From the NCBI RefSeq assembly GCF_905475395.1, contig NC_058342.1, forward strand, positions 34,058,140 through 34,122,139: a DNA stretch of 64,000 nucleotides. Reading direction: 5' to 3'. This DNA is from Chrysoperla carnea (taxonomy: Eukaryota > Arthropoda > Insecta > Neuroptera > Chrysopidae). Shown piece by piece: positions 1-64,000 of the stretch (its first letter is position 1; each line of letters starts with the position of its first letter). Position numbers and translations under genes: made by a program. The notes beneath the pieces are model-generated. The model did no database searches and was not told where the DNA came from. It was given only the letters and a program-made list of their open reading frames with translations.

Positions 1-1978
1 CGTCCTTTTCTTTTAAATAAATACGTATTTCGATCTGAAGTATCTTTTCACTAATTTGGGGAAAATATTTATAATATTAGACCATATGGAACTTAAATAA
101 CTCAATGATTTTATTGGGAAAAATACAAATTCGAATCAATTGAACCAATAACTCAGAAAGTAACGCATGAAAGCCTATGAGGGGAAAGTTGAATTTAATT
201 TATATTTACAGTGTGTCACATTTAAGATAAAGACACCCTCATCCAAGTAATTAGGATCACATTTTTGAAGATATTTAACCGAAATCTGAACTTTAAACTC
301 AACCTACTAGAAATTAACAAATAGGTCCGATTCTTAAACAACAAAATATTTTTTTCAGTATTCGCTACCCAATTTAATCAATTTACAATCAATTATTGTT
401 TTATGATAGTCCCCTCTGTATTATCTAAGTGACACCTACTAATTTAATGAGGTTAATTATTAAAATCTTTCTGTTTTCCCATAGCCATAACTCCCTAATT
501 AGGCCTCTGATCGAAATTTGGTAAAGAGCTTTTCCATTTGTTTTGATTGGCTTAATTTACTTGTATAATTTTCTGCTATCAATAACAGAACACCCTGTAT
601 ATGTAACTATGAAGACTAAATTTTAGTCGAAATACGTATTTATGCGTACCCATATAAATTCAAATATTGAAAAAAATTTTCAATTTTAAGCAAAGAATTT
701 CTCATCAGCAAACTAATTTTAAAATTAGCAAATTTAGAAAAGGTGGCAACACTACTACGCAAAAAAATTTGTCTCACCGCGTGTGTTATGGTAGTAAAAT
801 ACTGGCTTGCTCAAAAATTATTTTTTGTTAAGTTGCAAAGAAATTTAGTGTTTTAAAAAATCGATTCAGTTCCAATAGGTCTTTGATTAAAACTCGATCG
901 GACATAAAGTCAAAAACGCACATACTTTTTGATCGAGAGTTCTACCTAAAACCTTTAAAAGTACAAAAAAAAAAATTCAAGCACAAAATAGCATTTAGGA
1001 AAATTTGTTCCTTAAAGAAAATATATAAAAACTATATATTTGTGATGAAAAATGTTTTTCGTTATGAAAACTACCTCAAAATGAAAATCAATATACGTAA
1101 ATTAATTTTTCAAAGTTCTATTTCCAAATATTAAAAAATATATAAAAATATTGACCCCCTCTCGTTCAGTGGCGTGCATTAAATGTAGACAGAAATACAC
1201 TTCCTACCCTACATAATTTAGACAAATTTATCTACGAGTACTTTCAATAAACACAAAATCTTAACGGGTATCATCTATAATTCTATACGGCATACATTGA
1301 GTTTTAAGTAACTTCGCATTGTGCTGCTGAGTGCCTCCAGGCCAGGCAAAGACACAAACTATTAATGTCTTAAATGTTTACATGTATGTGTGTACTAATA
1401 GTCATACGTGTACTTTGTGCGTTTGTATAATTACAATAAAATGCCACACATAAGAACGCATAGGAAGACAGTGTCTTTTACAACACGACAAATTACGACA
1501 TTTACCGAAGTAGTTAAAATACACCTACACTACAAGTATTTGATCGATCAGTTGTGAGTTGATCTTCATAATTCATAACGATTTAGCATTATTGCTTTTA
1601 TTCTGAGTCGAGTCGAATATTGATTGTTTTGGATTGTTTGTTTAACGTTGATAATAGAGAAAAATGGATAATATTCACTGCCAAAACTTGTTCAGAAGGT
1701 GTATAGAAAAAAAAATTCTGCGATTTCAAAACTAACAATGACAAAAAACGAGTGATAGGTCGTTGTACACCAGATTTGCAATTCATATAAACTAAAAATA
1801 AAGCCACAGCAGGTAGCAAACCCTAAATCGGTTGTTTTGTTTCCCTTGACTACTATTTTCCAACAATAAAACAATCTGAAAAACACTCAGAAGCCTTTGG
1901 AAAATACTCTCACCACCATCTTTTTACTGCTATTATTTAATTCTTATCTTTAAAGACCGGCCAATCTTTGGATATTTG
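1..1978. other. AT-rich non-coding DNA
   Basis: No ORF here has a recognisable motif or coding-like composition. A short stretch near 500-600 (CTCTGATCGAAATTTGGTAAAG, ending GAACACCCTGTAT) matches parts of the dispersed repeat seen at about 16,010-16,330 and 23,570-23,830. Confidence 0.6.
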
Positions 1979-2310
1979 TAGTTAGGTTAGGTTAGAGTGG
2001 CTGTCCTGAGGTGGGACACACTTAGACCATAGGATCTGTTGTGATACCGTAAAAGTTTTGGCCCATCCCAGGCCACTACTCCATGAATCATTTGAAGCTG
2101 TTTAAGAACAGCAGGAGGGCTTTGACGTCGACTGACTTTAGGTCGGAGAGGTCGTCAAAGAGAGGCTGGTTCATGTAAGTCCATCTCCTCATGACAAGAG
2201 CTGGGTAGTGACAGAGAAGATGAGACATTGTCTCCTACTCGTCATCACTGTGACAGCTCCTGCAATAGTCGTGATACATTACCAGGCCAAATACCTAGAT
2301 CATTATTTAC
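1979..2310 (-). mobile_element. 5'-truncated LINE, 3' end copy 1
   Basis: The reverse strand reads as the end of a non-LTR retrotransposon ORF, with a CHYPAL-like segment followed by the equivalent of FFDDLSDLKSVDVKALL, and then a 3' UTR. The element end is CTAACCTAACCTAAC, which appears on the plus strand as GTTAGGTTAGGTTAG at 1981-1996. The coding part has frame breaks. It is the same family as 14,534-14,830 and 35,105-35,360. Confidence 0.75.
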
Positions 2311-3390
2311 TCTCACCATGACGATTAACTCAAACCAACAAGCAGTATTTTTGATTATATAGTAGCTTTTAAAAATTTTTGCCTACCCTGTCTAAAAACT
2401 CTGTGCACGCCACTGTAGTCTCGTTGCAAAAAATATTCCCTTTTATTAAATGATGTGTTATGTTTTGTAATATTTTTTGTAACGATTGATTTTCCTTTTT
2501 TGTTTTTTTCTTTCTTTTTTTGAAAAACAAAAAAACTTGACTGTGTTTTTCCAGTATTGTTATATTTTAGAGAGAAGTGAAAACACCATTTTTTTGAGTA
2601 TAAAAAAATTATTATTACCTCGATAAAAATATAAAATTTAAAAAAAAAATCATTCAATTTTAATGGAAAATTAGTCTATTGGATGTGCCAAAGGGTTTAC
2701 GATTGTTTCCAAATGAAAATCAACACATTTTACAAAAAAATTTGATTTTCGTTATGTTTTCATGTTGGGACTTTGTGATTCAAGTTTTTTCCGTTCGCCA
2801 CATTTAAATATAGTACAAATTTTTCCTTCTAAAGAAAATGTTCCTTAAGTACAAATTTTTTCATGGTATATATTTTTACGGGTAAAAGTTTAAATTAGTT
2901 TTCAGCACATATGCAATTCTTATGCGTATCAGTATTACACATTGCATATCTTGTTAAGTTTTAAATGTACAAATAAAAGAGTTCCCTAGGGATAACTTTG
3001 AAGGAAGAATTAATTTCAAAAAAATTCCATACCTACCTCAAAGTACAAATTTTATCTCAAGAACTTCAAGATACAAATTTTTTTAATTTTTTAAATCTGT
3101 GTTCTTGGCTTTGCAAACTTTTCAAGACCCTATCTATATGAATTTTATTCAAGACCAAGACCCAAGTTTATAAGACCGTGACCTAGCTGACCAAAGTAAA
3201 AACTCATTTGTGCAAGACCAAGGCTTGTAACTTTTTTTGAAGACTGGGATTATTTTTGCTAACCCAAGATTGAAATCAAGATTCAACTCATGCAAGAACA
3301 CTAAGATACAATCGCCAAGATCACTATGGTCTTGGTTTTAATCTCTCGATTTCGAGATTTGATTTGATCAGAACCTCGCAGACGAACTTT
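2311..3390. other. AT-rich non-coding DNA
   Basis: No gene seen. Homopolymer-rich; 3100-3330 has irregular reiterations of CAAGACCAAG-type words. Confidence 0.55.
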
Positions 3391-4560
3391 TTAGGAGGCA
3401 TCCCTTAAAAAAATCGAAAACAAATTTATATTTCTGATTTCGATCAAATTCAGTTTATAGGGTAATTTTGACCCAAAAATTACAAAAATCGTATTCGTTA
3501 TACGATCGAGAGATTAGTTTTCAAGATATCGCTCATTTCAAAGTGATTTCTGGCAATATATCGGAAACTATTCATCTAACTGTTAAATAAACGCGATTTT
3601 TGAATTTTTCGGGTCAAAATTACCTTATGTATCGAATTTCATCAAAATCGGGAATAAAAATTTTTTCGCAATTTTTTGAAATTTTTTGAAGGGGTACCCC
3701 TTAAAAAAAATCGAAAAAAACGAAAAAAAATGTATCTCTCCGATTTCGATAAAATTCGGTTTATAGGGTCATTTTGACCCAAAAATTACCAAAATCGTAT
3801 TAATTTTACGATTAGGCGATTAGTTTTTGAGATATTGCTCATTTTGAAGTGATTTGAAGCTATATCTCGGAAACTACTCATCCAACTGTTAAATAAACGC
3901 GATTTTTGAATTTTTTGGGTCAAAATTACCTTATGTATCGAATTTCATCAAAATCGGGAATAAAAATTTTTTCGCAATTTTTTGAAATTTTTTGAAGGGG
4001 TACCCCTTAAAAAAAATCGAAAAAAACGAAAAAAAATGTATCTCTCCGATTTCGATAAAATTCGGTTTATAGGGTCATTTTGACCCAAAAATTACCAAAA
4101 TCGTATTAATTTTACGATTAGGCGATTAGTTTTTGAGATATTGCTCATTTTGAAGTGATTTGAAGCTATATCTCGGAAACTACTCATCCAACTGTTAAAT
4201 AAACGCGATTTTTGAATTTTTCGGGTCAAAATTACCTTATATATCAAGTTTCATCAAAATCGAGAAAAAAAATTTTTTCGCAATTTTTTGAAATTTTTTG
4301 AAGGGGTCACACCCCTTAGAAAAAATTAAGAAAAACGAAAAAATTACCAAAATCAAAATTTACGATTGAGCGATTACTTTTGAGACATTGCTCATTTTGA
4401 AATGATTTCTGGCTATATCTCGGCAACTACTCATCCAACTGTTAAATAAACGCGATTCATCAATTTTTCGGGTCAAAATTACCAAATGTATCGAGTTTCA
4501 TCGAAATCGGGAATAAGAAAATTTTACTGCCTATACCTTTCGATTTTTCGAACGGGAATT
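3391..4560. repeat. Satellite-like tandem repeat, unit about 306 bp, nearly 4 copies
   Basis: Successive units carry the marker GGGGTACCCC at 3691 and 3997 and its variant GGGGTCACACCCC at 4303, giving a 306-bp spacing; a first diverged unit begins near 3394. Units two and three are almost identical, while the first and last are diverged. Each unit contains GGGTCATTTTGACCC, GGGTCAAAATTACC and AACTACTCATCCAACTGTTA. A diverged single relative lies in a Greatwall intron near 45,420-45,560. Confidence 0.9.
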
Positions 4561-6157
4561 GTAAATAAATGACTAATGATTAGATTTTTGGATTGTTTTG
4601 TTACCCTACCCTCTGTAAGTTATCCCTAGGGATTAACTCATTTAAATATCAAGAATTAGGTGCTGAATACTTGTAACGAAAATCTAGGGGAAAACTTGAG
4701 TACAAATGGTAGAATTAATTCGAATGCAACTGACAAGAAACACACTAAAAGCGTAGAAATTTGTCAGTTGTGACTTATGTGTTACTTTTCATTTGTAAAT
4801 GGTCAAATTGGTTGTAATGGCCATATTCCAGGGGCCTTCCTTTGGACTCCACATAGACTACACTACAAATTCAGGGATATTTATTGTATCTAAAATTATA
4901 CATAATTTTTTAGATTTTAATAGAAAAATATATTTCTACTAATTAATTATTGAGAGATGAAGAAAAATATAACATAAGTTAAAAAAAAAATTATTAAAAA
5001 TGTACCAGAAACCCAAAAAAATTTTTTGTATATAAAACAAATTTTTAGGATCGAATCAAAACCCACAATTGGTTTAAATATTAATAAAAAAAAAAATCAG
5101 AAAATTTTTTCACATATTTTCTCTAATGTTGTTAAGAAAGAAAAATTTTATATTAATTAGTTGACTGAAGTATTAATTAAATAAATAAAATATATGGAAA
5201 AATTTTCGCGTGACTTTTTATTTTTTTCTTTTTGAAAACGAAATTTTTTCGGGTACAGTCAGTAACAATAAAAAAAATATTTATATTATTAGGCTTTAAG
5301 TGTTGTAATATTTTGTCTAGGAGTGTATTATTATAAATGAGACTATTATATATTATATATTGAGAAAATCCTTAGAAAAGTATAGGTGATTCAAAAGTCG
5401 TCATACACTTACAAACTAAAATACGTCACAAGGCATACAAATCAAAGTATTCTTCATAAGGATGAATTTTTGTTGACTTCGACTAGATTGAAATAAATAC
5501 CACGATACTCGAAATAAAATTGCATTTTAAGAAATTCTATTTAAAAAAAAATACAATTAAAAAACATACAATAGACTTATATGTCACTAAATATCGATAT
5601 TTCGATTGCAACGCAATCATCGTCAGTAGCTAAATTTATTCATTTATTCATATGCAAAACATTACCAACAATTACAGTAACGATTTAAAAAAATAGAAAT
5701 ACAAAAATTATCACAAATTTATCGACCTCAATTTATCTAAAATTCGGTATCGTTTGTGAAATGGGTCTGTCCAAGTTCGCTAAAACCGACGAGAATTGTT
5801 TTATGGGTTGACTTTTAATAATTGTCCATTTTATCAATTCAGAGTCAGGTATAGGACCTTCATGAGGATTGCCAAGGTATGCGTTTTGTATGAATTATTA
5901 AATTGTCCAATAAAATATGTAAAGAAACTTTCGAATCACCTATATTTTCAATTTTTATCCATTTTTATTTTCTTTAAAGTATGGTAAAATGATATATCAC
6001 TGAGTGTGTAATTTTAAGGATTGACAGATTTTCTATTTTACAAATTATTGTAAAAAAAAAGGTTTTTCTTTCGATTTATGCAAATACTTCAAAAACGGGC
6101 TCCAATTCAGATTGAATACATGGACCTCTATTTCAGTATTAGCTACTGCTTTAGATA
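4561..6157. other. AT-rich non-coding DNA
   Basis: No coding gene supported. It contains one isolated hammerhead-like motif on the minus strand at 5600-5626, described separately. Confidence 0.55.
5600..5626 (-). ncRNA. Hammerhead-like RNA motif, solitary copy
   Basis: On the minus strand the 27-nt motif reads CTGACGA, one T, a perfect 6-bp hairpin (GATTGC, loop GTT, GCAATC), then GAAA. CUGANGA and GAAA on either side of a stem are the conserved core of hammerhead ribozymes. The extra T before the stem is atypical, and stems I and III are not demonstrated. Two inverted copies with a different stem lie at 55,500 and 55,571. Confidence 0.4.
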
Positions 6158-8463
6158 TACAGTCAAATTTCGTTTATAACGACACCGGCTGTAACGACAA
6201 ATCGATTATAACGACGAAATACAAATCCTTCCCTAAATAATCACATATATGCATGTATCGGCTATAACAACATCGGATATAAGCACATCGATTATAAAAG
6301 TCAACACATTAATTTACAAACTTTTCCAGTTAAAGACGTTCCCAAAAAAAAAAAAATGAGTGTATAAAATATTTGAGACTTACCTTTGAAATTTTGAGGG
6401 TTGTTTCTGTTAGAACCTGGAAAAATTAGATGAAAATGAGTAAAATTTTTCGATGTATAAAAATCTTGATGTCTAAAAATTTAGAGAAAATCATTTATAC
6501 AAGAAATATCACTCAAATGCCATTTATTTCATCACTTTAAGGATGTATGATCACGGTAGTGGGGGCACAAATTTAAAAAAATTTCAATTTTTATGGTGTA
6601 TTATGTTATAACTTGAAAATAAGACGAAAAGTAAGAATACAATTTTTCGATATCTGGCGTAATTTTCAAAATATTGAAAATTGAAAATTTTGTTTAATTA
6701 TTCAACTTTCGATATTTCGAAAACCAAGGCACATATCGAAAAATTGTATTCTTATTTTTCGTTAACATTCATGAAGTTAAAAAAATTCATTATCAAAGTT
6801 GAAAATAAGATAAAAATAATTTAAACCCTAAATCTACCCTGCTCTTACATCCCTTATATGGATGGAGACACTTGGTTTTTTTTCTTTTCTATGCCATTGC
6901 TAATATGTTTAATTTATATTAAAAACATTTTTTTTTTAATTTGTTTTCATGCATTCCAAGTGAAAATTATCAAAAACTTTCAAATTTGTCGTTTTTTGAG
7001 ATTTCTCAATAAGGTCCAATGTATTTTATATCGATTTTCTAAGTTTTTTTTTCTTAAAAATTTACGTGGACACATTTATAGGAAAAATATTTGTCAAACT
7101 TTAAACTAATGAAAATTATTTTTCCAAATTATTATTTCTAAAATTAAATAAAGCATACCTTTAAAAACACTTCAATATAGGATTTACATGGTTTAAAACG
7201 CAAACTTCAACAACTCAAATCTATAAATTTAACACTTAAGGGATGATGATCCTAAGAAAAAGTAATTTTCTTCGAAAAGGAAACGTTCTTAAACAAAATA
7301 AAATGGTAATAATCTTTTTAACCCCATAAACTTTATATTGGATCTTATTAACATATCAGTTATCAGCAACTATTTGTCAAAGCACCTACATAAATAGGTA
7401 TATAGTATTTAATCAATTAGTTCTTTTAAAATATTCTTTTTATTTTTAAATATATTTTATTTATACCTATCTTATTAATAAATAATTTGATAGGATAGTT
7501 TTTGATAAAATATATTATGTGTTACATAACAATATTTGTCGATACCAGTTTATTTTTTTTGATACAAAAATTAAAATAAAACCAATTTTTACAAGTTTTT
7601 ATCAAAAATATTTTATATTTTAAAATAATTGAAATATTTAAGATTGTTCAGGTCTTACAAAAAAATTAACACCATTTACTTAAAATTTTGAGAAAGTTTT
7701 CTTAAACATAATAAAAATTTTTTAAAAGATTGCTTAAAGATTTTTCAGAAAATAAGTGATCGTAAATGAACATTAGTTCTTTTGGGAAAGCCGTAAAGTT
7801 TAGATTGAGCTGTTAAAGAAGTTTTTTATACCATGTATATGAAATATATCAAGGTATATTAAGTTTAGTCCTTTGTAACGCTTACAAATATTGATGCTAT
7901 GTAAAAAATTTTGGTATATGTTCATAAAATCATCTAATTAGTCCATTTTCGGTTGTCTGTCAACACCATAACTCAAAAACGAAAAGAGATATCAAGTTGA
8001 AATTTTTATAGCGTCAAATATAGGTCAATTTGGTCTTGGGTTACTATAGGACCCATCTTGCAAACCGTTAGAGATAGAATAAAAGTTTAAATATAAATGT
8101 TCCTTATAAAAAAATACTTATTCAAACAACTTTTGTTTGAAACATTTTTTCGTAAACATCACTGTTTATCCACAAGGGCGCAAATTAGGTGCAAATTTTT
8201 TAGTATATATTATATGGGAATATCAGTTTCATGTGTGAAGCTATCTCAGAGTGGATGATGGCTTTTTTTATTTGCATGGCGTAGAAACAAACGATTGAGT
8301 CATCCTGATCATGAAACGTAAAAATATGTTGAAAATTTCGATTTCGAAAATCGGATCCATTACAATAACTTTTCTATTCAGGGAAATTAAAAATTTACTC
8401 ATCGATTATATTCACCAAAACTTTTGATCCCTCCAATGTCCTTATAACCGATTTTTGACTGTA
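6158..8463. mobile_element. Pogo/mariner-like DNA transposon remnant with CAGTC ends
   Basis: The left end, CAGTCAAATTTCGTTTATAA at 6160, and the inverted right end, CAGTCAAAAATCGGTTATAA reading back from 8461, are imperfect inverted repeats flanked by TA on both sides (6158-6159 and 8462-8463). TA duplication and CAGTC termini fit the Tc1/mariner superfamily, pogo type. No transposase ORF survives. The interior holds a copy of another dispersed repeat at about 7,820-8,260. Confidence 0.7.
7820..8260 (+). repeat. Dispersed repeat family R-A, copy 1
   Basis: It shares long blocks with 21,590-22,145 (+) and 41,325-41,765 (-), including TTAGTCCATTT-CGGTTGTCTGT, AACTCAAAAACGAAAAGAGA and TTTGTTTGAAACATTTTTTC. 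No coding potential was seen. Class unknown. Confidence 0.85.
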
Positions 8464-9625
8464 TCAGAATAAAAATAGAAATTAAACTTAAAATTTTTTA
8501 TCTTATTGTATTTTCTGAACTTGAACAGAATTCATCAGGACCAGAGAAAAACCCTACTTATAGATCATTAAATAGAAGTTAGTTAAACTAATCGGATCTT
8601 CTTTTGCTTGCAAATGAATGTTACCTTTCAAATAAAAACTTTTTTGGATCAATTAAATTGTGAAATAGAAAAATCGAAAAATGAAAATTGTTGCTGAATG
8701 TACTTAAATTTAAATTTAAAAAATATTTAGTAAAGTGAACATTTGCTAATTACAACTACATATATAATTACATTTAAGCTGCGTGCCTTGTAGTAATTGC
8801 AAAATGGCCTGTTATTTCAGACAAAAAAAAAAATTAACTTTAAGTATTTTTAAATTTTTGAAAAATGAAAATTTATCAAAATAAGAAGTTTTTCCGTTTT
8901 TCTTATATTTGTTTACTGTAATAAACTACCAGAAAAAAAAAATCTCCAATGAACAAAAATTTTTAATATAATAACGTAACATCATTTTTGTATAAGACAA
9001 AGTATATTTTATATTTAAATCAAATAGAACTTTTTTTTTTTTGATAGAAAAAAAATTACGATTTTTATGGAAAAATTTTTGCAGATGTCATTACCAAACA
9101 CGGTTCATATTCAAAAAGGTAAATTTGAAACAAGCCAGGGGTGGTTTTTAATTTAAAAATACATTTTGCATGTTTAAGAAATTTAACATGCAAGCCTGTC
9201 AATATAATATTCAAAATCTTACCCCTCTAAAACATACATTTTTATATAAAAAAAAAAAAATAGAAATATATGATTTTTTTTTTTTTTTGAATAATTGCCC
9301 CGCGCCAGTGCATACAATTAATAGACAGAGAAAAAGACCAAGCAGGTCGTTTCAATATAATATGCATGTATTTTGAGGGTAGTTTTAGTTTTTAGGTGAT
9401 TTTAATTGAAATAGGGGAGGAAATACTATAAATATTGAGGGTCAATCTAGCACGCGCTGGACAGATGTTATTTTGCAAAAAAAAAAATTTAATTTAAAAA
9501 AAAAAATTCTTTTTTTAAGGGTAGATCTTTTTTTTTTTCCAAATTTTTGTAAAAAAATTTCCAATCGTTTAAGGTAATTCTCAAAAAGTAAATGTATCGA
9601 CTTCTCTTTCGAATTTTATTTATAA
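8464..9625. other. AT-rich non-coding DNA
   Basis: Long A and T runs; no supported gene or element boundary. Confidence 0.5.
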
Positions 9626-11170
9626 ACTATAGTGATACCCACCCGCTTCGCTGGGTTTAAAAGTAAAGATTGTCCTCGCTTATCCCCTTTCTATAACACT
9701 CGAAATAATGGTAACGATTGTTTTACACAGGTAAAATATATGTATGGTTTTCTATTTTTTTAAATGTATAATCGTAATTATTCATTGAGTATATCAGATA
9801 AAATGACCGTGAAATATTTTATATTGACTATTTTTACAGAAATCTGTAATTTATGGTAATGTTAATATATCTTTATAAATTATATCTCATGTGTTAGTCT
9901 GAAGTATGAGCTATATTTCTGTACAGTTTCCATCCGAACAAACAAAAGTGGATTGGAAGCTAAATAAAAGCTTGTGTAAAAACCTCCCCGTCTACAGGGA
10001 GAATTTTTATTTCCAGAGGGATGAAAAATGTATTCTAAGACGGTCAAAGATAATAAAATAACGGAAGAGAAAATATTATCTAGAAATTTTTAAAATGCTG
10101 ATAACAAAATAAAAAAAAAACAATTTCTAAAAATAATCAATACTTAAACAATGCTAGGGGTTGGGGGTAAGTATAGTGATGCGGGGGGTAGTGAAAAATA
10201 TTTATTGTAGTAAAAAAAATTTTTTTATATGAAATGATAGAAATAAAAATGAAATGAAAAATTTAAATATTCAAAGTTAGAAGTCCGCATCGAAAAATAT
10301 AACAATTTTTATATGAAATATGTTAATTCTGAAATTAAATAGGCCCACCCTAAATGCTATATAAAAATATATGGTATTTTATTTTTTTCATCCCTTGGAA
10401 TATTCAAATGAAGTATCTACAATTTATTTGCTTGCAATTTTTATGACAAATAAGTAAAATTTTGTTTTTAGGGGTGGGTTTTTATCCAAAAAAAAAATTC
10501 TATTGTATCCGTGTATATATGAATTTCTTCAATTGTATGTAGTCGTACGTGTGTCAGTCTGACAATCAGGGTGTTTGTCCGTCCGTCCGTCAGTCAGTCA
10601 GTCCGCTTTTAATATAACAAAAAATATTTTATATGCATTTTTGTGAGTTTTGCGTCCGTGAACAATTTTTAGAATAATGAATAATTTCGAAATTTGCATA
10701 TATTTTGAAAAAAAAAAATTACATTTTTCGGAGGGTAAGTTTTTTTTTACCCCCGTGGCAGTGATACGAAATTTTATATGGTCATTGTTATTTTTCAAAT
10801 TGGGTTTGTAACAAATTCAACTAAGCAAAATTGTTTAATTTTACAAATATGAAAGTCAAAATAAAAATGTTATGGACTTCTAACTCGACTCTTTTTAATT
10901 TCGCCGAAGATCGTTTTTAATGAAATTGTACAGCAATATAGCTCTCAGATTTCTGTAAAAATAGTCAATATAAAATATTTCACGGCCATCTATTCAATGA
11001 ATAATTACGGCTATTATACATTTAAAAAAATAGAAAAACCATACATATATTTTACCTGTGTAAAACAATCCTTACCATTATTTCGAGTGTTATAGAAAGA
11101 GTATAACTGAGAGCAATCTTTATCAATCTTTACTCTTAAACCCAGCGAAGCGTGTGGGTATCACTCTAGT
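9626..11170. mobile_element. 1.5-kb foldback element with inverted ends of about 220 bp
   Basis: The left arm 9626-9850 (ACTATAGTGATACCCACCCG, then CTTCGCTGGGTTTAA) is matched in inverse by 10,950-11,170 (ending CCCAGCGAAGCGTGTGGGTA and TCACTCTAGT). The arms also share the words around TTTTACACAGGTAAAATATA and CATTATTTCGAGTG. The interior is AT-rich, has a short GTCCGTCCGTCAGTCAGTC run near 10,575 and encodes nothing recognisable. Confidence 0.8.
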
Positions 11171-12544
11171 CTTTAATAAAAATTAAATCGGCTCAATTTT
11201 CTTCAATATTTTTTCAATATACTCCTCATTCAATCAAAATATTGATCAATATTGATTGATATTGACTCAATAAAATTGAATATTTGAGGAGAAATTTTAG
11301 AGCTGTTTAAGTAAACACCGGGTATTTTGAAATGTATGCTCACAATAACTACAAGTTAAAAAGTTAAACCATAAAAAGGGAAAACGCGTAATATACTCAA
11401 AATGAGACTAATATCCGTAACGCATGCGATAATAAATTTTTTGTTTGGAAACCGATAAAAGACGAATGGAAATTTATGACAATTCGACACTATGGAAAAC
11501 AATCGTAAATATGTAAATGAAAATATTATTTGTTTCTACCAAAACAAAAAGAAAAGTTCTATTTGAATATATTAAAAGGAAAAAATCTCCATCAAATGAA
11601 ATTCTATTAAAAACTATGAAAAATTATTCGATGAAAAATTTACATCAAATATCAATTCGTATACACAAAACAAAAAATTTATGTTTGATGTAATGTGGAA
11701 AATTTTCTAGGAAAATTGAATAAAAAAAAAAACATTTTATTTAAAAAAAAACAAAAATTGTACTACACGCAAAATTGGAGAAAAAAAATTTTTGAATGGC
11801 GTAAAAAATATTTATTATAAGTTTTATTTTAAGAAATTATCAAAAATACGGGTCTAGTCTAATTGTTTAGTCTTATTAATTATTTGTCCATTTGTATTCT
11901 TAATTAAGTGCGCATTTTTTTTAATTTCATTTTCTTTTGTGAAAAATCCATTTTCCTTCTTTTTTTATAAATAAGCCTCGCTAAAAAACATAGTTCTTTT
12001 GTAAAAAAATTTTAATTTTATTAAATTTTTCTCATTTTATTTTTAAATTTTGTTTTTTATTTTTTAATTTGGTCTTTAGAAAACCTTTCAGGAACTCTGT
12101 GGATTTAAATATAGCCCCCCCCCCCAGAAAGATACTGAATCAGAGCCGAAAATAGAGGTGAAAAGGTCTCCGAACAAAACCAAATTTGGGGGCTCAATCA
12201 ATAAAAATAACATTATTTTGCCGATCAAAAAATGATATCACTCTCCGAGGTTGCTAACACTTTTCTCAGCGAGAATATAAAGTTATCGAGATGGAGGTTA
12301 TGTTAATGTTATTAATATTTATTTAACAAATACGGGTAACAACTTACTTATATGCTTAGATTTAGATACATGATACTAGTGAAGTTTGAATTAATTGATA
12401 TAGCACACGCTAGGGGCGCTATATTTTAATTTTATCTATAGTATCGACAGCAAATAAAGGGGTAATTACCTCGATTTACTTATTTTAGGTTCGACCCTGA
12501 TACTGAGGAAACGTGAACTAGGCCAAATGATTCGAAAAGAGAGT
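11171..12544. other. AT-rich non-coding DNA
   Basis: No gene supported. A C-run lies at about 12,115. Confidence 0.5.
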
Positions 12545-12620
12545 AGGTTAGGTTAGGTTATATTGGCTGTCCACGAAGGACACACTTAGGCTATAGAGGC
12601 CCATTAAAACACTTTCAATT
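12545..12620 (-). mobile_element. SINE 3' tail fragment
   Basis: GGTTAGGTTAGGTTATATTG followed by GCTGTCCACGAAGGACACAC is the reverse complement of the tail of the SINE at 18,895-19,196, including its subfamily-specific hairpin GTCC..GGAC. Only the 3' part is present. Confidence 0.7.
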
Positions 12621-13139
12621 TTCGGATACAAGAATCCATAGGTATGTCTTAAAAACTACTTTCTCTCAAGACAAATAAATAAAAACCAACAGAGTTGAGT
12701 ATTTAAAGACCTTTTAAATAGTGAGTTTTATATCATTGCGTATTTCTGGACAAACAATTTTTAGAAATTTCGGAAATGGTAAATCCGGATTCGCTGAAGG
12801 TTTTACAAGACAGCTCAATATTTTCTTGGTCAATTTTTTTATTGCCATCTTTCAAGGGAAAGTTCAATGTTCTTCATCCGAGCTTGAGCGAAATTACAGG
12901 ATGGTTCAGTATTTCCAGAGACATAAACCCGGTTAGGTACACAAGCTACAACGAACATTATAAAAGTTTGAACTACTTGTTTTTAAACTCCATTCACATT
13001 CTGAGTTCTTTACTTTCATCTGAATTGAGCATGAATTGTAAGGAAATGTCCTCAAATTTTTATCGAATTAGAAAAACCCGCACCATCGCACTTTGTACAA
13101 AAACTAACCCGTCAGATTAGTAATATAATAATAATAAAA
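12621..13139. other. Unassigned stretch with a 114-codon open frame
   Basis: The frame at 12,776-13,120 starts at an ATG and encodes no motif I recognise. It overlaps a second open frame, has no visible splice partners and ends where a dispersed repeat begins. I do not call it a gene. Confidence 0.4.
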
Positions 13140-13440
13140 CAAAAGAGGGATACCGCCAATGGATAAGACCTAGACCAAGAGTCCTCTGTGCCCTTCTTGG
13201 GAACGACCTGTCACCCGAAGACTAGGCGTCTTCCGGTAGGAGGAGCTATTAAAATCGGATGAAGCTAATGGATTTTGTCTAGGGTAGACGCTACGCAGAA
13301 AGCCTACAGCTTCTCGGGATTTCTCCCAGGATTCATGGATCCAAGATATCGGACCCGAACATTATGAAGGTGATAGGTCAATCGACAGTGTCCTATCAAG
13401 AGTCCTACCACCCTTGTTAACTGTGCTCTAGAACCCGTCA
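13140..13440 (+). repeat. Dispersed repeat family R-B, copy 1
   Basis: It shares AACCTGTCACCCGAAG-type and GATGAAGC-type words and overall order with 53,205-53,440 and 59,570-59,850: a GAGG-ACCG-AA-GGA start, a CTCTGTGCCCT segment, then AACGACCTGTCACCCGAAG. It is less AT-rich than its surroundings. Probably a retroelement derivative; class unknown. Confidence 0.75.
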
Positions 13441-14533
13441 GATTACTTTAAGTATTGTGGAATTAACTTAGTGTTAAGGATTAAGGCCCAGAATAGCCCC
13501 CAATAAATTTTCTACTTCACGCTTTTCGAAATTCTGGATAAAAATATTTTAGAGAAGAACGTATCTCGGTCAACAACTCCTTTCCCATTCTTATCACAAC
13601 TTAAAGTTATTTTCAATTCTAAAAACAGAATAAAAACGATTGCGTTTATCACGAAAAGAACAACTGAAAATTTATTAAAAAAATATTCAAACTTTAAAAA
13701 AAAAAAAAAACATAATATCTAGAACATCCCCTCCTTCTCCTCGGAAATAAAACATACCGTTACGTCATAAAGCAGATGTTACGTAATGACCTTACGCATC
13801 GTCATCATAGAAAAGAGTTATATTTTTTGGGTTAAAAATTCAATATTTAACAAAAAAAAAAAAAACTTTCAACCCTACAAGTGTTTAACAAAAAAAAAAA
13901 ACATTTTCGTTCAATTTAATTGCATTTTTTTTTTACAGAAAAGGGGAAATTTTTTGACACACAAAAGATTTTTTTTAGTTTTTTATTTAAAGGGGTTGAG
14001 TTGTAATTAATTTATTGAGTATTTTTTATAGAAATTTTTAAATCCACTGTCACTGTTGTATTCGAAACGCGTGACATTATTTTTTTTTTAATAAAACAGT
14101 TTTTTTATCAAAAAAATAAATTTTCGATAGATTGATTTTTTTTTTTTAATTTAACCCTTCGTTTACATGTTTTTCAACCCTCTGATTACAAATTTTATTC
14201 TATATAAAATGTTTTTTTTTTACTTATTGATGATTTTTTTGTACATTATTTTAAATCATTCGTTTTGGCAGATAACTCGGTAAAAAGTTTGAAAAACGTA
14301 TCACTGACCTTGACAAGACCTCAACTTTGGGCATTTTACTGTTCTCGACTGAAATGGATTCTAGTGGAAAGTGGATCCTTTGACAGGACATTGTCGACTG
14401 ATCTCAGACGATTCGACGGTAATAACATGTTTAGAGGGCAATAAAATCCGTTCGCCTTGGACATTAATAAAATCTTCTAGTTCCATTTTCTCATAACAAC
14501 ATCGTACACCAGGACACGACGCTCTCTGGAGGA
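13441..14533. other. AT-rich non-coding DNA
   Basis: No gene supported. The region from about 14,280 is less AT-rich and may be further degraded retroelement, but I could not show it. Confidence 0.45.
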
Positions 14534-14830
14534 ATGAGACGTTACAGTGAGGTAGAGAAGAAAACGATATCTTATCTTCTCTGTCACTGTCTAGGTCTTG
14601 CCACGAGGAGATGGACTCACTTGAGCCAGCCTTTCTTTGACGATCTCTCCGACCTGAAATCCGTTGACGTCAAAGCACTCCTGCGGTTCTTAAACCTCTC
14701 CAAATGGTTCATGGAGTAGCGGTCGGGAATGGGCCAACCATTTTTCGGTATTACAACGGACTCTATAGTCTAAGTGTGTCCCAACCCAGGATAACCACTA
14801 TAACCTAACCTAACGTAGCCTAACCTAGGA
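14534..14830 (+). mobile_element. 5'-truncated LINE, 3' end copy 2 (best preserved)
   Basis: The 61-codon frame at 14,534-14,719 encodes ISYLLCHCLGLATRRWTHLS and FFDDLSDLKSVDVKALLRFL, the typical end of a Jockey/R1-type reverse transcriptase polyprotein. The following 3' UTR contains TATAGTCTAAGTGTGTCCC and ends CTATAACCTAACCTAAC, with further CCTAAC words up to 14,830. Upstream RT and endonuclease parts are missing. Confidence 0.85.
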
Positions 14831-15734
14831 ATAGGGCCATCTTAGAAGCTATTCAAAACGTCCAAAATCTTTCTGCCGAGACTTCTCCTAAGACGGATAA
14901 GTTTAAAGATTGATCCGAATCCAAATGACTTAATTTCATTTTAGTTATTACCGGATAATAAGCATGTTAATAATGACGATTGCGCAGCTGTTCCTTGACG
15001 CGTTTTGGTGAAATTAAATGACACATAAAGCTATCAGAGGGTGGTTCAGCGAAATTACCATCAAATCCGCGTTAATGTTTTTTTTTTTTTAACAAATAAA
15101 CTCCAAAAAAATGGAATAAAAACCTTTTTTCGTACGTGCCATCTGTTTTTAAGATTTAAATCCCGGTTCAGAGAGGGTGAAATCTATTTAAAAATAAACA
15201 TTCAATTTTTATACATTTTAACCCAAAAATTCCGAATTAATCTTTTAATAGAAGAATAAATCAAATCCGTTGTTTACACAAATTTATGAAAAATTTGCAA
15301 CCCCAAAAATCTTATCTTTTGTGTTCGATATCAATAAAAGGGTGAAATATGTACAATTTACCAAAAAAAATATAAAATAAATAATATAAATGCAACCCTT
15401 ATTTTTCTAAAATTTGATTATATAATATTTGTCATTCAAAATTACCTAAAATTTACAAAAATATTTTATAGGGGTTGAATTTTTTTTATTACAAAAGAAC
15501 TATGTTAAATCATTCAAAAAAAAAAAAATTTTTTTGAGTAAAAGGCTTTGTTTTACAATCGTAACTCAAACCACAAATGTATTCAGTGAATAAAAGTTTA
15601 ACTCAAATTTTGAGTCCAAATTTATTTTAAGATTAAAAAGCTTTATTTGGTTGGGAAACTTATCTTGGAAGCGAAATGTGATTCAAGACATTTCGACAAT
15701 ATTTAAAAAAAAATTAAAATCTTAAGAAATTTCA
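14831..15734. other. AT-rich non-coding DNA
   Basis: No gene or clear element boundary seen. Confidence 0.5.
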
Positions 15735-16545
15735 TATGATTTACTGAAGCTTTGGGTACAGCAGTGCCATCTATGCCAATTTTTAGCTTTTATACCTGTA
15801 GAATAGAAATTTTCATATGTGCAGAAAAACAAGAGCGTGACTTCGGAAAAATCAACGACTTTCCAAATTTTTCCACAATTTTTTTCAATTTATTTGAAAA
15901 CTATGCATATTTATCGGGCATAATATTTGTGTATACAAAGTGTTCTATTATTGACTGTATAACTATTGCCTCCTGAAACAGATGAGAAAAGAAAGAAGAA
16001 AATGTTCTTTACCAAATTTGAATCTGAGGCCCAACTTACGAGATAATTATCCTAGTTTAATTATAATCAATTAATAAAGAATATATTCCTCAAAATCAAA
16101 TTCATCCAAGAAAACACTACTTAAACAGAGGATGTGTTTTATCATAGTTGGAAGGAGTGACCTAAATGCATCGTCTGTTTAAGTAGTGTTTTATTGGATA
16201 AATTTGATTTTGAGGAATGTATTTTTAATTAATCGATTATAATAAGAATAGGATAATTATCTCGTAAATTAGGTCTCAGATCCAAATTTGGTAAAGAACA
16301 TCTTCTTCTCTTTTCTCAGCTTATTCAGGAAACGAAAGTTCTATAGTCAATAGAACAAATCGAAATACAAATCGATCAGAAATTTTACGCCCGATAACGT
16401 TGGGCTGGAAAAACGTGGAAAATCGTTGATTTTTCCTAAATCACATTCTTTTTTACAGCGCAAATTTTTGTTTTAGAGGTAAAAGTTTAAATTTGACATA
16501 GATGGCATTGTTGAACCCAAACTTCAGTAAATTTCACCTAAAAAA
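15735..16545. mobile_element. Long diverged foldback element, arms about 400 bp
   Basis: The two halves mirror each other around about 16,140. Outer words are TTTACTGAAGCTTTGGGTAC and GTGCCATCTATG on the left, with CATAGATGGCATTGTTGAAC and CAAACTTCAGTAAA on the right. Inner words are TACTTAAACAGAGGATG and its inverse CGTCTGTTTAAGTAGTG. The 74-codon frame at 15,752 lies in the left arm and is not coding. A partial inner copy lies at 23,570-23,830 in the Cdc14 gene. Confidence 0.75.
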
Positions 16546-18890
16546 ATTCCCCAAGAACTTCTCGGCTAACTAGTCTTTGAGTTGTCTCAAAACTTTGAGT
16601 CATATGGCACGCTCAAAATATGTTTAAAACAACCAATTAAAGCATTTTGATCAAAAATTTAACCTTGGTCGCTATTTTGTTTATACCTGTATCCAAACTT
16701 TTATTAACTGGGCAACAAATTCCCAAAAAAAAAAATTATATATTTAGTACCTATAACGTAATTTGATGTATGTTTCGTTTTTATATATTCAAGCTATCAA
16801 GCCGAATAATTTTTGGACGAAATTTGGTGCTAAGAATGTTAAAAGTATTATTAATATGTATGAGTCCTAATAGAAAAAAGTAACACGAATTCTAAACCCC
16901 CGCAATCCCCTTCCATTCCGAGTGTCTATGAAAACACTACGTCTTATTTTTTTCTATTAATTTAATCGACTTGATAGAATTTCGAAGTAGAAAAAAAATA
17001 AAACACAAAAAAATATATCAAAGTAATTTCTAAAATGTTACAAATCTTGGATGATATCCGAAATATATATATGGAAAAATCGCATACGAAATTCAATCCA
17101 ATCTCCATAGCAGAAAAAAAATCAATTTTTCACCTTTTCAGCCATCTATCTGTAAATAGTGTATTTTAGTTGAGATAAAATAAAAATAGATGGCGCTTAC
17201 TTATGCGATTTTAAGAAATACGTACCGAGTTTTTAAGTGATTTTGTATTAAGTAAAAAAATTTCCTTTTTTTACGGTTTTAATTTCCAAAGCGAAAATTA
17301 TACATATTAAAAAAAATTGAGGCGAGATTGAGAATAATATATTTTCGTAAATTGGTACATTTTTTAACTAAATTTAAAAAAAAAAGAATTAATTAAAAAC
17401 GTTGGGAGAAGAATTATAATTGTGATTGGAGCGTATTTATTATTTTGTTCGATTATTTTTAACTTTCTAAGATCAATTGTATCCATTTCAGAATATTTGT
17501 AATTACAGATTACAAAGCCACAATATTTACTAGAGTACCGCATTTTTTTGAATTTAACCACCATGTTCAGTATCAGATTGGGGAGCTCTGAGCATCCACG
17601 GTTACCAATCCATAAAAAATTAAAAAAATTTTGATGAAGGCATCTATAACCAATAAAAAGGAACATGGATTAACGAAGACTAAAAAAGATAATAGAATAA
17701 GTTGAAAAACCGAACTAAAATGAACGGTTACCGGGTTTACCGGTATTTAGAAAATAAATTAATGCTCAGTATAGATTTGCTAATTTATTTTTAGCTAAAA
17801 AGTAGAGAAGTAACTCTCCATCTTTTAGTAGAGTTTTCACTGGAAAAGTGATAGTTTTTGAGATATAATTTAAAAAATATTTAGTTTTTTGATGATTTAA
17901 TGAACCTAAAACCATAGAAACCATATAAAATTACCATAGAAATGACATAAAATAGTGCGCTACTCTATTAAATATAAGTTGTCTCTAACAACACCCGCCA
18001 AATTCAAAAACAAAGGTTTTAAGAAAAAAAGTTTTTTTACAAAAGTTGTGGAACAAAGAAATTGTTTAAGTGAGCTTTATTTGTAAAAATGAACTTTGCT
18101 CGAAAATCTTTTCTAGAACTCACAAATTAAACAATTTTTTTAGCTCTATAAATTTTGTATGAAAGTTTTTTTTTCTAAAATCATGATTTTTGGAATTTGG
18201 CTGCTGTTTCAATAAACGTTCTGTATATACTGTTTCTATAGTATTTACAAGAACGACATCTATCAGACATTAAACGAACTACCGCAGATGCAGATAATAT
18301 GCAAGATATGTACAAACAGTTGTCTAACTATGATTGTAAAAGTATTTTTAGAGTTGATCAGTATCAGTGTAAAACTAAAAAAAAAAATAAAGTTGATATT
18401 CGAACTTATACAGAAATCATTAAATTTTTATAAGGAGTATAATTTAAATAAAACAAACGCTTTTGTCGTGAACGACTTCTGTATAAATTTCGAAAACGAT
18501 TTTCGATAAATATAATTAAAAGTATATTTTTAAATTTTTTTTGTAATATTGAATATAGTCAAAACCAAAAAAAAAAAAAATAAAAATAACAAAAAAATGA
18601 AAAGAGTCATACCAAGAGCTTTTTCGTACAAAAAATCAAAAAATTTTTAAAATAAAAAAATTTTGAAAAAAGTAAACTATTTAAAAAATTTAAAAAAAAA
18701 AAAAGAGGAGATTTAAATACAAAAAAAAAAACATTGCTATTTTAAATTCTAACCCAACTAATGTAAACTCGTATATTCTGTTTCATCGTAAATAAAAAAT
18801 TAAGTAAAAAATTTATATTTTTCTTTTATTTTTTCTGAAACCTTCCCTTTTACTCCTGTCATTAGCAAGGGTTCTCTAACCATGAAGGGG
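16546..18890. other. AT-rich non-coding DNA
   Basis: No gene supported. Long A-runs around 18,580-18,730. Confidence 0.5.
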
Positions 18891-18894
18891 GTTG

Positions 18895-19196
18895 ACAAGA
18901 GATTTCAATCTATTCTTATTTCTGTCGCCGGCGTAACCAATTCCGTCCGAGGTATGTTTAGGGTAGCGGGTTCGATTCCCGCCGTCGCAACAAAATTAAT
19001 TTTATTAATAGTTATGATGGGCTGGTGTAGTGCATGGTATATGCATGAAGGAGGTGCACTCAGCCTCTGAAATTGAGGAGCTGATAAATGAAATTATCAG
19101 CGGAAAGGTGATAAAACACATATATGGTATCACAAACGTTCTCTATAGCCTAAGTGTGTCTTTCGTGGACAGCCAATATAACCTAACCTAACCTAT
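18895..19196 (+). mobile_element. tRNA-derived SINE with LINE-shared 3' tail
   Basis: The head has a pol III B box, GGTTCGATTCC (18,969-18,979), inside a perfect 5-bp T-arm-like stem (GCGGG/CCCGC) with a 7-nt loop. The body has two small hairpins (CCTCTGAAATTGAGG and GCTGATAA...TTATCAGC). The tail, TATAGCCTAAGTGTGTC and then ATAACCTAACCTAACCTA, matches the 3' UTR end of the LINE at 14,534-14,830. No acceptor stem is present, so it is not a tRNA gene. The 5' limit is approximate. Confidence 0.75.
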
Positions 19197-21426
19197 TTCC
19201 GTAATATCAATATTGCCGTAAATTGAACCGTTTTCGAGATATCTTTTATGTTTCAGACATTCCTGAAACCCCTTAAATAGTGTTCCAAGGACTTCAAAAA
19301 CCGCTTTATAATAATCCCCCCCCCGCCCTTACGTTGGCCTTCGATACAGTGCATAAGTCAATATTTCTTAAAACGTACAACAATAAGGTTCGAGTTCTAT
19401 TGTCAGGAGACAAGAGCTAGCTTGAATATGATCAAATAAAGACCCTCACATCAAAAACTTATTTAAATTGAGGCTAACAATTACCAAAACAATGCAAATG
19501 ACGATGCACTCATGAACCTGTTACTGTTCTGAATCAAAAACAGGTAATGTTAATTTTTAGTTATTTTGTTAAAATTTAATTTGCAAATAGCAAAATAGGA
19601 TAAAAAAAATTACACCTTTTTTATTCATTTTAGCATTTAGCGATTAGCGGGTGTCCTTGTATTGCATTTATTTTTAATATGCATTGCGCATGTCTAAACT
19701 AAAAAACTGTAGCAAGGACATGCACTTTAATTTAATGCCACTGTCTTTATTTATTATTCACTTCCATATACTAGACTAGTCAGCGTGTACGGAGGCTGGC
19801 TAGAATAGATTAGAAGAGATTTGAGTTAGGAATAATTCTTAAAAAATATTTACCTGCTTTATTTCGAAGGTGCTTCAGAAGCCCTGCCTACTTCATTTAT
19901 ATCACTTGAGTGGAGATCAGATCACTCCAAGTCAGGGTATCGTTTTATTCCAATTTCCTCCTCTTTATACCAAAATCAGCAGATTTTGCTTCAAATAATT
20001 TTCGTTTTAATTAGGTTTTTTAATACACAGAAATAGTTCATGCACTCATTTTGGCTAATTTGTCAGCGTCTTCGTTGCCATCGATTCTTGAGTGCCCGGG
20101 TACCCAACCAACAATGACTGTTATTTATACCCAGATTTTTAGTGTTTCTATGCCCTTCAAAACCTTTTGGGAGGTTATTTCAGGTGAATTTAAAGCTTTA
20201 AGCACAGCCTGGCTAGGATCTAAATATAAGTTTTCATGTTTATAATGAAGCCTTAAAAAAATCAGGATATGGAATAATTTTAGGAAGTCCATTTTCTACC
20301 CAAATTTACTTTCGTATTCTGACTTTTATCCTAACTCCATAAACCCATCACGACTGACATATCTTCGACCCTTGACACATCTGTATTGACTTATAACCAT
20401 GAAGAGGTAAAAACGATATATTTTACTAGTTTGCATGTCTACTGTTCAATTTTATACCAAGATTTTGATTTGTATATGGATGTTATATGGCACTCTCGAA
20501 AGATTTTCGTAGCAATTTAAATAAAGATAAACATATTGACATTCATCTGTTTTGTTTACAAAATTGAGTTCAATGTAAACGAAAACTGTTTTACCGACAT
20601 TTTGAAAATATTTTTTAGTACAATCAACTGACCACCAGTTGATTCTGACGTAATATTCAAATTTTATTTTTTAAATAATAAAAAATTATATTAAAAATCA
20701 ATCTAAATAAAATAAAAAGAAATGATCAAAAATATAGCTAAAATATATTAATCGATAATTAAATAAAGATATTTAAATTATAAATCGAATAAATTTTTTC
20801 GTTTAATTTTTTGAATAGAAATTACCGCTTGATATGACGTCATTGCAAACGTTATAGCATGCTCGCTTGATAAATAAAATTCATATTAAAATATTTGACA
20901 TAGCCTGTACGTTACATCCAAAAAAAAAAATTTGTTTATCTGTTTTGAATTGTGACAAACCAAACATTCCAAAACGTTTTGACCATTGATTTCTGGTGAA
21001 TTTTTATGCTAAACCATGTTATTTCAACTAATTTGTAATTTGTGACGATTTAAATTTGATATATATCATTTTTTTTACGAAGACGATACCAAATACATCA
21101 AAAAAACGGAATAATGTTTGCTTAGCATCTGTGATTTTCCATAACAAATTTTTGAATTGTTTTGGGTAACGTTGATATTTCGGTTCTAGTGAGTACTTTT
21201 TAATTTTTTAATTATAAAGTTTTTGTTAATAAATTTCTTAAAACGCCTACAATGATTCAATTGCGTCCCACATAATTGAATTCTGACAGTAATTAAAGGT
21301 TTCAATCTTGTGTTAAACAAGTTGTACATTTCAACAGGTTACATCAATGAAAATCGTTAAGAAACGATATTCCTCATCTTCGAATAATCATTTTGTTATA
21401 TTTTGCTGTGATTTCTATTTATTTTG
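19197..21426. other. Intergenic DNA upstream of Cdc14
   Basis: No gene supported. The 1-kb stretch before 21,427 would hold the Cdc14 promoter and 5' UTR, but I cannot place a transcription start. A C-run lies at about 19,315. Confidence 0.5.
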
Positions 21427-24400
21427 ATGAATAATAAAACGAAGAGAATGGATTCGAAGGATAATTTGGTTTGTGCATCGGAGATTATTCCTGGTAAGTA
21501 CATAACTTCTTCCATAAAACAATTATCATCAGATATTTTCCAGGAGAAAGTGTATAATTCCTTAAAGATTACATAATTAAAACCTTTTTATACCAAGTTT
21601 AGTCCCAAGTTTGTAACGCTTAAAAATATTGATGCTAAGCAAAAAATTTTGATATAGGTGTTCATAAAATCACCCAATTAGTCCATTTCCGGTTGTCTGT
21701 CTGTCGTCTGTCTGTCTTCTGCCGTCTTTCGTCTGTCTGTCTTCTGTCGTCTGTCCGTCTGTCATCACGATTACTCAAAAACGAAAAGAGATATCAAGCT
21801 GAAATTTTTATAGTGTGCTTAAGACGTAGAAAGTGAGATCGAGTTCGTAAATGAGCAACATAGGTCAATTGGGTCTGTAGTACCCATCTTGTAAACCGTT
21901 ACAGATAGAACAAAAGTTTAAATGTAAAAAATATTCCTTATAAAAAAATAACCAACTTTTGTTTGAAACATTTTTTCGTAAATATCACTGTTTACCCATG
22001 AGGGCGCAAAGTAGGCGTAAATTGTATAGTATGTAACTATGGTAATATCAGTTATTATGTGTAATGTGAAAGAGTCATGAACACTGTCCTATGCATGGTA
22101 TTTCAACAAATAACTCAGTCAGTTGTTTGTTTTCACTTGTTAGTCTTAAGCTTTTTTTCTCAGGGTTGAAAATTTGTTAAAATTTCCCTCACCTCGATTT
22201 CTTCATGTTAGTTTTAGAAAACTATTCTTTCATATTTGTTTTAAAAACAGTAAGAGGTGGATCAAAATCCGGCGTGATTAGAAACGTAGACTAAAAACAA
22301 ATTAGACAAATTATCGACAATTAAATGATAGAAGACCTAAAAAACCTAGTCCTGATCATTTTTCTCTTCTTCCAACTTGAACGCCAGACCAGCAAGAGCA
22401 ATGAAATCTTTGGTATCTTGCTACCCACTTTTTTATTAGCCCATCCTATATTATGGATGGGTAGTTAAGGGTTAATTAAATAGGATTGATTTTAAGTTTT
22501 GTATTTTTTTTTTAGATCGATTATATTTTGTAACGTTAGCAACGAATGAGAAGCCAAAAGCAACGGGCAAAAGTCATTATTTTAATGTGGATAAAGAATT
22601 TGTATATGAGAGTTTTTATGCGGATTTTGGACCTTTAAATTTAGCAATGTTGTTCAATTATTGTCAAAAAGTGAATAAGAAATTACGTTCGGTTAATTTA
22701 ATGAATAAAAAAATTGTACATTATACGACGGTCAATCCACAAAAACGTGTTAATGCAGCCTATTTAATTGCATCGTATGCGGTAAGTTTTGGTTTATCAT
22801 TTATACGCCATTTAAAACGCTCCAAACGTTCCTTGGAGCAATTCCAGTAAGGCACCCCTTTTTGTAGCAAGAATTGTAATATTTCGACAAACATTCGAAT
22901 TCGAATCATTGTAAAATAACTTAAATTATGTTGTTTTGAGGAATAATTCATTTATTTAACATTCAAAACGCTCCATGGGGTCATTCCAATGATACATCCG
23001 TTTTTTAAAAGTAAAGATTTACTTTTTGTATCAAAAATTGTAATATTTCGACAAATATTCGAATTCGAATCATTGAAAAACAACTTAAATTGTCTATCTT
23101 TTAAGAATGCTTCATTTATCCCTTATTCAAAAAGCTCCTTGTAGCAATTCCAATGAGGCACCCGTTGTTTACTTTTTCTACGAAAAATTGTAATATTTCG
23201 ACTTCGAATCGTTGAAAAATAACTGAAATTATGTATTTTTGAAGAATGCTTCCAATATTCGCGTTCAATTTGAATAATATAAATATAGAAAATGAATTTT
23301 GTTTTAGATAATATATTTAAATAAGACGGCTGAGGAGATTTTTAAAATATTAACCGCTGGTGATAATCCGCCATTCATTTTATTTCGTGACGTATCGTTT
23401 GGGATGTGTTTGTATCAAATTTCATTGTTAGATTGTCTTAATGCTGTCTATAAAGCAAAAATGTTTGGTTTCTTTGATTTTAATAATTTCGATGTTATCG
23501 AATATGAACATTATGAGGTAAGTCCATTCTAAAATCCAAATGTTCTTGACAGCTTTTGTCAAATATTTATACAGGGTGTTCTGTAATTGTCTGTAGAACT
23601 TGTCACTTCCTGAATAAGCTCAGAAAGAAAGGAAGAAAATGTTCTTTATTAAATTTGGATCTTAGGCCATATTTACGAGATAATTAACCTAGTATTATAT
23701 TAAAAAATTTTAAAAATATATTCATGAAAATAAAATTCATCCAATAAAACATTACTTAAACAGAGGATGTGTTTTATCATAGTGTGAAGGAGTGGCCTAA
23801 AGGCAAAACTGAAAATTTTGTTTAATTTAGCTTTCGATATTTTGAAATCCAAGGCAGATATCGAAAAATTTCAAAGGTGAAAATAAGGTACAAAAAATTC
23901 CAACCCTATATCAAAAATTGTCTTGGTGCTCGTACTACCTTAAGACTGAGTTATTTGCCTTTTCGCTTTAAACTGTCGTATTTCCTCATATAAATTTGAA
24001 ATTTGATTGTTTAAAAAATCTTTTCTAAATGTTTTTGTACAGCGTGTAGAAAATGGTGATTTAAATTGGATTGTTCCAAATAAATTTATTGCATTTTGTG
24101 GTCCACATGCAAAATCAAAAATTGAGAATGGTTACGCATTTCATGCACCCGAATCATATTTCTCATATTTTCGACGTAGTAATGTTACAACGATTGTACG
24201 TTTGAATAAAAAAATGTACGATTCGAATCGATTTCAAGAAGCTGGTTTCATTCATAAGGATCTGTTTTTTATTGATGGGAGCACACCTAGTGATAATATT
24301 TTGAAACAATTCATAAGTATTTGTGAGGCTACAGATGGTGCAGTCGCTGTTCATTGCAAAGGTAACTTTTAAATTTCTGCATGGTCCAGGATGACGATTG

Positions 24401-26908
24401 ACCTTGAAAATCTAGAGATGTCAGGAAAATTTGTCCCCCTTCAGTTCTTGCACTCTAGGCTCGTGTCTAGTCTGACTCCATGATTAATCCGGGCCTGGCT
24501 ATAATCATGGAAAAGTCAAAGAATTGATGAGATTAATTCGGTCGTCATCCTGTGTTGCTTTTGTTCGTAAATCTCCCGCTCATAACATTCAAATATTTTC
24601 TGTTTTGTAGCTGGACTTGGACGAACAGGGTCATTAATTGGGTGCTATATAATGAAACATTATCGAATGACAGCAAAGGAAACAATTGCGTGGATACGAA
24701 TTTGTAGACCTGGATCAATTATTGGTCATCAACAAAAGTGGCTCGAAAGGTAAGTAACTACTAAATAAACAGCCGAGATATTCATAAGGGATCAATTGTT
24801 TTGTTTCGATATTTTAGCAAACAACAAAAAATGTGGGATGAAGGTGACACATATCGGAAAACGCATGGATTGCCTGGACCGATAAAACATCGTGTTGGTA
24901 TCTACTATTTAAATGAAGCAAAAGAGGATGATGACACCCCTCAATATGTGATATTAAAACCATCCTCACAGAACGATAACGTGAATCGTATACTCCAGAA
25001 GGTCGATACAATGAAACTAAACGATTTCGATGAAGATCAAGTGAATCATAATGAGATACAAGAGGATTGTGAAGGCACACAAGGTGATAAATTGAATAAG
25101 ATCAAAGCGATGCGTCGTGCTAACAAACAAGCCCAAGCTGCTACCCAAGCAAATACAAAAAATAATTCCAGCGAACGGACCAAATCTTCAACGACTGAAC
25201 AATCGGTCGTTATCGTTCAAACGAAAGAAGTTACTACAAAAATGTGAGTACAAATGCTTTTTTAGAAATTAACGGGGGAAATTTGGATTAATTTAAAATT
25301 AATAATTTGGTCTTTTTATTGGCACCTTGACCCCCTCCTCCGTAAATGGCGCTCTTTCGTGCAAATTTGACTTTTCCCTTTTTTATACTTTTCGTAAATC
25401 AACTTGGCACCCTTCTTCTACAAATTTGTCTTTTTTTCTTTTAATTTTTCCTCAGAACCCCTCGCTAATGCGAGGCCCATAACCAGTTGCCAAGAAAATT
25501 CCACAACCTTTATAAGAAAAGATAAACATTACCCCATTATTTGACGGGTACTATCAGTAAACGAAAATTTGTTTCCCTTTTTAATTTCGAATTCGTGAAA
25601 ATAATTTTCAATATTTTTAGTGCGGAAAAAAGTTTTCCACAATTGGTACGTTGTCCAACAAATCGTAAATCATTACGTAACAACAATAACAACACATCTT
25701 CAAGTCCATTCCGTTTTATATTGGAAGAGACGACTGGAAATACAAAACAAAAGAATAACGATAGTGGGACTTCCACAACAGATGGTACCACTACAAACAA
25801 CAATAATAATAATAATAATCGTAATATAACGACGCAGACAACAGCGTCTACAACTGCGACCACGGTTGTTCGACGTATACGTAAATGTAAAGACATACTC
25901 ACATCAAAACCGTACACGGTAAGTATTCGGTTGCAATTGCCTTCTTAACCCCCATCTGACAGAATCGACATTTTAAATTATAAAATTTAAAATCTTTTTA
26001 AGGCCATTTCTGTTTTGTCTAAATTGAACAACTTTTGCGCACAAATACAGTCAAAATCAGTTTGTAACAACCCGACGCTTAGGTGTTCTAGAGTATCCCT
26101 CTGTCGGACGTCCTTAAATGAGATGGCAATTGTGTCACATTTCAGAGAATTTTTACATCGACAAGCTTGCTAGAAATGACACAAAGCTGAAGGACACAAG
26201 CATCAACAGGCATCCGGGAGTTCCGGGAGGATATCTTTTGAAGGACCAATCTTAGATGGATATGGCGTCTGGTGGTCGCCATATTGAATTTTCATTATTG
26301 CCATATCTTCAGTAGCACTAGCAAGGTGAAGACAAATCGATTGACGTCAGAATCACCAAAATCGGCCGACGCATTTGATATCTAGTGTGCCACATAAGAA
26401 CACACTTTCAATTTAAAATATGGCGTCTGGTGGTCACCATATTAAATTTTCATTACTGCCATGTATTCAGTAGCACTCGCAAGGTTAAGATAAATCAATA
26501 GGCCTCTTGTGTGTCACATAGAAACAGACATAGACTGATAAACACATTACCACTCCTTTGCGTTGCTCAGTCGGGTAAAAATTGTCCTGTCCTCTACGTT
26601 TTTTTTAAATTTGTTTTATTTTTTTGTACTAGGTATGGCCAAGTCGTAACACAAACGATAACGGTAAAATATTAACAACAAAACCGAGTAAACGAGCTTT
26701 AACCACCGATAAAGATAAGTCTGGACCACAATGTGTAAAAATTTTACGGCGATCACGAACACAAAATACAGCTTTGGTGGAGAATGTTGTTGGCGGTGAA
26801 AATAGTGGTGGTCTTATAACGACTCGACGTCAATCCAGTCCAATTGTAACGTTGGAATCACCGAACAAAACAAAAATATTACGAAATAAACGGCTTACAG
26901 CACCATAA
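21427..26908 (+). CDS. cdc14: Cdc14 dual-specificity phosphatase, 8 coding exons
   Basis: Exons: 21427-21493, 22516-22781, 23308-23517, 24043-24361, 24611-24749, 24818-25243, 25621-25918, 26633-26908. All have GT-AG borders and the phases sum to 666 residues plus stop. Cdc14 removes phosphates placed by CDKs at Ser-Pro sites and acts in mitotic exit, cytokinesis and DNA repair, in nucleus and at spindle or centrosome. The N-terminal A domain (about residues 23-180) carries the family stretches [11 protein letters not shown] and KKIVHYT. The catalytic B domain has FIDGSTPSD (general-acid Asp near 259) and the CX5R loop HCKAGLGRTG with Cys286 and Arg292, followed by [14 protein letters not shown]. 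The C-terminal third is basic, Ser/Thr/Asn-rich and poorly conserved, with an 8-Asn run in exon 7. The start ATG gives a short leader before the conserved DRLYF block; an in-frame ATG seven codons later is an alternative. Introns contain repeat copies. Family assignment is very secure; the last two exons rest on phase and composition. Confidence 0.93.
21590..22145 (+). repeat. Dispersed repeat family R-A, copy 2, in Cdc14 intron 1
   Basis: It shares GTAACGCTTA-AAATATTGATG, AACTCAAAAACGAAAAGAGA and CATGGTATTTCAACAA blocks with the copies at 7,820 and 41,325. A GTCT/GTC-rich microsatellite at 21,690-21,770 lies inside. Confidence 0.85.
22812..23262 (+). repeat. Three-copy tandem repeat, about 150-164 bp, at Cdc14 exon 2/intron 2
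   Basis: Markers AACGCTCC-AACG/GCTCC and GTAATATTTCGACAA recur, the latter at 22,876, 23,040 and 23,190. Copies share GAATTCGAATCATTG and an AATAACTTAAATTATG-like segment, and are moderately diverged. Confidence 0.8.
23570..23830 (+). repeat. ACAGGGTGTTC-ended repeat, partial copy in Cdc14 intron 3
   Basis: It starts ACAGGGTGTTCTGTAATT and then follows the inner arm of the 15,735-16,545 foldback (AAGAAAATGTTCTTTA, TACGAGATAATTA, AAACAGAGGATGTGTTTTAT). Similar terminal words occur at about 590 and 29,930. Confidence 0.7.
26200..26530 (+). repeat. Two-copy tandem duplication in Cdc14 intron 7
   Basis: ATATGGCGTCTGGTGGTC and CAGTAGCACT-GCAAGGT occur twice about 150 bp apart, with moderate divergence. 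Confidence 0.65.
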
Positions 26909-29900
26909 ATGGCTTTGGTTAAGGTGTTTTTTTATGTGTTTTAATTAGGATGTTGTACCATATTTTTTTATCATACCAACGATGCCTAAGCCTATCACAT
27001 ATTGTTTTCTAGAAATAACTCGACTTTTTATTATTCGAGTCAATCAAATGTTAAGTTTGTAAAATTTAAACATTTTTTTTTTGTTTTTTGGGACGGATAT
27101 ATCTCGTTTTCTTTTTTAAAAAAAATAACAATTATGATTATTAATTTTATTAGTTAAGTCTCATGAAACCGCGTTGCAAGAAAACTCGAATCCCCCCCCC
27201 CTTCGATTGTAACATATTTACGTTTCGGTTACTCATTTTCTGGTTCGTTATAACAAAGAAGAATTATGTAGTAAGAAAAGTCTCGAATTACGATCCGAAA
27301 ATTAGTATCCGGAATACTTTGTACCAGTTTATTTTTTGTACGATTTGAGTTGTTTAGATTCGATTTATTTCCCTTGTAAAAACAAGCAGACTCGGAATAA
27401 TATAAATTGCTTTAAATTCTTCTTCTCAAACCGTACAATATTCAAAGGGGGAGGAGGTCAACGTTGAGTTTTCACATTAATTTCGTTTAATTTTTAAACG
27501 AGATTGTTGACGTATTTTTTAGACTGCTTTAAACTGTTACAGTTTATTTATATATATAAAAAAAAAGAATTTAGTGATGAGTACCTTCTGAGTGATTTTT
27601 CGATTAACTATAAAATAATAATAGTTTTTTTTTAAATAGATTTTTCTAAATGAATAATGAACGATAGTTAATTTTTTATTAAATTTTTGATTTGTCTCAA
27701 ATATGTCTCACATATAATCGAAAAATTACTCATAGATACCCTGCACTAATTTATAAAAAATTGTAAATTGATTTTTCTAAATGAATAATGAACGTTAGTT
27801 AATTTTTTTTTTAAATTTATGTTTTGTCTCAAATATGTCTCACTAATTAGTGAAAAATTACTCATAGATACCCTGCACTTATTTATAAAAAAATTAACGT
27901 TTTTATAATTTTCCCACCATTAATTAAACATTCATTTTAACAAACGGTTGTGGTAACAAATATTTAGAACCAAAGACTTAAGATACTGGACTGTATTTCG
28001 TCTGTAGCAAAGGAGGCGAAGACAAATATGAGTGTTCTGAGCAAAGGGGATTGCAAAACTGCCAATCTCACCTCTATGTATCATCTACTAGATAATTTTC
28101 TAATTTTTATCGCTCAGCTGAACCACTTATCTACTTCTATTTACTGTTAAATACGAAAGCCCCGCATACCATAGCAGAAACAGACGGGATGCAATCCAGT
28201 GAATCAATGTCGTTTTGAGTTACTCTAAAGTCCAAACACAACCAAAATTTGGAGGTTAGTCACTAGTTTATTTTTGAATCATGTGTTATAATTTTTTTTA
28301 TATTTTAAAATGATTAATTATGAGCTTTGTATATTTAAATTTTTGGTAAAAGCCACCGCACAAAACTTATAGGAAAACACTTTTGGTAGATTTGTTTGTA
28401 AAAAATCTCCGTGACTTCGGCACCCGTAAATAATAAAATTTATTGTTTCATAATTTAAATAATTCAAAATCATTTGAAAAATTATTCAGCGTTCATTCGT
28501 TTGGTTTACGGGTGCTCGGGTCACGGAGATTTTCTTGAAGAGTGTTAAAAACTCCGATCGGAAATTATCAGAGAATATGACAATCTAGTTTATTTGACGT
28601 CTGGTTGAGTATTTGTCGAGATATCGATTGTGTTTTCTCATAAGGTTTTAGCAGAAAAAATTATGTTAGTCCTAAAAAATTAGAAACATCCCTATTATGT
28701 GTTTTTTTTTATTAAAAACAAAATGAATATTTACAAATTTTTATTATATAATATATATTTAAAAAAAATATATTAAATACATAATATTGTATATTTACTA
28801 TAGACTTACAAAATGTTATACTAGAACTAGAATACAACTAGACAATTGTATAGATACTGCCTCAACCACAAATTTTTTCAAAATATCTGTCCAGGTGCCA
28901 CGCAAATGGTGGTCGTATCATTTTAATAATTTTTTATATGTATATATATGTTATGTAGTATGAAATGATATTTTGTAAGTCTATGAATTGTTTAAATAGA
29001 TCTGTGGCCAAGTGTAATTTTAGTGGGTCATTTCAGACAGTCTGCATCATCAATTAAACTGATTCCAGAAAGAGTAGAATGTGAAATTGTCCTCAATAGT
29101 TTTGCGGGGAATGGGTTTAGCTAAATATTTGATTCTGACTCATAAAAAAACTGATTTCAAAATGGCTGAAAATCTGCTCGAATGAAAAATTTTACTTAAA
29201 AATCATAGAAATCATATCGTCCTCAGGTGGGGAAGGGGTAAAATGCTGACTAAACCCACTGTCTCCCTTCCCCTTTACTACCATAAGAACTACATATTTT
29301 CGGAATATCTCTCGACAGAGTATCTTTGGTACTCTATTGAAGCCAAAACCCTCCGCTTTGAGAATGCAAGACAAGCTTACGGTTGAGGCTTGCTTTCTGA
29401 AATGACGCACTGTAACTACGTTTGGCCGTAGATCTAAAAAATATTTGATTTAAAAAATAATAATTGTGTTAGATTTTAATAATTTAGAAGAACAATAACA
29501 ATAAAATAATAAACAAATGAATCAAGTCAAAAAAAAAAACTGTCCTAGTATTTTTCTACACGAATTAAAATTTAGCTTGTAATTTGTATAATGAGGGCTC
29601 AGAACTCAGACAACTGACCTTTGACCTCTAGCACTGACACTGACTAAATCTAAATAATGCATAAATACAACTACAGCGTGTTCAAACAAAAATTATTCGC
29701 TTTCTCAAGATTACAATTTTTACATGTAACAGATAATTTAATTTTGACTATCAAACGTCTAAAAATAGTTATTTCGGAACGGTAGAAACTTTAGGAGAGC
29801 TATCTTTCTTAGAATTTTTTCTTCTACTCAACCAAAATTTTCATTTCTCGATATCATGGATTATGTTTTACTTGCAATTCATGTAAACTTTGTAACATTG

Positions 29901-30800
29901 TTTGAAATCGAATATATGTTTTTAAAAGTGTAACACCCTGTATCTGTACTACAAATAATGTCTAAATGTTGTTTAGTATATTTATGTAGTTCCATGTTCA
30001 AAAACTATTTTTATTTTAATGTTACAAATCCAGAGAGAACTCGACCAAGATCCGAGTGGAAAAGCCAAAATTTTGTGATAATATTTTTTTCTGCAGTGTA
30101 CGCAAACTTTTGCCACTCTTTGAATTCTTTCTGGGAATCTATCAAATTCGATTTGGTTAATTATCAGTTGGAAAATCATTTCATGAAAAAAAATTAAGGC
30201 ATTCCTGTTAATTATACGCTTGATAAATCATTTTGCATGTTACATCCATGAGTATGATAGTATATTTCTTATACACATTGCTTAATGTATATGTACTCTT
30301 TCATACTCATGGATGTACCATACGAAATTATTTAACAAACAAATTATATAACAGGATAATTATGTTACAGAATGTTTCATGTAAAATGGTACTTTACACA
30401 TATTTATGTTGAACATTCTGTAATTTATTTTAGGGTATCAAAACAAAATGTTTTGTTCCCAAATTAATTGTTAATAATATTTAAATGGCTTTTAATTGTC
30501 TCACAAACTTTCTTCCTCTTTTTACTCGTTTCCCCCTCTCTTCTTTCACACTTTCGATAAGAAAAAAGAACACAATAAACGCACATATGGAATTTTTAAG
30601 TGTTATTATGAAAAATTTTGATGTAGAATTTTTGGTCTAAGAGTCAGGGATAAAAATAGGACTGGATTGTGGGATCTTGAACAAAAAAAACTGAATGTGA
30701 ATCGTTCGATGTTTTTCGTGAAAAAGTAATGAGGTCGTATTATTTCACGTTTTAGTGATATTAAATGGCCGCCAAAATCATGTATTCGTTAAGTTATAGT
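26909..30800. other. Cdc14 3' flank and intergenic DNA
   Basis: No further gene supported. 27,590-27,900 contains a two-copy diverged repeat (ATTTTTCTAAATGAATAATG and ACTCATAGATACCCTGCACT, each twice). At 30,240-30,330 a 16-bp inverted repeat (ACATCCATGAGTATGA) encloses about 55 bp. The 3' end of the Cdc14 transcript is not clear. Confidence 0.5.
28801..28983. mobile_element. Candidate small MITE
   Basis: Perfect 14-bp inverted ends (TAGACTTACAAAAT) enclose AT-rich non-coding DNA. There is no second copy in the window to confirm mobility. Confidence 0.35.
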
Positions 30801-30829
30801 CTATGTACCTCCCGAAGTTTACGAAAATA

Positions 30830-31376
30830 CTCTTGGAAGCCACCACTAAACCCCTGTACATCTTGTTAGTTCGTCCGTCCACCTTGTTCATGGATGACCC
30901 ATGGAACTGTCGACGGTTTTTTTCCTCATATGCCAATCCAAAAGGCGCTACAGCCCGGGTGGGCTTTGGCCTTTTCGACCACTCTCCTCCAGATTGCTCG
31001 GTCCTTGACAACGGATCCTCATCGAGTGACTCGCATCACCTTCAGGTCGTCGATAACTTGATCCAACCATTTGAGTCGAGGCCTGCTTCTTCTTCGTGTG
31101 GCGTACACTTTGACATGCAATATTTTCTTGGGTACCCTTCCTTCCTCCATTCTTTGCCCATGTCCAAACCATCTGAGCATCTGTGATTTTATAATACTCA
31201 CAATATCTTCCCCCTTCAGGATCTCCTGGATTTCTCTATTGGTTCGGATGCGCCATTCTTCTTCGCTCACTCGGATTACACCATATATCCTTCTTATGAT
31301 CTTTCGTTCAAATCTTCTTATTTTTTCCTGGTGTTCTTGTGTCAGGCTCCAATTCCCTCCAAAGTTCAATTTTTAG
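30830..31376 (-). pseudogene. Degraded LINE reverse-transcriptase C-terminus, RTE/R2-like
   Basis: The minus-strand frame at 31,369-31,019 encodes an RT C-terminal region: IRRFERKIIRRIYGV, EEWRIRTNREI, LRWFGHGQRMEE, RVPKKIL and RSRPRLKWLDQVIDDL. After a frame break it continues as SNLEESGRK and, in the third frame, a VVEKAKAHPGC-like end. The 5' part is truncated near 31,376. A different LINE family from the CCTAA-tailed one. Confidence 0.85.
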
Positions 31377-32393
31377 ACCTTAGAGATCTCTCAGATCATT
31401 GAATTTTTCATGATAACACTTAAAACACAATTTTATATTTTAAAAATAAACAATTTCAAAAAAATTTTAATACTGGATATTTTCATATCAAATTTTCTAA
31501 AAAGATTTTTATAAAAAAAAAAATTTAAAAGGAAAACGCCGCTGCCTAAAAAAGCAATAATCAAATATAATTTGCGCATACATCGAATTACATTTTGCCT
31601 TTGTAGTTACCAATAAATGATAATTAAAATAACAAAAAAAAAAAACGCTTCCCGACTGTGCTTATTTAAAAACAAAAAACTTAAGGTTGATCGGACACTG
31701 AATCAATGTTTAGATAAAAATTTGATTTTTTTTATATGCAAATCTATTGGATTTTAATACTAAGAAAGACTCAAGCTATTTTTATTCATAATTAACCACA
31801 AGTGAGCTAAAAATAGGGAGTAAAAAGAGACAGCATTAGTAAACAAGAAAGTAAGCAGTACGATAAGCCCTCGTTATCCAATCAACCTTAATCTTTTTTT
31901 AATTTTGTGAAAATTGTAAACAGTTTAAAAAGGTAATGGCAGCCTTTACAAAATTTACTAAGATTTAATTTCAGAAGACCAAAAATAATAAAAAAATTTT
32001 TGTTTTTGTATTTAAATGGGACCATTTTTATTCTCTTTCGATTCGAAATGATTTTGATTTGAAAAATGTCCATATTTTAAAAAGAAAAATATATTAAAAA
32101 AGTCATTAGGTCATTACAAAAGCCATAACTTTTCATTGTGATTTTTCGTGGAAACAAATTTCCCTTGTATCATCTTGCGTTCAAATAATCTAATGACTTT
32201 TGAGATACCTTGTATTTGATTTTATATACATAAATGAAGTTAACGTTAAACATTTGTACTGTGTAGTTTTAATTAACAAAAAGCTTATAAAATTTTGTCT
32301 GTGAACACAATTCGAACAGAATTATTCTTGTAGCCAAGAAAACTTTATCGAAACGAAATCTGCATCAACTTAATAATAAATCGCACTCGTTCC

Positions 32394-32642
32394 CCCTGAT
32401 AAAAAAATCCGATTCATGAATCGGAAATCGGTAAAAAAAGTTTCGATTAATTCCAATTGAAACCAATTAAAATTTTGAATCGAAATTTAATTGAAATGAA
32501 TCGGGTTTAATTGGAAAAAAATTTCCAATTGGTTACAATTCATGAATGGGATCGAATTGGAAATTTTATATTGGGTTGAATTGGAATTCAATCGGAATGA
32601 ATTGGAAAGAATTGGAATTCAATCGGACTTTTTTTATCAGGG
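32394..32642. mobile_element. MITE with CCCTGATAAAAAAA ends
   Basis: Left end CCCTGATAAAAAAATCCGAT and right end (inverse) CCCTGATAAAAAAAGTCCGA enclose 249 bp built from permutations of AATTGGAATT-type words, several of them palindromic. Non-coding. Confidence 0.7.
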
Positions 32643-34773
32643 TCTTTCAATCTTTCATTTAATTTGTCAAAATCCAAGATTTTATTGAGTATTCAAAAAA
32701 AATTTTAGAATTGTGTCTTAGACTTAAAAGCCCAAACTTTTGGACCATTTCAAAATTAACGTGAAACTGACAAGTAGTGAAAGAAACACCTTATGGTTGA
32801 AAATTTTTGTAGATTTCTTTGGATAAATAATAATTGATTGTATTACAGTTAATTACATTTCTATCAATATTTAACAAACTCCCTGTATTGAATGAATTAT
32901 TTTGAGTGCTAATTTAAAAAAAAAAAAAAAAAATAATTCTAGTCAAGTCAAAAGTTTATTTTAAAATCGAAGCCAAGTCGAAGTTAATATGAAACGTTTT
33001 GCACAAATCAATTTGATTGTTTTATTTTTCTGCTAAACTTGCCCAAAAAAGTAAAAGTGCCTTTTTTGATTTGCATAGGGTCCTAGAGCTAGGGACCTAA
33101 GGAATTTTTTTTAGTCAAGTGAGTCATATCATTACTAAACTTGAACAATGCTTTTTATTTGCAATTTTTTTCTTAATTCATTTATAGTACAATGAAACTA
33201 AATATCTAAAAAGACAAAATTAATGCATCTTTGAAATTTTCTACAGTTGTTTATTAAGTTGGATGCATTTCGTAAAAAAAGTCGACCTCTCAGGGGCGTA
33301 TACCTAACCCCCTTTTTTTTTTGGAGGGTAGTTAAAGGCTTTAATCAGTTTTTTAGTTTAATTGTACTATAGATAATATTTTAAATTTTGGTGGATACAG
33401 AATCAATTAATACAAAGTATTTCAAAAATGTTTAGGGTATAAGCCAAAAAAATACGAGAAAAAAAGGTGAAATAAATACTCTGTATTAAAAAATTTAATT
33501 CAAAAAATAGTTCTTCCAGATTTTGTTTTTTGTATTTATTTATAGTACTCTGTACTCGTAGAGATCTATTTCTAAGAATCTAGAATACAGTGAAAAAAAA
33601 TGTGAGTATTTTCTTTTTTTGGAAAATAGGCGAATTCATTTTCAATTGTTGACAAAAGCACCACGAAAATTCGTTTCAAAATTATTTATTGACAAAAAAA
33701 ACAAATTATGTAAATCACGAGAAAATAATTTTTGTATTTCGTATATAGTTTTAAATGTTAGTAAGGTTGCCTACAAGGTTATTATAATGAAGATGACTAT
33801 TGTTTATATTGATTTATTTGACAACGGTGTTTTAAACCATTATCTCGGGCGTTCGAAATCAAGCAGCCCCATCCAAGTATTCATGTCAAAAAAATGTTAT
33901 GTAATTATGTGTTCAACAAGGCATTTTAGATTATACATGCGAAAAATTTTAGAACTAAAAAAAAAAGCAAACAATTAAATCAGTTAGTTTTTGAAATACA
34001 CTGTATAGACAGTTTTTAATAAGTTAGAAGTGTTTAAAAAATCAAAATAATTATTGTGGCCTTTCGGTCGCCATTTGTTTTGATTTTTGAAAGTATTTTC
34101 TAGAATTTTTTTTCGTTTTTCGAAAATCTGTCACAAGATCACTAGTTGAAGTTACCTGTAAATTTTCAACTGCTTATCTTTTATAGTTTTGGAGAAAATG
34201 GACACCAAAGTTTTACCCTAAAGAGTAAACAGTGATGCACAGTTTTCAATTTTTTAAAGTGTAAAATAGTCATAATTCATTGAGTATTTCAGAAAAGATG
34301 GCCATGAATTGTTTTACATTTACTGTTTTAAATTTTTACAGATATAGAGATGAACATTGAGTGTCATTGTAAAATTTTTCGCATATATATTTTGAAAGCC
34401 ATACTAAAATTAAACAATATTGATTTGTATCTTCAAAATGAGCAACTGTATTTTATTATTGTTGGAATATTTCGATCTGTTTCTCTTTTTTTTTTGTGAT
34501 TTGCAAAGTTTAGGACATTTACATTTGTTAGTAGTCAAAAATAAAGTTGTGCCACGATTATTTGTTTAGCATTTAGGTGTTCGTAATCGTAATATTATAT
34601 AAAAAGCTATTTTTTTTAAATAAATTTAAATTAAAATTACCATATAAGTGCGCCATACAGTCAAACTTCTTAAAACGAACGCAACGCATCGTTTATGGTA
34701 CTTATATCTAATATAGTACATTTTATCTTCTACAAAATCATTAGCGTCTGAGAGAAATTCGTAAAATTGATCC

Positions 34774-35056
34774 TAAAAGCGCAATTCCACTGAGGCAAAT
34801 GTAGCATGCGGCCTGGAAGTATGCTACACAAGAAAGACACGTAAATATGTCTCCTTGCCGCATGCTACAAGTTGAACAGTGTCGTCGTCTATCTAACAGT
34901 GAACGGATCGGTGCGGCTTGTAGCATGCAACATAGAATCTGGACAAATTTAATTGAATTTTGTGCTACGTTGTCGCACGCCAACTACAAGCAACACTTAA
35001 CAACAAATATCGAGCGACATGTCGCCCAATGTTGCCTCAGTAGAATTGCGCCTTTA
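34774..35056. mobile_element. MITE with TAAAGGCGCAATTC ends
   Basis: Left end TAAAAGCGCAATTCCACTGA and inverse right end TAAAGGCGCAATTCTACTGA form 25-bp terminal inverted repeats of a 283-bp element. Repeated GCATGCTACA/TGTAGCATGC words inside make overlapping open frames on both strands; these are not genes. Confidence 0.75.
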
Positions 35057-35104
35057 CTAAACACAAAAGAATAACTGATTTTTACAACAGTTATTCCTAT
35101 GGTT

Positions 35105-35360
35105 AAAGCTGAGGCCGATATTTCATCTTCTCTGTCACTCTCCAGCTCTTGCCATGAAAAGGTAGCCTCATTTGAGCCAATTTTTCTTTGACGAATTCTC
35201 CGACTTTAAGTCCGTTGACGTGAAAGCACTTCTGCTGTCCTTAAACAGCTTCAAATCGTTCAAGGAGAAGTGACCGGGGATTCGCGGAACCTTTTTCGGT
35301 ATTACAGTGGACCCTTTGGTCTAAATGTGTCCAACTCCAGGACAGTCAATCTAACCTAAG
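35105..35360 (+). mobile_element. 5'-truncated LINE, 3' end copy 3
   Basis: It follows the 14,534 copy: CTTCTCTGTCACT, TTTCTTTGACGA, CTTTAAGTCCGTTGACGT, then GTCTAAATGTGTCC and a tail ATCTAACCTAAGGCTAAG. Frame is broken. Confidence 0.75.
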
Positions 35361-36214
35361 GCTAAGCCCCCACCCCTTTCTGTAAGGTCGACGGTAATAA
35401 CTGACTCACCTTGTAGCTTGCCAATTGGTCGTTAAAATTAAGTAACTTTGACTGTATTTGTTATAAATGAGTATGATATGAGATTTATCAGTATCGTATC
35501 AGCATCAGATTCAGAGTTATCAGTTATCATGTGGTCATTTGATTGTGATTGAATATGATGGATCTGATCTGATGATCTGATAGATGCGTTGATCTGTTTG
35601 TACAAACATTTTTATTGTAAATTTAGTTTTTATCTTGTTTTGTCAATTTTAAATAACTGTAATAAAAAATTTAAAACAAACTATAACTATAGAAATACAT
35701 ACATATTTTTAAAACTATGTCGAACTATCAGTTTTTATTCAAACCCTACCCTAAACCTAAATTTTCTCCAAAATAAATTCATACAGCAATTTTTTTGCAG
35801 CAATTCCATTCAAATTTTTATCCATTTACAATAAACCCATCTAAATGTTACATAACATCTCGGAAAACCAACCGTTTTCGAGATATAGCCAATTTTCCAT
35901 TTTCACATGTCACTTTTTCAAAACTAATTTCACCAAGAATTATGAAAATTTTTAACATTTGTATTAGGAGAATATAAATTACAAGGGAAATATTAGTACC
36001 TGATAGGGAAATGGTAAGTAAGTGTTTTCACCCTAAAAAGCTTTTTCTTTTTTCTAGTATTAATTATTATAAAACTTTTAACTGTTTGTTCGTTTCGTTC
36101 CATTTACATATCGAATTATTTGATAATTTGTAGTAAAGAAAACATAACATAGTAAAGTATGAATTTTAAAAATTATTTCAGTGAAAAAACTTAAAGGATT
36201 ACAAAAACTACATC

Positions 36215-36530
36215 TAAATGTCATCTATGGTAAACTTGTTGAACTAACATTTATTTCGATGGTGATGCCATCTATGGTGAACTTGTTGAACTAACGTTTA
36301 TTTCGATAGTGGTGCCATCTATGGTAATTTTACTGAACTAACATTTATTGCGATGGTAGTGCCATCTATGGTAAATTCGTTGAACTAGCATTTATTTCGA
36401 TGGTAGTGCCATCTATGGTAAACTTGTTGAACTAACATTAATTTCGATGGTGGTGCCATCTATTGTAAACTTGCTGAACTAACATTAATTTCGATGGTGT
36501 GCCCTCTGCCGCTAATCAATGAAACTAACA
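36215..36530 (+). repeat. 47-bp minisatellite, about 6 units
   Basis: GCCATCT recurs at 36267, 36314, 36361, 36408 and 36455, exactly 47 bp apart, with edge units at 36220 and 36501. Each unit holds GGTAAACTTGTTGAACTAAC and TTTATTTCGATGGTGGTGCC with a few substitutions. It ends about 330 bp before the NR2C2AP start. Confidence 0.92.
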
Positions 36531-36858
36531 TTTTACCTCGATTTATGGTTAAAAATTTTAAAAGCTTCAATTCAAAAAAATGTGTTATATATTTACATAA
36601 ATGCTTTTTGTATTATTTAGTACAATTTATTGAAATAGTTTTGTGTATAAAATTAATAAACAAATGCAATCAATGAACATTATAAACAATATATATTGAT
36701 TTTTTCATTTATAATATTTGATTATTATAATCAAAAAATAACAGAACGAATTTCTCTCCAGTAAGATCCTCCAATGTATATCGGAACGCACCCCAAGTTT
36801 GCTGCAGTTGTCAAAGTTAAAAGAAGCATGATTTTTGAATTTTCTTAGGTTAGAAAAA

Positions 36859-37404
36859 ATGACACAAAACAAAGAAGATTTATTAAAAAATAAAAAATTT
36901 ACTTGTCGGTAATTAAGTTAAAAATATTAATAAAACCTTTTAATAATCGAAAATTTTTATTAACAGCGTGAGTAGCACATTAAATCGAAATGCTTCTATG
37001 TTCGGCAAAAAGTATTTATTCGATTCGGATCAAACAACATGCTGGAATTCGGATCAGGTACGGAAGTACCTACATTTAAATAGAATTTTCCCTTAAATCG
37101 TTCATTTATTTTATTTTAGGGACTACCCCAATGGATAGAAATTCAATTCGATGAAAATCTGGCCTTCAGTTCGTTTGCAATACAATTTCAAGGTGGTTTC
37201 GTGGGAACGGAATGTTTGGTGGAAACATCCGGGTCAGAGGACGGTAACAAAGAAAGTGAACCATTTTATCCGGAAGATGATAATTCGTTACAAGTTTTTC
37301 GATTATCGAAACAAAAGACATGTAAATGTATTAAATTCTTATTTCAAGGTAGTTCTGATACCTATGGACGAATTGTTATTTATAAATTAAGTATTTTTGA
37401 ATAA
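36859..37404 (+). CDS. NR2C2AP: NR2C2-associated protein (TRA16 family), 3 exons
   Basis: Exons 36859-36908, 36967-37057 and 37120-37404 join in phase to 141 residues, close to the length of about 140 usual for the family. The second exon encodes VSSTLNRN, then FGKKYLFD and TCWNSDQ; the third encodes FQGGFVGTECLVE, FYPEDDNSLQ and GRIVIYKL, all typical NR2C2AP blocks with a galactose-binding-like (F5/8-type) beta-sandwich pattern. In mammals the protein binds the orphan nuclear receptor NR2C2/TR4 and represses it; its role in insects is little known. The first exon is short (MTQNKEDLLKNKKFTC plus a split Arg codon), and its ATG is chosen because it splices in phase onto the conserved VSS start. 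The two introns are 58 and 62 bp, far smaller than those of neighbouring genes. A polyadenylation-type AATAAA overlaps the stop codon. A 47-bp minisatellite ends about 330 bp upstream. Confidence 0.9.
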
Positions 37405-37408
37405 TAAA
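37403..37408 (+). terminator. AATAAA polyadenylation signal overlapping the NR2C2AP stop
   Basis: The hexamer begins at the second base of the TAA stop (37402-37404), so the 3' UTR would be very short if this signal is used. T-rich sequence follows at once. No transcript evidence is available. Confidence 0.5.
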
Positions 37409-38270
37409 TATTTTTTTTATTGTTTTTTAACTTGAAATTTGTTTTTGGGGGGTAAAAATTGGTTTTTTTGATTTAATTATAGTCCAGTCAATATGTCGGA
37501 AAAAACGGGGTAGATAAGCCGATGAACTAATTGAGTTAAATTTTTGATGTTACGTGGGGGAGGTCTAGAAAAGCTTAACTTCGAATTGTCGACCGAAATT
37601 CCCTTGTGGATTTTCCGACATCTTGAAAAACGGGTTAAATTCAGGTTTTTCATAATAACTCGATTCTTCGTTCAGATACAAAAATTTTTATGAAATACTC
37701 TTTTGTTGCTTTTCTTATGATCCACAATTAAGGTCCTTTACATTTTTGACCTATCGTCCATCTTTTTTGAGATATCGATCGAGAAATCTACAAATTCGTT
37801 TTTAACAATTAACTCTTTCTCAGCGTTGGGGCGTTTTGAGTCTTAATAAATAAAATGAAAAGAGGCAATTGAGTAATAATTACAAAATTTATTAAAAATA
37901 TAAAAATACAAATTTAAAAATTAGTGAATATATTTGGAAGCGACACAGTTTAGAATTAGTTAGAAACTCAGAACAGTGCATTTATACTCCCTTCTGCTTC
38001 CCCTTCATCGAATCAATCATTTAGTACAATATGTGTGGCGCTAAACTCTCCAGTTTTGAAGAGCAAGAACCGCAAATGGGTTCTTAGCACCTAAACCAAG
38101 TGACCTTGGATCCTGATAGTTATAAACGAGTTTTTAGGATGTGACAGGCTAAAGTTTTTGCCACAATACACACATTTAGGGTCGTATATCTGGCATAATA
38201 TTCTCCTAAGAAACTGAAAATCTTGTCAAAAGTCATGCGTGTACGTTTTCGGCAGATTATGTGTTTGAAA
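37405..38270. other. Intergenic space between convergent NR2C2AP and PH-domain genes
   Basis: No ORF supported. Would contain both 3' UTRs. Confidence 0.5.
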
Positions 38271-40840
38271 TCAATGAAAATATTTATTCGCATTTTGATA
38301 TTGTGGGGAACCGGGAACAGTAATTGTCTCGTAAGTTGATGCATCAATACTGTGGACTTTTCCGCACATCACTATCGATTCAGCTTCCGTATAATTATTT
38401 TCTTCTTCTTCGATTTTCCTTTGATTGCTGGTTTCACTTATACTAACTTGGGCATATTCTTGGGATTGCGAAGTATCCAAATCCGTGTAAATATCGGATG
38501 ATATGTTTGATGAAGGCTCTGTATTTACAGTTGCGCGCGCATATGTGGGATATAATTTTCGACTGTTATTAATTGTGGCGGTTGGTTGTGTTGTAGGTAT
38601 TAACGGTAGTTTACGACTTCGACTTTTTGGTAACGATGGTTGACTCGTTAATTTTTCATTTGTGTTTTTACATAAAATTTTCTCGTTAATATGTGTTATC
38701 CATTGTTCCCGTTCTTTGGAATTTCTCGTCATGAATGTATATAATTTTTCATCGTTATCTTTTATTGAAAATGATTTTTCGTTTTTTGTATCAGGAATTA
38801 TTTCATGAGTGAATAAATTACAAATATGTGCTGGTGATTCATCTTTTTCCGATAAGTATAATAGGAGCCAATTTTCTTTGATTATAACGAAATATTTTCG
38901 TGAACAGAACCCAAATAATTTTCGACCACGTCGTAAAATTCCAGCCTAAAATACAAAGAAATCATTGATAATAGAAGTAATTAATGTAATTCAAATTTCT
39001 ACACCAATATCCCAACAAAAAGGATGCATTCATGTATTTGTGTAGGTATACAACTTACCATCGGTGGTGATTTTTCTTTTAAATCTGTGTATGATTTGTT
39101 CGCATAAGGGCATTCGTCATCGTTATTTGTCTGTCTAATTTGTTTGAGGTCGATAACTGCCCCAGGAGTTTCATATTCACTTGGTGCGGTGGTCACTGCT
39201 TCAACATAAGTGTCTGAGTAATCACTACTTAAAGTTTCTATCACTAAAATCAAAACAGGATAATTATTTATTCGTGCGATCCGATAATATTCGATCATTT
39301 TAAAAAGCTCATTTAAAGAGCTTTTTAAAGTATCAGCGGGCTTACAATCCCCTGTTTCCCCTTCCCATTTTGAGATTTAGGGCAGAGTTAAACTAAAGGT
39401 AAGTATCTCAGGATAATTCTTCTTCGAGGATAATTCGAGGAAGATAAGGTTTCCAGAAGTTCTAGGCTCTCTTTTCTAGGCCAGAAGTTCTAGCAATTAT
39501 TGAATAAGAACTGAATGGTTGACTTACAAGGAGGGCCATTTTAAATAGGGATCAAAGTAAATGAAATATCAAATAACAGTTCTAAAATTGACCAGAGTAG
39601 CACTTTTGTAGCAAAAAGTTGTTTGATTTGTACTCCTAAATCTTTCTTTAATAACTTGTTTAGATCTCTATTCGCAATGGGAACTTATTCTAGCGCTGTC
39701 TGGTGGTAGAAAATAGAAGCTGTTTATGACAAGTCGAATTTCAACAGAAATAAGAAATAAATCATATCACATAGTTTAAATAATTTTTTTTATATCACTC
39801 ATTATCAAAATATAAATAAACAATTCAATCATATTCATGCATAAATTTGACTTGTCCTAGACAGCGCTAGAATCATGACGTTCCCAAAACGTACACTTTT
39901 GCTACAGCAGCGCCATCCTTATTTAATACACTAAGATACACTACGATAATTTTCCTTACTTCTACCCTTCATACTTACGTACCATTATTAAAAGATCCAT
40001 TTTTAGCATTCATATCAATGTAGTATTCACTTTTGAAATTCATATTTTTAGTGAATGCATTATTGCTCTTTTTAATTAATAATTCAGCTTGCGCTTGATA
40101 GTGTTTGGGCAGATGTTTGCACACGGTTTTTAAAAATGTACACATTTCTGAAAACAAAGAAATAGATATACTTTAACTTATTATCACTTTGACTTTAACA
40201 AAACCGCAAAATAATAATTACTAGCCCGACCCGTGAGGAATTACCGTTACTCGTGGCTAAAAACAACAAATTTTGTAGAAAAGTGATGAAAAAATCAAAA
40301 GTTCTTATGAAGTTAGTATATTTTTCGTCAAACCTAGACATGACAAGCTTGAAAACGAGGGGTGAGTCATAAGGGTAGGACAGAAAAAAACTTGCTATAA
40401 TAATCATATATGAGATAGTGCAGTTCTTTAATCAGAAAATGCGGTTAACCAAAAACATGTGAAAAATACAATCAATATTGCTACATAATTAACCGGCTAA
40501 ATTTTTGGGCAGTCGAACCTCAACAATTCGTTGTTATAAACAATAAAAGCGATTTTGTATCCAAAAAAAAAATTAGTTTGGAGATTAGGATCAAAGAATT
40601 ATTTGTTAACTAAAAATTAAAAATATTATTTTTTGTCCAAAAATTTTTTAAACATTTTTATCCGTACGACAAGTCTCACGATTGTTTCCACAAGATCCAA
40701 ATTATTGTTTGTTATATTATTGCGAAAGAACCGCACTAATTAATTGATATTAATATAAAATTAATAATTAATAACTTACCTTGTAATAAAGATTTTGTAA
40801 TATCAAAAGAATTTAATTCGTCCATGTTAAACGTCTCCAT
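38271..40840 (-). CDS. PH-domain adaptor protein, SKAP-like, 4 exons
   Basis: Minus-strand exons 40840-40780, 40147-39983, 39243-39059 and 38945-38271 join in phase to 361 residues. Residues about 1-75 are helix-prone (MDELNSFDITKSLLQ, then EMCTFLKTVCKHLPKHYQ), followed by an acidic Tyr-rich linker (SSDYSDTY, SEYETPGAV, KSYTDLKEK). A PH domain starts at exon 4 (about 138-230): AGILRRGRKLFGFCSRKYFVI, a LLLYLSEKDESPAH strand, and the closing Trp helix EREQWITHINEKI. The tail has Pro-rich SRKLPLIPTTQP and Tyr motifs (IYTDLD, YAQV, YETI) that could be Src-family phosphorylation and SH2-docking sites. Helical N-terminus, Tyr linker and PH domain in this order resemble SKAP1/SKAP2, but no C-terminal SH3 domain is present. 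Exon 2 must end at GTACGT rather than the overlapping GTAAGT to keep the frame. It is convergent with NR2C2AP. PH domain is well supported; the SKAP link is tentative. Confidence 0.72.
39536..39925. mobile_element. Foldback element in intron 2 of the PH-domain gene
   Basis: CTAGCGCTGTCTGGTGGTAG and ATGACAAGTCGAATTT are mirrored by AAATTTGACTTGTCCTAGAC and AGCGCTAGAATCATGACG; the outer words GTAGCACTTTTGTAGCA and CACTTTTGCTACAGCAG also pair. Diverged arms of about 190 bp. Confidence 0.65.
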
Positions 40841-42573
40841 TCTCAAATAATCTCAAAATATTACTTTTAATATTTAGTTAAATTAATGAATCACCATGAT
40901 CCATGCATGAATCTCAGCCAGAAATATCTTTTTAAAAACCACACCTATCGTCATATTAATTAAAACTAATTTAAATTAATTAATTGTGCATACAAAAATG
41001 ATTTTCTTTTCTTTCAACTTGATATTTTTTTGTTCCAAACAAAATAAACACACTCAAACTTACACAGTTGAATTTATTCACCCCGAAATTTTTTAAATCA
41101 AGTCAATTGTTATGATAGATATAAAATTTTTCAATGAAAAAAATCTCTCCTGCTAAGTTATACAAACAAAAATAAACTTTTCATTATAATGCACGCAATA
41201 TTTTTATATTTATGTAATTGCGTTTGCCTATATGTACAGAAAAATGCAATTCTTTTCTTGATATGATTTAAACTAAAACAAGTGAAAACAAACAATTGAC
41301 TGAGTTAATTGTTGAAATACCATGCATAAATCACATTGCACATTCATATACAATTTATATAATACATACTATACAATTTACGCTTAATTTGCGGCCTCAC
41401 GTATAAACATTGATGTTTACGAAAAAATGTTTGAAACAAAAGTTGTTTATTTTTTTTATAAGGAATATTTTTTACATTTAAACTACGGACCCATCAAGGC
41501 CAAGACCCAATTGATCTATGGTGCTCATTTACGAACTCGACCTCACTTTTTATGTCCGCTGTAAAAATTTCAGCTTGATATCTTTTTTCGTTTCTGAGTT
41601 ATCGTGTCCACAGACAGACGGACGGACAGCCGGAAATGGACTAATTAGATGATTTTATGAATACCTATACCAAAATTTTGTTCATAGCATTAATATTTTT
41701 AAGCGTTATAAACTTGGGACTAAACTTAGTATACTTTGCATATTACACATATGCATGGTATAAAAATTTTGAAATTTTACACTAAAATTTGAAAGATTTT
41801 TCATATATCGAAAATCTGTGTGCTCTTAAGACTTTGTATCTGAGGAAACTTTTGATTTAATCATCAAAAACTATCAGAAGCCATAATTTCGGAAATTTTG
41901 AATAAAAATTTTCTATGCTTATAAAAATTGAGAAGTTTAATGGAAGGGTGTTTTTAGCTCTCCTAAGTCCCTACATTTTTCTCTAAATTCACCAGTAATT
42001 TCTTCTGTATTCTAAAAATCTTTAAAATTTCTCGATTTTATTAAAATTCCCGGTCTTTCTTAACGTATTTTTTCCGGTATTGTATAAACGGTTGCCTATA
42101 CATAAGTTTAAATGAAGTTTTTATTAACGGACTTGGCTATTCATTTCAAAATATTTACAAAGTTTTCTTAAAAAATTTTTTATTGATTTATAAATAAATT
42201 GTGGTAAAATTAAATTTCCAGAAGGAAAAAAATAAAGAAATTATTAAATTTGAAAAATAAAATATTGGTTAATTAATTTGAATAGATCATGTGATCAGTT
42301 TTAACGTATTTTCTTCAAATTCAAAAATCATGATATGTTTGAAATTTTTAATAATTGGGAAAACTAATGAAAATTTATGTTATGTGCTCGTATTTTAGGT
42401 ACGTTAGTAATTAGTATTTTTCATTTTACTTCAGTTACTTTTTCAGTTACTTTTCAGTGAAAATTGAATCAATTTTATTGAAAATAAAACTTAGTTTAAT
42501 ATAAATTTAAGGTTAGTTTACAAAATAAATTTCAAATTTTACAGTTAGAGGTGAAATTAAAAAGTTTTAAAAA
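40841..42573. other. Divergent intergenic region, PH-domain gene and Greatwall
   Basis: The two genes are head to head across 1.7 kb, which must hold both promoters. No TATA or initiator could be assigned with confidence. The R-A repeat occupies the middle. Confidence 0.5.
41325..41765 (-). repeat. Dispersed repeat family R-A, copy 3
   Basis: Reverse-complement copy of the 21,590 repeat: TTGAAATACCATGCAT, GAAAAAATGTTTGAAACAAA, GTCCGTCCGT-type words inverted as GACGGACGGACAGCCGGAAA, and ATACCAAAATTTTG. Confidence 0.85.
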
Positions 42574-48626
<6,053 letters not shown>

Positions 48627-48925
48627 TAAACAAAAAATTTTTTTTTTTACTGGCGTACAAATACGGGTATTTTAGCTTTTCTTGAAACTTTTACATGAAA
48701 CTTTGTATATATTTAGAATGTATTTAAATTATTTTTTAATCGTCAAGATCAACCAAGCACGGATTCAAAGAGGGACAATTGCCCAAATGAACCAGAGTTT
48801 TTTAGTTTTTTTTATCGAGTGGAGACAAAGAAAATGAAAAGATGCGAACATGAAAAGTGAAATGTTGTTGAAAAGTTTGTGGATCCGTGTTTGAAGAAAA
48901 TGTAAATTTTTTTGAAGTATTAAAT

Positions 48926-48931
48926 AATAAA
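48926..48931 (+). terminator. AATAAA polyadenylation signal, Greatwall 3' UTR
   Basis: Canonical hexamer 300 bp after the Greatwall stop, followed by an A-run and then T-rich sequence. It lies 73 bp from the stop codon of the convergent deadenylase gene, so the two 3' ends would be tail to tail and may overlap. Confidence 0.5.
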
Positions 48932-49003
48932 AAAAAAGTGTTAAGAATATTGATTATTTTTTTAAGAATCAGGTACTTGTATCTTCATTTTTTTTTTAAC
49001 AAA

Positions 49004-49834
49004 TTAATTGCTTAAGCCAAATAAATGATTACGATACTTGGAATCATCAATTTTATTTCCAAAAAAAATCTCTTTTATTTTAAAGAAAGCCATACCAGTA
49101 AGAAGTGAATCGGATCCTGCTTGATGTTGTAATCCAAGACGAGATAAATTTAATTGAACAGCCACTTCTTGTAAACCACCTCCTAAATTCTTACACGTTT
49201 TCAGCATATATTTAACATCGTAAATATTCGGAAAGTACAATCCTAATAATTCAAAAAATTCACTTTCATCCAGCGGTAAATATTGATCCGTTAACAATTT
49301 AAGAAGATAAGCAAAATCATAACCAGAATGAAATGACAAAAATTTAATTTCATCCATGAGCACAACACCAGACGACATTAATAATTCTGCAAAATGTAGG
49401 GGATCGATACCTTCTCGTTCATGTTTGTCAAATTGTATGCCACAATTTTTTAATAATTCAATACTGTCGAACGCATACATATCTTCAACTAAATCAAATT
49501 TGAAATTGAATTGCCAGGTCGAATAAGTTGTTTCAGGTGTTTTACCATTTTCATCCAGAAACGTAAGACCTAATTGTATTATTCTTAACATATCAACATT
49601 GCACCGAACCACCTGATATTGATAGTCTTGTCGAAATTCACAAATCGGTCGAGCAACGATTCCAGGGAATTCTGTATCCATTGCAACATATTGATATTTT
49701 TGGACAACTTTTCTTATCGTTCGAAATTCTTCTTCGATATTGTAACACCAAACGTCTCTGATACCATAATCTTCATTAGTGACAGTGGGTATTTGACTCT
49801 CATTACTCGTGCACGCTGTCGTATCAAATTCCAT
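49004..49834 (-). CDS. Pop2: CAF1/Pop2 (CNOT7-type) deadenylase, intronless
   Basis: A single 276-residue ORF with an ATG start encodes a DEDD exonuclease of the CCR4-NOT complex, which shortens mRNA poly(A) tails. The catalytic set is complete: Asp53 and Glu55 in MDTEFPG, Asp173 in SFHSGYDF, Asp242 in AGSDSLLTG, and His237 just before. Blocks such as QLGLTF, STWQFNFKF, DVKYMLKTCKNL and GGLQEVA are as in CNOT7. A leader of about 13 extra residues precedes the domain, which runs to HLFGLSN with no long tail. Compared with remembered CNOT7, the segment after PICEFR is two residues shorter and many flanking residues differ. Pop2 is normally very conserved, so this may be a paralogue or retrocopy rather than the main gene. 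A 10-base A-run on the coding strand shortly after the stop could be a remnant of a poly(A) tail. Function appears intact. Confidence 0.9.
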   Translation of the reverse strand: MEFDTTACTSNESQIPTVTNEDYGIRDVWCYNIEEEFRTIRKVVQKYQYVAMDTEFPGIVARPICEFRQDYQYQVVRCNVDMLRIIQLGLTFLDENGKTPETTYSTWQFNFKFDLVEDMYAFDSIELLKNCGIQFDKHEREGIDPLHFAELLMSSGVVLMDEIKFLSFHSGYDFAYLLKLLTDQYLPLDESEFFELLGLYFPNIYDVKYMLKTCKNLGGGLQEVAVQLNLSRLGLQHQAGSDSLLTGMAFFKIKEIFFGNKIDDSKYRNHLFGLSN

Positions 49835-52800
49835 TTGGGAATCGTTTAATTCTATTTGATGTCGAAAAATTGTTACAAATATCTCAAAATCAATAAATCA
49901 ATAAACTATCACTTATTTTAAATTAATGAAATACAATTAATGATCTATTTTTAATGAATTAATGACAAGAATGAATCACTACGTTTAATCAATTTGGAAT
50001 GAATTGTGAATGACGTTTATTTAAACAAAAGAAAATCATATTAGTCCGATAACTTTTTTGTATTTTACTTTTTAACTTAGGATTTGATATCTCTCCAGAC
50101 ATGATCAAGAGACTCTCGAAATTATGTAGCCTTTTTCGATTCCCGATATCAACATAAATTCTCCAGAAGTCAGTAAAGTCACTGCCGGGCAAGATCTGAC
50201 CTGGTGGTAACCCTACATAATTCACTTAAATTCGACAATTCATTTTAAAATAAATATTTAATTATAGAAAAACTGAGTACATAAAACATTAAAAATTACG
50301 AACAGCATTTTAATTCGATCTCATTTGATTGCTTAAGAGCGTCCCAAATCGACACTTTGATATTCCAGTTTACCTTTTGACTTGTAGGTTATCATTTTTC
50401 TTTCGAAAAAGGTAATTTTTATTAAAGGAGTAACGAAACTAGCTCCTACTGATATTAATTCCTGGAATATAACGATACAAGAATAAAATACAAGCAAATT
50501 ACAAATATAAAAATTTTTATTTAACATTTATAGCCATTTGGATAACAAATTTTTGATTTTGGAAATAATTGATGAATGAATATATAATTAATTATATAAT
50601 ACAATACATGAATTGAATATCAATATATTATGTAATATTTATATTACGATATGATTTCTTAAATGACAAATCTGCCCTGATCTGATCACATAAAAACCAG
50701 GGTGCCCTAACTCCAACCATTTTTGACAAAGAGATTGTATAATAGAGTGCGGATACGATGAAATTAGTGTTCCAATATTAGAAAGAGATACAAGGAAAGT
50801 TTTGGTTTAGTTATCTCTCTCATATTTCACTAATCACCAACAGTGGAACAAAGATAGCTCTACTTTTAGAACAGAGGTTGTCTCTTTATAAAGTTGGCAC
50901 AACTTTTCAACACAGAAAGTTTATGGAGCTGTCTAGTATTACTATGTCTATGGTTTTCGAATTATTATAAAAAATATGCCTTTTTAGTAGCCTTAATTCC
51001 AATTTGACGTCCCACATGAATTGTTTCTTAAAAAAAAAAAAATACATAATTTAAAAATATATTACATTAACTTTAACAAAAGTTTTGGACATTAAAACAA
51101 CTTGAATTCGAAATTTTGTTTTCTTTGGAGATAGGGCTTTTTAAGTGATGAGGGCAGAAATCCTGTTCGTGTTTATGTAGGTAAATGTATACATTATACA
51201 AGTATTAACGCCTTATTAAATAACGCCCCCTAAATAATATAGTAAGGCCCTCCAAAGTATACTACAGTTATGTTTTTAAACATCAATTCAATTAATTAAA
51301 TAAACTATTTAATTATTGGTAAAATATTCGCGAAACATAATTTTTTTACTATTTACAAATTCTTTTTACAAATATCGCGCGCATGCGTTGCGAATGCGTT
51401 CATGCCGTTCATCTTCATACATTCAACCTTACAAACATTGGTGAGCGTTCACAACATTATTTTCAATTTGCACATAAACATTTTTTTTTAAGTTTTTAAT
51501 TTTTTTTAATAATAATTTTGTTCATTTAATTTTTTGAGGTAATTTTCTAAAAGAGAAGCTTCAAAATAAGACCTAGAATTTTTTTAATCAATATAGACGT
51601 TTTTGAACACACCTCTTATGAAATTCATGACGCCGCGTTTTTGGAATTTTATTTTGTTTTATAGCCCCAAAAACGAAAATTATGAGATTTTGAGAAGATT
51701 TTATTTAAATATATATGAGTTAGTGTCATGGAAGTGCCTTTTAGGAGTGCTAACTTCCCAAACCTCTTCCCTTTTTAATTTTTATTATATCGGAAATCTC
51801 AAAACATGACATTGTGAGGTTAGAAGATTAAAAATTTCTGTGTGAATTATAAGTGCCTTTTGGCAGTGTCAGCCCCACCTCGTTCTTTTACGTAGCTCAT
51901 TGCTTCCAACCTTTTTTTGACGTTTCACACTTTATTACCTTTATAATTTTTTCACGGCAAACTTTATTAGCTTGTTTGTCCAATGATAAAAAAAAATTCG
52001 ATATCCTATTTTGAGCTAGAACTCGATTTCTAGACAATTACCGATTTTTTAGTTTATTTTTCTTTTTTTGTTAAATTTTCTAAAAAAAGAAAATGGAAGT
52101 AAATAAAAAGGTAAGGTTAAGATTAAAATAAATTAGAAAATATTAAAAATACAAATTAAAATTTGTTAAAAGCGTATAACTTAATACATCTGATCAGTAC
52201 TTTTTTACTCTCCTTAGGTTAATTAAAATTATTTTTAAATAAATTATTTTTATACTTAATCATCACTCATTATTCACGAATGGAAATGAAAATTGTAAAC
52301 TGCATGCAAAAAAAATTTAACAGGTACGAATTCTCTGTATAATTTTGTTTACAGGCTTTTTTTATAATTACCCACAAGAAATAAATTTAATAATTGTCAA
52401 TTTTCCAGATCGAATATCGGAAATCATTAGATTCAGATCTTAATCGAAATCGGAAATTTTTATTCAATTTTTTGTAATTTTCAATGCTACGAAGATAGGT
52501 TGTAGTAAATATTATTTTCTACATTGGATTAAAGCACCCTAACCCGACTTTTTGGGTGCTATCACCATTGACATTACATTAAATAGACTGAGTGTCAAAC
52601 GATTTTAAGCGTGCCAACATCTGACGTAATTGCTTGGGTCAAATAAGTGAAAAAGTTCAGTGAAATCACGATGTTTTATGTAAAACATTTTGTGATTTAA
52701 AAATTTGACAGATGTTGGTACGATAGCGATGCTTAGTCTATGTATAACTATAAAGTCAATGGATATCTGTCAAATTTAATAACAGTAACCTATGATTTTA

Positions 52801-53204
52801 TTATTTTTTAACTGTCATTTTTCCATTAAAAATTTCAACAAATTTTATTGAAATGTTCAAGAAAAAATAAAGTTTTCAATTTAACATTAAATGAGACGTT
52901 TCATTTCTAACTATTTGATGTTTTTTTTGGCAGAAAATTCGATTTTCATAAAACAATGCATTCAAGTTAAATCGTTTTTAGTACTTTACTATAGCGTAGA
53001 AACAGTCAGGAATTAACTACAGGCCTAACTAGAGTACCAGCTTATTTTTGGATTAATCAACATTAGTATGAATTATTTATCAGTGCTTATTGCGTTTATT
53101 AGGTAATTAGATCATTTGATGACTCTCCTACTAAAATAATCCTTCTTTGAAGCAAAATGGAGGCATGATTCTCTAAAGATTAGCCCATTCAAAAATAGTA
53201 ATAA

Positions 53205-53440
53205 TAGTACATAAGAGAGGTACCGTAAACGGAATCCTAGCACCTAGAACAATGGTTCCTCTGTGCCCTCTTTGAGAACAACCTGTCACCCAAAGGCAAG
53301 ACATTTTCGGGTAAGAGATGAAGTTTTAATCAGATGAGACCAAAAGTGTTAACCAGATGAAACCAAAAGAATGACAGGCTTAGGTGAAAGGGGCGTTTGA
53401 GACGACTCTCTTGCCAACAAGTCCGCTACTTCTACCTAGT
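53205..53440 (+). repeat. Dispersed repeat family R-B, copy 2
   Basis: Shares GGTTCCTCTGTGCCCT, AACAACCTGTCACCC and GGGTAAGAGATGAAG-type words in the same order as 13,140-13,440. Confidence 0.7.
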
Positions 53441-55468
53441 AACAGTTATCATGGAAAATAACTAATAAATTAACTAATTTTCCGGTTTCTCAAAGTCATT
53501 ATAACCCGGTTTTGATTACATAAAACAATTTTTGGGTGTATTCACAAAAATTTTTAATTATCTTTACCATTCAATGAAAATTGATCTCAAATTTAAACTC
53601 TCAACTGCAGTTTTCTTGCTAATTTTAAAAGCTATCAAAACAATCTCACAGGGGGGGGGTGCGTGGTTACTAGCATATAAAATGGAAAAAAAATCAATAT
53701 TTTATTGTAAAATTAATAAAAATTGAAAGATGTTGATTTGATTAGTTTGAATTAAACAAATTTGATGTCTTTTTTGCAAATTTCCCCAATTGAACGATTT
53801 TATTTAGATTTTGTGCTTCATAATTATGAAATCGTTTGGATAAATAAAGAAAAGCGTATATACAATAAATTAAGTAAAAACGAGCAAAGTAATACTTAAT
53901 TTTGATGTAAGAATAAGTCAAAAAGTGTACGGGAAAATAATTTAAGAAATTTAAAGATCATTGGATTTGGAGATCGGTTGAAAAAACGAATTTTCAATAA
54001 AAATTATAAATTAAAGAGAGTTGAACAAAATATACTCATACCAGGAATCAAACCCGGACTAGTCTACTGTTTGTCGGATCTCTCTCACTCACGTTTCAAT
54101 TTTTGTCATCTTTTTTACGCTATTTTCATTTTTTGGTTAAAATTTTTCATTGAATATTCCCAATTGTTTTTGTGGATTCTCATGAATTCTGTCATTGTTT
54201 ACCCGATTAGGATTCAAATGTAATAAATGTTTTATATTTCCCCGAACACCTTGTACACATTTAAAATAAAAATAATTCATGCCAAACAATTAATTATAAA
54301 TAAAAAATTTAATCATAATAAATATGCTTAGTAACAGTTTATCATACAAATCAATTTTTTTTTTGTTCTTTTTTTGTAAATAAATTAATCGTTGCGTTGA
54401 TGGAAAGGGTTTAAATCCGTTAAACCGGCATCGCTTTAAACGACCCATAAAGTAGGGTCTACCAGGGTTGTGCAACTTCCCTGTGATTCAATTTGGAACT
54501 CTTTACAGGAACCGAAATAAATCCAACGCGTTTTAATTAGCAGTTTACGAGATATCATCTCCTTTCTTTTGAGAAAAGATTGTATTCCGAAAACTAGCTC
54601 TAATATCGTTAAAAGCGAAGCCATATGAAAAATTCCACTTTCCACTATCTTTCCTTCAAAAATGAAACTTCCATTTTTAATTTTGTCATGATACAATTAG
54701 GGTAACCATTTATTTATTTGTCCTGATCCCAGGTTCTGTTTGTTCAAGCTTTTTTCTTCATTCGGAAATATTTCAGATTTTTTAAAGCGTTTTATATTCA
54801 ATTCTTCCCCGATAACTTTCAAGCGCACTCTGAGAGTGGTCGTATCATGGGTCGTTGCATACTTTTTACTGCGCATTAGGCTGTCTAACTGATTGAAAAC
54901 AATTGCAATGAAAGACAGCCTGATGCGCATTACAAAGTACACAACAATGCGCATTACAAGTAGGCGCCGTAAATTCGGCCACGGGCGCTTATAGCCCGAC
55001 AAAGGAGGTTTAACGTCCTTATATATATGTATGTTCTTGAGTGTATTTCTTGTAGATATGACCTAAAAATGTCAAATTCAAAAGTGTGATAAAAGCTTTG
55101 ATTGGTCTCTAGTCTCGCGTCCTGCATTGAGAACTGTCCAAAAAATGGTTACCCTAAATAAAATTATAAATAACAATATAACATAAATAAAAAAAAAATA
55201 CAATTATAACAATTTGTTTATACAAAAATTTGATGCGCTTCAACTTAGCATCTCACATACCAGAATTTAACTTGAAATTATATATTCTGAGCTATCTTGG
55301 ACCGCAAAAAAGTCAATTCGTTAAACTCCGGCTCAAAACAAGCACAATTTGGCACAAATTATAAATTAAAAAAAAAAAGTTAATTTCGCTTGAAATAAAA
55401 AACAATATAATTCTTACAAGTATTATCAAAGATAATAAACGAGAAGTCTAGGATTTTTCAAAATAAAT

Positions 55469-55629
55469 TTCGATTTTCGCTCCAATTTCCTAGACCGCAT
55501 TTCGACTACGAAGTAGTCATCATCAGTATGAATTAGCTATAAATAGCTTGTTACTCATTGCTAATTCATACTGATGATGACTACTTGGTAGTCGAAATAT
55601 GGTCTAGAAAATTGGGGCGAAAATCGAAA
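55469..55629. repeat. Palindrome with paired hammerhead-like motifs
   Basis: Arms of about 69 bp (TTTCGATTTTCGCTCCAATT to CAGTATGAATTAGC, mirrored by GCTAATTCATACTG onward) surround a 22-bp spacer. Each arm holds one 27-nt motif: minus strand 55,500-55,526 and plus strand 55,571-55,597. Both read CTGATGA, T, a perfect 6-bp stem (GACTAC/GTAGTC) and GAAA. The arms differ at several bases outside these. Confidence 0.8.
55571..55597 (+). ncRNA. Hammerhead-like RNA motif, plus-strand copy
   Basis: CTGATGA, T, GACTAC, loop TTG, GTAGTC, GAAA. The partner on the opposite strand has loop TTC, and the distant copy at 5,600 has an entirely different but still perfect stem. See the finding for limits. 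Confidence 0.4.
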
Positions 55630-56009
55630 CTTAATATACTTCTTAGTTTAATTTAAAATGATGGAACTAATTTGAAGCACATTTCAGATAAGAAAAATCA
55701 TGGATTTACGAAAATAATGCACCAAACAAAACATTCTTTTAACAAAAAAATTATTATCACAGCAAGGCGAATTATATATAATGACAGCGGATTAAAACAG
55801 TTGGCAAAGGTTTAGTTACTCTCTAGGCCCCCTCCCCTACTAGACAATTTTTAATTTTTTTTTTTTTAGTTATAAAATTTGAAATATTTTTTATTAGGGG
55901 GCCAATTTGATAATTCTTTTGTGGTATCTTCATAGACCTTATAGCTAGGTTTTGACTAAAATTATATAATATTTTGAATTAATCCAGGCGCCGTGCAGAA
56001 ATCTCCTGG

Positions 56010-56610
56010 ACATTCTATAAAATCCACCGTATAAAAAAATGTTTTCGATTCGAAAATATTTTTGTTAAGAATTATAGTTCTGAATCATTTAGAAATAATT
56101 TTTTTTTAAATCCACTGAATAAAAAAATGCTTTCGATTCGAAAATATTTATGTTAAGAATTATAGTTCTGAATCATTTACAAATACTTTTTTTTAAATCC
56201 ACTGAATAAAAAAATGCTTTCGATTCGAAATTATTTATGTTAAGAATTATAGTTCTGAATCATTTGGAAATATTTTTTTTAAAACCCACTGAATACAAAA
56301 ATATTTGCGATTCGAAATTATTTATGTTAAGAATTATAGTTCTGAATCATTATTGCAAATTAAAGTACTTTTTCTAAAATCCACTGAATAAAAAAATATT
56401 TTCGATTCGAAATTATTTATGTTAAGAATCATAGTTCTAAATCATTATTGGAAACTAAAGTACTTTTTCTAAAATCCACTGTATAAAAAAATATTTCCGA
56501 TTCGAAATTATTTATGTTAAGAATTATAGTTCTAAATCATTATTGGAAACTAAAGTAATTTTTCTAAAATCCTCTGTATAAAAGAAATGTTTTCGGTTCG
56601 AAAATAGAAA
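56010..56610 (+). repeat. Tandem repeat, unit 87-95 bp, about 6.5 copies
   Basis: ATTATAGTTCTGAATCATT recurs at 56071, 56159, 56246, 56333, 56428 and 56523. Each unit contains TTCGATTCGAAA-TATTTATG and AAATCCACTGAATAAAAAAA. The spacing changes from 87 to 95 bp halfway because of an 8-bp insertion after the marker. Confidence 0.92.
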
Positions 56611-56799
56611 AATAGTAAGTTTCTCATTTTCGAGTAAAAAAACCGTAGTTTTTTTTAAAGGGGACCTTCACATATCTAAGCAGGTTAAAAACAAATCGAA
56701 ATTGTTGATTTTAACATGATCTATCCCCACCCTCTTCTTTCGAAGATATTAAAAAATCAGCCGAAGTCTTAATACGTTTTTTTTTTGTTGCTTTTTTTC

Positions 56800-57250
56800 T
56801 TGTAACTCTCTTCAAACTGAACCGAGTTTCTTGAAACATACCTAAAAACACTATCCATTAAATTACCTTTCAAACAAACAAAATCGAAATTGGCTCACCC
56901 GTTTAAGAGCTATGATGCCACAGACAGACACTCAGAGCTGCCAAACTTATAACACCCCACTTTTTGTGCCGGGGGTTAAAAATATACGATTTATTCTAAC
57001 AGTAAATCGCAAATTAGTTTTTGCCAAGCTAAAACAAAAAAATAGTAGAAAAGATGTCCATTTTGGGCGATTACCATTCGACGCAGAAAGAGTAGTGTTA
57101 TAAGTTTGACCACTATGTCTGTCTGTCTGGAGCTTCGTTGCTTCTAAAGGGATGAACCGATTTATTATTTTTTGATAGGCAATTTAACGGAAAATGTTCT
57201 TAGCTTAGTTATGTTTCAAGAAAATCACTTGAGTTTGGAGAGAGCTTGAT
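56800..57250. mobile_element. Foldback element
   Basis: CTCTTCAAACTGAACCGAG, TTCTTGAAACATA, CAGACAGACA and AAACTTATAACACCCC on the left are mirrored by GTGTTATAAGTTTGACC, TGTCTGTCTG, TATGTTTCAAGAAAA and GAGTTTGGAGAGAG on the right. The 63-codon frame inside is not a gene. Confidence 0.65.
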
Positions 57251-57446
57251 TGAATGTATGGTGGCCCCCTTCGAAATTGAACGGTACCTACTGTAAATAT
57301 CTTACATGAATTTAGAACCTAAAAATCAAACGATGTTTGATGCTAGAATGTTTTTAGCTGAAAGGAACTGGAACTGAAGTGATAGAACATGAATTTACAC
57401 ATACAATTTTAAAATATTCACTTTGTAGTCGAGTTTTTTTGTTTGT

Positions 57447-60400
57447 TTAATCAACACACACAACACCGGGTACTTCATCAGAGAATTGTTGTATTGTTCC
57501 AAACAATCGTCTTTTTGGATCTGTAAATGCTGCTCCAAAACCATGATCGGTTTTCCCATAAAGCTCTTCAAGTGGATCTTGATTCTCTGATTCGATATCA
57601 GATGGAACTATAACAATTGTAGGTTCTTCGACGAATTCGATCTCATCATCACTTGAATCACTTGTATTTTCGACCATTGTGACTTGATATTCTTGTTCTT
57701 CAAATTGTTCATCTTCTGAATCGGATATTTCGATAATATCATCACGAACAATCAAAGGACTTGGAGGGGGTATTAAATTAGTTTCGTTTACAAGTTCATC
57801 TAACGGATAATTACCTTTTAATTTTGTATTGATGTTCGTTATATCCAAATCGGTTAACTGTTTCACTTCGACACAAATTCGCGAACAATACATCCGATAA
57901 ATAATTTGCGAACGTTCACTTAAACCATGTAATCTAGATCGACGTCCTCGAAAATTATATGGACGCGTACTTTGTACCTTTTTATGAGCCCCTTTCGGCT
58001 GTCGATACGTTACGGGATAGGTAGTTGGACGACGTTGTGGATTTTGGCTTGGATATAATTTTTTAACGGGTGATGTTCGCGTAAAACGTTCAATACGACC
58101 GCACCGTTCGTGTATGTTATCAGACGTTAGTTCTTTTCGAGTACGTTTTAACAAGATTTGTCCAATATTCGAGGAGAATGGTATGTTCGGACATTTTGTT
58201 AACGATAACAATTGTCGTCGATTATTACACGGTGGTGGGGATATTGATTTTTTACTTCTGTCTCTTTCTCGATCTTCATTAAATCGCGGTAATTTTTCAT
58301 GCGAACATAAATTAAATGTTTGTAAAAATGTTTCTTGAAACGTTTCAGTGACCTGATGCTGGTGTGATGAGATCTCTGTTCCTGGTCCTGGTGATTGTCC
58401 TGATGTTCTTGATGTTCTGGTGATTGAAGAAGATGGTGACGGTGGAGGTGAAACTGATATAGTATCATGTGTGTCAGATACTATGTCGTAATTACTATCG
58501 TTATTGCCATGATCGTACAGTGGATCGTCTAAATCGATTAAAATCACAGATGAACACGTCCTTTCATGGCCCTAAATTTTAGAAAACATTCCAATTAAAA
58601 TCAATGAAAATTTAGGATAGTCAAATGGACAGGAGCAGTGTAACTGTACAAAATGTAACAAAAGAGGGATAATATACCGCTCATTTTTTTACTGATAACT
58701 GGCTCTGTATTAAGGAGGGAATCTTTAGCAAAACATAATCTATATGGGCGTCGCCAAGATTGCATTTTTCAAGAATTCTTCATCTGCGTCTACGCTAGGG
58801 TGGGTCAAAACAATCGACTTTTTTTTCTTCTGTTTCCGAAGAATTGGTTTAATAGATTGCTGTAAGCGTTCCACGTCAAAACTTGGAAAAGGTCGACGAT
58901 GGGAAACGCAAAACTAAGCGGCTTTACATGCTCATTGTTCACAAGAAAAACCTAGTGAGCCCTGAATTTATCGACCAGGAGATTAGAAAATTTAGTAATC
59001 CAGACGCCTCAAGTTTTTATTCAGTGACTTAACAAAGAAATATTTTTCTATGTATTTTCGTTCCCGACAGGGAGGGGCAATGGCACCCCTTGAACCATCG
59101 TCCGGTTGCCCATGATAATCTAAGACTTTCTTGGTACAGCGATTTGTCTAAGGACTCTTATGCCGAGATAAGACGACAATAAGAAATTAAATTTTTCATC
59201 ATATCATTTTCTTTTCTCTCATCTCATAAAATTTCAGACGGTTTCTCTCAATGGAACCTTAAATCAATAAGATGCTTAGAAAATTCATTATTAAATAATC
59301 AAGGGGAAAACATTACCTCAGATTATATGACAACGTATTTCTGAAGAGGTGAAAGATTTTTGGGAGGGGGTTGTAGGAATCAAAGTGATAAGTGGACGAA
59401 ATAAGTTAGGATTTAAAACGATTTAAAGATATCTCAATATCTTCGCTCATTGCATCCCATAACCGTTCTTTTTCCCAACCTGCTTAAATTGAGTTAGCAC
59501 AAGTTAGCCTTTTTTAAACAGCTCGCTTAAAAGTGTGCTATTTATTCCAAAAAAATCTTCTTTTTACAATAATAATAAATAAGGAGACCGTAAATGGACT
59601 CCTAGCTCCTTAACCAAAAGGTATTCTGCCTCCCCCCCCCACAGCGCCGGATTAATTAGGGACATGTTATTTAAAATAAATTTTTTTTCTGTTCTTCTCC
59701 CCTAAATAGGATTCCATTCACGTCAAGCCTCTGTCCCCACCAAGTCTTAATCCAACCTGTCACCCGAAGGCGAAGCTTCTCCGAATAAGAATAGGATTTT
59801 GTCTAGGCGAGATGTCACGCAGAAAGACCTCAACTTCTCTTAAACATTTTTTAAGGGCTGAAATGCCGCCAGGCCAATATTTAGGCATGAATAGGCATGG
59901 AAATTTTTGTTACACATTATGTGGATAAATTAGGGAGGTGTATTTTGGAAATTTTACGGTTGATGAACTCACCTTTAATGCTTTAAAGGTGGTAAAAGCT
60001 TCACAGCAATTTTGACAAATAAATGTGTCGACCTCTGGTTCTAGAATAATTGTTTCGACACGTCTATGGAATTTATTACGTAATTGATATTTTCTACGAT
60101 CGTACGTTAATAATTCGTTACGAACGGTTACTAATAATTTGGATGTTGACTTTTCAAAAAATGATGTTGTACCATTCCAATTATCCAAAATACGAAAATT
60201 ATCCTTGGATATTTCAGCTAATTGTACACTAAATCCAATCATGTCTTCCATACGATGATAACGGTAACATTTTGTAATTAGATTTAACAATAGCTCTTTC
60301 CAATCAGCACAACGGAAATTTTTAGCACGTTTAAATGGATTCGTAAATGGTACTTCTCTTGGCCACCATAATGGTACTTTTATTTCTTTGGCTGTATCGT

Positions 60401-60518
60401 GACCCAACGAACATCGGACCATAAACGTAATAAATTTTTCTAATTTTTCAATCGACATACGTTCCAATGTCGTTGGATAACCATCCATAAAAAGTAGTGG
60501 CAAATTTGAGCTCATCAT
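57447..60518 (-). CDS. NRF1/Erect-wing-like protein with C2HC zinc finger and SIM-like motifs
   Basis: Two minus-strand exons, 60518-59973 and 58571-57447, join in phase 0 to 556 residues. Residues about 6-92 resemble the conserved block of NRF1/P3A2/Ewg transcription factors: LPLLFMDGYPTTLERM, then VPLWWPREVPFTNP and a KCYRYHRMEDMIGFS helix. A second conserved-looking part, DNWNGTTSFF and LLVTVRNELLTYDRR, follows. The splice junction then reconstitutes a zinc finger with Cys168, Cys171, His184 and Cys188 (CX2C...HX3C), which supports the intron. The long second exon is low-complexity, with Ser/Pro and Arg/Lys-rich parts and an acidic C-terminus. Three hydrophobic-acidic stretches look like SUMO-interaction motifs: VILIDLDD (191-198), IIEISDSEDE (461-470) and TIVIVPSD (500-507). 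The start is the first in-frame ATG; the frame stays open about 25 codons upstream, so an acceptor at ATGAG and earlier exons encoding the rest of an NRF1-type domain are possible. Probably nuclear. Family link is from memory of motifs. Confidence 0.7.
59570..59850 (+). repeat. Dispersed repeat family R-B, copy 3, in the NRF1-like gene intron
   Basis: AACCTGTCACCCGAAGGCGA, then GGATTTTGTCTAGG and CACGCAGAAAG follow the order of 13,140-13,440, with an insertion of about 80 bp after a C-run at 59,631. Confidence 0.7.
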
Positions 60519-61199
60519 CTTGTCAACGACTTTAAATAGACGAAAGATCTTCAAAATTTGCGAAGTGGTCTCATTCGCATTTAAGATTGAAACAAATGAA
60601 TTTTACCTTGTTTACAAAAAAAAAAAAAAAAAAATTAACAGATGTGAGGATGAGTTTATAAACTCTGGATCATCGACATTTATGTAGTGAAAATCTTAAT
60701 GGCCTGTCAAAACTAGCAAGTTTTACTCATAGATTTGTGGCGGTAAGCCACCACTTTATTCACACATATTTTTTCAATTCTTCACATAGTTTTTAAACAC
60801 TGACACCACTATTCAATCAGTTCAAATTTTTTTTTTTTTTAAACACTTTTATTTAATTATACCACTCACCTAATCCAGGGCTGTATTTACAACCAACACA
60901 TCACATATTAGCCATTGTTCATTGTATAATTCATTACAGTGGCTCTTAAAATGTTCAAAAAGTTCAGTTTCAGTCTGTCTGTTCATGCATACGCAAGGTC
61001 ATATACAGATGTCACAACACCTTCAATATCATACAACTTTTATAAGGAGATATTGCCAACTCAGTAATTTTACCACTAAAACTAGTGATTTTACCATACA
61101 TGTAAATACTATGTTGCCAGCGCCCTAAGTTCCTCTATGTGGGAGACCGATGAAAACAAGCGAGACAGAGCAAAAGTAATAATAATAAAAATAAATAAT
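60519..61199. other. Upstream flank of the NRF1-like gene
   Basis: No further coding exon could be identified. The frame of the first called exon stays open for about 25 codons upstream before a stop, so earlier exons may exist here or beyond. Confidence 0.45.
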
Positions 61200-61480
61200 A
61201 ATGGGGTTTAACCTCGGTTTTTGAGATATCTATTTCTAACAGAAGCCACTCACACCATTATTTTACATTATTTTACACCTATATACAATTAAATATTTTA
61301 TGATGTGGGTAGAGTCAGCTACTTCGTTCTTATCCAAGCAACGACAGTGTTATCAATTTTACAGCCCCATTAACTATAATTGCTCACACTGCCGGTGGCT
61401 GAATTCGAACCCGCAACCTATGCGCATGTACCGGAATCGCGCCTTCTTTTACTATTGACCATTTGCTGTCGTGCTACGAA
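61200..61480 (-). mobile_element. tRNA-derived SINE-like repeat
   Basis: On the minus strand GGTTGCGGGTTCGAATTC (61,399-61,416 region) is a pol III B-box/T-arm-like sequence, followed by a body (ACACTGTCGTTGCTTGGATA) and an end (AACCGAGGTTAAACCCC). Body and end are shared with the palindrome and its flank at 43,426-44,240. Confidence 0.65.
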
Positions 61481-64000
61481 TACTATTGGCCATGTAGTGG
61501 CGCATGCGCATTACATTGGTACCAAAGCATAAATGTGGGACTTTTGGCCTCCCAACAGAAGCAGCAAGTACGTACTTTCAGCCGAAAATAAGGAAAAATA
61601 TTATACATCACACGGGCAAAAAGTTTGAGAGCCCTGAACTGCGCACCATGATGCCCGAGGCGAAACCGAGAGCATTATATCGCGCAGAGCAGGAATAGCA
61701 AACTTTCAGCTCTTGTAGTGTAATATACTATTATCTACAAAAAAATATTTTTAGTGTGCAAATAATTTTAATATTTTAATATCATTTATGTTAACTATTG
61801 AAAGTTCTCTGATAAAAATCGAAATATATTCTGGTAACACTGTTTTCTAGTGGCTTTCTATCGTCTGTTTAGACGGCTTAAGAATTGAAAGTTGGCAACA
61901 CTGCTTAGTGTATTAAAAAGTGTCCATCGAAAAGCATTAAATAAAGATAATCCTACTGTAGGAAAAGTGTACATTTTAAAAGAAGTGCTAAAAGCAATAA
62001 GAATAAGATAGAGAACTAAACAAGTTATTAGAGAAAGATAAGGCTATTTTGTGCACACTTTTTTAATCAAACAGCCATAAGAGATGATTCTCCTTTACAC
62101 ATCTACACTCCATAAAAATAATTTGTTAATTGAAGACTGAAGTATTTTATAAAAGCTTGGATAGGAAATGAACATGTTTAGAACTGCACGCATGGGTATC
62201 GTAGTATATAAAACGTCCCAATTTCCCTTACATGAGTCGATCTTTATCTAACACATGAAAAGTGATTTAAATATGAAAAAGAAAGTTCAATAAACAAAGA
62301 TGTTTACATTTCATATTCAATTTTATTAAAAAATTACTCGAATATCACTTCACTGTCTATGTCTAATATCGTATATATCGATATCATTCTATGTTCGAGT
62401 CTCATTCGTTGCCCAATGTTCTATGCTAGTTTATAACGGAATACACAAATTCATTTTCTGATTCGTTATAACAATTTTTCGCTAAAAGATACCACACACC
62501 AATTTACCATTATATTTGTGATCGTTAAATCCGATAGTTCTATTTACCAAAATGCTTTGATGTATCTAAATCAATTTTCTAGGCTAGGCAGCATTGGCTT
62601 AGCTAGAAAATTTCTCTGGGATGAACAGCTAACGGCTCCTAAAAATTTTTCAGTGTATGCATAAGCGCTTTAGCTGGTGGCGAACAAAGTGATGAACTGG
62701 CTCAGTGTTGCCGACACCTAAATTTTTACCCCCTCCAAGAGTGAGGTAAATTTGCAGCAAAAATCTCCAAAAAACATCGTACTTCCATACTTTTGTGTTT
62801 ACTTTTGATTATTTTTTTTACCAGCTACTTTCGGCATCGTTTAAAAAGTACGTGAATTAATAATAAAGTAAAAATTTGAAAATTGGATAGAAATAAATTT
62901 ATAAAAACTTGAAGTATTTTTTTCTAAAAACATTAAAATTGATAGATATCAGCTATTTTTCTGGTATTTATCAAAATATTTTTCCCTCGAAAAAAATGTA
63001 CCTCCAAAAGTAAAAAATCCTCTAAATTGAGAAAATATCCCTAAATTTAGAGAGAAATCTCCTTAGTTGGCAACAATGAACTGGCTAGTAGAATAGCAAT
63101 GCGCATGCGTTTTTATACGGACACCCAAAAATGCATCTGCATTTTGAAAAACGAGTTCCAATCCCAAAACTTGAAGTTCCAGCTATAAGTTTTTGAACGA
63201 CCGGAGTTTATTTTAGTTCTAGTCGCTAAATTAATGTTGATATTTCTCTCAGAAGATAATTTCAATTTCCCAGAAAATTAGACGCCCTATAGGAATTTAA
63301 CTCTACTGAGCCTTTCTTCTTAAATTCGCCACAACAATGAATATTAAAATTATCGTTCCTATGTTTTTGCACCTACAGAAACGTGCAGAAGGTCAGGTAT
63401 TCGCTCCGAGCGTGAATTTCGTTTCCATGACAACGATACACTACTTTAATTATAGAATTAATGGATGCATATATAATTGTGTGGATTGCATTGAAAACTT
63501 ACATTTAAAATTTAATATTCTTGTTTCACAAATTTAAATAAATAATTACGATAATTAACATTTGAAAAATAATATTTGTACAATTTGATTTCTTATTTTC
63601 ACAATTTTTAATGCATTAAGTTTAATTAATTAGTGTTTTTCAATCATTTTAATTTGACAGTTTCTATATCATTAACATGTAAATAATTGCAAATTAGTCA
63701 TAACAGCCCACTTTATCTCCAAAATTTTTCACTTAAAGCGCTGGCATCGATTTTATTATCCCTACCATGACTACGCACACAACGAATAGAATGTTTGGGT
63801 GCGAAATAGACAGGAATTCCATAGAATCCCCAAGACGGATACCCTTCTTATCAATATTATTATTGTTGCCATGGTATTTAATTGTATAAAAAATTTTAAA
63901 TGAGATAATGTAGTATAATTTATTTTATTTTATTTTGTGCGCTATCTAGAAAAAATTTGCTAAGAAAGAAGTGAACTGTTTTTATAGAATGATTTGCCAT
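61481..64000. other. AT-rich non-coding DNA
   Basis: No gene supported. The 66-codon frame at 63,337 has no motif. Confidence 0.5.

Follow-up and report, generated by a model that had tools for sequence, protein, structure and literature searches.

A two-exon Chrysoperla carnea gene with an NRF1-like half-domain and a C2HC finger as a probable Su(var)2-1/Ova homologue accompanied by a diverged intronless copy

What kind of protein joins a domain resembling that of NRF1 and Erect wing (Ewg) to a zinc finger whose two halves are encoded in different exons? The question is raised by a minus-strand locus in a 64-kb window of the Chrysoperla carnea genome (the window being the whole stretch of DNA analysed here, 64,000 nucleotides), for which we predict a two-exon gene encoding a protein of 556 amino acids (Table 1). 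Both exons appear to be coding. Their open runs, of 182 codons in exon 1 and 374 codons in exon 2, compare with longest runs of 107 and 214 codons, respectively, in 1000 shuffles of each, and the third codon positions are the GC-poorest in both (0.253 in exon 1 and 0.233 in exon 2). The initial annotation had also proposed looking for exons further upstream; among the seven matches returned by an NRF1-family profile search of the genome (559 Mb in 337 contigs), none lies upstream of the gene within the 64-kb window.

Table 1. Features of the window gene and of its relatives in the same genome, with the residues found at the positions of the three base-reading residues of human NRF1. Positions lacking a contig or locus prefix are those of the window.
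Feature	Position	Strand	Residues at NRF1 206/242/244	Description
Window gene	60518..57447 (stop included)	-	E,N,F	556 aa, two exons
In-frame stop TAA	60603..60605	-		upstream of the first ATG (60518)
Exon 1	59973..60518	-		182 aa: NRF1/Ewg DNA-binding half-domain (residues 4-94), linker, first half of the finger (CQNC, 168-171)
Intron	58572..59972	-		1401 bases, phase 0, AAG|GTGAGT ... TTTAG|GGC
Exon 2	57450..58571	-		374 aa: remainder of the finger (H184, C188), a region in common with the paralogue (exon 2 residues 101-224), and an acidic tail
Stop codon TAA	57447..57449	-		closes the exon 2 frame
Paralogue of the window gene	C1:116345324-116347123; L009 121..1938	-	E,H,I	intronless, 600 aa
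ewg	C6:33.597 Mb		R,N,R	intron-bearing
ewg-like frame	C5:66602008; L001 1219..2676	+	R,S,R	intronless, full-length, 485 aa
NRF1-like frame	C1:75981507; L002 1282..2172	-	R,D,R	intronless, 296 aa

There is good evidence from sequence comparison for placing exons 1 and 2 in one gene, because an intronless paralogue elsewhere in the genome matches both of them, in order, within a single frame of 600 amino acids. This paralogue was missed by the NRF1-family search and was found with the window gene as query (E=2.7e-21 for exon 1 and E=4.8e-7 for exon 2). When the paralogue was used as the query in turn, the window gene ranked first after the paralogue itself, exon 1 and then exon 2 being matched along the query (5.0e-20 and 2.4e-7). 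Exon 2 aligned to the corresponding part of the paralogue with a score of 52.8 bits, against a maximum of 25.4 bits over 200 shuffles.

The junction of the two exons falls within the finger. In particular, the sequence CQNCCEAFTTFKALKGHERTC, at residues 168-188, has the form CX2CX12HX3C and includes the F and L that typify classical fingers; the phase-0 intron cuts it after residue 182, so that the C2HC finger is completed across the intron as originally proposed. None of 20000 shuffles contained the strict pattern CX2CX3FX5LX2HX3[CH], and 42 of 20000 contained a looser form of it. Pfam finger models remained below their cut-offs on the window protein (E=0.08 and 3.1), as might be expected if the two exons were unrelated, or the gene were decaying, and the finger were an accident of joining neighbouring open frames. 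Such an accident is nevertheless exceedingly improbable in light of the paralogue, which carries both parts in one frame and in the same order, the score of exon 2 against it, the open run of each exon, which beats 1000 of 1000 shuffles and goes with GC-poorest third positions, and the failure of shuffling to reproduce the strict finger pattern.

The N-terminal likeness to NRF1 and Ewg that had been noticed by eye was borne out by profile searches. The Pfam family PF10491 matched the window gene with E=7.5e-11 and 42.6 bits (cut-off 23.5), over profile positions 113-209 of 213, and chains of human NRF1 matched it as well (8k3d, E=1.7e-11; 8k4l, E=1.3e-10). In the crystal structure of human NRF1 reported in PMC10810270, the dimerisation domain spans residues 54-172 and the DNA-binding domain residues 201-284. 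Set against these domain limits, the restriction of the PF10491 alignment to profile positions 113-209 indicates that the window protein has the DNA-binding half only; profile searches of the protein and of the genome found the dimerisation half (profile positions 1-112) absent from the window gene. The elements LP.L..DG, WWP and W....L....CY.YH..ED are common to NRF1/Erect wing and to this half of the window protein. Unlike NRF1 and Ewg, however, the window protein has no dimerisation half, and its half-domain is followed by the C2HC finger and an acidic tail.

The residues with which NRF1 reads bases are given in PMC10810270 as R206, N242 and R244. When the window protein is aligned with human NRF1, two of these three are replaced and N242 is kept, in an alignment that is gapped near the base-reading sites, where adjacent K and R could stand in for R244. 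Linker2 is shortened, and at 10 further backbone-contact positions the window protein is identical to NRF1 at one (W258). The exchange of R206 for E and of R244 for F makes GCGC reading unlikely, and we therefore predict that specific reading of GCGC has been lost. A structure prediction of exon 1 alone, made without an alignment, was of low confidence (mean pLDDT 41.4). The suggestion that the protein makes a different DNA contact stands insofar as base-reading residues have been replaced, and no further.

These observations bear on whether the window gene might be a true paralogue of the NRF1/Ewg-type transcription factors, still binding GC-rich sites and perhaps using the finger as a new contact. 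The significant match to the NRF1 DNA-binding domain and the retained N242 would accord with such a factor, as would the finding in PMC10810270 that the DNA-binding domain of NRF1 by itself binds the half-site TGCGC. With the dimerisation half missing, both arginines replaced, backbone-contact identity at 1 of 10 positions, and Ewg itself as well as two intronless ewg-like copies sitting elsewhere in the genome, we nevertheless regard it as very unlikely. (Note that the window gene is not ewg itself, which was ruled out by the intron-bearing ewg on C6 and by a domain tree that pairs the window gene with its own paralogue.)

A protein of matching layout has been described in Drosophila, where Su(var)2-1 (PMC7021753) and Ovaries absent (ovaries absent, Ova; PMC6335052) are one and the same gene, CG5694. 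According to PMC6335052 the fly protein has 623 amino acids and an NRF-1-like half domain at residues 15-105; PMC7021753 places its C2HC motif at 188-208 in a figure legend and at 189-210 in the text, and states that Su(var)2-1 is conserved in insects and crustaceans. In the shorter window protein (556 amino acids) the N-terminal half-domain occupies residues 4-94, and the C2HC motif, of 21 residues as in the legend for the fly protein, follows at similar spacing; compared with the fly protein, the domain begins 11 residues and the finger 20 residues closer to the N-terminus. Because the half-domain and the length and spacing of the finger correspond to the published fly protein, we take the window gene to be insect Su(var)2-1/Ova (CG5694-type), by analogy with the fly a chromatin adaptor, with a probability of about 0.88 on a comparison with the fly protein by published layout. 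The combination of a half NRF1 domain with a C2HC finger is the already published signature of Su(var)2-1/Ova (PMC7021753, PMC6335052) and not a new one, contrary to what the initial annotation had implied. What survives of its reading as an insect NRF1 paralogue is that the gene encodes an NRF1-domain protein distinct from NRF1 and Ewg; the idea of an uncharted paralogue gives way to the Su(var)2-1/Ova layout. We conclude that the window gene belongs to a known family, in which its presence is no surprise, and that it is accompanied by a diverged intronless copy in the same genome. An odd-looking gene thereby gains a likely identity with known biology, that of heterochromatin and transposon silencing.

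In the fly the protein is an adaptor between HP1a and dLsd1 (PMC7021753, PMC6335052). The fragment comprising residues 388-486 suffices to bind the chromo shadow domain of HP1a, and dLsd1 is bound by the fragments 1-388 and 250-486 (PMC6335052). Residues 250-486, which include neither the NRF1 domain nor the finger, rescue the ovary and transposon-silencing defects (PMC6335052), as fits an adaptor role. In addition, RPD3 co-precipitates with fly Su(var)2-1, and its association with chromosomes requires Su(var)2-1 (PMC7021753). It is from these fly papers that we infer the partners and function of the window protein. In particular, the part after the finger may bring the H3K4 demethylase LSD1 to HP1-marked chromatin, the protein may also recruit the deacetylase RPD3 there, and recruitment of the two would lead to the silencing of transposons and heterochromatin. 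The NRF1 half-domain keeps residues typical of the family (WWP, W....L, CY.YH..ED), and yet, because there is no dimerisation half and two of three base-reading residues are lost, it has probably ceased to read GCGCATGCGC and would instead play an accessory part in contacting chromatin or other proteins. The replacement of most base-reading residues in this relative suggests why the NRF1-like domain of the fly protein is dispensable for ovary rescue. A search of the 556-amino-acid window protein for the canonical PxVxL HP1 motif found none. Genome profile searches gave four matches to the chromo shadow domain and five to the SWIRM domain; their presence, which is expected of any insect, is necessary but uninformative and adds little.

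Another possibility is that the window gene encodes an insect factor acting through SUMO, the hydrophobic-acidic motifs of its tail recruiting SUMOylated partners. The initial annotation had counted three hydrophobic cores followed by acidic residues in the tail. Two clusters, at residues 461 and 501, qualify by our criterion, and the first core, VILIDLDD in the opening part of exon 2, does not. At least two clusters were reached by a fraction of 0.0665 of 2000 shuffles, which is near chance. The sequence IIEISDSEDE at 461 does resemble a SUMO-interaction motif, and the tail of the paralogue, with CIDLTDDES and VIVIEE, has three clusters, a number reached by only 0.002 of 2000 shuffles. The criterion discriminates poorly, however, because the ewg-like copy on C5 also yields two (a fraction of 0.02 of shuffles). 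Sites of the psi-K-x-E type numbered zero in the window protein and three in the paralogue, and no paper treating CG5694 together with SUMO was found in the open-access library searched. The proposal of SUMO-dependent partners accordingly finds little footing in the window gene itself, and we consider a factor of this kind unlikely.

A six-sequence domain tree unites the window gene and the 600-amino-acid paralogue with support of 0.985 (FastTree) and 99 (IQ-TREE). They share the N-terminal NRF1-like half, an IPFSS block (18 of 49 residues identical) and acidic-hydrophobic motifs; the paralogue differs in its basic C-terminus and in carrying E, H and I at the three base-reading positions. The C2HC pattern is absent from the paralogue, in which only CYSC is left, and PF10491 gave no match to it at E 0.1 or better. 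The 485-residue C5 and 296-residue C1 frames were weighed as possible nearer relatives, but each retains R206 and R244 and is placed outside the pair formed by the window gene and the paralogue; the branch joining the 296-residue frame to that pair is poorly supported (68 and 0.773). Both frames are possible retrocopies. Three further matches were discarded: C2:71383390 (E=0.004, two internal stops), which was not returned by the paralogue search and whose longest frame, among those listed of at least 50 amino acids, has 94; C3:64792272 (E=0.71), dropped as chance; and, from the paralogue search, C4:6918108 (E=0.81), also dropped as chance.

Introns near profile positions 149 and 188 split the half-domain of ewg in this genome, whereas the window gene has the same half in one exon. 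(One TAG falls within an ewg exon match and was taken for an intron end because an open frame starts right after it.) The intron-free half-domain would be accounted for either by an origin in an ewg copy without introns or by the loss of the two introns. As both ewg introns of that half are missing, the half-domain of the family may perhaps descend from a retroposed ewg. We suggest, tentatively, that this insect has two Su(var)2-1-type adaptors, one intron-bearing and with the finger, the other a fast-changing intronless copy from which the finger and each of the three base-reading residues have been lost, and in which the tail is basic and the SUMO-interaction-like motifs are clearer. The two could act as a pair of heterochromatin adaptors whose roles are divided or antagonistic, with germline specificity as one example. 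The open-access library searched yielded no report of a duplicated Su(var)2-1. The diverged intronless copy is the only unusual element here, and it allows a test of such a division of labour.

Several other coding features are found in the window. At 49004..49897 on the minus strand lies a single-frame CAF1-family ribonuclease of 297 amino acids (PF04857, E=1.4e-23); a genome search for CAF1 gave 10 matches, two of them within this frame. On the plus strand, phosphatase exons at 22476..24372, presumably CDC14-like, match PF14671 (E=1.2e-35), with a weaker match to a phosphatase model in the next frame, and a protein kinase at 44296..46864, which we take to be Greatwall-like, is present in two parts about 2 kb apart (PF00069 positions 1-76 and 154-210). 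A PH-domain exon is located at 38271..38945 on the minus strand (PF00169, E=2.9e-7). Finally, across the whole genome the repeat TTAGG was matched 133 times in forward and 190 times in reverse orientation, overlapping matches included; among the matches listed, all are on C1, and the arrays are interstitial.
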